DNA of 64,000 nt from Planctomycetota bacterium (GTDB lineage Bacteria > Planctomycetota > Planctomycetia > Planctomycetales > Planctomycetaceae): assembly GCA_018242525.1 (NCBI GenBank), contig JAFEBS010000042.1:9473-73472 (forward strand), read 5' to 3'. Each line of letters opens with the position of its first letter. The stretch's first letter is position 1. The position numbers were made by a program, and so were the translations under genes. Shown piece after piece: positions 1 to 64,000 of this stretch. Below the pieces are notes generated by a model. That model made no database searches and was not told where the DNA came from. It saw nothing but the letters and a program-made list of their open reading frames with translations.

Positions 1-301
1 GTGCGGCTCACAATGCAACCCAAAGCGTCAGCGAGGCATCGCGTTAATTCCCGCCCTCCCTCCCTCGCTCACGCTTCGAGTTACATCGAAAAAGTAAGTA
101 CCATTGGCCTGACGGCACCCGGCTCACCTGATTCAAAAGTCTTCCCCCCATTTGCGGGCGGTTGTTCAGTCCGTCCTTGCGGCATGCTTCTTGCGGCACA
201 AACCTTGAGTACCGCAATTCGCATACCGGGACGGTGATGATCAAGACGCACTGATTCGTCAGCGGTGCGATCCCAGTTGAGTTCTAAAAGGAGCGTTGAA
301 C
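1..301. repeat. Intergenic region with truncated composite repeat
   Basis: No gene is seen before the first operon. The first 11 bases (gtgcggctcac) are the end of the repeat found complete at 29807-29889. The next ~30 bases, read on the minus strand (ctcgctgacgctttgggttg), resemble the flank of the copy at 28931-28972. Two further blocks, aagtaagt near 91-98 and ggcctgacggcac at 106-118, recur in the same order right of the 29860 copy. This is therefore probably a composite repeat cut by the window edge. An AAAAGGAG ribosome-binding site at 286-293 precedes the first gene. Confidence 0.55.
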
Positions 302-2377
302 GTGATTTGGCTACTCACCTACGTCGGTCCAGGTGCGGGAATGACCGTGGTTGGTTCATTCTTCGTGCTGCTGACGGCGGTGGGGTTGCTTGCCTTTTCC
401 TTACTCACCCTTCCCTGCCGCTTATTCCTGATCTGGAGACGCCGGCGGGCGGCGGGTTTGCGGGGCCGTGTTCCCCAGGTGGTGGTCGTTGGCCTTGATG
501 GCTTCGATCCCGATCGCATGCAGCGGTTGTTCGCACTCGGTCGGTTGCCGCATCTGCAACGCTTGGCCGGGGTCGGCACCTGTACCACGTTGCAGACGAC
601 CCTGCCCCCGATTTCTCCTGTGGCATGGTCTTCGTTTCAAACCGGGGTGAATCCCGGCAAACACAATATCTTTGATTTCTTGAACCGTGATCTGCGCACG
701 TGCCTGCCGGAACTTTCCTCGGTGCGCACGATCTCTGCAGACGGTCAACCCTGGTGGCGAAGATTCGGGACGCGTGTCCAGATGCTCCGCAAGAGCCAGC
801 CGTTCTGGAGGATTCTCGGCAATTACGGCATCTTCAGCACCGTGTTGCGGGTCCCGATTACCTACCCTCCGGAACCGTTCTTCGGACTGTCGCTCTCTGC
901 CATGTGTACACCGGACCTGCGGGGCACGCAGGGCACGTTTACCATGTTCAGCAGTGACCCGCAGGCCCGCGCCATGGTCACCGGCGGGCTGTGCATTCCG
1001 ATTGAACGCCGTCCGCGAATTGAGACCTGGTTGCCGGGGCCGGCTGATTCCCGGGGCGGAAGCCACACCGATCTGCGCGCCCGGCTCACGATTCAAATCC
1101 ATCCCAAAAAGTTCGAGGTATACATTCGCTGTGGCAGCGAGTCTTTTTCACTTGAGCTGGCACAGTCGACGGGCTGGATTCCGGTGACATTTCGTTCGGG
1201 ACTGTTGAGGCAGGTCGGCGGTTTATGTCAGTTCCGACTGGAATCGTTGACGCCGCACGTCCGGTTGTATGTCTCACCGATTCACCTCGACCCGGAACGA
1301 CCGGCCATGCCGATCTCGCACCCGCAGGTCTATTCCATCTATCTGGCAAAGCTGCACGGAGCCTTTGCCACGGCGGGACTGGCGGAAGATACCTGGGGAC
1401 TGAACTCGGGTGCGATCAGTGAGGCAGCGTTTCTGGAGCAGACCTATCGGATTCACGATGAGCGGGAACGGATGCTGATGGATGCTCTGCATCGGATGCG
1501 CCGCGGATTGACGGTCTGCGTCTTCGATGGTCCTGATCGCATCCAGCACATGTTCATGCGACATGACGACCCCCACCATCCGGCCAACGCCGGACGAAAT
1601 GTGACGGAACACGCCGACGTGATCGATGACATGTATGACCGGATGGATGCCCTTGTCGGGCGAGTTGCGGCCGCAATACTGCCCGATGCCACCTTGATGG
1701 TCTTGTCCGATCATGGCTTCTGCTCCTTTCGCCGCGGAGCCAATCTCAACGCGTGGCTGATCGCAGAAGGATATCTGACTCGACGGACGGACGTTGCTGC
1801 AGGCGACTATCTCTCCGATGTGGATTGGACGCAAACCCGTGCGTATGCGTTCGGATTGAGCGGCATTTACCTGAATCTACAGGGACGCGAATCGCGGGGC
1901 ATAGTTCCCCCGGAAGACGCGGCCCGGTTGCGTCAGGAGATTGCCGGGAAGCTGCAAATGTGGCGCGATCCACAGGACGGCGGTCGCGTCGTCAGCCGGG
2001 CCTACGATGCTCACACGTCCTACAGCGGACCGTACAAGTCGAACGGACCGGATGTCATTGTCGGTTACGAACGGGGGTACCGTGCTGCGTGGGATTGCGC
2101 AGTCGGTCGCACGGATGGTGCCGCGCTTCAGGACAACACACGCCTATGGAGTGGTGATCATTGTGTCGATCCCGACCTGGTGCCGGGAGTGTTTCTCTCG
2201 AATCGGGTCTTTTCCGCGGGGGCGATGTCGATCATGGATCTGGCCCCGACGATTCTCTGCCTCTTCGGCATCAAGCCTCCGGAGTATATGGATGGCATTG
2301 CACGTGAACTAATACCGGCGACGCAGACACCATGCGTGACGGAGCCCGAACGGACAATGGCGGAGTCGCTGGCATGA
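302..2377 (+). CDS. Membrane-anchored AlkP-superfamily phosphohydrolase (COG3379-like)
   Basis: Predicted metal-dependent phosphohydrolase or phosphodiesterase of the alkaline phosphatase superfamily, about 691 residues; substrate unknown. The N-terminus has one or two hydrophobic segments (residues ~10-45) followed by an Arg-rich stretch, so it is membrane anchored. The catalytic fold starts at VVVVGLDGFDPDRM (metal-binding Asp near residue 66). The nucleophile region is PPISPVAWSSFQTG near 102-115. The second metal site is SDHGF (DHG at ~470-472), and a late WSGDHC supplies another ligand. GTG 302 is preferred over TTG 296 because AAAAGGAG lies 8 nt upstream of the GTG and only 2 nt from the TTG. 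The stop overlaps the next start (ATGA), so it is the first gene of a translationally coupled operon. The next gene is a paralogue. Confidence 0.85.
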   Translation: MIWLLTYVGPGAGMTVVGSFFVLLTAVGLLAFSLLTLPCRLFLIWRRRRAAGLRGRVPQVVVVGLDGFDPDRMQRLFALGRLPHLQRLAGVGTCTTLQTTLPPISPVAWSSFQTGVNPGKHNIFDFLNRDLRTCLPELSSVRTISADGQPWWRRFGTRVQMLRKSQPFWRILGNYGIFSTVLRVPITYPPEPFFGLSLSAMCTPDLRGTQGTFTMFSSDPQARAMVTGGLCIPIERRPRIETWLPGPADSRGGSHTDLRARLTIQIHPKKFEVYIRCGSESFSLELAQSTGWIPVTFRSGLLRQVGGLCQFRLESLTPHVRLYVSPIHLDPERPAMPISHPQVYSIYLAKLHGAFATAGLAEDTWGLNSGAISEAAFLEQTYRIHDERERMLMDALHRMRRGLTVCVFDGPDRIQHMFMRHDDPHHPANAGRNVTEHADVIDDMYDRMDALVGRVAAAILPDATLMVLSDHGFCSFRRGANLNAWLIAEGYLTRRTDVAAGDYLSDVDWTQTRAYAFGLSGIYLNLQGRESRGIVPPEDAARLRQEIAGKLQMWRDPQDGGRVVSRAYDAHTSYSGPYKSNGPDVIVGYERGYRAAWDCAVGRTDGAALQDNTRLWSGDHCVDPDLVPGVFLSNRVFSAGAMSIMDLAPTILCLFGIKPPEYMDGIARELIPATQTPCVTEPERTMAESLA

Positions 2378-4371
2378 ACGCCGAAGCTGGAAGAACTTGC
2401 CGGCAAATGCCGCGGCGGACATTTTTGAAAGCCGCGACCGGCGCACTGCTGGCTGCGGGGTGTGCGAAGCCGCCGGCACCATCAGCTGCCAGCGGCGTCC
2501 AGCGGATGATTGTGCTCGGCATCGACGGCATGGACCCGCAACTCATGCGGAGATTCATCGACGAAGGTCGCTTGCCGAATTGCCAGCGATTGATCGAACG
2601 CGGTAGTTTTCTGCCGCTCGGAACGAGTTGCCCACCTCAAAGTCCGGTCGCGTGGTCGAACTTTGTGTCCGGTTGTAATCCCGGCGGTCACGGCATTTTC
2701 GATTTCATCGCCCGTGATCCACTGACGATGCAGCCCTATCATTCGGTCTCGCGGTTGACCGGCACTTCCAGCGCGATGCCCCTCGGCAACTGGCGGATTC
2801 CACTGGGGGCCGCTGCTCCGCAGAACCTCCGTCGCGGCGTGACGTTCTGGGAGGAATTGGAACTCCACGGTGTGGATTGTACCGTGCTGCGCGTCCCGGC
2901 GAATTTTCCACCGACAAAGACCGATGCGGTCACGTTGTCTGGGATGGGAACCCCCGATCTGCAGGGGAACTACGGCACGTTTACTTACTTCACGGACGAT
3001 CCCAAACACCGCTCGCGCGAAGTTTCGGGCGGTCGCATTGAGAAAGTCGTCTTGGACCAGCATCACGTCCGTTGCCAGATTCGTGGACCGGCAAACGAGT
3101 TCCTGGCCGACAATCCGTCGGTGGAAGTGACGCTGGAAGTCGACCGAGACCCCGTGTCGCGCGTGGCCAGGCTTGTTGTGCAGAACACGACGCTGGTGCT
3201 CGCCGAGGGCGAATGGAGCGACTGGATTGTCGTTCGGTTCTCATTGATGCCCTATGCGGTGGAAGTCAGCGGAATCTGTCGGGTGCTGCTCAAAGGTGTG
3301 CATGAACCGTTCGGCCTGTACGTTTCGTCAGTCAACATCAATCCCGCGGAACCGTCCGCACAAATCTCGACGCCGCCCGACTATGCCCGGCAGTTGGTCC
3401 GCGAGATTGGATATTTCTACACGCAGGGAATGGTAGAAGACACGCACGCCCTGTCGGCTGGAGTCTTGACCGCCGCCGAGTATCGCCAGCAGGCTCTGTT
3501 TGTTCACGACGAGCGGTTGCGGTTTTACCAGCACGAACTGCAACGATTTCAACAGGGCTTTCTGTTCTACTACTTCTCAACGCTCGATCTCAGTTCGCAC
3601 ATGTTCTGGCGCGCGCTGGATCCCGGGCATCCGCAATTCACCGCCGAACTGGCGCAGGCGCACGGCGATTTTATCGGGTCGTTGTACGAACGTGTCGATC
3701 AGGCGATCGGTGAAACGCTGGCCACACTCGACGAGCAGTCGTGGCTGATGGTGGTGTCGGATCACGGCTTCACGTCGTTCCGGCGGCAGTTCAACCTGAA
3801 TTCCTGGTTGCTTGACCACGGATACCTGCAAACGACGGGGCCGGCGCAACGTGCCGCAGTCCTGACTGGATTTCCGGATGTCGACTGGTCGCGCACGCGG
3901 GCCTATGGACTGGGGATCAACGGCTTGTATGTCAATCGCAAGGGGCGGGAAGTCTACGGGACAGTGGGCTCCGGCGACGCGGACCGATTGATTCAGGAAC
4001 TGGTGTCGGGACTCGAAGCCGTCCGCGATCCGGAAACCGGAGAACGGGTGATCGAGCGCGTGTTTGTCGCCCGCGACGTGTATTCGGGGCCATACGCCGA
4101 AGCTGGACCGGACTTGATTGTGGGCTACCGACCGAACTATCGGGCCTCATGGGATACCGTCCTTGGGGGAATCCCACGACAACATGTTGTCGACAATCGC
4201 GATCCCTGGAGCGGTGACCATTGCGTGGCTCCAATGTTTGTCCCGGGGGTCTTGCTGAGCAGTCGGCCGCTGCGTTCCTCAGCCGCGAAATTGGAGGACT
4301 TGGCTCCGACGATTCTCCGTGGCTTTGGCGTTTCAATTCCGGATGAAATGACTGGTACCCCGCTGATTTGA
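2374..4371 (+). CDS. Tat-exported lipoprotein AlkP-superfamily phosphohydrolase
   Basis: Second AlkP-superfamily enzyme (~665 residues), a paralogue of the preceding product along its whole length. It shares VLGIDGMDPQLM, PPQSPVAWSNFVSG, SDHGFTSFR and WSGDHCV. Its N-terminus differs: RRTFLKAATG is a twin-arginine signal (RR at residues 14-15), and LLAAGC ending at Cys30 is a lipobox, so it should be exported folded and lipid-anchored. The ATG at 2374 overlaps the previous stop codon and has GGAG at 2362-2365. The upstream ATG 2332 would lie inside the previous gene, and ATG 2407 would also preserve the signal peptide. The substrate is unknown. The adjacent sulfotransferase suggests a phospho- or sulfo-ester on a surface glycan or lipid, which is inference only. 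Confidence 0.84.
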   Translation: MNAEAGRTCRQMPRRTFLKAATGALLAAGCAKPPAPSAASGVQRMIVLGIDGMDPQLMRRFIDEGRLPNCQRLIERGSFLPLGTSCPPQSPVAWSNFVSGCNPGGHGIFDFIARDPLTMQPYHSVSRLTGTSSAMPLGNWRIPLGAAAPQNLRRGVTFWEELELHGVDCTVLRVPANFPPTKTDAVTLSGMGTPDLQGNYGTFTYFTDDPKHRSREVSGGRIEKVVLDQHHVRCQIRGPANEFLADNPSVEVTLEVDRDPVSRVARLVVQNTTLVLAEGEWSDWIVVRFSLMPYAVEVSGICRVLLKGVHEPFGLYVSSVNINPAEPSAQISTPPDYARQLVREIGYFYTQGMVEDTHALSAGVLTAAEYRQQALFVHDERLRFYQHELQRFQQGFLFYYFSTLDLSSHMFWRALDPGHPQFTAELAQAHGDFIGSLYERVDQAIGETLATLDEQSWLMVVSDHGFTSFRRQFNLNSWLLDHGYLQTTGPAQRAAVLTGFPDVDWSRTRAYGLGINGLYVNRKGREVYGTVGSGDADRLIQELVSGLEAVRDPETGERVIERVFVARDVYSGPYAEAGPDLIVGYRPNYRASWDTVLGGIPRQHVVDNRDPWSGDHCVAPMFVPGVLLSSRPLRSSAAKLEDLAPTILRGFGVSIPDEMTGTPLI

Positions 4372-4401
4372 GAACTTTCCACCCTGCATCGAGTTCCTGC
4401 C

Positions 4402-4599
4402 ATGTTCGGCCCCAAGCTGAAACTTACTCGTGACCTGTACGAACGGCTGCAGCGTGCCGCCGCCAAATCCGGGTACTCTTCCGTGGAAGAACTGGCACAG
4501 CATGTGCTTGAAAAGGCCGTCGCTGACATCGAAGTGGCACAATCGGAAAAGGACATTCGCAACCGCTTACAGGGATTGGGGTATCTCGAATCGTCATGA
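4402..4599 (+). CDS. Small ribbon-helix-helix-like protein
   Basis: A 65-residue protein beginning FGPKLKLTRDLYERLQ, followed by AAKSGYSSVEELAQHVLEKA. A short strand with alternating hydrophobics, then two amphipathic helices, matches the CopG/Arc-like ribbon-helix-helix pattern, usually a small DNA-binding regulator or antitoxin. No toxin lies beside it. It sits 30 nt after the AlkP lipoprotein gene, and its TGA overlaps the next ATG (ATGA), so it is part of the operon and could be its autoregulator. The assignment rests on predicted secondary structure, not on a recognised family signature. No strong ribosome-binding site is seen. Confidence 0.6.
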   Translation: MFGPKLKLTRDLYERLQRAAAKSGYSSVEELAQHVLEKAVADIEVAQSEKDIRNRLQGLGYLESS

Positions 4600-5423
4600 G
4601 CTCGATGAATCGCGCGTTGCAACTTCTGGAAGATTGGCTGTTCGGTGCGTTGGCATTCGGGTCGATCTGGCTCGCGCTGATTCTCGCCGCAGCGCTCGTC
4701 AGCAGCCTGCTGGTGGGCGTCGTCCTGATTTGCGGCCGGCCGCAGGCGGTCCGAGCGTCCCGGAATCGCTTCCAGGCACGGACACTGGAGTTGTTACTCT
4801 TCCGTCATGACGTCCGTGTCCTCTGCACCGCGTGCGGTCGGATCCTGGCTGCGAATGCGGTGTACATCAGTCAGTTGTTCTGGCCGGCGCTAGTCAGTGC
4901 ACTGCCGCTGACCGTCCTGTGGATGCACGCGCTGGCCTGGTTCGAACATCGACCTGCCGGGCAAGGTCATCTGACGGTTCTGGAACTGCAACTCGCGGAT
5001 GAGTTCCCCGTGCTGAGCACTCCGGTCGAAGTTGTCCGCGCCGAAGGATTTGACAACATTGTGGGGCCAGTCAGAATCCCGGCCTGTAACCAACTCTGCT
5101 TCCGCCTGACCACCGCCAATGTGAACAATGCCGAAATCACCCTACGCGTAGGAACGGAAGAGTATCGTCAACTGGTTCCCATTGATGAACGTCTGGTCCG
5201 TCTGTCACCAGTCATCGAACGCGATCGTCCGTGGCTGCAGTTGATGCACCCAGCCGACAGGCCATTGAGTGTCACAGGACCGGTCGTTCGGATTGTCACG
5301 CACTACCCGAAGCGCACCGTCTTCGTTGGTCAGTGGGAATGCAGTGCTTCCTTTGTCGGCATCGTCCTGACAGGCGCGTTGAGCCTGCTTGGAGCACGCA
5401 TGCTCGGGCTAAGCCTCTTTTAA
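4596..5423 (+). CDS. Membrane protein of unknown function
   Basis: 275 residues with at least three hydrophobic segments: residues ~15-48 (FGALAFGSIWLALILAAALV), ~88-112 (around ISQLFWPALVSALPLTVLW) and the C-terminus ~245-272. The central part (~120-240) looks like a soluble beta-rich domain. A CTACGR motif near residue 73 has the spacing of half a zinc knuckle, but no second pair is evident. The start overlaps the previous stop (ATGA), placing it in the AlkP/sulfotransferase operon. I do not recognise the family; a scaffold or anchor for the neighbouring enzymes is plausible but untested. Confidence 0.7.
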   Translation: MSSMNRALQLLEDWLFGALAFGSIWLALILAAALVSSLLVGVVLICGRPQAVRASRNRFQARTLELLLFRHDVRVLCTACGRILAANAVYISQLFWPALVSALPLTVLWMHALAWFEHRPAGQGHLTVLELQLADEFPVLSTPVEVVRAEGFDNIVGPVRIPACNQLCFRLTTANVNNAEITLRVGTEEYRQLVPIDERLVRLSPVIERDRPWLQLMHPADRPLSVTGPVVRIVTHYPKRTVFVGQWECSASFVGIVLTGALSLLGARMLGLSLF

Positions 5424-5435
5424 TTGAGATCTTCG

Positions 5436-5996
5436 ATGGTTGTCATTGTGTCCGGTCTTCCCAGATCCGGAACGTCCCTGATGATGCAGATGCTCGACGC
5501 GGGTGGCTATCCGATCCTGTGCGACGATCGCCGCGTCGCCGACGAAAGCAATCCGCGAGGATATCTTGAATATGCCAAAGTCCGTAGTATCGAACGCGAT
5601 ACTTCGTGGATGACGGAAGCAGAAGGACGGGCCGTGAAGGTCGTGTCGCCATTACTGTCCGCGCTGCCACCGCAGTTTGAATACCGAATCCTGTTCCTGC
5701 GTCGTTCACTCGATGAAGTCCAGCAGTCGCAAGTCGCGATGCTGCGTCGGCGATCTGCCACGGCCCCCGTTGACGAGGGAGATCTGCGGGCCGATTTTGA
5801 TCGTCACCTGAAACATCTTGATGCCTGGTTGCCGCGGCAAGCCAATATGTCGGTCCTCAATTGCAATTATGCAGACCTGATTCAGTCACCTCGAGAGCAG
5901 GCGACGGCGATTGCACGCTTTCTGAAGGCACCACTGCGAATGGAAGCGATGTTGGCGGTCGTCGATCCGACTCTCTATCGGCAGCGAACTCCATGA
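5436..5996 (+). CDS. Small sulfotransferase-family protein
   Basis: About 186 residues. The N-terminal VIVSGLPRSGTSLMMQML is the P-loop-like 5'-phosphosulfate-binding motif of PAPS-dependent sulfotransferases. RILFLRRSLDEVQQSQ (~85-100) fits the 3'-phosphate-binding region, with conserved Arg and Ser. It is shorter than typical sulfotransferases (250-300 residues), so it is a minimal form or has a reduced acceptor domain. Expected reaction: transfer of sulfate from PAPS to a hydroxyl or amine on an unknown acceptor in the cytoplasm. ATG 5436 is preferred to TTG 5424, since the protein then starts directly at the first beta strand. The stop overlaps the start of the multihaem cytochrome gene (ATGA). 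Confidence 0.78.
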   Translation: MVVIVSGLPRSGTSLMMQMLDAGGYPILCDDRRVADESNPRGYLEYAKVRSIERDTSWMTEAEGRAVKVVSPLLSALPPQFEYRILFLRRSLDEVQQSQVAMLRRRSATAPVDEGDLRADFDRHLKHLDAWLPRQANMSVLNCNYADLIQSPREQATAIARFLKAPLRMEAMLAVVDPTLYRQRTP

Positions 5997-7876
5997 GACA
6001 TCTGCACGCCTCGATTGGATTGTTCACCCTCTGCAGCCTGGTGGGAAGCGTGCTGGTGGTTGGATGCGGGCGAAGCCCCGCCCCGGGTGTTTCGACGTTG
6101 CCACAGCACGCTGCAACACCGATTCCCATTCGCGACTCGGAACGGTACATCGGTGCGTCCCGGTGTGCCGAGTGTCATCCCGCGGCACATGCCAGCTTTT
6201 CCAAGACGGGCCACAGCCGCGCGCTCGCGGAAATTGATCTCGCGATGGAGCCACCCGACGGTGAATTCACGGACCCGCAGACACAGCGTCGCTATCGCGT
6301 TTACCGGCAGGATGGAAAACTGCACCATGCAGAATCGATTCAAACCGCGGCGGACGAAACGATCCTCCTGGAAGATCAGCCGGTGCGCTATGTCATCGGA
6401 TCCGGCCGATACTCTCGCAGCTACCTTGTCGAACGGGATGAATGCCTGTTCGAATCGCCTGTGACGTGGTATTCCGCAGCTTCGCAGTGGGGGTTGTCGC
6501 CGGGTTACGATCAGGTGAATGCCGGGTTTCAACGACCGGTGGAACTCCGATGTCTGGTCTGTCACGCCGGTCGGATTGAAGCGCAGGATCGCAGTCCGCA
6601 GCGCGTGACATTTCACGCCCTCTCGATCGATTGCGAACGGTGCCACGGCCCGGGCGGAGCGCACGCCGAAAAATGGTCAAAGGAGCCTCGCCCCTCCTCG
6701 CCCGACCTGAGTGAACATGATTCGACGATCACGAATCCGGCCGCACTGGATCGGTCACGAAGTGAAGACATCTGTGCGCAGTGTCATTTGCACAGTGCCG
6801 CCACAGTGGAACTGCGCGGTCGCAATGTGCTGGAGTTTCGTCCCGGTGAGCCGCTGTCGAATTACTTGTCGCACTTCGCGAAACAGCAGACGAAGCAGCA
6901 AATGGAGGTCGTCGGGCATGTGGAGCAGTTGCGAAGCAGCCGTTGTTACCAGTCTGATTCGTCGCTGACCTGCCTGACATGTCACCAGTTGCACACGGAA
7001 GCGGATGCCGTGTCGAAGCGGCAGGCATATCGAGACAGTTGCCTGAAATGTCACTCTGAGGCCGGATGCAAACTTCCTGTTGAGACGCGCCAGCGAGCGG
7101 AACCCGAGGACGATTGCCTGGCCTGCCACATGCCTCGAGCGCCGACAGAAATTCCGCACTTTGCCTTCACGCATCACCGCATCGGGATTCACAAGGCCGG
7201 ATCGCCAACTGCCCAAACGGCACTGGCGAGACTTCCGCTGGTGGTCTTGTCCGAGTCACCTCAGCTGCACGAATTGGATCGACTCCGCAATCTCGGCCTG
7301 GCGTACCTTCAGCTTTCCGATGCACCGGGGGAAAGTACTCGCGCGATGGCGCATCGCCAGCTCGCTCACAAATTGTTAAACGAGGCCTGCAGCCAGGGCT
7401 TAAAAGACGCTGAAGTGGAAGCGGCACTCGCGCGACTGAATTGGGGCGGCACAGCGGAATCATCGGCGGCAGCGTTACGTCACGCGGCGGCGGCGCTGGA
7501 CGATCCGCGCCTGTCCCCCGAAGGGTATGCCACGGCCTGCTATATCCTCGGCACAACGTACTACTCTCGAAATGCACCGGAGATGGCGTCACCGTGGATT
7601 GAACGCGCGCTTAAAGTGAGGCCGACAGCAGACCTGTGGATGATGTTCAGCGATTGTCTGCTCGCAAAGGGGGATACTGGCGGTGCCGTCGCTGCCGCGG
7701 AACGAGCGACCCGTGCCGCTCCAGATCGTCCCCGGTATCTGGAGCAGTTTCTCGAATTGCGCCGCAGAGGCGATCCGGCGTCCGTGACTCCCACTGATGA
7801 TCGGCGACTGCAGGCACTCTGGAAATATCGCCGCCAGCTGGATTCGAATTCAGGTTCCACTCAGGTTCGGAAATAA
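5993..7876 (+). CDS. Seven-haem c-type cytochrome lipoprotein with TPR-like C-terminus
   Basis: 627 residues. The N-terminus is a lipoprotein signal (lipobox VVGC, Cys25). Seven CXXCH haem-binding motifs are visible, starting near residues 58 (CAECH), 187 (CLVCH), 214 (CERCH), 261 (CAQCH), 327 (CLTCH), 350 (CLKCH) and 375 (CLACH). Their grouping recalls cytochrome c554/nitrite-reductase-related multihaem proteins. After ~420 the protein becomes helical and Ala/Leu-rich, with TPR-like repeats (for example YATACYILGTTYYSRNAPEM and a following ALKVRPTADLW). It likely transfers electrons at the periplasmic face. The ATG at 5993 overlaps the sulfotransferase stop; the longer open frame from 5861 lies inside that gene and would lose the signal peptide. 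Last gene of the operon. Its functional link with the phosphohydrolases is unclear. Confidence 0.85.
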   Translation: MRHLHASIGLFTLCSLVGSVLVVGCGRSPAPGVSTLPQHAATPIPIRDSERYIGASRCAECHPAAHASFSKTGHSRALAEIDLAMEPPDGEFTDPQTQRRYRVYRQDGKLHHAESIQTAADETILLEDQPVRYVIGSGRYSRSYLVERDECLFESPVTWYSAASQWGLSPGYDQVNAGFQRPVELRCLVCHAGRIEAQDRSPQRVTFHALSIDCERCHGPGGAHAEKWSKEPRPSSPDLSEHDSTITNPAALDRSRSEDICAQCHLHSAATVELRGRNVLEFRPGEPLSNYLSHFAKQQTKQQMEVVGHVEQLRSSRCYQSDSSLTCLTCHQLHTEADAVSKRQAYRDSCLKCHSEAGCKLPVETRQRAEPEDDCLACHMPRAPTEIPHFAFTHHRIGIHKAGSPTAQTALARLPLVVLSESPQLHELDRLRNLGLAYLQLSDAPGESTRAMAHRQLAHKLLNEACSQGLKDAEVEAALARLNWGGTAESSAAALRHAAAALDDPRLSPEGYATACYILGTTYYSRNAPEMASPWIERALKVRPTADLWMMFSDCLLAKGDTGGAVAAAERATRAAPDRPRYLEQFLELRRRGDPASVTPTDDRRLQALWKYRRQLDSNSGSTQVRK

Positions 7877-8147
7877 GAATGCCAATGGTTTCGCCAAGAC
7901 TGCGCGCTATTCTCGCGGAAGCGGCATGCACTTTCATTGAGCAGATGCTGCGGAGTCCTTCGTTTTATGGCAAATCCAGCCGAAAGCAACTTCCTGAGAA
8001 ACGGAACACCAATTGCGTTGTGATTCCACACTGCGGCCTGCATGACGAGCCGAACTGTCGCTCTGACGTTCCCATGACACCGCATTCGCAGTTTTTCACA
8101 GTTGTGTGCGATGGTTTGTCATTCCCCTCGTTGGAAAAGGAACTCGA

Positions 8148-9098
8148 ATGCTACCTGTTCGGAGTCGTCGTACTGCCTTTACTTTGATTGAATTGCTGGT
8201 TGTGATCGCGATTATCGCAGTCTTGATCGCGTTGCTGCTTCCCGCAGTCCAGCAAGCTCGCGAAGCGGCCCGCCGGACGCAGTGCCGGAACAATCTCAAG
8301 CAGCTGGGTTTGGCTCTGCACAATTACCACGACTCGTTCGGCGTCCTGCCACCCGGTGCCATCAATCCGGGGGTGGATGCCAAGGCGTCGCTGCCTTACA
8401 CGTCGGACTGCGCCAATCAATGCCGCAACGCCCCGTGGACCCTGATGATCCTGCCACAAATTGATCAAGCGCCGTTGTACAACGCGATCAATTTCTCGCT
8501 TCCGATGGGCAAGGCTCAGCGAAGCGGAACCGGCCCGTCAACCGACCAGGGAGCTCTGTTTGCAAACGTCAAGCTGGCGGCCTTCGCCTGTCCATCGGAC
8601 GTCACGTACTTCGATCCGTTCCAGCAGGGTGGACAAGCCCACTATGCGATTACCAATGGTCGTCGCTCCAGTTACTGGTTCCCGGCCCTCACCATCATGG
8701 AGAGTCTCGGATTCTACAAGTCGGAAACGTATAACACGCGGGGCATGTTCGGTATCAACGCCGGCTGTACGCTCAGCGATGTTAAGGATGGTACGAGCAA
8801 TACGATGATGTTGTCTGAGACTCCGTTCCGAAAGAATGCCACCGTCTACGGCCCGTACTGGACTGCATGGAACTATACGACCGGTGTCACGTTCGGACAG
8901 CAGATCAACTCCCGCGTCGCCTGCGGCGGCGGCTCAAATGGTTGTCCGTACGCCTGGGGCGGGGGCAGTGCTCACACGGGTGGAATGCACATGCTGAAGG
9001 CCGACGGGGCGGTGGCGTTCGTCTCCGAAAACATTGCGTTCTCGATCGTGCAGGGACTGGTCACGATCACGGGCGGCGAGCTTCTCGGCGAATTCTAG
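8148..9098 (+). CDS. DUF1559 type II pseudopilin (H-X9-DG protein)
   Basis: 316 residues. The N-terminus is a type IV pilin/type II secretion prepilin signal: TAFTLIELLVVIAIIAVLIA, with the invariant Glu and a long hydrophobic helix, then LLPAVQQAREAARRTQCRNN and KQLGLALHNYHD. This is the hallmark of the DUF1559 family, which is greatly expanded in Planctomycetes. The C-terminus carries the H-X9-DG motif (HTGGMHMLKADG). It is expected to be cleaved by prepilin peptidase and assembled by type II secretion-like machinery. ATG 8148 has AAAAGGA at 8135-8141; the upstream GTG 8106 has no such site. It is followed by a small lipoprotein gene, a common planctomycete pairing. The 271 bp before it hold nothing I recognise. 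Confidence 0.95.
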   Translation: MLPVRSRRTAFTLIELLVVIAIIAVLIALLLPAVQQAREAARRTQCRNNLKQLGLALHNYHDSFGVLPPGAINPGVDAKASLPYTSDCANQCRNAPWTLMILPQIDQAPLYNAINFSLPMGKAQRSGTGPSTDQGALFANVKLAAFACPSDVTYFDPFQQGGQAHYAITNGRRSSYWFPALTIMESLGFYKSETYNTRGMFGINAGCTLSDVKDGTSNTMMLSETPFRKNATVYGPYWTAWNYTTGVTFGQQINSRVACGGGSNGCPYAWGGGSAHTGGMHMLKADGAVAFVSENIAFSIVQGLVTITGGELLGEF

Positions 9099-9250
9099 AC
9101 GCCGGTGAACTCAGCCAATCCGTTGGCAGCAGGCCGCGACTGGCTCAATGGTTGTTAACGTTCCCACTCCTGTGTTCAGGCCAATGAGCTTGTTCACACG
9201 CCGTGATTCACGAGCACATATTTTCGAGTTCATTTTCTGGAACAAATGAA

Positions 9251-9718
9251 ATGAAAGACATGTTTCTGTCACGGTCCACACAGTGGCTGTGTGTGGTACC
9301 GTTTGGATTGCTGATGATGACCGGTTGTGGTTCAAGCGACTTCAAACCGAAACTTGCAGCGGTCAAGGGAGTCGTCACCATGAACGACAAGCCGCTGCCG
9401 GCGGTGACTGTGACGTTCGAGCCGCAGTTGGCGGGATCCGACACAAACGGGATGATCGGCGGAGCGTCGACGGGTGTGACCGATGCCGAAGGCAAATATG
9501 AACTGGTCTATAACGACGGCCGGACCAAAGGTGCCGTTGTTGGCGAGCACCTTGTCCGGATCGTTTCCGCCAGCGGCGGTGGCCCGGCGGGCGGTGCTGG
9601 CGCAGTGGCCGAAGTGCCAATCCCCCCGGATTACAACACCAGTTCAAACATGAAGGTAAAGGTGGATCCCACTGGTAACACGCACGACTTCAAAATCGTG
9701 GCTGAGATGACACAGTGA
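9251..9718 (+). CDS. Carboxypeptidase-regulatory-like small lipoprotein
   Basis: 155-residue exported lipoprotein: hydrophobic signal then lipobox MMTGC near residue 23. The mature part, AAVKGVVTMNDKPLPAVTVT, followed by a TDAEGKYEL turn, is the pattern of carboxypeptidase-regulatory/transthyretin-like beta-sandwich domains. These are found in many short planctomycete lipoproteins directly after DUF1559 genes. Gly-rich linker around 113-125. Probably located in the periplasm or on the outer membrane as an accessory to the pseudopilin. ATG 9251 starts the signal peptide directly; upstream codons in the frame lack a ribosome-binding site. A hairpin-forming repeat starts 8 bases after the stop. 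Confidence 0.8.
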   Translation: MKDMFLSRSTQWLCVVPFGLLMMTGCGSSDFKPKLAAVKGVVTMNDKPLPAVTVTFEPQLAGSDTNGMIGGASTGVTDAEGKYELVYNDGRTKGAVVGEHLVRIVSASGGGPAGGAGAVAEVPIPPDYNTSSNMKVKVDPTGNTHDFKIVAEMTQ

Positions 9719-9725
9719 TCGGGCG

Positions 9726-9837
9726 GATGTAGGACGGGCAATCCTGCCCGTCTTGTCTTTGCCTTTTTGCTGACATACTTCGCGTCATCGTTGCTCGTCT
9801 CGCTCGTTTCGTCGGGCAGGATTGCCCGACCTACATC
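9726..9837. repeat. Inverted repeat pair with internal palindromes
   Basis: gatgtaggacgggcaatcct at 9726-9745, continuing to 9752, recurs in inverted orientation at 9811-9837 (gtcgggcaggattgcccgac then ctacatc). Each arm also holds its own short palindrome (cgggca...tgcccg). The intervening ~58 bases are AT-richer. It lies between the lipoprotein gene and the release-factor-like gene and could fold into a long hairpin that reduces read-through. The form resembles dispersed REP-like intergenic elements. Confidence 0.7.
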
Positions 9838-9892
9838 CTCTTCCGATCGTTTCACGATTGTGCCAATCCGAGCGAGCGTCTACTGTCAGTCC

Positions 9893-10330
9893 ATGACCGA
9901 CAACGTCCTTCACCCCGCGCAGGCCTCCGCCGAACAATTGCAACGCGATTGTGAAGTGCGGCATTCGCGCCGGCGCGGACCTGGCGGGCAGCATCGCAAC
10001 AAGACCGAATCCGCCGTGGAACTGAAACACATCCCGTCGGGCGTGGAGAGCGAGGCGACCGAACGACGCAGTCAGTTCGACAATCTGCGAGTGGCACTCA
10101 AGCGGTTGCGGGTGAACCTGGCGCTGCGGATTCGCACGACGGAACTGGCCGACGCGGCCCCCACGGAACTGTGGCAGTCACGGTGTCACGGCGAGCGGAT
10201 CGGCTGCAACCACGACCACGACGATTTTGCGCCGCTGCTGGCCGAGGCTCTTGATGTTCTTGTCGCTCACAACGGACATGTCCCGGGAGCCGCCTTGCAA
10301 CTGCAGATCACGGCATCCCAGTTAATCTAG
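9893..10330 (+). CDS. Release-factor-like GGQ-domain protein (ArfB-like)
   Basis: 145 residues. SRRRGPGGQHRNKTESAVEL (GGQ at residues 31-33) is the peptidyl-tRNA hydrolysis motif of class I release factors and of ArfB/ICT1-type ribosome-rescue proteins. There is no codon-recognition domain, so a rescue or quality-control role on the ribosome is likelier than normal termination. The GGQ is followed by the usual basic LKRLRVNLALRIR helix. ATG 9893 (MTDNVLHPAQ) is chosen because the open frame upstream runs through the 9726-9837 repeat. The C-terminal part, ~70-145, with an HDHDDF stretch, is less conserved. Stand-alone gene. Confidence 0.82.
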   Translation: MTDNVLHPAQASAEQLQRDCEVRHSRRRGPGGQHRNKTESAVELKHIPSGVESEATERRSQFDNLRVALKRLRVNLALRIRTTELADAAPTELWQSRCHGERIGCNHDHDDFAPLLAEALDVLVAHNGHVPGAALQLQITASQLI

Positions 10331-10482
10331 TTCCTGAAGCTCGAACCTCGAGCATTCCAGCAGCTCAATGAACAGCGTCGCATCCGTGGCCTCCGTCCGC
10401 TCGAATGACGGGGTGTTGGGCAGTGAAGGAGTTCAGTCACAGTCGCCGGTCAGGGGTACACGCCGTTTCAATCTGCGATGCG

Positions 10483-11931
10483 TCAGGCGATAATGTCGTG
10501 CATCACATGTCCATGAACATCGGTCAGGCGGAAGTCGCGGCCGCCGTAGCGGTAGGTCAAGTCTTCGTGATTGACTCCCAACTGGTGCAGAACCGTGGCC
10601 CACATGTCGTAGATCGTGACCTTGCTTTCGATCGCATAGTAGCCCAGGTCGTCGGTGGCTCCGTAGATCGTGCCCCCTTTGATTCCCCCTCCGGCCAGCC
10701 AGACGCTGAACCCATAGGGATTGTGATCCCGGCCATCGCTCCCTTGTGAAAACGGGGTCCGACCGAATTCACCCGACCAGACGATCAGGGTTTCGTCCAG
10801 CAACCCGCGACTTTTCAGGTCCTTGATCAAGGCCGCAATCGGTTGATCGACCTGAAACGCCATCGCTCCGTGCCCCTCTTTCAAGGCCCCATGCTGATCC
10901 CAGGGATTCGGGGCGCCACCCGCGCCGATGTTCTTGGTCAGGCAACTCAATTCAATGAACCGCACTCCCCGTTCCACCATTCGCCGGGCCAGCAGGCATT
11001 GCCGGGCGTAGGCCGATTTCTCGGCGTCGCTGGAATTCAGGCCGTACATTTCGTGAGTCTCCTTCGATTCACCCGAAATGTCGCAGAGGTCGGGAACAAC
11101 CGACTGCATCCGAAACGCGGTTTCATAGTTCTGGATGGCAGCTTCGATCTGGGCATCGGCCGCGGTATCGGCCAGGAACGGCTGATCGAACTGGCGGACG
11201 AAGTCGAGTCGTCTCTGTTGCACGGATCGAGGATCGTGAGGCCGAATGTTGCGGATCGCTTCGCGCTGGTCGGCCTTCAGAATTGAACCCTGGTGCTGTC
11301 CGGGCAGGAAACCGTTGCTGAACAGGCTGACGCCGCCGTGCGGAGCGACCGCGCTGCCACTCTGCAGCACCACGTATCCGGGCAAATCGCGATTTTCAGT
11401 CCCCAGACCATAGGCGGCCCACGCCCCGGCACTCGGATACCCCATCGTCGGGAATCCAGTGTGTATGAAGAAGTTGGCTTGAGCATGCTCATTCAGGGGT
11501 GACGTCATCGATCGTACGATCGCCAGTTCATCCACAACCTCCGCAATCTGGGGGAACATGCTGCTGACGGGAATGCCACTCTGGCCGGACGGAGTGAACG
11601 TGAACGGGCTCCCCATGATGTTCCCGTTATTGTTGAACATCGTGCGTTCGACCTTCACCGGCATCGGCTTCCCGTGATCACGCTGCAGTCGGGGCTTCGG
11701 GTCAAACGAATCGACGTGCGAGACTCCGCCCGACATGAAGCAGAAGATCACATGTTTCGCCTTCGGCAGGTGATGTGTCTTCGGCAGCGCGGCTCCCGGG
11801 GGAAGTGTGACGGTGGCCGAGTACGCGCGATTCCCGATCAACCCCGCGAGTGCGACGGCACCGAAGCCCGTGGAACACGATTGCAGCAGGCGACGGCGTG
11901 AGAGCGAATGTGATCGATTCAAATGGTCCAT
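10483..11931 (-). CDS. DUF1501 domain protein, Tat-exported
   Basis: 482 residues. The N-terminus has a twin-arginine signal ([20 protein letters not shown]). The body is a DUF1501 (AlkP/sulfatase-like fold) protein of the planctomycete type: [20 protein letters not shown], then [20 protein letters not shown] and [14 protein letters not shown], ending [19 protein letters not shown]. This family is almost always encoded beside PSD1/planctomycete-cytochrome proteins, as here: its start lies 13 bp after the stop of that gene. The function is not established experimentally; a periplasmic hydrolase acting on sulfated or phosphorylated glycans is often proposed. Second or third gene of the IclR-PSD1-DUF1501 operon. 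Confidence 0.93.
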
Positions 11932-11944
11932 CGGGATCCCTGCC

Positions 11945-14900
11945 TTACTTCACGTAAATGAACTCTTGGAAGGTAAACATCGCATGGGCCAGTTCAGTCC
12001 AGACCGATTTGTCGTTGAACGAATCTGGAACGGGGCCGAGAGCTTCAAGTTCTGTCTGCAACTCGCGAATCCGTTTCCGGGATTGTTCGACCTGCTCGCG
12101 ATCGGCCGCGTCGAGCGCCGCCAGGACCTGGGCTTCGGAAACAAAGTACGGGGCCGATTGTGAGGTTGCCTGGATCTCATCGGCCGACAGAGCCCGGTCA
12201 TACAGTTGGGCCCGCAGGATCTTCCCGGCCAGCATCCGGTTGCCTCCCGCAGGAAGATGCCGGATGCCGAACCCGACGACGGCATTTCCCGCGACGTATT
12301 CCACAGGCCCGTTGCTCTTGTAAGGCTTGCCATACGGTTGCCCATCGCGATAGCCGACGATGGTTCCATCTGCGTGGTAGGCAATCGCGACATGGACCGC
12401 TCGACCGACCGCATCCTGTTCCTGAGGTGCGTTGAACGATTGAGTTCGTACAAATCCGTTGCTGCCCGCCATCCATTGCCGCGGATTCTGTTCGCCGAAA
12501 ACGATGGCATCAAACACGACACCGTCGGGTGTTTGAATCGTGATGACTCCGCCGCCACGCTGGTCCAGGTTGTCCAGTTGAACCCACGCTTCCAGTGTCT
12601 TCGCCTTGAGGGATTGCTTCAACGGTGCGGTGATGACGTGACCGTCCTGTTTCACGACAAGTGCACCGCCGTCGAGTTTGGCGCCAGACCGAGCCTCACC
12701 GTGTGCGGGTCCGGCGATGTCCTGCAAATCGGTTTCAAATTCCCAGCGACCGATGGGCTTGGGGACCACCTGTTCACTCGCTGCGGTCCGAGACCTGGTT
12801 TGCTCCAACAGTCGAGTCCGGACTGGTTCGAGCCGTTTCTGAACAGTTGTCTGTTGTTCGTCGACTTGTTTTCGCAGCAGGGCCACCTGATTTACCAGTT
12901 CCCCATGCCGTGCTTTTATCTCGGCCAGGAACGTGGTGAAACGATGAACCTCGTCCGGTTCCGCTGGTCGGCCCAGCGCGGTGAGGAACATGGACTGGAT
13001 GCGGGCCGTATCAGACGGGGATCGGGGATCCGCGAGCAACCGGGTGGCCCAGTTGGCGGCCAGGCTGGCGACGCGCTCGTCGTTCATCAGCGTCAGTGAC
13101 TGGGCCGGAACGTTCGTCACGTCGCGTCGTCCGACTGCACTGAATGGTTCGGGGAAATCAAACGCACGTAAGAATGGGTCGAGGGCATTCCGGGTGACTC
13201 GCACATAGACGCCGCGCCGGTTCGAATTGCCGTCCGTCGGGCCGCCGTACATGTCGGGGCTGAGGCTTCCCGAAACAGACAGCAACAGATCACGAATGGT
13301 TTCCGCTTCCATGCGGCGGACCATCGCATGCGACAGCAGTCGGTTGTCGGCATCCCGCTGAAGGGATTGGGGGGACGGACGCGAACTCATTTGCCACGTC
13401 TTTGAGAGAACAATGTCGCGGATCGCCGACTTGATGGACCAGCCCTGTTCTTCAAACCGCAGGGCCAGATAATCGAGCAATTCCGGATGCGTCGGCTCCG
13501 ATCCGAGTCGACCAAAGTTGTCGGGGGTCTGGACGATCCCCCGGCCAAACAGGTGGTGCCAGATGCGATTCACGATCACGCGTCGGGTCAGCGGGTTATC
13601 TGGACGGAGCATGTCCTCCGCGAGTTGACGCCGGCCGCTGATCGGTGTGTCGTACGGAGTGGCATCGATGGCTTCCAGGAATCGACGCGGGACGATCGGC
13701 CCCGGTTGCTTATGGTTGCCGCGTTCAAACAACGCCTGATCGCGACCGACGGTTTCTTCCAGTCCCGGCACGCGTGTTGGCACCACGACTTCGTCTTCCA
13801 GCCGACGATACTCGTTGATCAACGGTCTGGCCGTGACCAGTCCCTCAAGCGTGTTGGTGAGCACCCCCTGTTTGAGGCAGGCATCCAACAGGCTTGCCTG
13901 GGCATCGGTGGCGGAATCGGCACGCCAGGCCGCGACCGCTGCCGCCACCGCCTGAGAGTATCGATCCGCCAGATCCTCGATCGATTGCGGTGGCGTGCCG
14001 GCGGCCAGATCAAACACGGGATCCAGGGATTCGCGCGGGGCCGCCGGGGGACCAGGATCTCCCTTGCGGACGATAACCACCTCGCGAATGCCAAACCAGG
14101 CACGGGGATCTCCCTTGACCATCAGCGGAGCGTCGCGGCCGTGTGTCAGTTCGACGTGGATTTCGTCGCCGTTCCAGTAGGTCAGATCGAACATTCGCCA
14201 CTGCCAGTCATTGGCGAGCGTGGCGACGGGAAACACCGTCCCGTCGCGGGGATAGTCGTCCACGACATACCGGGCCATGGCCCCGCCGTCACCGATCACA
14301 CGAACCCACAGGTTGTAGTTGTCGTCCAATCGAATCTTTCCCGACGACAAGCGGGCCGCGTGCCTGGTCGACAGACTGTGCGAATAGACGCCACCGGGAT
14401 AGATCCCGGCAAGCGCGTCGCCTCCTGATGTGGCGATCGAAAAGCCACCCGGTCGCTGTGGTTTGTCCGGCAGACCGTTGCCTGTACGAAACCATGTTGC
14501 ATACGTGGCGTCGTCCGTCAGCGACCAGCGTTTCCAGAAATCTCGTTTGGCGTGTTCGTCCCGCTGCAGTCGATCTGACTTCCAGGCGGTCAGTTGTCGT
14601 TGCCACGCGTCCGAGAAGGAAACGCCTTTGTTCATTTCCTGCCGCACGACAAACAGCGGATTCAGGATCAGGTTGGGCTTGTCGGCTGACTTGGAAGGCC
14701 CGTCGGCGCTCAGCAGCGAGACTTTGAGATTCGCTTGTGATTCCTGCCAGGCCTCGGCAATCGCCGCCCGAATCTGAGGCTTCAACAGCGTCAGTTTGTC
14801 GCGGTTCGTGTCCAGCCGCGCGGCCTGGTCAATGGGAGTGCGACCGGGTCGGCAGGAGCCCAGGATTCCGAACAGGGCGTAATAATCCTTCTGGCTGATC

Positions 14901-16063
14901 GGATCGAATTTGTGATCGTGGCACCGGGCACACGATACGGTCATGCCGAGAAACGCCTTGGTAAAGGTGTTGATCGCGTCATCGGTGAAGCGGACCTTTT
15001 CATCCAGCGCGTCGGTCGGGGCAAACCCGTGAAAGACCATCCGCCAATGCGCGGGGCCGATCATCGATTCGTTGATCCCGAGTGCCTCGTTGAGCCGGGG
15101 GTGTTCGAGCAGGTCGCCAGCGATGACTTCGCGCAGCAACTGATTGAACGGGACGTCTGCGTTCAGGGCGCGGATCAGGTAGTCTCTATACAGCCAGCCA
15201 TTGTCGATTGCCGGATCCCCTTCGGACCCGTGGGAATCGGCGTAGCGTGTCCAGTCCATCCAATGTCGAGCCCATCGTTCACCAAACCGGGGGCTGGCCA
15301 GCAGATGATCGACCAATTGCCGGTCACCTCCCGGCAATTGCAATCTGGCGGACCAGGTCTGGACATCTTCGGCCGAGGGGGGCAGTCCGATCAGGACGAC
15401 GAACAACCGTCGGACAAGCGTCCGAGCATCTGCGGGGGGATTTGGTTCCAATCCCTGCTGTTCCAGCCTGGCGAGCACAAATTGATCGATCGGGTGAGCG
15501 GACCAGTCCTGGTGTTGAACCTTGGGCAACGGTTGCGGTCGAATCGGTTGGAAACTCCACCATTTCTTGCGCTTTTCGCGAACGGTTTCCCAGGACGTGG
15601 CCCTGGTCAGCTCTTCGGCCGTGGGTGGTTTGTCGCGCGGATCGGGTGCTCCCATGGCAATCCAGCGTTCGAAGTCGGCGATCACCTGGGCATCCAGCTT
15701 GGCTCCTCCCTGCGGCATCTTGATCTGTTCGATCTCGTGCCGCAGGATCGCCAGCAACCGGCTTTCCGCGGGTTTGCCAGGAACAATGATCACGCCCCCA
15801 TCGCCCCCCTTGATCAGAGCGGACCGCTGGTCGACGGCCAGTCCCCCTTCCGCCGACTTGGCGGTGTTGTGGCACTCGTAGCACTGGTCGATCAAGACTG
15901 GACGAATTCGTGATTCAAAGAATTCGAGTTGGGCGGCCGTCGGCTCGGCGGCACCGATCGACAACGGTGCGACCAGTGCGATTACCAGGAGTAGTACGGC
16001 TGGCCCCGGAGACCACGGCACCCAACCGGAATCAGGCCGCGTCTTGGTCTGTTTGTCGTTCAT
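11945..16063 (-). CDS. PSD1 and planctomycete cytochrome c domain protein with LamG-like domain
   Basis: Giant exported protein, about 1,372 residues. Order: hydrophobic signal (~20-38); planctomycete cytochrome domain 1 with haem motif CYECH (61-65), ending near [20 protein letters not shown]; PSCyt2/DUF1549 domain with a further [11 protein letters not shown] motif; PSD1/DUF1553 region with [20 protein letters not shown]; a concanavalin/LamG-like beta-sandwich around 1,090-1,310 ([10 protein letters not shown] ... [18 protein letters not shown]); and a short coiled tail. Such proteins pair with DUF1501 proteins and are thought to act in the periplasm or at the outer membrane in polysaccharide processing, possibly using haem. 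ATG 16063 is preferred to a TTG 33 nt upstream. The IclR gene ends 41 bp upstream. Confidence 0.93.
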
Positions 16064-16104
16064 CGGTTCGGCCCCAACGGTGTGGTGAAATCTCAAGTTG
16101 TCAC

Positions 16105-16884
16105 TTAGTGGCGATTGAACTCATCCGACGCCTGCTTCGCGCCATCCTGCAGAATCTGACCGATCGTGGCGAAGTCGGCTTCGGGAATTCGATGGGCCGG
16201 CCCGGTGATCGTGATGGCTCCGACGGGAAACAGGTGACGATCCAGGATCGGAGCGGCGACACAGTGCACCCCCACCAACCCTTCCGCACGGTCCACGGCA
16301 TACCCGCGTTCCCGCACCTGCTCGACCTCCGTGCGAAATGCCCGTTTTGTTGTGATCGTCGTTTCCGTAAACCGCTTGAACTGAATGCGATTGATCGTGT
16401 CGTCCTGTTGTTCGGGCGGCAGGAAGGCAATCAGGACCTTTCCCGGCGCACAACTGTAACATGGGCAGCGAGCCCCCAGGTCGGCCGAGTATTTGAAGGG
16501 GTGTACGGACAGCATCTGGTCCAGGACGACCATCTCGGTGCCGACCAGGCAACAGAGTTGAGTGGTCTCACCCGTGGCCTGACGGATTTTCCGCATCGCG
16601 GCAATCGAGCATTCCGAGAGCCCTCGTGCGGGCATACTGGGTTGCCCCAGCATCAGCAGCCGATTGGTCAGGAAGTACCGCTTGGTTCCCTCTTCGCGGG
16701 ACAGGTAACCGAGTTCGACCAGGGTCCGGGAAATCCGCAGGACGGACGCCCCCGGCAACCCCAGTTCTTCGGTGATGTCCCGCAGCGTCGCCCCGGCAGG
16801 CCGACTGGCCAGCATTTGCAGGACCGCCAGCCCCCGTTGCAGGCTGGTCACTTCCGAACGGGCCAGAGTCGGTGCGGGATTCAT
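16105..16884 (-). CDS. IclR-family transcriptional regulator
   Basis: 259 residues. N-terminal winged helix-turn-helix at ~12-75 ([20 protein letters not shown], then [20 protein letters not shown]), followed by the IclR effector-binding domain, ending with the conserved [20 protein letters not shown] and a following TITGP. IclR proteins bind small carboxylic or sugar-derived ligands and usually repress nearby catabolic genes. It is the first gene of the minus-strand PSD1-DUF1501 group and is divergent from the putative glycoside hydrolase at 17062. The 177-bp gap 16885-17061 is therefore the likely operator region for both directions, although no palindrome was confirmed there. Confidence 0.93.
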
Positions 16885-17061
16885 CTGCTCGCCTTCCCAG
16901 AGATTTCACGGGCGGAATCGATTTCACCATTGAAATGCCCCTCGCCAGCAATGTCAAGCGTTGTCCCTCCTGGACTGGCCCGGTCTCACGTTGATTGTCA
17001 ATGGTGTCGTTTCTGGGTAACGTCGATTCGCCACTTCTCTTGCGAATCCACGGGTAGTCCA

Positions 17062-19314
17062 ATGAACGAATCCACGAGCGTGACGCGTCGAGACTTTCTG
17101 GTGACCGCAGGGGCAGGCCTGACGACTGCGGTTCTACTCCGTCCAATCTCCGCGGCGGCGGCAGAGGCCAAACCGCCCGCAACTTTTGTCCCGGTCAAAA
17201 TTCCCGACTGGGTTCGATCGGTCACCCGGATGGCATTCGTCACGCCCGGCGAAATCGACCACGCGGCGGAACTGGGCGTTCAGGTCTGTCATGGAAACGC
17301 GGTCTGGCCGTATTTCCCGCTGCGTCGTGATGGTGGCGGATTGTCGCCCGCCGACCGGAAACTGATGAAAGAGATCGTCGAGCGATGTCATCGGCAGGGG
17401 ATGAAGTACTGCCTGGGATTGCCTCCGTTTCCGTCCGTCGCCTGTGTGAAAGCTCATCCGGAATGGCGGACTCGACCGGATTTGACGGACGCTTCACTGA
17501 AAGTGGAACCGCTCGAAGACAATCTGGGAACCCGGTTGGGCTGCAACAACGGTCCGTGGGGAGACTACCTGATCGACGTCTGTGTGGAACTGGTCGAAGA
17601 CTTCGGGATCGATGGCTATTCCTTCGATGGAAACTACCATCCTTCGATCTGTTATTGTGCGGCGTGCCAGGCCAGTTACCAACAGGATCGTGGTCAACCG
17701 CTTCCATCCCGAGTGAACCTGGATGATATTCCATACCGCGAATATCTCGCCTGGCGTGGCGAACGGTTGGAGCAACATTACTCCCGTCTGCAGCAACGGC
17801 TCAAGGCTCAGAATCCTGACGCCGTGGTGATGTCGTGGACGGTGAATGCCGGACGGTATGGACACTATCTGCATTCCCCGCGTGCGATGCCGACGCGGAT
17901 GAATCAACTGTTTGACCTGCCGATGCAGGAATGGTGGCTGGACGAAACGAATTTCGGGGCCAGTGTCGCTCCCGCATTCGGTGCTGCGTATTCACGTGCC
18001 GTCGCGGGTGACCGCCCTGCGGCTTCCGAAGCCTACCTGATGTCACGCGGCAATCCGTACGGAACAGACAGTTTTCCAAAGCACGAACGGATCACCCGCT
18101 CGCTGCTCGGGTTGACCAATGGCAGCGTCAGTGCGGAATCGCTCGGCTGGCCCGGGCATCAAGCCTCGATCCAATCGGTCTTCGACGAAATCAAGCTGCG
18201 GGAAAAGTCGATCATCGGCGCATCGCCGCTGCCGTGGGCGGCCATGCTGGTCAGCGAGCAGACCCGGCAATTCTATGCCTATCGAGACATCGCGGATCGG
18301 TTCCTCCCGCACGTGTTCGGGACGTTTCGCGTGGCGATAGAAGAGCATTTTCCACTGACATTGATCAATGATTGGGACATCGCCGATTCCACAGGTGCCG
18401 CGGCACTGACGAATTTCAAAGTGCTGATCCTGCCCGCGGCCGCAGCATTGTCGGATCAACAAGTCATGGCGATTCGCGAATTCGTCCGCGCGGGGGGCGG
18501 ACTGGTCGCTACGGGCGAATCGTCACTGTGCGACGAACTGGGCCGACCACGCCCGGATTTCGCGCTGGCGGATCTGTTCGGAGTTTCCTATCGCGGGCGA
18601 CCCGCCGCTCCGAACCAACGTGAGACTCTGGATGCCAATTTCGCGATTACCGTTGACGAAGCCTATTGGCGACAGCGAGTCGGAGCCGCCACACTCACCT
18701 GGACCGATTCCTCCGTCTGGGACGATCCGACATTGAAGGAACTCGTCCCCTCGCGCTCCGCCACGTTCAAGGGGCCGCAAGTCCTGGTGACAGAGCCTCA
18801 GGATAGCGAAGTGATTGCCCGCATGGTTCCTGCCGGTTCCACGCAGCCCGCCATCCCGGCAGTGATCGCCCGGACATTTGGAGCCGGACGCGTGGCGTAC
18901 CTGCCCGCGGGGCTGGACGCCGCGATGTGGAGTTATTCGTACCCCTATCAACGGCGAATGCTGACCCGATTGATCCAATGGGCAGCGGGTGATGGTGCCT
19001 TTCCCATCCGGATCGAAGCCCCGAAATGCGTGCAGACGACGTTCTGGTCCAGGCGGGGCCCAAGCGGCACGCAAACCATCATTCATTTCTTTAACGGCCT
19101 GAACACGACCGCCAACCACGGGCTACCCGCCGTCGATGTGCCGCTCCGCGAAGAAACCGTGCCAATCCATGGAATAAAAGTTCATCTCGGCAAGGGTCCG
19201 AACCGGCAACTGTTCGTGGAACCCGGGCACCAGGTTCCGAAGATGGTTGACGACGACGGACGGGTGATAGAGTTGCTTCCGTTGGAAATTCATCAGATGC
19301 TGATACTCGATTAA
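17062..19314 (+). CDS. Tat-exported putative glycoside hydrolase with GH42-like trimerisation domain
   Basis: 750 residues. Signal with VTRRDFLVTAGAGL (Tat) and AAAA processing region. The N-terminal half looks like a TIM barrel of family-10/GH42-type hydrolases (YCLGLPPFPSVACVKAHPEW; DFGIDGYSFDGNYH with acidic residues; CYCAACQASY). The middle (~415-500, FKVLILPAAAALSDQQVMAI, then REFVRAGGGLVATGESS) matches the beta-galactosidase trimerisation/GATase-like fold. A likely periplasmic carbohydrate-active enzyme; the substrate cannot be deduced. The frame is open for 384 codons upstream, antisense to the IclR and PSD1 genes, but the signal peptide fixes the start at 17062. Divergent from the IclR gene. 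Confidence 0.75.
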   Translation: MNESTSVTRRDFLVTAGAGLTTAVLLRPISAAAAEAKPPATFVPVKIPDWVRSVTRMAFVTPGEIDHAAELGVQVCHGNAVWPYFPLRRDGGGLSPADRKLMKEIVERCHRQGMKYCLGLPPFPSVACVKAHPEWRTRPDLTDASLKVEPLEDNLGTRLGCNNGPWGDYLIDVCVELVEDFGIDGYSFDGNYHPSICYCAACQASYQQDRGQPLPSRVNLDDIPYREYLAWRGERLEQHYSRLQQRLKAQNPDAVVMSWTVNAGRYGHYLHSPRAMPTRMNQLFDLPMQEWWLDETNFGASVAPAFGAAYSRAVAGDRPAASEAYLMSRGNPYGTDSFPKHERITRSLLGLTNGSVSAESLGWPGHQASIQSVFDEIKLREKSIIGASPLPWAAMLVSEQTRQFYAYRDIADRFLPHVFGTFRVAIEEHFPLTLINDWDIADSTGAAALTNFKVLILPAAAALSDQQVMAIREFVRAGGGLVATGESSLCDELGRPRPDFALADLFGVSYRGRPAAPNQRETLDANFAITVDEAYWRQRVGAATLTWTDSSVWDDPTLKELVPSRSATFKGPQVLVTEPQDSEVIARMVPAGSTQPAIPAVIARTFGAGRVAYLPAGLDAAMWSYSYPYQRRMLTRLIQWAAGDGAFPIRIEAPKCVQTTFWSRRGPSGTQTIIHFFNGLNTTANHGLPAVDVPLREETVPIHGIKVHLGKGPNRQLFVEPGHQVPKMVDDDGRVIELLPLEIHQMLILD

Positions 19315-19336
19315 ATCGCGTTGCATGAACCTGGAA

Positions 19337-19398
19337 CACTAGCCCGACGCGCGAGCGAGGGATTCGTCGCTGCGTGTTCATTTCGATCATCCCTCGCT
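19337..19398. repeat. Intergenic hairpin repeat (cactagcccgacgcgcgagc)
   Basis: Short intergenic element between the glycoside hydrolase and esterase genes. agcgagggat (19354-19363) pairs with atccctcgct (19389-19398), giving a 10-bp stem and a 25-nt loop. The left part (cactagcccgacgcgc) recurs exactly, inverted, at 53363-53378. The look is that of a dispersed planctomycete intergenic repeat, not a rho-independent terminator, since no T-run follows. Confidence 0.6.
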
Positions 19399-19429
19399 GG
19401 CACGTCCGCCAAACCTCGGAGAGACACCC

Positions 19430-21406
19430 ATGCCCGTCCTGAGATCCCTGTTCCTGGTTCTGTGTTGCGGTGCTGGCCTGCAGGCTCAGCAGGCCGAAGT
19501 CCCCTATGGCGATGCGGTGATTGAATCGCACCTGACAATCGAAGCGGCCAAGCTCAGTGAACACGTTCTGGAAGGAGCGGATACCAGGCAGGAGTGGGAG
19601 GCCGGACGCCCCGAACTGAAGCGGGAATTCTTCGACATGCTCGGCCTGTGGCCTCTACCCGAACGGACGCCGCTGAACGCCAAGATCACCGGCACGCTGG
19701 CCCGGGATGGCTATCGCGTCGAAAACCTGCATTTTCAAAGCAAGCCGGGGCTATATGTCACCGGGAACCTGTATCTTCCCGCCAGAGTCGACGGAAAACT
19801 GCCGGCGGTACTGTATGTCTGTGGTCACGCCGGTCGGGGACGCGACGGAAACAAGACCGCGTTCCAGCATCATGGCCAGTGGTTCGCCACGCATGGATAT
19901 GTCTGTCTGGTCATCGATACATTGCAACTGGGTGAGATCGCTGGCATCCACCACGGAACGTATCGCGAGAACCGCTGGTGGTGGCAATCCGCGGGGTATA
20001 CTCCGGCCGGCGTCGAATGCTGGAATGGTGTCCGTGCGCTGGATTACCTGGTCAGCCGCCCGGAAGTCGATCCTGAGAAACTGGCCGTGACGGGAATCAG
20101 CGGCGGTGGTGCCGCGACGTTCTGGATCGCCGCTGCCGACGAACGGGTGAAAGTGTGCGTTCCCGTCAGCGGAATGAGCGACCTGGAAAGTTACGTCGTC
20201 GACAAGGTCTGCAATGGCCACTGCGATTGCATGTTCTTTTACAACATATACCGCTGGGAATGGACCACGATTGCCGCTCTGATCGCTCCGCGAGCGATGC
20301 TGTTTGAAAACTCTGGCTACGACAGCATTTTTCCGATGCCCGCCAACGAACGCATTCGCGACCGACTGGCGTACCTGTACCGCTGGTACGAAAAGTCGCC
20401 GGGCGAACTGTTTGATATTGGTGTCACTCCGGGGGGACACAGCGACAATGTCGAATTGCGCCTGATGGCCTATCGCTGGATCAACAAGCATCTGAAAAAC
20501 GATAACAGCGAGGTCGCGGAACCACCGCTGCCCAAGATCGACGGCAAAGACCTGCGGGTCTTTCCCGCGGACACCGATTTTCCCGCCGACCGGCTGAATG
20601 CCACCATCGACGAAACATTCGTCACCCTGGCGAAGCCGCGAACGCCGAAGACTCGCGACGAATTTGCCAAGTGGTCGGAAGAGTTGCGGGCCGAATTGTC
20701 ACAACGCGTCTTTCACGAATGGCCTGATCAGGTACCCCCGGCCACAGTTCGACATCACGACGACGACAGCGGCTCAATGATGCTGCAGACTGAGGACGAA
20801 ATCGTCGTGATCGCCCGAAAAACCAAGTCCGAAACGAAAGTTCAGCGAAGCCCGGAACATCCCGAACGGATCTGGCTGGTGATCCTGAATCCGAACGATG
20901 CAGAAGAAAAAGTGCCCGCCTGGGTCGAAACGGCGATCCCCCACGGCCAGGCGATGGTGCTGCTGAGTCCCCGTGGCTGCGGTGCAACGTCGAAGTGGAC
21001 CGAAAAGAATCCCCCGAACTATGTCGCCCGAGCCCACGCGCTGCTCGGCCGGACCATCGACGGAGGTCGGGTGTGGGATATCCAGGCGGTCGCGCGGATG
21101 CTGCATGAGGCCGAAGGAAATGAACTGACCATCGGAGTTGCTGGCCAGGGAGTCGCAGGAATCCTGGCGGCCTATGCGGCGTTGAGCGAAACCAGCATTG
21201 CCCAGGTGATCGCTGTCGATCCCCCGGCATCGCACCGAACCGGGCCGATCCTGCTCAACATCCTGAAAGTCCTGGACATCCCCGACGCCCTGGGCCTGCT
21301 GGCCCCACGTCACCTGACTCTGGTCAACGCCAAAGATGCGTCGTTCGACAGGACGGCAAAACTGTACGAAGCAGCCGGATACGCCGATCGCGTGAAGCTG
21401 GAATAG
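19430..21406 (+). CDS. Secreted alpha/beta hydrolase, acetyl-xylan-esterase-like
   Basis: 658 residues with a cleavable signal (LRSLFLVLCCGAGLQAQQAE). The alpha/beta-hydrolase domain covers ~75-350: GLYVTGNLYLPARVDGKLPA, VLYVCGHAGRGRDGN, nucleophile in GISGGGAAT (Ser224), a later Asp in YDSIFP and His in PGGHSDN. This is the layout of acetyl-xylan esterase/CE7-like and dienelactone-hydrolase-like enzymes. The C-terminal ~250 residues form a second hydrolase-like domain whose GVAGQGVAGIL lacks a nucleophilic Ser, so it may be a catalytically dead duplicate. Located 115 bp after the glycoside hydrolase gene on the same strand, consistent with joint removal of ester groups from a polysaccharide. 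Confidence 0.83.
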   Translation: MPVLRSLFLVLCCGAGLQAQQAEVPYGDAVIESHLTIEAAKLSEHVLEGADTRQEWEAGRPELKREFFDMLGLWPLPERTPLNAKITGTLARDGYRVENLHFQSKPGLYVTGNLYLPARVDGKLPAVLYVCGHAGRGRDGNKTAFQHHGQWFATHGYVCLVIDTLQLGEIAGIHHGTYRENRWWWQSAGYTPAGVECWNGVRALDYLVSRPEVDPEKLAVTGISGGGAATFWIAAADERVKVCVPVSGMSDLESYVVDKVCNGHCDCMFFYNIYRWEWTTIAALIAPRAMLFENSGYDSIFPMPANERIRDRLAYLYRWYEKSPGELFDIGVTPGGHSDNVELRLMAYRWINKHLKNDNSEVAEPPLPKIDGKDLRVFPADTDFPADRLNATIDETFVTLAKPRTPKTRDEFAKWSEELRAELSQRVFHEWPDQVPPATVRHHDDDSGSMMLQTEDEIVVIARKTKSETKVQRSPEHPERIWLVILNPNDAEEKVPAWVETAIPHGQAMVLLSPRGCGATSKWTEKNPPNYVARAHALLGRTIDGGRVWDIQAVARMLHEAEGNELTIGVAGQGVAGILAAYAALSETSIAQVIAVDPPASHRTGPILLNILKVLDIPDALGLLAPRHLTLVNAKDASFDRTAKLYEAAGYADRVKLE

Positions 21407-21474
21407 GGCGCATGGACAGCCGATGACGTGGAGCAGACGGTGGCCGGGCGCGTGCAAATCGATCCCACCTCGCT

Positions 21475-22506
21475 TTATTCCCGCATGATCCCTTCCCAGA
21501 AGGCACGCAGCGGAAGGAACATGATCAGGCTGTACAGCAGGGTCACTCCGCCCCCCACAACCACCGTGATCAGGGCGGGTAGCCAGACTCTCAAAAAATG
21601 AGAGCGACGGGCCACTCGCCGATGACACGAATCGCGAATCAGTCCCAAGGACTTTGCCAGCGTCCCCTGGGTGGCCCCGGTCGCCAGCATCCAGGACATC
21701 AGCGGCGGCAGTCGCTTTTCGTCCGTCACCGCTTTGGAAAAGGAAACGCCACGCTCCATGTCCGCGCAGACATGGTCCGCGATCTGGCATAGCCTGTCGT
21801 CGCCCGTCCCTTCGGCCGCCCGTCGGAATGAAGGACCGATCGGCAAGCCGTGCGCGACCTGGATCTGCAGCAGTTCGGCAAATTGGGCCCGTCTCAGCAG
21901 GTACCCCAATTCAAACGGGTTCAGCGATCCGCGAAAAAACAGTTTGCTGATGATCAGCACCGCCACAACCAGAACCGGTGTCAGCCAGATCCAGATCGGT
22001 GCCGCGGCATCCACCCTGCGTAGAAACCGAAACATCGGGTCTCCACCAAATCCGAATTCGTCGGCCGCGGCGAGGTACCGTGGGATAATCAAGCCTGCAA
22101 ACCCGGTGAACAGCACGAAGCCCAGGACGCAGACTGCGGCGGGATAAATCATCGATAGTCGCAGGTGCTGCCGGGTGTCTTTCACCAGTTCTGCCGATCG
22201 GGCGACTGATTCCAATGCCTCCGGCAATTGCCCGGACTGGATTCCCGCACTGATTACCGCCGAATAGACCGGGTACAGGCCGGAACCTTCCGCCTCAATC
22301 GCCGCCGCCAGAGATTCTCCCCGAGTCAGCCGATCCGCAATTCGATCCGCCAGGCGTCCGAGCCGACTGGACAACCCACCCGCAAAGCTGCGCAGGCCCA
22401 ATTCCAGAGGAATCCCCGCACGCGCCAATGCAGCGATCTCGCGATTGATCGCGATCAAGTCTTCCAGTGTTGCCGGTGCTGGATTGATGAGCGGCGGATT
22501 TGTCAT
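21475..22506 (-). CDS. Type II secretion/type IV pilus inner-membrane protein (GspF-like)
   Basis: 343 residues. Two T2SF repeats: one around LARAGIPLELGLRSFAGGLS with transmembrane segment YPAAVCVLGFVLFTGFAGLI, and one around LQIQVAHGLPIGPSFRRAAE with a C-terminal membrane helix (PALITVVVGGGVTLLYSLIM). This is the platform protein that couples the assembly ATPase to pseudopilin polymerisation. It lies 98 bp downstream of the gspE-like gene on the same strand and is presumably cotranscribed. No other secretion genes are near, but the DUF1559 pseudopilin at 8148 belongs to the same class of system. Confidence 0.88.
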   Translation of the reverse strand: MTNPPLINPAPATLEDLIAINREIAALARAGIPLELGLRSFAGGLSSRLGRLADRIADRLTRGESLAAAIEAEGSGLYPVYSAVISAGIQSGQLPEALESVARSAELVKDTRQHLRLSMIYPAAVCVLGFVLFTGFAGLIIPRYLAAADEFGFGGDPMFRFLRRVDAAAPIWIWLTPVLVVAVLIISKLFFRGSLNPFELGYLLRRAQFAELLQIQVAHGLPIGPSFRRAAEGTGDDRLCQIADHVCADMERGVSFSKAVTDEKRLPPLMSWMLATGATQGTLAKSLGLIRDSCHRRVARRSHFLRVWLPALITVVVGGGVTLLYSLIMFLPLRAFWEGIMRE

Positions 22507-22604
22507 TCGCGGGCCTTCGCTTCCCTGGTTCTACCTGGTCTCGAACTCGTACTCTGGTCGTTACGGTCGCCCGACGAACGAGTGTCCAACGTGTCATCCC
22601 TCAC

Positions 22605-23903
22605 TCACGACGCGGGCGGATGTGATTCGCCTGGCGATTGGATCACATCCCGAAAACCCAACACTCGACGCGCCTCTGCGGGACTGGTCTTCCCCGACTC
22701 GACGGCATCCTGGACTCGCCGGCTGATACTGTTCATTCCGGAATTCACCGCCAGCGCCTGCAGTTGCGTGGCATCAACCCGATCCAGGATGGCCCGCCCC
22801 ACCGTCGGGTCATTGGGGATCAGCAGCTCCGCGAGCAGCAGTCGGCCACGATACCCCGTGCCATTGCAGTTGACGCACCCAGCGGGAACCCGGACTTGCG
22901 AGACCGGATATCCAAGCCGACAGGCTTCGTCATCGGTCCAGCGGGCGCAGTCGCACAGGGCACGGAACAACCGCTGGCAGACAATTCCCAATAGCCCCGC
23001 CCGAAGCAGATACGGTTCCACGCCCATGTCACCGAGACGGCTGACCGCTTCGGCCGCGCTGCCGGCATGGAATGTGGTCAGCACCAGATGGCCGGTGAGG
23101 CACGCTTGAAAGACCGTTTCGGCGGTTTCACGGTCTCGGACTTCCCCCACCAGGATCGCATCGGGATCCTGACGCAGCAGGGATCGCAGTCCCAACGCGT
23201 AATCAAACCCGGCGGCCCGATTCACCTGGGACTGCGACACGCCGCTCAGCACAGTTTCAATCGGGTCTTCCAGCGTGACGACACTCTTGCCCGCCCCCAC
23301 CTGTCGCTGCAGTTCGCGCAGGCAGGCGTAGGCGGTCGTGGTTTTGCCGCTACCGGCCGGTCCGGTGATCACCAGCGCGCCCGCGGTTTCCAGCAACAGG
23401 TTCAGTAATCGCTGCTGAAGGTCGTCTGGCAGGCCCAGATCCGCCGGCCATTGGTACCGGCCGGATCCCGCAAACAGGCGGACGACCGCCTTTTCGCCAT
23501 ACAGAGTCGGAAACGTGCTCAATCGCATTTCGACATCCGGCTCACAGTCCCGCAATCGGCCTTCCTGAGGGACATCGGTGCGATAGGTCAGCAGGTCCGC
23601 CAGCACTTTCAACCGGGCGGCCACATTCGGGGCCAGACGGCGCGGAATCACGGCCACCGGCTGCAGGACGCCGTCAATTCGCCAGGAGACGTTTAACTCG
23701 GTCTCATTGGGCGTAAAATGGACGTCGCTGGAGCGGACTTCGCAGGCAACTTTCAGAATTGCGGAGATGACATCGCCCACGTAATTCGGATCTGCCGGAT
23801 CGAGTGACGGCAATCGCTCGGCCACCTGTGGCACGAGACCACGTGCAGAAAATGGGGCGGCAGCAGAATCTGGGTTCGCTCGCGAAGCCATCATGCACGA
23901 CAT
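22605..23903 (-). CDS. Type II secretion/type IV pilus assembly ATPase (GspE/PilB-like)
   Basis: 432 residues. Walker A GPAGSGKTTTAYACL (Lys187), Asp box around VVTLEDPIE, Walker B DPDAILVGEVRD, and His box LTTFHAGSAAEAV are all present. It is shorter than GspE/PilB (500-570) because the N-terminal N1E-type domain is nearly absent; the N2 domain starts at about residue 40 (AILKVACEVRSSDVHF). The C-terminal zinc region ends normally (CVNCNGTGYRGR), but the first cysteine pair is a compressed LCDC instead of CXXC. It powers pseudopilus assembly at the inner membrane. The start at 23903 lacks a clear ribosome-binding site; an alternative ATG lies at 23894. Confidence 0.9.
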   Translation of the reverse strand: MSCMMASRANPDSAAAPFSARGLVPQVAERLPSLDPADPNYVGDVISAILKVACEVRSSDVHFTPNETELNVSWRIDGVLQPVAVIPRRLAPNVAARLKVLADLLTYRTDVPQEGRLRDCEPDVEMRLSTFPTLYGEKAVVRLFAGSGRYQWPADLGLPDDLQQRLLNLLLETAGALVITGPAGSGKTTTAYACLRELQRQVGAGKSVVTLEDPIETVLSGVSQSQVNRAAGFDYALGLRSLLRQDPDAILVGEVRDRETAETVFQACLTGHLVLTTFHAGSAAEAVSRLGDMGVEPYLLRAGLLGIVCQRLFRALCDCARWTDDEACRLGYPVSQVRVPAGCVNCNGTGYRGRLLLAELLIPNDPTVGRAILDRVDATQLQALAVNSGMNSISRRVQDAVESGKTSPAEARRVLGFRDVIQSPGESHPPAS

Positions 23904-23936
23904 TCTGGGATGGTAAAACGGGAAATGATTTTTGAC

Positions 23937-23966
23937 TTTGTGAGCCGCAAGGCGCTAGCCGCGGGT
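23937..23966. repeat. REP-like repeat copy (gtgagccgc...ctagccgcgggt)
   Basis: One arm of the repeat family also seen at 28945, 29807 and 29860: tttgtgagccgcaaggcgct followed by agccgcgggt. A single, unpaired copy in the divergent region between the gspE-like and cyanophycinase-like genes. The copy carries aa where 29807 has ac. Confidence 0.75.
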
Positions 23967-24357
23967 TTCATTTCTGACTTTCTCAACCGCGGGTGTCCGC
24001 CGAAACTCGCCCTCGGTCGCCAAACCATGGTACTGCGACCAGAACGGCTCCGAAACCGACTGCGGAACTCTGTCCACACGGTTTGCAACGCACGTTTTGA
24101 GAATCGGATCACGGACATTTCAGGTGATCTGGATTTTTTTGTGCGGGGCTGGCGACAACAATGGAATCCCAAAGGAATTCGCACGCACAGCGCGTGCGAA
24201 ATGTCAGTCGCACGGAGTAAGCCTGAGACATTTGACGATCTTGCTGACGTCGCGATATGTTGTTCAGCCGCAAGAGGTAAACACCTGCATGCGGTGGTGT
24301 TCCACCAGAACAAACTCGCCTGTCAGGGCTATCCGTCACACCAAGGGAGATGGTTTG
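23967..24357. other. Intergenic region with a perfect 9-bp hairpin
   Basis: No gene seen. At 24178-24200 ttcgcacgc and gcgtgcgaa form a perfect 9-bp stem with a 5-nt loop and no T-tract, so it is not a standard terminator; it could be a protein-binding operator or a leader structure for the cyanophycinase-like gene. AAGGGAGA at 24343-24350 is the ribosome-binding site of that gene. Confidence 0.5.
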
Positions 24358-25146
24358 ATGTGGTCAATGTTGGTGGCAGCAGCTTTAATGGGCGACCCCG
24401 GCTCGAACGCCGTCAAGGGGCGATTGGTGGTCGTCGGTGGGGGAACCACGCTGAACGCGGTCGTGGACCGATCGCTGGAAATGGCGGGAGGCAAAGCCGC
24501 GAAAGTCGCGATCATTGCCGAAGCCAACCCTGAAAACGGTCCCGGGTCGCTGGCGCAATGGAAGCGTACGGACGCCGCGAAGGTCTCGCTGATCAATCCC
24601 CGCCAGCCAACGGAGGCGGTCCGGCTGATTCGTGATTCCAACCTGATCTGGATGCCGGGTGGATTGCAGGGGGTGTTCATGAACTCGATTCAAGGGACCG
24701 GGATCGCCGAGGCAGTTCGCGATCGCTATCGGGCTGGTGCCATTGTCGGCGGCACCAGCGCCGGAGCGGCCGTGATGTCCAAAACGATGATCGGCGGCCG
24801 GTCGGATCTGGATTCCCTGCGCGCCGGTTCCACTCCGTTTCTGATGGACGGACTCGGCCTGTGGCCGGAAGTGATCGTGGATCAGCACTTTCTCCAGAAG
24901 GGGCGTTTCAATCGCCTGGCCCTGGCGGTACTGGATCATCCCAAGCTGGTGGGGATCGGGATCGATGAAGAAACGGCGGTCATCGTTCAGGGGGACGAAT
25001 TCGAAGTACTGGGAAACGGCAACGTCACCGTGGTCGATGCCAGGAAGGCCAATCACGAAAAACTGGTCAAGGGTGAACCTGCCGCCGTGCGGAATATGAC
25101 CATTCACGTTTTGCGATCAGGAATGAAGTATCGACTCGACGAATGA
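24358..25146 (+). CDS. Cyanophycinase-like S51-family peptidase
   Basis: 262 residues. GRLVVVGGGTTLNAVVDRSL opens a Rossmann-like fold, and GGTSAGAAVMSKTM contains the GTSAGA nucleophile elbow (Ser134) of peptidase family S51. DQHFLQKGRFNRLALAVLD, then GIGIDEETAVIVQGD, are also family features. Cyanophycinases hydrolyse the Asp-Arg storage polymer, but many relatives have other dipeptide substrates. A short hydrophobic N-terminus (MWSMLVAAALMGDP) may be a weak signal peptide. ATG 24358 is supported by AAGGGAGA 7 nt upstream. No cyanophycin synthetase is in the window, so the polymer assignment is open. Confidence 0.85.
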   Translation: MWSMLVAAALMGDPGSNAVKGRLVVVGGGTTLNAVVDRSLEMAGGKAAKVAIIAEANPENGPGSLAQWKRTDAAKVSLINPRQPTEAVRLIRDSNLIWMPGGLQGVFMNSIQGTGIAEAVRDRYRAGAIVGGTSAGAAVMSKTMIGGRSDLDSLRAGSTPFLMDGLGLWPEVIVDQHFLQKGRFNRLALAVLDHPKLVGIGIDEETAVIVQGDEFEVLGNGNVTVVDARKANHEKLVKGEPAAVRNMTIHVLRSGMKYRLDE

Positions 25147-25537
25147 ACGAATCCTGGCGTCATGCGACTCCGATCGCCCCGGTGCAGTTGCAGCAGATTC
25201 TCAAAGAAGTTCGTCATGCGGCAGGGTGGCTGTGGTCGACGCTTCGTCGCCCACAGCGAATGGGAAGCGACTGGCGTGCAGTGTACGCCACAATCGCTTC
25301 GCGAATTCCCTTGATCGCCTCAACGCCCTTGAGCTCGACTACGATTTTTATGCAACATTCACTGGGGGCGAGCGAAGCGCTCGACACCAGCCACCCCGCC
25401 GCAATCGCAATTCTGCCGATGGTCACCACTTAACAATTCTGGCATTTTGGCCGGATTTTCGACCGGAAATCGGGTATTCTCGAACTCGGTCGCCTCCGCC
25501 GGGACATTCGGTCGCACTCTTCAGAAGGACATCACAG
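25147..25537. repeat. Intergenic region holding an inverted repeat pair
   Basis: No convincing gene. The segment 25218-25264 (gcggcagggtggctgtggtc, then gacgcttcg) and 25355-25405 read on the minus strand (gcggcggggtggctggtgtc, then gagcgcttcg) are diverged copies of one element facing each other, with ~90 bp between. A 96-codon frame from 25143, overlapping the previous stop, runs through both copies and is probably not a gene. AAGGA at 25525-25529 belongs to the next gene. Confidence 0.55.
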
Positions 25538-26902
25538 ATGGCAGCCTTGATTCACACCTCGCGTCGTCAGTTTCTTCAGGGAGTCGCCGTGGCGGGGGCC
25601 GGAATCCTGCTTCCATCGGCTCGAGCCATCGGTTATCAGGCACCGAGCGACCGTCCCGTGTTTGCGACAATTGGCCTGCGCAATCAAGGTTGGGCGATCA
25701 CCAGCAAGTCGTTTGGCTTCGCCGATTTCGCCGCTCTGGCCGATGTGGATTCGCAGGTGCTCGGTGAAAACGTGGAAAAGGTGGCCAAGAGCCAGGGGAA
25801 AAAGCCCGACGGGTACAAAGATTACCGCAAGGTTCTGGATCGTAAAGATATTGACGCCGTCATGATCGCCACGCCGGATCACTGGCACACGAAGATCGCC
25901 GTGGAGGCGATGAAGGCTGGCAAAGACGTTTACTGCGAAAAGCCGCTCACGCTCACGATCGACGAAGGGAAGCTGATTGAGAAAGTCGTCAAGGAGACTG
26001 GACGCGTCTTTCAGGTCGGCACGATGCAGCGCACCGAGATCGATCAGCGATTCCTGAAGGCGATCGCCCTGATCCGAGATGGTCGCATCGGGACGGTTAA
26101 GAAAGTGACCTGCGGCATCGACCGCATGGAAGCCTCGCCGGTCATCCCGGCGGTGGCTGTTCCCGAATCGATCGATTGGGACTTCTGGCTCGGTCCCGCT
26201 CCGAAGGTTCCGTATCGCGCACTCCCCGAGATGCGGCAGGGATACGGCGGTGGCGTGCCGCTCTACAGCAACTGCCATTATTCCTTCCGGAACTGGCATG
26301 AATACTCCGGCGGCAAGCTCACCGACTGGGGCGCGCATCACGTCGACATCGCCTGCTGGGCACTTGGAGCGACCGAGACCGGTCCCAGCAAAGTCTCGCC
26401 GGTCAGCTACAAGTTGCCGGTCGCGTATAAGGACGGGAATCCCGTGGTGGACGATCAGTACAACGCGGCGACAGAATTCACCATTCGCGTGGACATGCCC
26501 AACGACGTCGAACTGATCATTACGAGCGAAGGGGACAACGGCATTCTGTTCGAAGGGACGGAAGGCCGGTTCTTCGTCAATCGCGGCAAGCTGACCGGCA
26601 AGCCGGTGGAAGAAATGAAGGAAAAGCCGTTGCCGGACGGAGCGATCGAAGCGATTTATGGGGGCAAGGTGAGTGCCAACCATACCGCGAACTTCATCGA
26701 GGGGATCAAGGCGCGCAAGCAACCGATCTCGGATGTCTGGTCGCACAACCGGATGCTGGAGATCTGTCATCTGTCCAACATCGCCATGCGTCTGGGCCGC
26801 GACCTGAAGTGGGATCCGGTCAAGCGGGAAATCATCGATGACGCTCAGGCAAATTCGTTCCTGTCGCGAGAAAACCGCAAAGGGTTTGAGGTCGAAATCT
26901 GA
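25538..26902 (+). CDS. Gfo/Idh/MocA-family oxidoreductase, Tat-exported
   Basis: 454 residues. Tat signal SRRQFLQGVAVAGAG. A Rossmann NAD(P)-binding domain follows (FATIGLRNQGW; IDAVMIATPDHWHTKIAVEA; DVYCEKPLTLTIDEG with the family's EKP motif). The C-terminal half contains GGGVPLYSNCHYSFRNWHEY, then TDWGAHHVDIACWAL, typical of planctomycete secreted members. Such Tat-targeted oxidoreductases probably carry a bound nucleotide out of the cytoplasm and act on sugars. ATG 25538 has AAGGA 8 nt upstream. The frame stays open upstream, but the Tat signal fixes the start. Apparently monocistronic, or first of a loose group with the small membrane proteins. Confidence 0.93.
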   Translation: MAALIHTSRRQFLQGVAVAGAGILLPSARAIGYQAPSDRPVFATIGLRNQGWAITSKSFGFADFAALADVDSQVLGENVEKVAKSQGKKPDGYKDYRKVLDRKDIDAVMIATPDHWHTKIAVEAMKAGKDVYCEKPLTLTIDEGKLIEKVVKETGRVFQVGTMQRTEIDQRFLKAIALIRDGRIGTVKKVTCGIDRMEASPVIPAVAVPESIDWDFWLGPAPKVPYRALPEMRQGYGGGVPLYSNCHYSFRNWHEYSGGKLTDWGAHHVDIACWALGATETGPSKVSPVSYKLPVAYKDGNPVVDDQYNAATEFTIRVDMPNDVELIITSEGDNGILFEGTEGRFFVNRGKLTGKPVEEMKEKPLPDGAIEAIYGGKVSANHTANFIEGIKARKQPISDVWSHNRMLEICHLSNIAMRLGRDLKWDPVKREIIDDAQANSFLSRENRKGFEVEI

Positions 26903-26946
26903 CGCGGTTCGGTCGTCGGTCCCACCGCTCGACTCGGGGCAAATCC

Positions 26947-27444
26947 ATGAGGAGATTTTTTCACGGATGGCGACGCAAGTGGGGCTGTGTCCTGCTGCTG
27001 GTGGCGCTCCTGTTCACAGGAATCTGGTTTCGCAGTCGAGCGGTCGTAGACCTCGTGACAATTCGCAGCACCAGGACACTGGATCGGATTTCGACGACGT
27101 CACGCGGCTTCAAATGGGAACGAATGAGAGCCATTCGTGCACCGGATTTTCCGCCGTCCGCTCGTTCTAACTGGATCTCGCATCCGGTGACGTCGTTTCG
27201 GTCCAATTCGTTCGACACGCTGCGAGGGATCTATTCCGTCTACGGCACGAAGTCGAACTGGAAGTTGTGCGGGTTTCAGTCGGAGATTGGTCACTTTGGC
27301 TCAGCCACATTCGTCTATTATGGTTCCTGGGTCATCCCGTTCTGGCCTCTGACCACAGTACCGACCCTGCTGGCCACCTGCCTTCTTCTCGGGCGCGCAC
27401 GCAAGCAGAGTCCACCGGTGGTGAATGAGGTCGCCCATGCGTGA
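26947..27444 (+). CDS. Small membrane protein, paralogue of the next gene
   Basis: 165 residues of unknown function. N-terminus MRRFFHGWRRKWGCVLLLVA with transmembrane helix ~14-28, an extracytoplasmic central part, and a second hydrophobic segment ~128-150 (VIPFWPLTTVPTLLATCLLL). The first 30 residues and the PFWP-helix ending closely match the following gene, so the two arose by duplication. GGGG at 26937-26940 is a possible ribosome-binding site. The stop (27442-27444) lies 8 bp inside the next gene. The type-II-like layout, two helices flanking a beta-rich middle, recurs in many planctomycete small proteins of unknown role. Confidence 0.6.
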   Translation: MRRFFHGWRRKWGCVLLLVALLFTGIWFRSRAVVDLVTIRSTRTLDRISTTSRGFKWERMRAIRAPDFPPSARSNWISHPVTSFRSNSFDTLRGIYSVYGTKSNWKLCGFQSEIGHFGSATFVYYGSWVIPFWPLTTVPTLLATCLLLGRARKQSPPVVNEVAHA

Positions 27445-27802
27445 GTTCTTCCACGGATGGCAAAGAAGGACGGGGTTCGTCTTGCTGGTCGTGACATTGG
27501 CGATGACTGGCCTGTGGTGCAGGAGCCAATTTGAGAATGACTCCATTCTGTTCTTCTTCGCTCAGAGACAGTACCAATTCGAGTCGTCCAAGGGGCACTG
27601 TGTCAGGATGAGTTGGAAGGTTGGCCGCGGAATTCACGAATGGGGGTGGAATAGCTCTCAATTTCACTTTCCCAATCTAATTATTGAGGAACGCGATTTC
27701 GATCACGACTTCAAGTCATCCGCTGTCCCTTTCTGGCCAGCAGTTCTGACGTTGAGCGTATTATCGGCGTACCTGATTGTCTGGAAGCCACTAAGAAAGT
27801 AG
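27437..27802 (+). CDS. Small membrane protein, paralogue of the previous gene
   Basis: 121 residues. MREFFHGWQRRTGFVLLVVT parallels the preceding product almost position by position, and the C-terminus VPFWPAVLTLSVLSAYLIVW is its second membrane helix. The central segment is shorter and otherwise unlike. ATG 27437 is chosen over GTG 27425 because GAGG at 27426-27429 sits 7 nt upstream and because it aligns with the paralogue's start. It overlaps the upstream gene by 8 bp, so the two are translationally coupled. Function unknown. Confidence 0.6.
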   Translation: MREFFHGWQRRTGFVLLVVTLAMTGLWCRSQFENDSILFFFAQRQYQFESSKGHCVRMSWKVGRGIHEWGWNSSQFHFPNLIIEERDFDHDFKSSAVPFWPAVLTLSVLSAYLIVWKPLRK

Positions 27803-27809
27803 GCCTGAT

Positions 27810-27947
27810 ATGTGGCAGGCAATTGCCATCACCCTTTTGGTTGTCTGTGGTGTGACCTGGTTGTCCATTTGTGTGTGGGGCTATTACTGGTATTTTCCCC
27901 GTCACCAGAATCCCAGGGAAACGCCGTCGCCTGACCGAACCCAATGA
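27810..27947 (+). CDS. Possible 45-residue single-helix membrane peptide
   Basis: A short frame, MWQAIAITLLVVCGVTWLSI then CVWGYYWYFPRHQ, ending in a polar tail (PRETPSPDRTQ). One strongly hydrophobic helix fills residues 4-28. It begins 8 bp after the preceding small membrane protein gene and is on the same strand. There is no convincing ribosome-binding site, so it may be either a genuine small protein or a remnant of further members of this family. Confidence 0.35.
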   Translation: MWQAIAITLLVVCGVTWLSICVWGYYWYFPRHQNPRETPSPDRTQ

Positions 27948-28107
27948 CTTCGCCATCTTTTTCACGCTGGCACAAATCGCCCCCGCCAGGGATTACCGGC
28001 GCTGGCGGATTTCCGCCTGGTTTCTTGTCATGCCCCTGACCCCGCTCGCCGCCGGCCTGATTTGCTGGAATCCACGGAAACGGCGGATTTTTCACCAGAA
28101 AACTTGA
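27948..28107 (+). pseudogene. Possible C-terminal remnant of another small membrane protein
   Basis: In the frame ending at 28107 the peptide APARDYRRWRISAWFLVMPL, then TPLAAGLICWNPRKRR, has the basic-flanked WFLV-type C-terminal helix seen in the family of the two genes upstream. It has no credible start of its own: the open frame back to 27871 overlaps the 45-residue peptide out of frame and lacks an N-terminal helix. This suggests a decayed third copy. Weak evidence. Confidence 0.25.
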
Positions 28108-28220
28108 CCTCAGGCGCGTCCAAATTGGGACGATCGCTTTATCGGCAGGTCCGTTGTCAGGGATCCGCGTACTGCTCCACTGGCACTGCACGACCACCCC
28201 GATTACATGCGGAGGTTTCG

Positions 28221-28916
28221 ATGACGGATGCTCGGTGCACTTTGTTGAACCGCGGGCTGATGATCTGTGGACTGTTGCTCGCACTGGGCTGCGGTCGGCA
28301 CGACGCCGTTCAGAATCCGCACCGGATTGAGGAATCGCAGGCTCCGCCGCAGTCCGTGCCGACCGTCGCTGCGTCGCCAGTCAAATCGGATCCCGTCGAA
28401 GAACTGGAGCAACCGAAGACCACCAGTCTGATGCAGGCGGCCAGCGAGGGGAATCTCAATGACGTGAAGTTCCATTTGCGACGCGACCCTGAGGCACTGC
28501 ATCGATCCAATGATTTCGGGATGACTCCGCTCCATCTGGCAGCAGACAAAGGGCAAGACCGGGTGGTTGAAATCCTGCTGCAGGCCGGGGCGGACGTGAA
28601 TGTTCCGAATGCAAACGTCCAGGCCACACCGCTGCAATACGCAGCGACCGGTGGTTTTGTGCAGGCGGTACGGGTACTGCTCGACGCGAATGCCAACGTG
28701 AATGCGACTGACAGTGTCGGTCGCACACCCCTGATGTGGGCCGCCTCCAAAGGTCAGGAGTCCGTCGTGAAACTCCTGCTGGAACGTGGTGCCGATGCGA
28801 ACCAGACGACACCAGCCGGATGGACGGCCCTCAAATATGCCGAACAGGGAATGCACTCGCAGGTCGCCGCACTCCTCCGCCAACACGCACCACCGGATCG
28901 CACGGCAACCCGATAG
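28221..28916 (+). CDS. Ankyrin-repeat lipoprotein
   Basis: 231 residues. Signal with lipobox LALGCG (Cys at ~23), a Pro-rich linker to ~70, then four or five ankyrin repeats: TSLMQAASEGNLNDVKFHLR, TPLHLAADKGQDRVVEILLQ (AGADVN), TPLQYAATGGFVQAVRVLLD, TPLMWAASKGQESVVKLLLE (RGADAN), and a final WTALKYAEQGMHSQVAALLR. A periplasmic or outer-membrane protein-protein interaction module with unknown partner. ATG 28221 has GGAGG at 28211-28215. A repeat copy lies between its stop and the convergent next gene. Confidence 0.88.
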   Translation: MTDARCTLLNRGLMICGLLLALGCGRHDAVQNPHRIEESQAPPQSVPTVAASPVKSDPVEELEQPKTTSLMQAASEGNLNDVKFHLRRDPEALHRSNDFGMTPLHLAADKGQDRVVEILLQAGADVNVPNANVQATPLQYAATGGFVQAVRVLLDANANVNATDSVGRTPLMWAASKGQESVVKLLLERGADANQTTPAGWTALKYAEQGMHSQVAALLRQHAPPDRTATR

Positions 28917-28930
28917 CTGCGTCGCTGACG

Positions 28931-28972
28931 CTCCGGGTTCGCAATGTGAGCCGCAAAGCGCTAGCCGCGGGT
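28931..28972. repeat. REP-like repeat copy with upstream flank
   Basis: ctccgggttcgcaatgtgag at 28931-28950, then ccgcaaagcgctagccgcgg and gt to 28972. It is the single-arm form of the repeat at 29807. It ends 3 bp from the stop codon of the convergent minus-strand gene, and its flank matches (inverted) the start of the window. Confidence 0.75.
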
Positions 28973-28975
28973 CAA

Positions 28976-29632
28976 TCAATTCGAGTAATAGGACCGCGAA
29001 ATCTGCAGTCCGACTCCCGGTACGATCAGTTGCAGTGGGTACGCATAGCCCCGTCCGCCATAGCCGAACGGCATCCCGTATCCGCTCGGGTAATGGTGAT
29101 TCACAGTTGTCGTCCCGCGATGAATCACCGTGGGGCGCATCTTGCCAAACAGGAATTCAACGGCCGTGTCGTGACGGTAACTGGGATTCGCGTTGTATTC
29201 CGCCCGATTAAAGGGGATTGAACGGTAAATCTCGGTGTACATCTGGGACAGGTACCGGGGATCCACAGTTCCTTCGGGAGGATGCACAGTCGGAGTTGTG
29301 TCGCAGCACTGGCTGGATTCGCCGGGGATGATCACCGGCAATCCGTCCTTGGCCGCCGCAGTTTCGGATGGTGGCGAGGCCGTGACCGGAGCGGGGACGA
29401 CAGCCTCTTGGCGAAGTGAGACCAGTTGAATTCTTCCCTGGGAACTCTCGGCGGTCGTTTCGTAAATCCGCGGCGACGGTGGAACCGGATCCGGCAGACT
29501 GGACGCTCCCGGACGAATTGTGATTTTCCATCCGTCGAATTCCTGGACCAGCACATCCGCACCAAAACTGGCCGTTGCCGACGTACACAACAGTCCCGCG
29601 GCCATTCCCCAACTCAACAATCGTCCGTTCAT
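28976..29632 (-). CDS. Exported protein of unknown function
   Basis: 218 residues with a signal peptide (MNGRLLSWGMAAGLLCTSAT, cleavage after SFGA). The middle is Pro/Thr-rich. The C-terminal half has TVDPRYLSQMYTEIYRSIPF, then NRAEYNANPSYRHDTAVEFL and FGKMRPTVIHR, followed by a Gly/Tyr-rich stretch (YPSGYGMPFGYGGRGYAYP). The TAVEFLFGKMRPTV segment recurs in many planctomycete exported proteins, but I cannot name a family. The ATG 29632 is preceded by AAGGAGG on the minus strand, so the longer frame to 29701 is rejected. Confidence 0.7.
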   Translation of the reverse strand: MNGRLLSWGMAAGLLCTSATASFGADVLVQEFDGWKITIRPGASSLPDPVPPSPRIYETTAESSQGRIQLVSLRQEAVVPAPVTASPPSETAAAKDGLPVIIPGESSQCCDTTPTVHPPEGTVDPRYLSQMYTEIYRSIPFNRAEYNANPSYRHDTAVEFLFGKMRPTVIHRGTTTVNHHYPSGYGMPFGYGGRGYAYPLQLIVPGVGLQISRSYYSN

Positions 29633-30085
29633 CGCATCCTCCTTCAGATCGCCGACAACTGATTTCCCGCCAATCGCGGAGGTATCGCTGTCTCCTTCCA
29701 CGCTAAAATGATGAACCGACCGTTGTCAAACGGCGATTTTGCTGTTCGGACAAGATTCCGGTCGCTGGTAGCGGTTATGACGTTGCCACGAACCGCAGCG
29801 ACTGAGTTTGTGAGCCGCACGGCGCTAGCCGCGGGTTCTTCGGGTACGAGTGAGAATGCACCCGCGGCTAGCGCCGTGCGGCTCACAAAGTAAGTCCGAG
29901 GCCTGACGGCACTCAGCGCACCGGTTTGCGTTATTGGCGACCGCCAAGACACCACTAGGATCGTTGCATGATATTTGGCAGAAACGTTTGCCGGACAGTG
30001 GTGTTTACCGACTTATCGGGAAATACTCATCACTGTGGCCTGCCGACCAAAGATTTACACCGCCGCGAATGGGACTTGGAAAACC
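29633..30085. other. Divergent intergenic region
   Basis: Apart from the palindromic element at 29807-29889 and the short repeat ggcctgacggcac near 29899-29911 (also at 106-118), I see nothing recognisable. It must contain the promoters of the two divergent genes. The frame open from 29975 is rejected as part of the YHYH gene, whose signal peptide starts at 30086. Confidence 0.45.
29807..29889. repeat. Complete palindromic REP-like element (two inverted arms)
   Basis: Left arm 29807-29836 (tttgtgagccgcacggcgct, then agccgcgggt) and right arm 29860-29889 (acccgcggctagcgccgtgc, then ggctcacaaa) are perfect inverted copies 23 bp apart, able to form a ~30-bp hairpin. Each arm also contains the short palindrome ggcgctagcc. 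It occupies the divergent gap between the exported-protein and YHYH genes. Single-arm copies are at 23937, 28945 and the start of the window. Confidence 0.85.
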
Positions 30086-31252
30086 ATGGATTTTCTGTCA
30101 AAGCTGGTTCTGGCGGTCGCCATCCTGGGAACCGCGTCACTCGCTGCCGCAGAGGATCCGCCACGCGACCTGACTCCGATTGGCGGCAAATGGTACGTCC
30201 AGTCCGGAGTCAAGCCGGTCTATTTCTATCTGGATGCAGGCCGCTACGTGGACTTGTTCTCGTATCACATCCAGGACTCGAACAAGGATGGGATCGACAA
30301 TGTTCGGCTGAGCCACGATTCCCGGAGTCTGATCATTCAGAGCCAGGGATATCCGAACCATCCAACCGCCAGTTTTCCCAACAGCGGCAACCCGAATTCA
30401 ATCCGGGTTCAGAACTTTCATTTTCGATTGCCATTGGAGCCGAAAGTCGCTCCGAGGATTACTCGAGTTCCCATGGGACCGATTGGCATGGCACTGAATG
30501 GCGTGGTCTTCTTCAACCCGTTCGAAGCGGGAGGAATGAACGCCGTCGAAGGTTATTCCGAAGTCTGGCTCGATTCCTGCTGCGGGCACCCTCAGCAAAC
30601 GGGCGTTTATCACTATCACAAGTACCCCAGTTGCGTGAAGTCGCCCTTCCCGGACGACGGCAAACAGCACTCACCAGTGATTGGTTTTGCCTGGGATGGC
30701 TTCCCGATCTATGGTCCGTATCAAGACGCGGGTGTCATGGCCCGAGATTTGAAGGGTACCGTCGCCCTGGATGTCTGCAATGGGCATTCGGACAAGCAGC
30801 GTGGCTACCACTATCATGTCACGCCAGGCCGATTTCCGTATGTGATTGGCGGCTATGCCGGGACTCCAGATCCCGCCAATGGTCGGGGGCTGGGCCGTGG
30901 CGAAGCCGGAGCGATCACCAACAACGCCTCCGGAGTCAGTCGGTTGGAACAGGTCATTACCGCCGTGAAGCCCGGTACCGCCAGCCGCGGCAAAAAGCAT
31001 ACGATTCAAATCGAACTCACCCCGGCCAACTCTCGGTTTGGCGTTCCCTCAGGCAAGCCCGCCTGGGCTCAAATCGGCCCATTTGAAGCGACGAAGATCG
31101 AACGCAGCGCCAACATCCTGAAGATTGAAATCGACATTCCCGCGGACTCGGCTGTCGGGGTGTGGCTGGATTGCCACGTGGAATTCGAAGGAGCCGGTCG
31201 CGGCGGGACTAAAGTGTTCAAACGCAACGACGCATTTCGTGTCGTCGAATAA
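30086..31252 (+). CDS. Secreted YHYH-domain protein
   Basis: 388 residues with a signal peptide (MDFLSKLVLAVAILGTASLA, cleavage at AAA). Two YHYH motifs, GVYHYHKYPSC and GYHYHVTPGRFPYVIGGYAG, define the YHYH domain (~90-290), with GFAWDGFPIYGPYQDAG between them; the His clusters suggest metal binding. The C-terminal ~80 residues form an extra beta-rich domain (KHTIQIELTPANSRFGVPSG). The function of YHYH proteins is not established; they are common in planctomycete and marine bacterial secretomes. The start is set by the signal peptide. Confidence 0.85.
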   Translation: MDFLSKLVLAVAILGTASLAAAEDPPRDLTPIGGKWYVQSGVKPVYFYLDAGRYVDLFSYHIQDSNKDGIDNVRLSHDSRSLIIQSQGYPNHPTASFPNSGNPNSIRVQNFHFRLPLEPKVAPRITRVPMGPIGMALNGVVFFNPFEAGGMNAVEGYSEVWLDSCCGHPQQTGVYHYHKYPSCVKSPFPDDGKQHSPVIGFAWDGFPIYGPYQDAGVMARDLKGTVALDVCNGHSDKQRGYHYHVTPGRFPYVIGGYAGTPDPANGRGLGRGEAGAITNNASGVSRLEQVITAVKPGTASRGKKHTIQIELTPANSRFGVPSGKPAWAQIGPFEATKIERSANILKIEIDIPADSAVGVWLDCHVEFEGAGRGGTKVFKRNDAFRVVE

Positions 31253-31264
31253 TCATTTGACCGC

Positions 31265-32008
31265 TTACAGCAACGATTCCAGCAACATCCGAATCTTGCG
31301 CAGTTCCAGAGACCGGTCCTGACCGTTCAGCAGTGATGGCAGAATCTCGACGGACAGCGCCCGGGTATACTTGTAGCGGCGCAGGTGGCTGATGATACGA
31401 CCGTAGTCGATTTCACCCAGACCGACCGAAACCTGAATCTCTGTCGGCGACGTGTCGCGCAGATGCGTATGGTAGACGTACGGATAGACCTGATCGTGGG
31501 ACTGGTTGGCGTAGCGGCCGGTCATGTAGTAGCTGGGGTCCAGAGTCAGCCCGAGGCCCGGAACGGCCTGACAAAGCTCGACCGCGGTCTGAGGGTCTTC
31601 TGTCAGAAAACCTGCCTTCGTTTTCAAGGAAACCCGGATTCCGGAAAAGTTGGCCGCGGCCAATCGGCTGCGCAGCCGGTCGATTTCTTCATTAAAGGGT
31701 GTCCCCAGCGGGGCGGCCGGGATGGTGATCTGCGTGATCTTCATCATCTTGGCCAGCCGACACAACGCGTCAAACGCCGTGGCCGAGACGTCGTCTTCCA
31801 TGCACAAAGCGATGGGAGTCAGCCGGGTCCATTCTCGAAATTGGGTGAAAAACCGTTCCGGGCTGGCTGCAACATGCGACGGCTTCAGGTGTTCGGATTT
31901 TTCATCCATCCAGATTTCGATCTTGTCGTATCCCAGATCGGTAATCTGCTGGCAGGCCTCGGCGAGGCTGAGATCTTCAAAACATCGTGATGAGGCTGCG
32001 ACAAACAC
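31265..32008 (-). CDS. Sugar phosphate isomerase/epimerase (xylose-isomerase-like TIM barrel)
   Basis: 247 residues. The pattern FVAASSRCFEDLSLAEACQQ, then ITDLGYDKIEIW at the start, LGLTLDPSYYM in the middle, and VYPYVYHTHLRDTSP, then GEIDYGRI near the end, is that of AP-endonuclease-2-type TIM-barrel epimerases. The acidic and His residues of these strands form the metal site. A GTG at 32008 is preferred to ATG 32038: AAGGGAG lies 7 nt upstream and homologous proteins characteristically start MFVAAS. The substrate is unknown. Convergent with the YHYH gene (12 bp apart). Confidence 0.82.
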   Translation of the reverse strand: MFVAASSRCFEDLSLAEACQQITDLGYDKIEIWMDEKSEHLKPSHVAASPERFFTQFREWTRLTPIALCMEDDVSATAFDALCRLAKMMKITQITIPAAPLGTPFNEEIDRLRSRLAAANFSGIRVSLKTKAGFLTEDPQTAVELCQAVPGLGLTLDPSYYMTGRYANQSHDQVYPYVYHTHLRDTSPTEIQVSVGLGEIDYGRIISHLRRYKYTRALSVEILPSLLNGQDRSLELRKIRMLLESLL

Positions 32009-32281
32009 TCCACACTCCCTTGATCGGATGCATCGCATCGAACTGGACGGCCAATACAGCACCCGTCCACTGGTGATCGCTCCAGAACGATCGCTGGTAA
32101 GTTAATCCGATTGCGCAGATTCTGCAAGAACCTTCGGATGTTCCCGGCACAATGATTGTAATCGGGTTGCGGAATGTTCGTGTTTTGCGGGTGGAAACGC
32201 CGATAAATCTGAACAAGCGATCGGGTCGCCGAATTGCCGGATGCCGCCCACGGGCCGAACAGTTCTCAGGGGAAGATTTCA

Positions 32282-32827
32282 ATGAGTATCAAAGCAAGCT
32301 GGGGATTGACAGTTCTGCTGACTGCCTGCGCCCTGGTGGGATGTGGTCAGTCCAAGCAAATGGTTCGCGGACAATCACCGTCAGGATCCCCGACGACGGC
32401 TGAATCGATGGGACCGATCATCGGGTCTGCCCCCGGGTACGCCGAAAACGTCAAACTGAAGAAGTCGATGCATACTCATCACGACTTCAAAGCCTACAAC
32501 GGCTTCCGTGATAACAACTTCGGATACGAAGGCGGCTACTATGCCGGGCCTCAGGGCTACTACACCGATCGTGATCGAACGTACACGACCGGCGGTGGTG
32601 GCGGTGCTGGCTGTCCCGCGTGCGAATACGGCAGCGGGTGCCCTCAAGGGGGGTGCCCTCACTGCGGTTGCCAGGGGTGCGGCCCCGGCGGATGCCCTCA
32701 GCACTATCAGACTTACCAGTTCAATTGGCCACAGAACAGTGTTTATCCTGCCAACGAAGTTCCCGCAGGGATGGTGCAGTACCCCTATTACACCTTGCGT
32801 GGCCCCACGGATTTCTTCATGAAGTGA
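32282..32827 (+). CDS. Cys/Gly-rich surface lipoprotein
   Basis: 181 residues. Signal with lipobox ALVGCG. Then a Ser/Tyr/Gly-rich region (FGYEGGYYAGPQGYYTDRDR) and a striking cysteine cluster at ~119-142 (CPACEYGSGCPQGGCPHCGC, then QGCGPGGCP; nine Cys in about 24 residues), then an aromatic tail. The cluster could bind metal or cross-link the protein to the cell-wall layer through disulfides. No named family recognised. AGGGGAAG at 32268-32275 supports ATG 32282. Followed by a strong terminator. Confidence 0.75.
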   Translation: MSIKASWGLTVLLTACALVGCGQSKQMVRGQSPSGSPTTAESMGPIIGSAPGYAENVKLKKSMHTHHDFKAYNGFRDNNFGYEGGYYAGPQGYYTDRDRTYTTGGGGGAGCPACEYGSGCPQGGCPHCGCQGCGPGGCPQHYQTYQFNWPQNSVYPANEVPAGMVQYPYYTLRGPTDFFMK

Positions 32828-32878
32828 GCCGTTGAATCAGGATTCCATTCCGCGAAAAACTTGCGACGCCTCAACCGT

Positions 32879-32923
32879 CCTCAAGCCCGCCACTTTCGAG
32901 TGGATGGGCTTGAGGCGTTTTTT
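32879..32923 (+). terminator. Rho-independent terminator after the Cys-rich lipoprotein gene
   Basis: cctcaagccc (32879-32888) pairs with gggcttgagg (32906-32915), followed by cg and tttttt (32918-32923). An alternative longer pairing uses cgcctcaa just upstream. There is no T-run in the other direction, so it serves the plus strand only. Confidence 0.85.
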
Positions 32924-32925
32924 GA

Positions 32926-33846
32926 TTACTGGAGGAACTGTTCCACCGCCGCCCGCGTCGGCATGGCGGGCTGAGCACCGAAGACCGTACACGCCAGCGT
33001 TCCGGCCGCGCCGCCGAATCGAGCCGCCTCGGCCAACGGTTGGCCTTCCGACAGTGCCACCGCCAGTCCGGCAGTGAACGCGTCACCCGCAGCCGTTGTA
33101 TCGACGATCGTCGCTGACCTCGCCGGAACATGCTGGACCCGTCCGGCCGCATCACAGACCAGTGACCCCAGTTCACCGAGTTTGAGGACGACTTCCGCGG
33201 CACCATTCTGCTGCAGTTGACGAGCCGCCAATTCGGCGGACGGAAGGTCTTTTACGGCGATTCCGGTCAATGCTTCCGCTTCAGTCTGATTCGGACTGAT
33301 CAGGTCCACGGACATCAATTCGGGGGGCAATCCGGTTGAGGGAGCCGGCGCGGGATCGAGGATTGTCCGCACCCCCGAGCCCCTCGCAATTTCAATGGCG
33401 GCCGCGATTGTTTCGACGGGGGTTTCCAACTGAATCATCAACGCGTCGGCCGCACGGATGACATCCGCTCGTTCGTGAATATCGGCCGGACTCAACTGAC
33501 CGTTGGCTCCCGCGACGACGACAATTGAGTTCGCCCCCGTGGCATCCACGCTGATCAGAGCAACTCCGCTGGAGCAATCCGGCGAGATCAGGACATGTTT
33601 GACCTCCACACCAGATTCACTGAGGGTCTGTCGCAGCGTGTTCCCAAACGAGTCATTGCCGACCCTGCCGATCAGAGTCACGCGCGCCCCCAGACGCGCC
33701 GCTGCAACCGCCTGGTTGGCTCCCTTTCCACCGGGAATCGTCTGAAAATCGCTTCCGTGCAAAGTTTCGCCAGGACGCGGCAGCCGCGTCATATGGGCCA
33801 CCAGGTCCATGTTCATGGAGCCAACGACGACGATCTGTGGCGGCAT
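32926..33846 (-). CDS. rbsK: Ribokinase (PfkB family)
   Basis: 306 residues. PfkB signatures: VVVGSMNMDLVAHMTRLPRP, then GGKGANQAVAAARLG near the N-terminus, and DTTAAGDAFTAGLAVAL near the C-terminus with the catalytic Asp. Expected reaction: ATP-dependent phosphorylation of D-ribose, or a related pentose or nucleoside, in the cytoplasm. ATG 33846 begins 2 nt after the rtcB stop, so the pair is translationally coupled; the ORF extension to 33873 is rejected. The symbol is by family resemblance, and other PfkB sugar specificities are possible. Confidence 0.85.
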   Translation of the reverse strand: MPPQIVVVGSMNMDLVAHMTRLPRPGETLHGSDFQTIPGGKGANQAVAAARLGARVTLIGRVGNDSFGNTLRQTLSESGVEVKHVLISPDCSSGVALISVDATGANSIVVVAGANGQLSPADIHERADVIRAADALMIQLETPVETIAAAIEIARGSGVRTILDPAPAPSTGLPPELMSVDLISPNQTEAEALTGIAVKDLPSAELAARQLQQNGAAEVVLKLGELGSLVCDAAGRVQHVPARSATIVDTTAAGDAFTAGLAVALSEGQPLAEAARFGGAAGTLACTVFGAQPAMPTRAAVEQFLQ

Positions 33847-33847
33847 C

Positions 33848-35230
33848 TCAGTCCTCGTTTTTCCCGTCATCACTCATCTTGACAATCCTGGGATCAAACC
33901 GTGCGACGATTTCAACGAGATCATCCTGGGCGGCCATCACCTCGATGATGTTCTTGTAGACGTACGGGACTTCGTCGGCACCCGCCGACAAGACTCGAAT
34001 TCCCTTGTTTTCCAGATCCTTCTGAACCGCGCGGAAATTGTACTTTTCGCGCGCGGCCGTGCGACTCATCCGGCGTCCGGCGCCGTGCGCGGCAGACAGC
34101 AACGACGCTTCGTTTCCTTTGCCCCGGACGATGAACGCCGGATCGGCCATCGAACCGGGGATGACGCCCAGGACTCCGGCTCCGGCCGGAGTCGCTCCCT
34201 TGCGATGAACGATCACATCCTTTCCGCCGTGTTGTTCCTTCCAGGCGAAGTTGTGGTGATTTTCAACCCCCGCGATGATCCGCGCCCCGAGCAGTTTGGA
34301 AACCAGACGGTGAATGACGTCGTGATTGGCCGCCGCGTAATCGCCCATCAGGTTCATGGCCGCCCAGTATTCCTGGCCCGCGTCTTCATCCAGACTCAGC
34401 CAGGCAAGTCGACCGACGTCCTCATACTGTTTCGGCAATCGACTGCGGGCGATGTTGCTGTAAGTGTCGCACACGGCGGCTCCGGTCCCGCGGCTGCCAC
34501 TGTGACTGAGCAGGGCCACGTATTCCCCCGCGTCCAGATTCAGGTCCTGCTCACGTTGCGGCAGTGTTAAGACTCCGAACTCGACAAAATGGTTGCCGGA
34601 CCCCGACGTCCCCAGTTGTCGCCAGGCTTTGTCCCGGTATTCCCGGGTGACGCGACTGACGCTCCAGTCCTGGTCCATGACCGGATGGCCTTGTGGCTTT
34701 TCGTGGACGGATCCGATCCCAAACCGGGTCCCGTTGAGCAGAGCGGTTTTGAATCGGTGAAAGTTCACCTCCAGTTGATCGGTGGCGACATCCAGGACCG
34801 ACAATTTCATGCGGCAGGCGATATCGACGCCGACGGCATAGGGGACGACGGCATTTTCCAGGGCCAGGACTCCGCCGATCGGGATCCCATAGCCCACGTG
34901 CGCATCCGGCATCAACGCCGCTCCAACGGCCATCGGCAAAGAACACGCCTGGCGCATCTGGGACTGACAGGCAGGGTCGATGTCGGTTCCCCATTGTTCG
35001 TAAGAAATCGGAGCCGGGCGCACAAAACTGGCGGCGTCCACCAACTGTCGGGCCAGTTCCCCAAAATAGGGATCGGCCACATAGTCGGCGGGAAGTTCCA
35101 GGGTGCTGGCGATGCGGTCCTTGATCTGTCGCCCACGCAAATCAGCAGCCGCGGCCCGCTGCACTCCCTGAATGGCTGCCGTCAGGCAGTCATCGGGAAC
35201 GCCGAGTTTGCGAAGTTGAGTCGTATTCAT
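33848..35230 (-). CDS. rtcB: RtcB-family RNA ligase
   Basis: 460 residues. RtcB motifs in order: MPDAHVGYGIPIGGVLALEN, GVDIACRMKLSV, SGSGNHFVEFG, LLSHSGSRGTGAAV, NHHNFAWKEQHGGKDVIVHR (KGATPA), and AAHGAGRRMSR with the His that is guanylylated. It joins 2',3'-cyclic-phosphate or 3'-phosphate and 5'-OH RNA ends using GTP and Mn2+, in RNA repair. It is a full-length enzyme. No RtcA or RtcR neighbour is present; instead it is coupled to a ribokinase-like gene downstream. Confidence 0.93.
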   Translation of the reverse strand: MNTTQLRKLGVPDDCLTAAIQGVQRAAAADLRGRQIKDRIASTLELPADYVADPYFGELARQLVDAASFVRPAPISYEQWGTDIDPACQSQMRQACSLPMAVGAALMPDAHVGYGIPIGGVLALENAVVPYAVGVDIACRMKLSVLDVATDQLEVNFHRFKTALLNGTRFGIGSVHEKPQGHPVMDQDWSVSRVTREYRDKAWRQLGTSGSGNHFVEFGVLTLPQREQDLNLDAGEYVALLSHSGSRGTGAAVCDTYSNIARSRLPKQYEDVGRLAWLSLDEDAGQEYWAAMNLMGDYAAANHDVIHRLVSKLLGARIIAGVENHHNFAWKEQHGGKDVIVHRKGATPAGAGVLGVIPGSMADPAFIVRGKGNEASLLSAAHGAGRRMSRTAAREKYNFRAVQKDLENKGIRVLSAGADEVPYVYKNIIEVMAAQDDLVEIVARFDPRIVKMSDDGKNED

Positions 35231-35368
35231 GTGAGCCGTCCGGTTGAATCAGTCTGTCTGCATTGTTCTCGCAGACACCCATCCCTGGAAAAGGTTCGCC
35301 GATCACGGTGCTGCAGTGTCCGCCAAACGCTCACCCGACCCGCAGAACCCGCCGGTCCCTGTCATTCA

Positions 35369-35671
35369 CTATAACGATTCCAGCAGACCCTGCATTTCTG
35401 CGACTGCGTGATCATCACCGATTCGGCGCGCGACCTGAACCCCCGTGTTCAAGACTTGCGTGGCCGCGATCACCTCTCCGGCTTCGGCCAGGATCTGCCC
35501 CCGGCGAAAATACGCAGCCACGTGATCTGGAAACGTTTCATTCATGCTTTCCAGTCGCCGCAATCCGATCTGTGGATCTTCCTTGACCTCTTCCAAGGCC
35601 AGCGCATAGTGCAAAAACGGATCATCGGGATCAGAAGCCAGCATTTCTTCCAGTCGAATTCGTCGCGACAC
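35369..35671 (-). CDS. Small TPR-like protein
   Basis: 100 residues from a GTG at 35671 (SRRIRLEEMLASDPDDPFLH, then YALALEEVKEDPQIGLRRLE); two to three tetratricopeptide-like helical hairpins, the second at DHVAAYFRRGQILAEAGEVI. Short stand-alone TPR proteins starting MSRRIKLEEML-like are common in planctomycetes. The open frame extends to 35755 but the extra residues look unnatural. GGAA 11 nt upstream is a weak ribosome-binding site. Function unknown; it lies 138 bp downstream of the divergent-facing rtcB start. Confidence 0.7.
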   Translation of the reverse strand: MSRRIRLEEMLASDPDDPFLHYALALEEVKEDPQIGLRRLESMNETFPDHVAAYFRRGQILAEAGEVIAATQVLNTGVQVARRIGDDHAVAEMQGLLESL

Positions 35672-36319
35672 GTTACTGCTTTCCAAAGAAACGGATTCTG
35701 TCCGAAGCCACGTCTCAGGGATGGCTTCTGTCAGGATTCGGGATTTTACTCGCAATCTGCCCCGCTCGCGCCTCAGATTCGCGTTTCGTGGATTGGCCGA
35801 AGGAGCTTTTGCCCAACAAAGAGGTCAGACCGGCTTCGCCCGACAAAGGCGGCTGACCCCTGCGACAGGTATCTGATTTGAGCAGAAACCACATTGGGAG
35901 CTGGGCAGACACCGTATGTTGGGCACAGCCGTCCGCAACAAGGTTCGTACCTCGTACGCGCAATCGCACCGGGAAGCGGAATGAACCTGCATTCAGATCG
36001 TAATTGCATTTCGCCGCCTGATGTTGCGCACATTACGGCCGGGCGGTTGGCGGCATGACAAAATGTCGGTGGAAATCTCGAAAACCTGGGAATCGCCGCC
36101 CCTGTAACTCTCAATCTCAACCCAAACTGTTGGACGGTCGGGTTAGGCAAGCTATGCGCCACTCAGACTCCCCATTTCAAGCGCCTCCGGTCAAATCGAC
36201 GATCCAAAGGCTTGCGGAGCCCGGATGGATTCTCTCCGAAAGCAGCGAAGGAATGTGGCAAGCGCGAAGTCCGTACACCCTTTGATCGAACCTGAGCGGC
36301 CCACGAGTAGACCTTCCCC
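35672..36319. other. 648-bp region without a recognisable gene
   Basis: Several short open frames on both strands look compositionally random. One 43-codon frame (36154-36285, starting MRHSDSPFQAPPV) is the most plausible small peptide but has no good ribosome-binding site. The stretch ggtcagaccggcttcgcccg near 35822 has the look of a decayed repeat. The promoter of the HtrA-like protease gene must lie at the right end. Confidence 0.4.
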
Positions 36320-37723
36320 ATGACACAGTGGTATCAGATGATCAGTTTGTGGAGCGTCGCGATCCTGTTTGCAGGCGCGGCAACACTGCAGGCGTCCGAA
36401 CGTGAGACGCCCGAGGTCTGCGCTGTTCGACGCGCTCTCCCGTCAGTGGGTAACATCCACACCGAAAAATCCGCGAATCTCAATTCGCAGAACAACATCT
36501 TCGCCACCGACAAGGGGCGGAAGATCAATGGAATGGGAACCGGCATCGTCGTCGACGAACGCGGCTACATGGTGACGAATTACCATGTCATCGCAGACGT
36601 CGACACGATTCGCGTCGATTTCCATGATAAAAGCAGCTACCTGGCTCGCCGGATCAACGTGGATCGTGAAAACGACCTCGCACTGATCAAGATTGATCCG
36701 TTGCATCCCTTGAAGGTGATGCCCCACGGAACCTCCTCCGATCTGATGCTGTGTGAAAAATGCATCGCCATCGGCAACGCCTTTGGCTACCAGAGCACCG
36801 TCACCGTCGGCTACATCAGTTCGCTATCCCGCGACGTCGAAGCCAACGAAACCCAGTTCTATCGAAACCTGATCCAGACGGATGCCGCCATCAATCCCGG
36901 TAACAGCGGTGGCCCGCTGGTCAACCTGCTCGGTGAAGTGATCGGGATCAATGTCGCCATCCGCCAGGGAGCCCAGAAGATCGGCTTCGCAATTCCCATT
37001 GATGATGCCCGACGATCGATCGCCAAGCTGATGAACATTGAACAGATCGACCGGACCTATCACGGCCTGATCGCCAAAGACGTCAAAGTCGGTGCCACAC
37101 GGATGCTGGTCGTCGATGGTGCTCAACCGGACAGTCCCGCGTCGCTGGCGGGACTGAAAACCGGGGACGTGATCGTCAAGGCTGGCAACGTTGAAGTTGT
37201 TGATGGGGTGGATTGGGAACGAGCCTTTCTCGGACATCCGGTGGGTGACAAGATCGAAGTCAGCCTGAAACGCAACGAGAAGCTGGAAACCGCCACGATT
37301 TCCCTGGCGGCGTACACTGGCGGCCGGATCAGCGTCAATCCAGAAGTCGCCGTCACCCCGCGTGCCTCCGGTACCGCCGACGATGATCGGTTCTGGCAGC
37401 AGCTCGGTCTGAAGATGTCGGTGCTGCCGACCAATCAGAAGAATCTGGTCGCTCCCAAGTATCGGGGTGGAATGCGAGTTTCAGACGTGCGTACCGACGG
37501 CCCCGCCGCTGCCAATGGCATCCAGAAGGGCGACATCCTGGTTGGCCTCGACAAGTGGGAAACACTCTCGACCGACAACGTCAACTGGATCCTGTCCCAG
37601 CAGCAGCCACAATTGACGGATGGTCAGATTTCCATGAAATTCTATGTGATTCGCGGTCAGGAAACCCGGTATGGGTACCTGGCAGTCACACTGGCCCCCC
37701 GCATCGCCTCGAGCCAGAACTGA
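36320..37723 (+). CDS. HtrA/Deg-like serine protease with two PDZ domains
   Basis: 467 residues with a signal peptide (MISLWSVAILFAGAATLQAS). Trypsin-like domain with an intact triad: His89 (TNYHVI), Asp119 (ENDLALIKID), Ser196 (NPGNSGGPL). PDZ1 at ~245-320 (GAQPDSPASLAGLKTGDVIV) and a PDZ2-like domain at ~375-460 (VRTDGPAAANGIQKGDILVG). It is expected to degrade or chaperone damaged envelope proteins. The linker between the PDZ domains is longer than in DegP. Single gene with its own terminator downstream. Confidence 0.92.
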   Translation: MTQWYQMISLWSVAILFAGAATLQASERETPEVCAVRRALPSVGNIHTEKSANLNSQNNIFATDKGRKINGMGTGIVVDERGYMVTNYHVIADVDTIRVDFHDKSSYLARRINVDRENDLALIKIDPLHPLKVMPHGTSSDLMLCEKCIAIGNAFGYQSTVTVGYISSLSRDVEANETQFYRNLIQTDAAINPGNSGGPLVNLLGEVIGINVAIRQGAQKIGFAIPIDDARRSIAKLMNIEQIDRTYHGLIAKDVKVGATRMLVVDGAQPDSPASLAGLKTGDVIVKAGNVEVVDGVDWERAFLGHPVGDKIEVSLKRNEKLETATISLAAYTGGRISVNPEVAVTPRASGTADDDRFWQQLGLKMSVLPTNQKNLVAPKYRGGMRVSDVRTDGPAAANGIQKGDILVGLDKWETLSTDNVNWILSQQQPQLTDGQISMKFYVIRGQETRYGYLAVTLAPRIASSQN

Positions 37724-37749
37724 ATTCGCCTCCCCAGCGAAACAAACAA

Positions 37750-37792
37750 CCGCTCGAACGTCGAATCCTTCGATGTTCGAGCGGTTTTTGTT
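37750..37792 (+). terminator. Rho-independent terminator after the HtrA-like gene
   Basis: ccgctcgaacgtcgaa (37750-37765) pairs with ttcgatgttcgagcgg (37768-37783... one G:T/A mismatch in the middle), directly followed by tttttgttttt. Perfectly placed 27 bp after the stop codon. Confidence 0.88.
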
Positions 37793-38088
37793 TTTGAGGC
37801 CAGGGTCTTGGGCGGATACCGAGTCTGGCACTGCCCGGATGTGGGCAACGATTGATATGCGGGCATCCATGCTCGTGTTTCGGGTAGGACACAAACGACA
37901 TCGGCATCCGTTCCGAATGGGGGCCAAGGATCTACCCGAAGCCAATAATCCACGCAACGCCTGCCTGCAAAGGGGTGGACTAAACGGTTACCTTTCGGTA
38001 TTCCAATTCGGTACATTCTCGGTCAGGTCGTATTGACGGACTGGTCTTGCAACACGCCACCGCACTGTGTGGCTCATTGGATTTCACC
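37793..38088. other. Intergenic region, nothing recognised
   Basis: About 300 bp between the terminator and the second epimerase gene. I see no gene, repeat or structured RNA; it must hold the promoter for the epimerase-thiolase pair. Confidence 0.4.
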
Positions 38089-38910
38089 ATGAAACTTGGA
38101 TTGATCAACTCGGCATGGGCTCAGGCGGGCCGCGAAACGGCCTGGGGGATTCAAAAGACCAGGGACTTGGGATTCGACACCATTGACATCTTCGCCGATC
38201 CTCTCGACATCGACGTCCGGGAGCGGCTGTTGATTCGACGCGAATGCGAGCGAGTGGGATTGCCGATCATGTCGATCTGTTGCGTCGCCACCGGATTGAT
38301 CGACTTCAACCCCAGCGTTCAGCGGTTTCATGTCGACCGCGTCGCCCGGTACCTGGACCTGGCCTGCGAATTCTCGGCGAAAAACGTCCTGCTGGTGCTG
38401 GGAGAATACCTCTGGAATCGCGAAGTGATCCGGCCGGAGGATCAATGGGCGTTTGCCGTCGAGAGTTGCTCGCGACTCGGCGACTATGCCGCCGAACTGG
38501 GCGTTCAGATCGCTCTGGAACTGGAGCCGTTTCCGCTGTCGCTGCTCAACAATGTCGACAGCATGGTCCGGTTCCTCGATGATGTTCACCATCCGGCCGT
38601 GCAGGCGAACATTGACGTTTCCCACCTGTGCCTGGCAAATGTCGAACCACACGAATTGCGCCGGCTGAAAGGCAAAGCAATCCACGTCCATATTTCGGAC
38701 TGCGACGGAAAGGTCCACGGCGATCTTCCTCCCGGTCGCGGCGTCGTGAAGTTCGAGCCCTATCTACGCGAGATCGCCGCATTGGAGATCGATGGTGCGA
38801 TGTCGATTGAACTGGAGTACAGCCCTCAGCCCGATCAGATCGAAGCCTGGGTTGCCGAAGCGTACCGTGAGACGGATCGGTTGATGCGCGCCACTGGACT
38901 TCGCCCGTAG
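38089..38910 (+). CDS. Sugar phosphate isomerase/epimerase
   Basis: 273 residues, TIM-barrel AP-endonuclease-2 family. Metal-site strands: LALELEPFPLSLLNN-like segment (IALELEPFPLSLLNNVDSMV), VQANIDVSHLCLANVEP, KGKAIHVHISDCDGKVHGDL, then PPGRGVVKFEPYL, and MSIELEY, giving the usual Glu/Asp/His/Glu metal ligands. It would isomerise or epimerise a ketose or inositol derivative. ATG 38089 (MKLGLINSAW) is the natural start of the barrel; the frame from 38047 is rejected. It is 31 bp upstream of the thiolase gene on the same strand. Unlike the epimerase at 31265 in sequence, so not a recent duplicate. Confidence 0.85.
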   Translation: MKLGLINSAWAQAGRETAWGIQKTRDLGFDTIDIFADPLDIDVRERLLIRRECERVGLPIMSICCVATGLIDFNPSVQRFHVDRVARYLDLACEFSAKNVLLVLGEYLWNREVIRPEDQWAFAVESCSRLGDYAAELGVQIALELEPFPLSLLNNVDSMVRFLDDVHHPAVQANIDVSHLCLANVEPHELRRLKGKAIHVHISDCDGKVHGDLPPGRGVVKFEPYLREIAALEIDGAMSIELEYSPQPDQIEAWVAEAYRETDRLMRATGLRP

Positions 38911-38941
38911 AATTTGCCAGAGGGCTCAACCGGAGAAACTC

Positions 38942-40120
38942 ATGAACGAAGCCGTCATCGTCGCTGCGTCCCGAACCCCCATTGGGAAGTTTCAGGGAGT
39001 TTTGTCAGGAATCCCGTCGCCGGAATTGGGTGCGATTGCCATCCGTGCCGTATTGGCACAATCGTGCGTCGCGCCATCGCAGGTGAACGAAGTCATCATG
39101 GGAAACGTGCTGGCGGCGGGAATTGGTCAGGCCCCGGCCCGACAGGCGGCGCTGCGGGCGGGGCTTCCACCGTCCGTGGCCGCCTTGACCATCAACAAGG
39201 TCTGCGGATCCGGTCTGAAGGCAATCATGCTCGCCGCTCAAGCCATCCGTGCCGGTGATGCGGATGTCGTGATCGCCGGCGGATTGGAATCGATGAGTCG
39301 GGCTCCATTCCTGGTGGATCGAAATGGACCACCGCTTGGTGATCGCACGCTGGTCGACAGCCTGTTGCATGAGGGATTGACGTGTGGCATCTGCGAACGC
39401 TCGATGGGATCGATCGCAGAGTCGTTGGCGGAATCCGCCGCGATTTCACGCGAAGATCAGGACCAGTTTTCACTGGAAAGTCATCGCCGGGCGGTCGCGG
39501 CGACGACGGGCGGACTGTTCACGTCGGAAATTGCACCGATCACCATCACACAGCGGTCCGGTGACCAGATTGTGAATCAGGATGAGGGCCCACGAGCCGA
39601 TGCGGCGCTGGAACGCCTGGCCAGACTGGCGCCGGCCTTTTCGCGCAACGGTTCCGTCACCGCCGGCAACGCTTCCATGATCAGCGATGGTGCGGCGGCA
39701 GTGATCGTCACGTCACGGCGATTCCAACTGGAGCACGGTCTGCCTGCCCTCGCACGGATCTCGGCGTCGGCAACTGCCGGGCTGGAACCAACTGACCTGT
39801 TCGTTGCCCCCGTCCCCGCCGTAAGGCTGGCGTTGCAGCGTGCTGGATTGACCACCGACGACATTGATTTGTTCGAAATCAACGAAGCGTTTGCCGTTCA
39901 AGTTCTCGCCTGCATTCGACAGTTGGGATTGTCGCTGGATCGAGTGAATGTCAACGGAGGCGCGATCGCGCTGGGGCATCCACTGGGCTGCAGCGGAGCC
40001 AGGGTTGCTGTGACGTTGTTGCATGCCATGCGTCAACGCCAGGCGCGTCGGGGCGTCGCCGCCCTCTGCCTGGGCGGAGGAAACGCTGTGGCCGCCGTGT
40101 TCGAAGCGGTCGATGACTGA
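38942..40120 (+). CDS. Acetyl-CoA C-acyltransferase (thiolase)
   Basis: 392 residues, a full-length thiolase. Catalytic Cys88 in [26 protein letters not shown] with the His/Asn region; the [10 protein letters not shown] catalytic His near 348; and [14 protein letters not shown] with the second catalytic Cys near 378. It condenses or cleaves acyl-CoA with acetyl-CoA in the cytoplasm, in beta-oxidation or acetoacetyl-CoA synthesis. GGAG at 38931-38934 precedes the ATG. No other fatty-acid or PHB genes adjoin it, so the direction of reaction cannot be inferred. Confidence 0.93.
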
Positions 40121-40338
40121 CGGGTTTTGAAATCCGGGTGCGGAGGAAGAGGCCAACCCAACGAATGGTCGCACCTGACCCATGACCTCCCTGTCCCGCC
40201 GACGGTCCGTCAACTTGCATGGCACGCCCTGTCAACATCGGTCGATGCGTCTCACCGAATCCACGAATCCATGCTCAGCCCCTGAGGAAATGGCGAAGTT
40301 GCGTGGACTGTCGGAGTGGTAGCAATTGTATCAGTTCG

Positions 40339-41466
40339 TCATCGCCATCCGCGGCGGCGGAACAGCACCGTGGCGGTCGTCAGCCACAGGACCACGAGCA
40401 GCAGCATCGGTCCCAGTTCCAGCGCGCGTCCGATCGGCATTGGACGCTGCAATGAAACGTAGACCATCCCGAAGCTGTAGTGTTCGAACGACAACAGCTT
40501 GACCAGTGCGAATGCAGAAAACTTGGTCGCCAGATAAAACACCACACCGCCCACCAGCATGTAACACAGCGCCAGCAGGCTGGCCGAACTTTGGGACCTG
40601 GTCAGCGAGGCAATCACCATCCCCACGCTCGCCAGGCCCAGTCCGAGCAGCATCAACGTCACCCACAAGCTGAGATTCATCAGTGCCGCGGGTTTCAGCA
40701 CAGCGATGATGGCTGCCGACCCGATGGCGGACAAACCCAGGTGAAACAGGATCTTCGCCTGAAGTAACTCGGTCATGGTGATCGGTGACAATGCCAGCGC
40801 GGTCAACGTTCCCCGCTCACGATCCTGGCTGGTGAACGACACGATCAACTGGCAGCAAGTCACAAACTGGATGATCAGCAGCAGGATCGCGGCAGCCAGA
40901 TCCTCGTTCATCAGTTCACTGATGGAACCAGACTGAAGCTTTTCCATGACCATGGCCGCCGCTGTCGTCGGGCGACTGATCGAGGGAGCGCGTTCGGCGA
41001 CGGTCACCTGACTAAAATGTTCCATCGCAATCGGCCAGAACCAGCGCAGGAACGGTTCCAGCACTTCGGACTTTCCGCCGGGATATCGATAGCCGACCCC
41101 CAGTCCCGAGCGGTCTTCGGTTGGCAAGTCCAGCAGTTCGATGGCGCAGGTCATCGCCGGGTAGACTCTCTGTCGTCGGTACTGAGCCACCTGACTGAAA
41201 GGGACGACCCGAATGTTTTGAGTCTGGTCCGCGCGTGTGGTCAGTTGGCGAATAAACAGCGCCTGACTGCCTTGAGGCGGCGCGGCCAGGACCTGGTCGG
41301 GGTAGACGATCCAGCAAGCCATTTTCGGCTTCTTGTCACTGCGACTCAGCACCAGCAGAATCGAGAATGCAACCAGCAATCCGATCAGCATCAGTGCCGA
41401 CGGGTTCTTGACCAGGCGCATCACTTCGCGCTCGACCAGCGGATACAACTTGTTGATGCGGGGCAT
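40339..41466 (-). CDS. ABC-2-type transporter permease
   Basis: 375 residues. One membrane helix at the N-terminus (SALMLIGLLVAFSILLVL), a large extracytoplasmic segment (~50-185), then five helices in the C-terminal half (AAAILLLIIQFVTCCQLIVS; IGSAAIIAVLKPAAL; LSLWVTLMLLGLGLASVGMV; SASLLALCYMLVGGVVFYLA; LELGPMLLLVVLWLTTATVL), with the SFTSQDRERGTLTALALSPI loop typical of NatB/YhaP-like exporters. Partner of the ATPase encoded directly upstream (47 bp). Substrate unknown. Confidence 0.85.
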   Translation of the reverse strand: MPRINKLYPLVEREVMRLVKNPSALMLIGLLVAFSILLVLSRSDKKPKMACWIVYPDQVLAAPPQGSQALFIRQLTTRADQTQNIRVVPFSQVAQYRRQRVYPAMTCAIELLDLPTEDRSGLGVGYRYPGGKSEVLEPFLRWFWPIAMEHFSQVTVAERAPSISRPTTAAAMVMEKLQSGSISELMNEDLAAAILLLIIQFVTCCQLIVSFTSQDRERGTLTALALSPITMTELLQAKILFHLGLSAIGSAAIIAVLKPAALMNLSLWVTLMLLGLGLASVGMVIASLTRSQSSASLLALCYMLVGGVVFYLATKFSAFALVKLLSFEHYSFGMVYVSLQRPMPIGRALELGPMLLLVVLWLTTATVLFRRRGWR

Positions 41467-41512
41467 GTGATCCTCTTTGGCGAACAGTTCGTGTCGAATT
41501 CTGTGACGTCGA

Positions 41513-42418
41513 TTACGAGTACGCCTGACCGGTCAGCTTGAGGAACACATCTTCAAACTGAAATTCTTGAGAATGCAGTCGGACGCAGGATTCGTCGCGG
41601 ACGATGTTTGCCAGCCGATCCCGTTCATGGTCGTCATCCAGATCCAATGTTTCCCGTTGCACGACTGCATCACGTTCGTATTGCACCAGGACTTTCCGTT
41701 CGGCATGCCGCGTCATGAAGTTGACGGGAGTATCACACTCCACCAGACGACCCCGGCAGAGGATGGCGACCCGGTCGCAAATCTGTTCGACCTCTTCCAT
41801 GTCATGCGTCGTGAGAAACACGGTCGTTCCGTTCGCGGCCAGTTCCTGCAATAGTTTTCGGACGACATCCGTCGAATGCCGATCCAGGTTGGCGGTCGGT
41901 TCGTCCAAGTACAGGATCTGAGGTCGATGCAGAATCTCGCGGGCGATCAGCAGTTTCTTTCGCATCCCCTTGGAATAGGCTCGGACTGGCAGATCCGCCG
42001 CCTCTGACAGTTCCAGTCGCGCCAGGGCGACTTCGACGGCAGTGAGTGGAATTCCGTACAGCTTGGCGAACAACCTCAGATTTTCGCGGCCGGAGAACTC
42101 TTCGACGTGATTTTCTGTATCCGGGACATATCCGAACAGAGGTTTGACCTTCGCAAAGTCACGGGGAAGTCGATGCCCGGCGATTTCCACCCGGCCGTAG
42201 GACGGCGCACGCGCGCCGATCAAGACGCGAATCGTGGTGCTTTTTCCGGCACCGTTTGGTCCCAGGAATCCAAATAATTCCCCGGCACGGACACTCAGCG
42301 ACAAGCGGTCCACAGCCGTGAACGCGCCATACTTGACTGTCAGGGCGTCGATCAGGATGGTTTCACGCCGTACTTCAACCGCCGTTGTAACGGGTGCTGG
42401 CATGGCGGGCGACAACAT
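41513..42418 (-). CDS. ABC transporter ATP-binding protein
   Basis: 301 residues. Walker A GPNGAGKSTTIRVLIG, Q-loop around FGYVPDTENHVEEFSG, signature YSKGMRKKLLIAREILHRPQ (the SKGM variant usual in drug/Na+ ABC-2 exporters), Walker B ILYLDEPTANLD, and H-loop LTTHDMEEVE. It energises the adjacent permease. The C-terminal ~60 residues are an extra regulatory tail. The start at 42418 could instead be ATG 42403. First gene of a two-gene operon. Confidence 0.9.
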   Translation of the reverse strand: MLSPAMPAPVTTAVEVRRETILIDALTVKYGAFTAVDRLSLSVRAGELFGFLGPNGAGKSTTIRVLIGARAPSYGRVEIAGHRLPRDFAKVKPLFGYVPDTENHVEEFSGRENLRLFAKLYGIPLTAVEVALARLELSEAADLPVRAYSKGMRKKLLIAREILHRPQILYLDEPTANLDRHSTDVVRKLLQELAANGTTVFLTTHDMEEVEQICDRVAILCRGRLVECDTPVNFMTRHAERKVLVQYERDAVVQRETLDLDDDHERDRLANIVRDESCVRLHSQEFQFEDVFLKLTGQAYS

Positions 42419-43034
42419 GGAGAATCCAGTGCGGTGAGAGGCCGGGATGACGTCTCACCAGCATCCGGAAGTTCCACCACCAACTGCAATCGGCATCTGC
42501 TTCATCCCCGTCTTTTCGACGTGTTCTGATTGTTGCAATCGTCACAGTCGACATAAATCGATCGCCAGGCCAACTTTCATCGTTCCCAAGCTCCAGCTTG
42601 GGAACGCGCGTCTTTGAAGCTCCGCTTCATGTTCCCAAGCACACCCCTGCATCCAGTCAGTCACCACGTCAACCCGTCCTGGGTGGCGAGCACAGTTGCG
42701 GGCGCTTGAGTATTTCCAATGTACTGGATAGTCAACACCGCCGCGTGCAACCTGATTGTTGTGCGTATATTCCTGTGACGTCCACATCATTTCGTCGCTC
42801 TGGAGCGACAGGGAGTGATCTTCTGCCGAATACGGACCGCGAAGCGGAGCTTCGAAGACGGGCGTTCCCAAGCGGGAGCTTGGGAACGAGAAAACAGCGA
42901 TGCATGAACCTGGGGGCATTGGCTTGGGACGTGTCTGACGCGAGTCCCGTGAATTGCCAATTTCGTCTGTCGCTCGGTACAGTTTCCGTCGCCGATTGAT
43001 CCGTTCTCCCTCCCATTCGATGTAATGACAAAAC
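42419..43034. repeat. 616-bp intergenic region with a large inverted repeat
   Basis: No gene. gttcccaagctccagcttgg (42582-42601, palindrome to 42605), followed by tctttgaagctccgcttc (42611-42628), recurs inverted at 42841-42858 (gaagcggagcttcgaaga) and 42864-42887 (gttcccaagcgggagcttgg, then gaac). The two copies face each other across ~210 bp, and each carries its own hairpin. It lies in the divergent gap between the ABC exporter and the MBL hydrolase genes. Confidence 0.75.
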
Positions 43035-44024
43035 ATGGTGCCGGACTTCGTTTCCACTCAGCAGCAAACCAACTCTACGGCGGCGAGGTTCGATGCAACG
43101 TCACGACGTCGCGCCTGGATCGTCACGGTGCTGACGTTGGTCGTACTGGCCGGTGTCTGCGGACATGCCATGGGGCTGTTCAAGCCGACGGAAACCACCG
43201 TCACCCAAATCGCCCCCGGAGTTTACTTCCGAAAAATGGAATGGCAGCCGAAGTTTATTGGCTGCAACCAGGGCTGGATCATTTTTGAGGATTTCGTCCT
43301 GGTCATCGAAGCCAGCTTTCCCAATCAGGCGGAAGAACTGGTCAAGGAGATTCGCAAGACAACCGACAAGCCAATCAAGTATGTCTTCGACACTCATTGG
43401 CACGGGGACCATGCCGATGGAAATCCAATCTTCATCGCTCAGGGGGCCAGTGCGATTGCGTCCGAACAGGCGCGCGAGCAGTTCGTCAACAAGGGGATTC
43501 CGTATTACGAAACGCAGAAGCAGGAAAAGCCGGACGAATACGGGAAATTGAAATATGGAATCCCGTCACTGTATTTCCCGAAGAAGATGGTTATTGAAGA
43601 TGCCACTCAACGCGTCGAATTGATCCACTTTGGCCATGGACACACACCGGGCGATGCCGTGGCGTGGTTACCCAGGCACGGGATCCTGTTCACCGGCGAC
43701 AGTTGTGTGAATGGTCCGTTCAACTACACCGGTGAAAGCAATACCAGCAGTTGGATTGCCGTGCTGACGGAGATGTCGAAGTTGCCGGTGAAGATCCTGT
43801 GTCCCGGTCATGGCGACCAGAGCGACAACCTGCTGATCGACAAGCAGCGGCGGTACTTCGTGGAGTTGCGAATGGCGATCCAGGAAGCCATCAATGCCGG
43901 GGAGTCATTGGACTCCATCAAGAAAACGATCAGCCTTCCCTGGTACAAGGAATGGGCGGGAGTCGATGTGAAGGAACGCGAAGAGAACATCGAACACGTC
44001 TACAAGGAACTGACTCAGAAGTAG
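43035..44024 (+). CDS. Metallo-beta-lactamase-fold hydrolase, membrane-anchored
   Basis: 329 residues. One hydrophobic segment at ~29-48 (AWIVTVLTLVVLAGVCGHAM) makes it a signal-anchored periplasmic protein. The MBL zinc site is THWHGDHADGNP (His121, His123, Asp125, His126), with further ligands at HFGHGHTPGDAVAW (His near 199), GDSCVNG (Asp) and CPGHGD. It is similar to B3-like or quinoprotein-relay MBL proteins; the substrate is unknown. It ends 21 bp before the SWIM-domain gene and may be cotranscribed with it. Confidence 0.87.
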   Translation: MVPDFVSTQQQTNSTAARFDATSRRRAWIVTVLTLVVLAGVCGHAMGLFKPTETTVTQIAPGVYFRKMEWQPKFIGCNQGWIIFEDFVLVIEASFPNQAEELVKEIRKTTDKPIKYVFDTHWHGDHADGNPIFIAQGASAIASEQAREQFVNKGIPYYETQKQEKPDEYGKLKYGIPSLYFPKKMVIEDATQRVELIHFGHGHTPGDAVAWLPRHGILFTGDSCVNGPFNYTGESNTSSWIAVLTEMSKLPVKILCPGHGDQSDNLLIDKQRRYFVELRMAIQEAINAGESLDSIKKTISLPWYKEWAGVDVKEREENIEHVYKELTQK

Positions 44025-44045
44025 CCTGTGACCGAAGGTGCAGAC

Positions 44046-45413
44046 ATGTCCGCGCTCGCCCTGGATTACTCCTATCGGTACCAATACGCGTCGGAATTCA
44101 TCGGCTCCGCCGGACGGTCGCGACTGAAGCTGGCGACTTTTGGCGGTCACGTGGTGAACCCGTACTTTTTTGAAGGACGGCTGATTCGACCACGCCGCAC
44201 TGCAGACTTGCTGCGCGCGTTGATGGAAATTGTCCATTCACGGTTTCATATCCCCGCCGCCATGCTGGCCCGCATCAAGGCGCTGGCGGATCCGGTCGTG
44301 ACCAGCAGCGAAAACCGATTGCGCTTTGAGGGATTTTCTGGCTGCTGCAGCGCCTATGCGCGAGTGGACTTGCTGCCGGAAGCTGTGGATGGCGAAGCGT
44401 TTGGTCGGGGAACGACAAACGTTGACTTCAACGCTCCGATGTTGACCGCGCTGGCCCGCATTCGTGATTCGGACACTGTGGCTCTTTCCGTCGGCACCGG
44501 GGAAGTCAGGCTGGATCATGGCGACAACGCAGTCATCGAAAAGAAAGTGGCGTTGCCGGTCCGGTGGCTGAAGGGATTTGTCGAGGTGCAGGCGTACCAG
44601 TCCCGGATGCAACTGGTCCATGACGTGGGAGGCGTCGACGCACTCCGGTTTTTGCGGTCCATTCCACGGACGGCGAGCAAGCATGCCTCGTGGATCGTGC
44701 CTTCAGGCCGCGGGCTGCGATTGAGTCAGGTGGCCTCCCGCGATGGTGTTCAGGTCGCGGGATTGGAACGAGTTCGCATCCTGGAGAATCTGGCTCCGCT
44801 GGCACGGCAGTTGCGCATTTTTGGAGACAGTTCCACGGGGACGGCGGGCTTTGAACTTGTCCTGGACGAAGCGCGGTTTCATCTGGTCCTGAGCCCCGAT
44901 GTCTGGCGCGGGTTTTCCGGCGAGGGACAGGTCCTGACGTCGTTGGCTGCGGGAGACTGGGAACAGGCGATTCCAATCGTTCGTAAGACGCTCAAGTGGG
45001 ATGCGACGATTGATGCAGAAGCGATCGTGCGCAAGTCAGGACTGACGCCAGAAATCGTGCGGGGCGCTTTGTCGGCCTTGGGAGCGCGCGGTCTGGTCGG
45101 TTACGACCTGGAGGCTCAGTCGTACTTTCACCGCGAACTTCCGTTTGATCTGTCACTTCTGGACGAACACCAACCCCGTCTGAAAGGAGCGCGCAAACTG
45201 ATCGCCGAGAACAAGGTCCGCCTGGGAACTTTGACCGACGATCAACAGGAACTGTTCGTCGCCGGCACCGATGTCGAACACCGGGTCCGAGTTTCTGCAG
45301 CCGGTTCCAAATGTACCTGTCCATGGTATTCGAAGCACCAGGGGGACCGGGGACCCTGCAAACATGTTCTCGCGGCCCAGATGTTCCTGGATTCGGCCTC
45401 ACCTCAAAGGTAG
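44046..45413 (+). CDS. SWIM zinc-finger protein
   Basis: About 455 residues. The C-terminal SWIM motif is KCTCPWYSKHQGDRGPCKHV (CxC...CxH, residues ~422-441). Such fingers bind nucleic acid or protein. The rest (~1-415) is not a known domain to my eye, though SALALDYSYRYQYASEFIGS, then AGRSRLKLATFGG, looks conserved. ATG 44046 has GAAGG 8 nt upstream; a GTG at 44028 would add six residues. It lies 8 bp before the first of two giant paralogues. In other bacteria I recall SWIM proteins next to DUF6493-type large proteins and MoxR/VWA genes; the latter are absent here. Confidence 0.82.
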   Translation: MSALALDYSYRYQYASEFIGSAGRSRLKLATFGGHVVNPYFFEGRLIRPRRTADLLRALMEIVHSRFHIPAAMLARIKALADPVVTSSENRLRFEGFSGCCSAYARVDLLPEAVDGEAFGRGTTNVDFNAPMLTALARIRDSDTVALSVGTGEVRLDHGDNAVIEKKVALPVRWLKGFVEVQAYQSRMQLVHDVGGVDALRFLRSIPRTASKHASWIVPSGRGLRLSQVASRDGVQVAGLERVRILENLAPLARQLRIFGDSSTGTAGFELVLDEARFHLVLSPDVWRGFSGEGQVLTSLAAGDWEQAIPIVRKTLKWDATIDAEAIVRKSGLTPEIVRGALSALGARGLVGYDLEAQSYFHRELPFDLSLLDEHQPRLKGARKLIAENKVRLGTLTDDQQELFVAGTDVEHRVRVSAAGSKCTCPWYSKHQGDRGPCKHVLAAQMFLDSASPQR

Positions 45414-45421
45414 CCCCGTAG

Positions 45422-48400
45422 ATGTCGATGACGATCACCCGTGAGCAATTGGAACAATGCCTTTCGAAGTCCGACAACCAGAGCGTTTGCGTTGAGCTAT
45501 TGGCAGAGGCAACAGAAGCCAATCGTCGCGCATTGGCACCGGTCGCACTGGCGTGGTACCGGACGGCCTATGCCGCCTGGATGGGGCGAAACCAGAAGCC
45601 GGAAATCACGCTCCCCTGCCCCGACGATGCCGGGTTCTTGATGAACGGAATCATGGCCGCCGTCCTGGCAACGGCGACCTGGAACGAAATGCGGAAGTTG
45701 CCGGACTGGAATTCCATCGATACCACGATCGATCCGGACGTTGCCTTCAATGTGTTGTCCGCGAGAAAGCCGGAGTGGATCGATGAATGGGCCGAGGCGT
45801 TCGTCACCCAGGATCCCAGGAACTGGCACGTCGTTCGCCGGTTGGTCCGCGCCGGCATCTGCTCGCGTTCGGACAGTGATGCCATGATCTCGGGAATGAT
45901 CGCCGGGATTGATGACGTCATTCGTCACGATTTGCGTGGGATTCGCCAGCGCCTGCTGGACGATCCCGAATTGCTGGACCATGAGATCTGGCGCCTGTTT
46001 GAAGTTCAACGCCCCAACAGCCTGAATTTTGCAGCGCGCGACGAATTCCGGCAGGGATCGCAGGCGGGATGGCTCGAATCGTTTGTACTCATGGCCAATG
46101 CGGATGAACTGCCGCGAGAGCGCCTGCTGGACTGTAGTTTGAACGCGCTGGAATGTGGATTCTCAGACTCGTTCGCCCGCTGGTTTCCCAAGTTGCACGA
46201 GGCGTTGCAGCCGAGCCTGGAAGAGCGACTGGAGTTTCTTCCCCGGTATTGGGAATTTCTGAGGAACGCGAATACCAGCACGGTGACATTCGCGTTGGAC
46301 GTTTTGCAGAAACTTGACGCCGCCGGCAAACTCGCTGACGAAGATTTGATCCATCACCTGCCAGTCATCCTCCATGACAAATCGAAGTCGCGCGCCAAAT
46401 TGGGACTCAAGCTGCTCGAACGCGTTTCCAAACGCAGTCCTCGGCTCGCCAATGACGTCGCGCTCGCCATCTGCCCGGCCTTGTCCCATGCTGCGGCCGA
46501 CGTTCAGGAGGCCGCCTGGAAGGTGATTGACCGATTAGGGACCGCACCTGCTCAAGACCTGATCGATGCCGTTCATGGAATGTCCCCGTATATCGCTGCG
46601 TCGATGCAGGAGCGAGTGCAGCAGTGGCTGAGGAGATTTGGCGACGGTTCTTCCGCAACGGACTTGGCCGGGGAAGCGGTCTCAGCGGAAGAAACGCAGA
46701 AGGTATTGGACAATTGGATACAGTGCGCGCGTGCACTGCCGCAGCATCTGGCGACTGTGGCGGGGATCCCCGCGTTGCTCGAAGCGATCGCGAATGGCAG
46801 CAGCAGCGTGCCCGCGGTCGATTTGCGGTCATGGGACTTCCCTAGGCTGGTGGATCCGATTGTCCCGATTTCATCACTGGAGGAGTTAATCGACACCTGC
46901 GCTGCCGCTCTGGAATCGATTGAGTCGGCGGATGAGGTCGAACGGATTCTGGCCGGAATCTCGCAGCTTTGCGATGTCCGGCCGGACGACTTCGATCAGC
47001 GGACCGGACCATTAAAAAAGCGGACGCTGGCCAAGTTGAAGGGACATGGCGGCACGTTTATGGGCGACTGCGTGATTGCCGATCTGAATGCCACGATCTG
47101 GGCCTGGCTGACCGGAGAAGTCAGTCATCAAGTGATCATGACTCACAATGTTCAAAATCTCTGGGGGTCAACCGCCGGTGGCGAAACATGGATCACGTTT
47201 CCTCCCGGGGATACAAGCTGGCTGCGAGATGCATTTTCACAACGCGCGTTGGCGATCGCCCGGCGGGCTGCCCGACGAGAATCCCTCAGCCTGCTGAGTG
47301 CGCCAACGCACTCCGGCGGTTGGATCGACCCTGTGACCCTCGTTGCCCGAGTCGAAGAACTGGGAGATCGCCTGAACTCCATTCCCGAATTCGATCAGGC
47401 TCTGGCGTTGCTGCGATTGGCTCCCGATCACAGAGCGGCTGCGCTCACGGCCTGGCAGGCCACCCCCGCTGTCGATCGCGACTGCGAGTTTCACCGGGCG
47501 CTCAGTCATGCACTGGGAGCCGAGCAGACGGTCGTCGGGCCGACGGTGTCCTTGTGGTGTGCCGCTGCACGTGCTCGAGGGGCCTGGACGAATGATCCCC
47601 TGGTGATGGCCCAGCATCGTGCGGCCGGTCCCGATGCCGGCCAGGCGGCCGATGTTCAATTGAAGTTCCACCCTGCGGATGAACATCCCGGCAAGATCAT
47701 CCTGACCGTGAAGCCTCAACGAGTCTCCCTGCCAGCTCGTCCGGGGCCCCCGCTGCTGCCGGCGGGCAGGCTGCGCGATGACTTCAAACTGCCGGATCGT
47801 GAATTCGCGAATCCAAATCCGATCTGGCTGCTTCATGACGGGTTGTGCCGGTTCTGGCTCTGCCCCGGTGGGCCGCTCGCCGTCCGCTGGGCTTTGACGG
47901 TCTGGCCTGCCAATCCCGATCCGCTGCTGGCACACGGATTGTTCCATCTGAAGTCGAACATTGATTGGGAGACAAAACTCTGGGCAAACCGCGTTTATCT
48001 GCAGTGCCTGCTTCCTGCGAATACACCAGTTTCTCCGCTCGCTCGACTGGTGCTGGTCGTTGGACTGGCTGCGAAAGACTCTGAGGAATCGGGGATCGCC
48101 GTGGATGTCGCGATCACCGCCATCGCGGATGGCCGATTGAATGGCCTTGATCTTGGGGAGATGCTGCGCAATGTCTTGTTGACAGGAAACTTCAAAGTCG
48201 CCCGCTGGGCGAAGGCCTTGAAAGAGATCGCTGGGCCGACCGTTCTGCACGCTCACACCGTGAGCACCGCACTGGCCCGGGTCTTTACGGGCGACACCGC
48301 CTGCGGTACTCGCGATCTCGCCCTGTTGCTGGAACTGCTCCATGAATTGACACTTCAAACCGGGCTGGGAATTCCCGCCGCCACCCGGGACTGGTTGGAA

Positions 48401-48589
48401 CGATATGTGGGGACCGGCAAGGGGGCGAAGGCGGTGAAATCGATCCTGGCAGCCAGTCCAGTGACGAAACCCGAACAGTTACGCGAACTCCATCTGGCAG
48501 CCCTGCAAGCTCGGGTGGACCGCGTCCGCAATTGGGGCCTGTTGGAAGCGGCGACGGAGCCGCAGTTCTCAAGTGAACCCATGGGATGA
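45422..48589 (+). CDS. Large helical-repeat protein, DUF6493-like (copy 1)
   Basis: 1,055 residues, cytoplasmic (no signal or membrane segment). The region ~290-400 reads as HEAT-like repeats (LLERVSKRSPRLANDVALAI, CPALSHAAADVQEAAWKVID). Conserved blocks shared with the next protein: LLDCSLNALECGFSDSFARW, EEL-type segment before LAGISQLCDVRPDDFDQRTG, HSGGWIDPVTLVARVEEL, LVLVVGLAAKDSEESGIAVD, and AITAIADGRLNGLDLGEMLR. No enzyme motif was found. The protein probably acts as a scaffold with the SWIM protein upstream. Assignment to DUF6493 is from memory of genome context and is tentative. Confidence 0.65.
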   Translation: MSMTITREQLEQCLSKSDNQSVCVELLAEATEANRRALAPVALAWYRTAYAAWMGRNQKPEITLPCPDDAGFLMNGIMAAVLATATWNEMRKLPDWNSIDTTIDPDVAFNVLSARKPEWIDEWAEAFVTQDPRNWHVVRRLVRAGICSRSDSDAMISGMIAGIDDVIRHDLRGIRQRLLDDPELLDHEIWRLFEVQRPNSLNFAARDEFRQGSQAGWLESFVLMANADELPRERLLDCSLNALECGFSDSFARWFPKLHEALQPSLEERLEFLPRYWEFLRNANTSTVTFALDVLQKLDAAGKLADEDLIHHLPVILHDKSKSRAKLGLKLLERVSKRSPRLANDVALAICPALSHAAADVQEAAWKVIDRLGTAPAQDLIDAVHGMSPYIAASMQERVQQWLRRFGDGSSATDLAGEAVSAEETQKVLDNWIQCARALPQHLATVAGIPALLEAIANGSSSVPAVDLRSWDFPRLVDPIVPISSLEELIDTCAAALESIESADEVERILAGISQLCDVRPDDFDQRTGPLKKRTLAKLKGHGGTFMGDCVIADLNATIWAWLTGEVSHQVIMTHNVQNLWGSTAGGETWITFPPGDTSWLRDAFSQRALAIARRAARRESLSLLSAPTHSGGWIDPVTLVARVEELGDRLNSIPEFDQALALLRLAPDHRAAALTAWQATPAVDRDCEFHRALSHALGAEQTVVGPTVSLWCAAARARGAWTNDPLVMAQHRAAGPDAGQAADVQLKFHPADEHPGKIILTVKPQRVSLPARPGPPLLPAGRLRDDFKLPDREFANPNPIWLLHDGLCRFWLCPGGPLAVRWALTVWPANPDPLLAHGLFHLKSNIDWETKLWANRVYLQCLLPANTPVSPLARLVLVVGLAAKDSEESGIAVDVAITAIADGRLNGLDLGEMLRNVLLTGNFKVARWAKALKEIAGPTVLHAHTVSTALARVFTGDTACGTRDLALLLELLHELTLQTGLGIPAATRDWLERYVGTGKGAKAVKSILAASPVTKPEQLRELHLAALQARVDRVRNWGLLEAATEPQFSSEPMG

Positions 48590-48595
48590 GCACCA

Positions 48596-51500
48596 ATGCC
48601 GCGCGAAAGCCAGGAACTGGAAGCGTTGATCAAACGTGGCGCCAGCCCCAAAGTCATCGAATTCTTTCAGGGCGCGACGGATGCCGAGCGGCGGTCGTTG
48701 GCTTCCATGTCAGAAAAGCTGATCAAGGCTTTGACAAAGGATCAAGATGTGGCGAAGTCTGCCGTTCCGCCGGCCCAGCAGAAGGATGCCGCGCGCCTGG
48801 CCGCGCTCGCGACCTGTTCACTCTCCACGTTAATCTCGCTCGATTGGCGCGTGCCTCTGGGCGACGCTGCGTCGATACAAGTCCTGAGTGATCGTCGCCC
48901 GGATTGGCTGCAGGAGTTTGCCGAGCGACTGCTCGAACGGGAGCCGTTTTACTGGACGGTCGCCCGGCAAATGATGAAAGCGGGCCTCGTAGCACGCCCG
49001 CAACATGAGAATTATCTGCTGGGGATGACTCATCTTTTCACGGGAGTCGGCGGATCAACCACGGATCCCACCCCCGCGAAAGGTCGAACCAGCAGCCATT
49101 GGAACATCGCGACGCACCTGCATGCGGAGCCCGACTTGCTGAATGAGATCTGGCGTTTATTTGAAATCGAGGGATTCGGCGAATTCAGCCTCGCGGCCCA
49201 CGACAAATACAGCCACACTCCCGAACGGCGATGGGATCACACACTCGTGCAATTGTCCCATCAGGGAGTCTTGCCGCGTGATCGACTGCTGGATGCCAGT
49301 CTGGACGCACTGGATCGCGGGTTCGCGCAATTCCGAGCCGGCTGGTTTTCGGCATTCCATGAACAATTACAACCGACGCTCGAAGAGCGGCAGGTTCGAT
49401 GTGAGCGGTACCTGCGATTACTGGCCAGCCCGATTTCCCCCACGATCAGCTTTGCGTTACAGGCATTGGCGATCATCGACACGGGGCACCCCATTGACAG
49501 TTCGTCCTATCTGGAATCGCTCCGTCCATTGATGCTGGCCAGTACTCGCGGAACCGTGAAGTCGGCCCTGAAGGTCCTGGATACGATCGCCAAACGGGAT
49601 TCCACGCAGCGATCGCGAGTTGCGTTGATGGCGGCCGAAGCCCTGACTCATGTCGCCACAGATGTGCAGTCCGCCGCCTTTAAGGTGATGACCGCCCATG
49701 GAAGTCCTGCGGAACAGGCGCTGTTGGAGGCGGTCAGCAACGCGAAAGAGCAAGTTGCGGCTTCCTTGCGAAAGAGCCTGCACGACTGGCTGTCGGCTAT
49801 GGAGTCTGACGTGCCTCGCGGTGCTGTTCCCAAAGTCTCAGAAGGCCGGAAGGCATTCCCGTCGGAAGACGTCGTGGGACCGGAACAGCTTGAGCAACTG
49901 GCGCAACGGATCGAAGCGATCCCGCAGCGGTGGCGGACGCTGGTTCATCTCGACGAAGCGTTCGACGCATTGCGGTCAGGGCGTTGCGAATGCACCGCCA
50001 TTGATTTCACGGGGACTGAGATTCCTCGACTTGATGCGGCCAGACGAATCCCGCCCGTCGAAACACTGGACGAATTGATCGACCTGGCGGCCCAGGTCAT
50101 CGAACAGTCCGATGATGCGGATCAGAATGAGCGGTTGCTGGAAGGGATTTCGCGCCTGTGCGATCAACGTCCGGCAGATTTCGACAAGCGGACTGGCCCC
50201 CTGCTGAAGCGGGTTTGTGATCTCAAGCAGCGACACGCTCTGATTCCATTCACCGGACACGCACCGGCGAGCGATATCGTGGGGGTGATCGCAGCCTGGT
50301 TAACAGGGACGTACGGAACCAGCCGGTTGATCCAGCATCACGGCCGTCCGACGATGGAGCATACATTTCACGGAAGCACGTACTTGTTTCCCGCGCCGAA
50401 TCTGCAGTTCCTGGGTGGAGCGATGTCGCTGCGAATGCAGCAGTTGGCAGATCGAGTTGCCCAGCAGGTGGCCTCGCGCACATTGTGTGCCCCCACCCAC
50501 GCCGGCGGTTGGGTGGATCCAATCGCCCTGGTCGAACGGGCCGCCGATCCGCATGTTTTGGCGCAGGCCTCAGATTTGGAAAAGGTCCTGGCTCTGTTGC
50601 GATTGGCTCCCGACAGGCGAGATGTTGCGTTGTCGCGGTTGCCCAGTGCGAAAGACGAATTCGTAGACGCGCTCCGCTATGCTCTGGGTGGCAAGGTCAA
50701 CAGAATTGGCCCCACCAGTTGGTTGTGGGTGGCGGCCGCCAGGGGGCGAACTCCCTTTGCCGACGACCTGCTGGTAGAACAGGCACATCCGGATCTGGGA
50801 CCGGATGCCGCGACGGCAGCGCGGCCTTCCGCGTCTGTGACTTCCAGGACATCTGGAAAGTATACGTTTCACGAACTGTCTGTCGCTGTCTTACCGATGC
50901 CGACTGCAACCGACCTTCGATTGCTGACCGTCCAGATGTGGACTGCCGGCCCCACAAATCTTGGGCCCGAATTTGTTTCGGCGACGGCGGTCGCTCAGTT
51001 GTTCCAGATCTGGCCGTTGGCACAGGAGTCGGCCTGTGCCCAGGGAGCGACAGTCTTGGGCAGAAATCTTGACTGGTCCGAGGCTGAATGGCACAACCGA
51101 GGTTACCTGACACCACTTCTCGATCCTGACTTGCCCTTGAAACCGATGGCGCTGCTGATGTTGGTACTGGGACTGGCCGCGCGCGAACCGGGTGAGAGCG
51201 GCCTGGCCACCGATGTCGCGATCAGTGCCATCAGCGATGGACGCCTGGATGGTTCCCGGTTGGGTTCCACCATGGCCAGTCTGCTTCCAACTGGACTCAT
51301 TAAGTCCGCTCGTTGGGCAAAAACATTGCAGGCTATCAGCAAGGCATCGGCGCTTCATGTCGAAGTTGTTCGTGATGCGATCTCAGGGAGCCTGCGGGGA
51401 AATCCCAAGTCAATGCCGAAGGATTTACATGCCCTGGTAGAACTGTTGAAGGAACTTGTGGCCGAATCCAGGTCGGCCGTCGATGCCGATACCCGTCTGT

Positions 51501-51673
51501 TTCTGCAACAGGTGGTGGGAACAACGAAGCTCGGCAAAGCCAGCAAAGCGATTCTGGCGGCAGTGCCAGAACTCGCCGTCGAGCGGACAAAAACAATTCA
51601 GCGACAAATCGTTGAATCTCGATTGGCAAGAGTCGAGCGCTGGTGTGAGAGGGTGCCTGGCGAACGAATTTGA
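48596..51673 (+). CDS. Large helical-repeat protein, DUF6493-like (copy 2)
   Basis: 1,025 residues, a full-length paralogue of the previous product: RLLDASLDALDRGFAQFRAG, RLLEGISRLCDQRPADFDKR (TGPLLKR), HAGGWVDPIALVERAADP, LMLVLGLAAREPGESGLATD and VAISAISDGRLDGSRLG match it block by block. HEAT-like repeats at ~300-390 (DVQSAAFKVMTAHGSPAEQ). It starts 6 bp after the stop of copy 1, so the two are cotranscribed and may form a heterodimer. Divergence is substantial, so the duplication is old and both copies are retained under selection. No catalytic motif seen. Confidence 0.65.
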   Translation: MPRESQELEALIKRGASPKVIEFFQGATDAERRSLASMSEKLIKALTKDQDVAKSAVPPAQQKDAARLAALATCSLSTLISLDWRVPLGDAASIQVLSDRRPDWLQEFAERLLEREPFYWTVARQMMKAGLVARPQHENYLLGMTHLFTGVGGSTTDPTPAKGRTSSHWNIATHLHAEPDLLNEIWRLFEIEGFGEFSLAAHDKYSHTPERRWDHTLVQLSHQGVLPRDRLLDASLDALDRGFAQFRAGWFSAFHEQLQPTLEERQVRCERYLRLLASPISPTISFALQALAIIDTGHPIDSSSYLESLRPLMLASTRGTVKSALKVLDTIAKRDSTQRSRVALMAAEALTHVATDVQSAAFKVMTAHGSPAEQALLEAVSNAKEQVAASLRKSLHDWLSAMESDVPRGAVPKVSEGRKAFPSEDVVGPEQLEQLAQRIEAIPQRWRTLVHLDEAFDALRSGRCECTAIDFTGTEIPRLDAARRIPPVETLDELIDLAAQVIEQSDDADQNERLLEGISRLCDQRPADFDKRTGPLLKRVCDLKQRHALIPFTGHAPASDIVGVIAAWLTGTYGTSRLIQHHGRPTMEHTFHGSTYLFPAPNLQFLGGAMSLRMQQLADRVAQQVASRTLCAPTHAGGWVDPIALVERAADPHVLAQASDLEKVLALLRLAPDRRDVALSRLPSAKDEFVDALRYALGGKVNRIGPTSWLWVAAARGRTPFADDLLVEQAHPDLGPDAATAARPSASVTSRTSGKYTFHELSVAVLPMPTATDLRLLTVQMWTAGPTNLGPEFVSATAVAQLFQIWPLAQESACAQGATVLGRNLDWSEAEWHNRGYLTPLLDPDLPLKPMALLMLVLGLAAREPGESGLATDVAISAISDGRLDGSRLGSTMASLLPTGLIKSARWAKTLQAISKASALHVEVVRDAISGSLRGNPKSMPKDLHALVELLKELVAESRSAVDADTRLFLQQVVGTTKLGKASKAILAAVPELAVERTKTIQRQIVESRLARVERWCERVPGERI

Positions 51674-51858
51674 GCGGACCGACTCTGTCCGCTTCACTCG
51701 ACTTGACCTTCACCTACAATGGGACAATTCGGGATTCCCGTCAAATGCGGATTGCCACGATCATGGCTGACGTGGATGTAATCAACACTGGATTCGCGAA
51801 GCGGGCATAGCCTGTTTTGGACGAACTCCAGGAGTATCTCTCTCAGATCGGAGGCCAC

Positions 51859-52224
51859 ATGTCTTTTGTATTGTCGGAAAAGCTGGATGGTAAACTGATC
51901 GAAGTCCAAGTGACCGGGAAACTGACCAAGGAGGCGTATGAAGAATTTGTGCCCATCACTGAAGCGGCCATACAGAAGTACGGAAAAGTTCGCATCCTGT
52001 TCATCATGCACGACTTTCATGGCTGGGATGCCGGGGCGGTGTGGGAAGATCTGAAGTTCGATCTGAAACATTTCACCCACATTGAACGTCTGGCGATCGT
52101 GGGAGAAACCAAGTGGGAACACGGGATGGCCATCTTCTGCCGTCCGTTTACGACTGCCAAAATGAAGTATTTTGACCGCACGAATCTGGAGCAGGCACGG
52201 GCCTGGATCCAGGACGACGCGTGA
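51859..52224 (+). CDS. STAS/SpoIIAA-like domain protein
   Basis: 121 residues. FVLSEKLDGKLIEVQVTGKL, then TKEAYEEFVPITEAAIQ, VRILFIMHDFHGWDAGAVWE, RLAIVGETKWEHGMAIFCRP (FTTAKMKYFDRTNLEQA) are the pattern of the SpoIIAA-like (Pfam PF11964) family, a STAS-fold domain related to lipid-binding SEC14 proteins. The usual role is unknown; a small-molecule or lipid-binding regulator is plausible. ATG 51859 has GGAGG at 51850-51854; the frame from 51817 is rejected. It is followed by a receiver-domain gene. Confidence 0.82.
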   Translation: MSFVLSEKLDGKLIEVQVTGKLTKEAYEEFVPITEAAIQKYGKVRILFIMHDFHGWDAGAVWEDLKFDLKHFTHIERLAIVGETKWEHGMAIFCRPFTTAKMKYFDRTNLEQARAWIQDDA

Positions 52225-52253
52225 CATTCAACGATGGTTGGAGGGCTTCTCGA

Positions 52254-52625
52254 ATGGCTGGGAATCTGCTGATCGCGAATCCGGACAGCTTTACGACTGA
52301 TCGGATGCGACAGTACTTCGTCAAGCGGGGTTATCGGGTGGATTGCGCCAACGACGGATTGCAATGCTGGGAGAAACTCCGTCGAATGTCTCCGTCCATC
52401 TTGATCCTTGATGCAAATCTTCCCTGGGGCGGTGGTGACGGGGTGCTGGCTTGCATGCGCTCGTATCCGGTCTTTTCACGGATACCCGTGATTCTGGTCA
52501 CAGATCCGCTTTCCCGAATGCATAACGTCAGCGACCCTGTCGTCCGCTGTCTCCAGCGTCCGTTCGAGATGAAGAGACTGTTCGACGAAGTCGCCCTACT
52601 GCTGTCGACCAGATCGGGAGTTTAA
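52254..52625 (+). CDS. Degenerate response-regulator receiver domain protein
   Basis: 123 residues, a stand-alone REC fold with no output domain: LLIANPDSFTTDRMRQYFVK, then RGYRVDCANDG; phospho-acceptor strand SILILDANLPWGGGDGVL; PVILVTDPLS; and VVRCLQRPFEMKRLF. The acidic pair after beta-1 is reduced (NPD) and the conserved Lys before Pro is Arg, so phosphorylation chemistry may be altered. ATG 52254 has GGAGGG 8 nt upstream; a GTG at 52221 overlaps the previous stop (GTGA) and is the alternative. It is adjacent to and downstream of the STAS-like gene and upstream of the ammonium-sensor kinase region. Confidence 0.75.
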   Translation: MAGNLLIANPDSFTTDRMRQYFVKRGYRVDCANDGLQCWEKLRRMSPSILILDANLPWGGGDGVLACMRSYPVFSRIPVILVTDPLSRMHNVSDPVVRCLQRPFEMKRLFDEVALLLSTRSGV

Positions 52626-52846
52626 ACGGATTTCTGTCAGCCTCGGCAGTCTTCGGAACGAGTCAGAATTGCTGACCGCAGACGAGTGGCAGGAGCGACA
52701 TAACGAAACTGGTGCGAGACGACGACCATGGAATTCGCGGCCACAGCGAGACATTCCGAATTCAAGGGAATCGCCTCGACGATTTGCACGATGGAATTCG
52801 GTCGTTATGATGCGGTCCCTGTCTCCACTCTTCGAGGAAAACCGCG

Positions 52847-53344
52847 ATGTCGCAGAACCGTGATGATGACGAGGACAATCCGTATTCTCCCCCCGAATCC
52901 GATCTGGATGGTTCCGGCTCCCGACGCAAGAAATCTCCCATTGAGCGGGTCAAGGGAAAGGTCATGGCCCCTGCGATTGCGCTGGTCATTGTCGGGTCAC
53001 TTGGCCTGATGATGTCGATTGTAAATGTGGTGCTCGCGGTTTTCAGCGGTCCGGCGATCGTGGATCCGAATGCCCCGGAATTCCTGCGGAACATTCAACA
53101 GGCGTCTGTCGGCCCGCTCGCCATTGTTGTCCAGGCGGCATTCGTTGTGTTCAACGGCGTCATCATCGGTGGCGGCGTCCAGATGATGCGGTTCCAATCG
53201 CGCGTCTTCGCGATCGTCGCGTCTGTATTTGCGATCGTGAATGTCGGTACCTGTTGCTGTGTGCTGGGGGCACCGGTCGGCATCTGGTGCTTGATCGTGC
53301 TATTGAGCCAGGACGTCATCCGGGCATTCGAGTCGGCCGCATGA
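52847..53344 (+). CDS. Small membrane protein with NPYSPP N-terminus
   Basis: 165 residues. Acidic N-terminus containing NPYSPPESDLDGSG, a motif shared by many planctomycete membrane proteins; then three or four membrane helices: ~40-68 (APAIALVIVGSLGLMMSIVN), ~88-110 (LAIVVQAAFVVFNGVIIGGG), and ~118-150 (VFAIVASVFAIVNVGTCCCV, then LGAPVGIWCLIVLL). GAGGA at 52834-52838 precedes ATG 52847. Function unknown; single gene. Confidence 0.78.
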   Translation: MSQNRDDDEDNPYSPPESDLDGSGSRRKKSPIERVKGKVMAPAIALVIVGSLGLMMSIVNVVLAVFSGPAIVDPNAPEFLRNIQQASVGPLAIVVQAAFVVFNGVIIGGGVQMMRFQSRVFAIVASVFAIVNVGTCCCVLGAPVGIWCLIVLLSQDVIRAFESAA

Positions 53345-53646
53345 TTCGTCATGAGTGAACTGGCGCGTCGGGCTAGTGTTTGTCTTGGCACACTGCCGGG
53401 ATGATTCACCACGGATGGCCCTGAAGGACAAATCGCCTCAAAACCGCACCTGTGCGTCGAAAATCCGGGAATTCGCGAAAATGTTGCCAAAACGCCACGC
53501 GACGTGGTTTTCTTGAGCTAGGCTCGGGGTGGGAAGCAGGTGCTTACCCGCGCTCGCCGTGTGCTCCGTCGAAGCGTTCTACCACCAAACTCGATTCGTG
53601 CGAAGCAGTTCGTGCGACGAGCGGCCTTTGAACGTGGAGCATACCC
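53345..53646. repeat. Intergenic region with a shared 16-bp repeat
   Basis: The only recognisable element is gcgcgtcgggctagtg at 53363-53378, the exact inverse of 19337-19352. The remainder holds nothing I recognise; the promoter of the ammonium-sensor kinase must lie near the right end. Confidence 0.5.
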
Positions 53647-57432
<3,786 letters not shown>

Positions 57433-57434
57433 AA

Positions 57435-57594
57435 GAAACGGGGAAGCACTTGGGACGCGTCCAAGATTACTCCCGATAGCTGGCCCAGGAATTGGCGGAC
57501 ATGCCCAAGTTCGCGGACCGCGTTGACGACGAATTTGTCCATTTGGTGTACCAGACCAGTCCCCTGCACGACATCGGCAAAGTCGGCAGAATTG
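57435..57594 (+). pseudogene. HD-GYP phosphodiesterase fragment with in-frame stop
   Basis: Directly after the kinase stop, in another frame, the sequence reads ETGKHLGRVQDYSR, then TAG (57477-57479), LAQELADMPKFADRVDDEFV, HLVYQTSPLHDIGKVG. The ETGKHL...RV..Y, then SPLHDIGKVG, is the core of HD-GYP domains of c-di-GMP-degrading response regulators (the HD pair is in LHDIGK). It lacks a start, has an internal stop, and after 57594 the frame becomes unrelated until TGA 57636-57638. The rest of the domain, including GYP, is missing. A decayed relic, probably left by a deletion. Confidence 0.75.
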
Positions 57595-57699
57595 TCTGTC
57601 CAATTTGCTGGCGCTTCGGGCCCAGGCGGAATAAATGACGGCCACGGATCAAACACGGATGTCACACGGAAAAGACCAACTCCACCGGCTGACAATAAC
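57595..57699. other. Short non-coding remainder with degenerate repeats
   Basis: Contains ccacggatcaaacacggatg, then tcacacgg, a degenerate direct repeat of (a)cacggat units, between the HD-GYP relic and the convergent Tat-exported gene. No gene seen. Confidence 0.45.
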
Positions 57700-58983
57700 T
57701 TACTCAACGTCCATCAGTCCGGCCAGTTTCAGCCGAGTTTGAGGATGGTTGGCGAATGGCCAGTCCGTCGGCTGGTAGGCAATCGCAAATTCCGGAGTGT
57801 CATAGCGCTGGTAGTCATTGGTGAGGCTGTGCATCAGGCGGTCCAGGACGCCGGTTGTTAACAGCGTTCTCTCGACGGGATAGACCGGCTTGCCGGTGTG
57901 AATCGTTTCTTCGATGGCCCGCAGCAGTTGCGCGAAGTGTCCGAACGGAGGTTCATTCTGCAATCGAATCCAGGTTGCCGAGGGCTTGTCTTGCCCTTTG
58001 ATTTTCGCGGCGAACGCGAATTCGGGAGTCAGTGCGTCTGTCATGGCGACGGCGGATCTGAGGCCGTCGCGATGTTCGCACAGAAACAGCGCCGCATCCT
58101 TTTGCTTCGTCCATTCGGGCCCGGCGGACGGATTCCTGGGGAGCGTGCCGAGGGCCGCCTCGAACAATTCCAGTGACCAGCGCTTCTCGGTGGCTGCCCG
58201 ATAGATCGCCTCACCGCGCAACGCCTGCACCGAGACGATTCCCGACTCGCCCCCGCGTCGACGTTCAACCATCGCCTGGTGTGCTTCCAGGGCATGGATC
58301 CCATACACCTCCAGTCCACTGTAGCCGACAGTGACCGCTTCCTCCAGTTCCTGGTTGCGATCCAGTTCCAACGGCGGGAACCGCCAGGCGAGTGGAACCG
58401 ACGAACCGGCCAGAAACGGGATTTTTCGCTCCCTCGCCAACGCGTACATGAAGCTGGCGTCTGCCCATGAATGCGCAAGATGTTTGTCGTTGAACACGGG
58501 AACCGACTTGCCCCCACGCTGCAGCGCCGCAGCAATCTCTTCGAAGAACCGTCGTCGCGGATACAGGTGCTGGTGAGTGTCCGGCGTATGGGGATAGTCG
58601 CCATGCTCACCAATGCTGATCACTCCAGCCACTTGAACCTGATCGGTTCCCAGCGTAATCGCTTCGTCGATGGTCTTCGCGATCCGGAATTGGAATCGCT
58701 CTGACATCGAATGACTGAGATCACCGGAGCCCACTTGATCGACGTAGAGGGAAACCAGCTTCAGGTCAGGTCCAAGTCCTCCGTCTTGTTGCCATCCTTC
58801 CAGGATTTTCCCGATCAGGACGTCCGAATGACTCCACTTTCGATAGACGGTCACGACCGCCGCCACGGGCAGTTTCGGACGCCCTTCCGCGCACAACACA
58901 GGAGTCTCGAACAATCTCGTGACCGTGGATGCAGCAGCGGTGCTGACCAGGAATTGACGCCGATTGACAAGTTGATGTGCCAT
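57700..58983 (-). CDS. Tat-exported protein of unknown function
   Basis: 427 residues. Tat signal NRRQFLVSTAAASTVTRLF. The mature part begins PKLPVAAVVTVYRKWSHSDV, LIGKILEGWQQDG and contains GVISIGEHGDYPHTPDTHQH, GKSVPVFNDKHLAHSWADAS and IPFLAGSSVPLAWRFPPLEL. I recognise this as a planctomycete-conserved secreted protein, often near oxidoreductases, but cannot name a reaction; conserved His/Asp/Glu residues suggest metal binding. It is convergent with the ammonium-kinase locus and lies 102 bp downstream of the molybdoenzyme gene, possibly in one operon with it. Confidence 0.75.
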   Translation of the reverse strand: MAHQLVNRRQFLVSTAAASTVTRLFETPVLCAEGRPKLPVAAVVTVYRKWSHSDVLIGKILEGWQQDGGLGPDLKLVSLYVDQVGSGDLSHSMSERFQFRIAKTIDEAITLGTDQVQVAGVISIGEHGDYPHTPDTHQHLYPRRRFFEEIAAALQRGGKSVPVFNDKHLAHSWADASFMYALARERKIPFLAGSSVPLAWRFPPLELDRNQELEEAVTVGYSGLEVYGIHALEAHQAMVERRRGGESGIVSVQALRGEAIYRAATEKRWSLELFEAALGTLPRNPSAGPEWTKQKDAALFLCEHRDGLRSAVAMTDALTPEFAFAAKIKGQDKPSATWIRLQNEPPFGHFAQLLRAIEETIHTGKPVYPVERTLLTTGVLDRLMHSLTNDYQRYDTPEFAIAYQPTDWPFANHPQTRLKLAGLMDVE

Positions 58984-59085
58984 GAGGTTCTCGTTGAGTC
59001 GGCGGGTCTTGACATCGTGGCAATTGAAGCAGTTTGCCAGCAGAACAATGGGTAAGACGCGAGATCCGGTTGTGCGTACGAACGC

Positions 59086-59784
59086 TCAATACGCTCCGCC
59101 ATCGTCCGAGAAACCCGGGGGAATGCTTTCGCTACGAAACCGTTCTTCGGTCCACGGGTCGCCGTGCATGTGGTAGCCCCCCTGCTCCCAGTATCCGGCG
59201 CGGTCTTCGGCGACCAGTTCGATCCCGCAGATCCACTTGGCACTCTTCCACGCGTACAACTGAGGGACCATGCCTCGCACAGGGCCGCCGTGTTCCTCCG
59301 AAATGGCCTCGCCGTCGTGCCGGTCGGATAACAGACAGTCGTCCTGCAGAAAATCCGCCAGCGGCAGGTTGGTGCTCCACCCGTTGTCGTAGCCGTGGCA
59401 GACGACGTATCTGGCTGCCGGTTGAATGCCGGCCCGGTTCAGCAGTTCACGCGTGCTGACTCCTTCCCAGACGTTTCCCAATCGCGACCACTTGGTCACA
59501 CAATGAAAATCCGCAAAGACTTTGACGCGGGGCAGTGCCTGGAATTCCTCCAGTGAGAACGAAAGCGGGGTGTTCACCAAGCCGAAGATTTTCAGTTGCC
59601 ATTGACGCAAATCGATCAGGGGCGGACCGAACGCGTCCAGAACGGGCCATTTTCGCGTACGGGACTGGCCGGGCGGAATCCGATTCGCCCGCCGGGTGTC
59701 CGGACTGACGATGAACCCTTCGGCAAATTGGTCGGGAGTGGTTGGCTCGCCGGATTGGTACTTCGAATCGTCTTGCAGCGACAT
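59086..59784 (-). CDS. Sulfite-oxidase-like molybdopterin oxidoreductase
   Basis: 232 residues. WQLKIFGLVNTPLSFSLEEF, then DFHCVTKWSRLGNVWEG with the molybdenum-ligating Cys95; VVCHGYDNGWSTNLP; GGPVRGMVPQLYAWKSAKWI; and EQGGYHMHGDPWTEERF are the sulfite-oxidase/MsrP (YedY)-like fold. No Tat signal is visible in the chosen start, so it is cytoplasmic as drawn or its export signal has been lost. ATG 59784 (MSLQDDSKYQ) has GAAGG 8 nt upstream; the open frame back to 60150 is antisense to the secA leader and rejected. Substrate unknown. Confidence 0.85.
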   Translation of the reverse strand: MSLQDDSKYQSGEPTTPDQFAEGFIVSPDTRRANRIPPGQSRTRKWPVLDAFGPPLIDLRQWQLKIFGLVNTPLSFSLEEFQALPRVKVFADFHCVTKWSRLGNVWEGVSTRELLNRAGIQPAARYVVCHGYDNGWSTNLPLADFLQDDCLLSDRHDGEAISEEHGGPVRGMVPQLYAWKSAKWICGIELVAEDRAGYWEQGGYHMHGDPWTEERFRSESIPPGFSDDGGAY

Positions 59785-60172
59785 GGTCCAGCCTTCGGAT
59801 TGGCAGTGTTTTGGGTGAATTCCGACTGTAAAAATCGCGGTTTTGACCAGGCCGATTGTAACCGCGTCCGCCAAAACTGCGAGCGGCACGATGATTGCCG
59901 CTGTGAACTCATTGTGAAACGAGGGAGACGGACTTACGACCCGCCATTGACCGGGTTTCGCAACGCCAATAGACTTGCCGGAGAGCAAGTTACGTCGTTC
60001 AGTCTGCGGGCAGCCACCATCGGCGTCCCGGGGGCACGTCGGGCTTCTGGTTGCGATGCGACCTGGAAGACTGTCGGATCGGCAGACGATCGAAATTTCC
60101 CGCGCGAAAGTGACGGATGGTCGCGCGGCAGAGGGAAGCACGACGCCCACGCGTCATTTCAACGGACGAAAA
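59785..60172. other. Divergent intergenic region before secA
   Basis: 388 bp between the molybdoenzyme gene (minus) and secA (plus). No gene, repeat or structured element recognised. Frames that stay open through it on both strands are artefacts of base composition. It should contain both promoters. Confidence 0.4.
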
Positions 60173-63724
<3,552 letters not shown>

Positions 63725-63732
63725 GAACACAC

Positions 63733-63751
63733 TGACAGGCGGCAGCCTGTC
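63733..63751. repeat. Short palindrome between secA and waaA
   Basis: gacaggcggcagcctgtc forms a 7-bp stem with a 4-nt loop eight bases after the secA stop. No T-run follows, so it resembles a dispersed intergenic palindrome more than a terminator. Confidence 0.5.
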
Positions 63752-63779
63752 CCGCGAAACTGCGTGAATGGGGGAATGG

Positions 63780-64000
63780 ATGCCCTTTTTCGGCTGGATG
63801 CTGAACGCTGTTTATTGCCTGCTGCTGCTGGCCGTGGCGCCGGTGCTGCTCTATCGTCGCTTGCGCCATGGAAAATATCGTGGTGGGTGGCGCGAGAAGC
63901 TGACAGGACAAGTGGCGCGCCGCCACCCCGATCGTCAGTGCATCTGGTTCCACGCGGTCAGTGTCGGCGAAGTGCTGCAACTGAAGAAAGTGCTGGATGA
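63780..64000 (+). CDS. waaA: 3-deoxy-D-manno-octulosonic acid transferase (Kdo transferase), 5' part
   Basis: First 73 codons before the window ends. MPFFGWMLNAVYCLLLLAVA is an N-terminal membrane anchor, then LLYRRLRHGKYRGGWREKLT and CIWFHAVSVGEVLQLK, the last being the WaaA/KdtA motif. It adds Kdo to lipid A at the inner membrane face, so the organism makes lipopolysaccharide. GGGGGAATGG just before the ATG supports the start. 55 bp after secA on the same strand. Confidence 0.88.
   Translation, partial: MPFFGWMLNAVYCLLLLAVAPVLLYRRLRHGKYRGGWREKLTGQVARRHPDRQCIWFHAVSVGEVLQLKKVLD

Follow-up and report, generated by a model that had tools for sequence, protein, structure and literature searches.

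Remnant of a REC-HD-GYP regulator gene behind an Amt hybrid kinase of a planctomycete suggests a disrupted ammonium-to-c-di-GMP phosphorelay

Directly behind the stop codon of a gene for an Amt-bearing sensor kinase, a planctomycete genome carries a short stretch reminiscent of an HD-GYP domain. What is this stretch, how did it arise, and what might it tell us about the output of the kinase? We addressed these questions in a window of 64 kb (the whole stretch of DNA that was analysed, to which all coordinates refer unless a contig is named) and in the genomes of related bacteria.

The kinase gene (53647–57432, plus strand) is intact and encodes 1261 aa. According to Pfam, the protein comprises an Amt domain (residues 11–400), PAS, HisKA (H602), HATPase, two receiver domains (REC1 and REC2) and Hpt (H1195); all the catalytic motifs are present, and the fusion of Amt to HisKA and HATPase places it among the Amt-fused sensor kinases. 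The prototype of this group is Ks-Amt5 of Kuenenia stuttgartiensis, an ammonium sensor histidine kinase for which ammonium-dependent phosphorylation was shown and the ligands of the two-ammonium site were named (PMC5764959). Five of the seven ammonium-site positions of Ks-Amt5 are identical in the window kinase (Q24, E31, N47, D50, and T106, which is T109 in Ks-Amt5), while S109 stands for T112, which is a conservative change, and F51 for T51. The same residue set, F and S included, is found in 8qj3. Among the 122 Amt columns invariant in 12 other aligned kinases, the window kinase departs at one, and most of its departures outside the Amt domain are common to its two nearest relatives, G011 and G012, which belong to the same genus and carry a kinase about 68–70% identical. 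Drift of the kinase after the loss of a partner was considered as well, and nothing beyond conservative changes was found. As to the other Amt proteins of this genome, one on contig C59 (70240–71433 of that contig, in a frame of 512 codons) has ammonium-site residues of the receptor type and leaves no room for a kinase, so that the signature alone is no proof of a kinase-coupled receptor; another, on contig C16, has none of these residues.

Read from 57435, in a frame other than that of the kinase (whose TGA stop lies at 57430–57432), the DNA encodes ETGKHLGRVQDYSR*LAQELADMPKFADRVDDEFVHLVYQTSPLHDIGKVG, where the asterisk is an in-frame TAG at 57477–57479, and then passes into non-homologous sequence. 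The homologous part (57435–57588, plus strand; 51 codons plus one base, 154 nt) is 76% identical (E=7e-22 for the G012 protein) to the REC-HD-GYP regulator encoded behind the orthologous kinase in G011 and G012, and, among solved structures, the c-di-GMP phosphodiesterase 4r8z is matched as well (E=2e-6). The Pfam HD model hits it at E=0.0025, under the gathering score because the fragment is short. In a six-frame comparison with the G012 regulator, it scored 206, whereas the highest of 1000 shuffles reached 52, and no other part of the window came as high. The results thus bear out the preliminary description, which had recognized here an HD-GYP relic in another frame with one in-frame TAG. 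The span it had given, 57435–57638, stands only up to 57588, where the homology to the regulator ends; beyond this point, the segment 57589–57635 is followed, at approximately 57636–57673, by one copy of a dispersed short repeat (CACGGATCAAACACGGATGTCACACGG) that has about 40 further matches in this genome. A frame in this region ending in NLLALRAQAE* (57589–57640, another frame) was considered as a displaced C-terminus of the regulator and rejected, as it did not match the 3′ ends of the orthologous genes, and RNA structure predicted for 57589–57700 was not better than that of shuffles.

The origin of the relic is further specified by a tree of 54 proteins, in which the relic, although it occupies only 15% of the columns, clusters with the kinase-linked regulators of G011 and G012 (99/92). 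Unlinked paralogues form a separate clade, and two genomes without a REC-HD-GYP gene next to the kinase (G008 and G269) have only members of that clade. When compared to G012, the relic shows a pN of 0.14 and a pS of 0.87, indicating that, after the split from G012, the gene was under constraint at the protein level most of the time and died late.

A comparison with G012 and G011, where the REC-HD-GYP gene is intact and its start codon overlaps the stop codon of the kinase by one base (TGATG), allowed us to locate the lesions. At the left junction (57430–57434, plus strand), about 426 nt are missing, from the regulator start codon to codon 142, so that the start, the receiver domain with its phospho-acceptor aspartate and the linker have gone together. 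This deletion starts right behind the kinase, since the latter retains its stop and its C-terminal length. At the right junction (57588/57589, plus strand), the homology stops after GGC-A: the HD of HDIGKVG is kept, and everything after this motif, including the HHExxDGxGYP core, is gone. The repeat copy mentioned above lies about 50 bases past this junction. The relic is accounted for by two deletions plus a nonsense codon, in line with the earlier suggestion that the regulator is now deleted.

If the relic descends from a partner of the kinase, intact pairs should exist in relatives, which the preliminary description had named as the test. At the level of the class, 36 of 397 genomes matched the kinase at E<=1e-230, the window's own genome counted; the relatives tallied came from these kinase matches, from regulator searches and from one more family member (G027), in which the kinase match is partial and the adjacent REC-HD-GYP gene was seen. 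In 31 of the 36 relatives, the kinase is immediately followed by an intact REC-HD-GYP gene in the same orientation; these 31 represent six families and 16 genera, and the two genes often overlap or nearly touch. The kinase bears an Amt domain in 28 cases over the six families. A further public contig, JAEUIN010000226.1 (titled Planctomycetaceae bacterium MAG), which was retrieved separately, carries the same pair; it was the sole clear named pair added by a scan of genome contigs with the kinase alignment, in which generic kinase and Amt motifs otherwise dominated. The exceptions are G008 and G269, with no REC-HD-GYP neighbour; G728, with the kinase at a contig edge; G622, where the Amt and kinase parts lie in separate frames close to the contig start; and G661, which has a REC-PAS-GGDEF-EAL gene behind the Amt hybrid kinase (locus L244, 2505–4646). 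The last case places another c-di-GMP enzyme in the same position and thus fits the theme of an Amt kinase with a c-di-GMP output.

All the linked regulators extracted possess HDxGK and HHExx[DN]GxGYP, and the receiver aspartate motif was detected by pattern in all except that of G015, where LDWDMP was read by eye. They are distinct from the main unlinked clade in the tree. The intact G012 orthologue consists of a receiver and an HD-GYP domain and matches 4r8z over the latter (E=5e-49). With their motifs intact, the linked regulators of the relatives are putative c-di-GMP phosphodiesterases.

Taken together, these data lead us to conclude, with a probability of about 0.85, that 57435–57588 is a pseudogene remnant of a REC-HD-GYP regulator, the second gene of a two-gene unit with the Amt kinase that would form an ammonium-to-c-di-GMP phosphorelay. 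As is established for Ks-Amt5, ammonium bound to the Amt domain would alter how active the fused histidine kinase is; the phosphate would travel from H602 via a REC aspartate and H1195 of the Hpt domain to the receiver of the linked regulator, whose HD-GYP domain would then hydrolyse c-di-GMP. In the window genome, the regulator was most probably inactivated after the split from G011 and G012 by the deletion of about 426 nt, the second deletion removing the core, and the nonsense codon, so that the pathway would be cut at its last step and the kinase would now be an orphan or act on another regulator. The former pairing of the kinase with a neighbouring c-di-GMP regulator, raised as a possibility in the preliminary description, is supported by the intact pairs, and the conserved pair, as genomic evidence, strongly supports its further proposal that ammonium sensing is tied to c-di-GMP turnover.

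Five GGDEF and several HD-GYP genes remain in the window genome, which means that c-di-GMP signalling as such has not been lost and that another partner for the kinase is possible; in particular, a REC-HD-GYP protein encoded on contig C8 might serve it, a counterpoint to the idea of a lost partner. A single receiver-domain protein is encoded upstream of the kinase on the same strand (52221–52625). As a replacement partner it was rejected, since it shows only a weak REC match and nothing comparable precedes the kinase in those relatives that were mapped.

One may argue that the relic is real and its position uninformative, with the regulator serving hybrid kinases in general and the Amt kinase signalling mainly elsewhere. 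Indeed, related REC-HD-GYP genes lie behind kinases without Amt in G013, G493 and G291, so that this output is not specific to ammonium; genes of the unlinked clade are found behind genes ending in Hpt, and the Ks-Amt5 group has no REC-HD-GYP neighbour. However, the conservation of the adjacency in the 28 Amt-bearing cases, with genes so often overlapping or nearly touching, and the separation of the linked regulators from the main unlinked clade make this explanation unlikely. Far less probable is an assembly error hiding an intact regulator in the living genome: the assembly is a draft in 99 contigs, but the three separate lesions lie within one contig 119,782 bases long, and the missing parts did not turn up a second time in the genome, where the best other match to the full regulator covers only the HD-GYP part at 56%. 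Least credible of all is that the leftover frame is still expressed as a functional short peptide, for instance from an in-frame ATG behind the TAG that opens a frame of 45 codons. The frame behind the TAG is open to 57635 and the pN of the relic is far under its pS, but such a low ratio can date from before the loss of the regulator, and the leftover frame is interrupted, has no receiver and no GYP core, and ends in non-homologous sequence.

The pairing suggested by the remnant has to be placed among the Amt receptors already described. Ks-Amt5 resembles the window kinase in the fusion of an Amt receptor domain to a HisKA kinase, and differs in its length of 679 aa, in the lack of PAS, REC and Hpt, and in T51 where the window kinase has F51. 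Its response regulator was termed yet to be identified (PMC5764959), which was repeated in 2026 (PMC12918730). No REC-HD-GYP gene lies next to the Amt kinase of G145, whose Amt domain is identical to that of Ks-Amt5, or of the seven relatives examined whose Amt kinase is similar, so that the present pair leaves the question of the Ks-Amt5 regulator in anammox bacteria unanswered. The solved structures closest to the window Amt domain (E=8e-113), with the same ammonium-site residues, are 8qj3/8qpf (644–661 aa), which we take to be Sd-Amt1 with a diguanylate cyclase; such a protein would be a direct fusion to a domain synthesizing c-di-GMP, unlike a kinase with a separate degrading enzyme. Amt-PAS-GGDEF-EAL fusions were found in Marinomonas sp. 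TW1, Vreelandella stevensii and Pseudomonas neustonica (loci L107, 4920–8057; L109, 4896–8351; L118, 4791–8372). They likewise couple an Amt receptor domain to c-di-GMP enzymes, though within one protein, with no kinase or phosphorelay and with GGDEF-EAL in place of HD-GYP; thus, the coupling of Amt receptors to c-di-GMP recurs. Unlike REC-HD-GYP regulators, of which the structures 4r8z and 4mcw show the HD-GYP part, the remnant in the window has neither a receiver nor a GYP motif. Fusions of Amt receptors to a kinase or to GGDEF-EAL are therefore already known, and a separate phosphorelay with an HD-GYP output appears to be a variant; the literature searched, which covers few subscription journals, contained no description of an Amt kinase paired with REC-HD-GYP. 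The conserved pair supplies the hybrid Amt kinases of this bacterial class with a concrete candidate partner, and it would tie external ammonium to c-di-GMP breakdown.

The fate of the pair differs within the genus. In G012 (locus L232, 5196–7964) and G011 (locus L233, 8060–10828), the kinase is 922 aa long, with nearly the whole Amt domain deleted in frame, and the REC-HD-GYP gene behind it is intact. The dN/dS between these two genomes is about 0.11 for the remaining kinase and 0.02 for the regulator, indicating that both are under purifying selection. The module is whole in G007, regulator-less in G008 and in the window genome with its relic, and sensor-less in G011 and G012. A further eight genomes of this genus, each at least 94% complete, have no kinase match at E<=1e-200. 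It seems, from these gene contents, that the window species lost the output, whereas its closest relatives lost the sensor domain and retained the relay and the output. On balance, we favour the view that many Planctomycetia carry a dedicated ammonium phosphorelay controlling c-di-GMP breakdown, which within one genus has been dismantled from opposite ends. Such opposite losses in sister lineages represent a natural experiment on how a phosphorelay comes to be split between its sensor module and its output module. In G334 (locus L067), several frameshifts, possibly a sequencing error, break the Amt part of the kinase, and the regulator behind it is intact.
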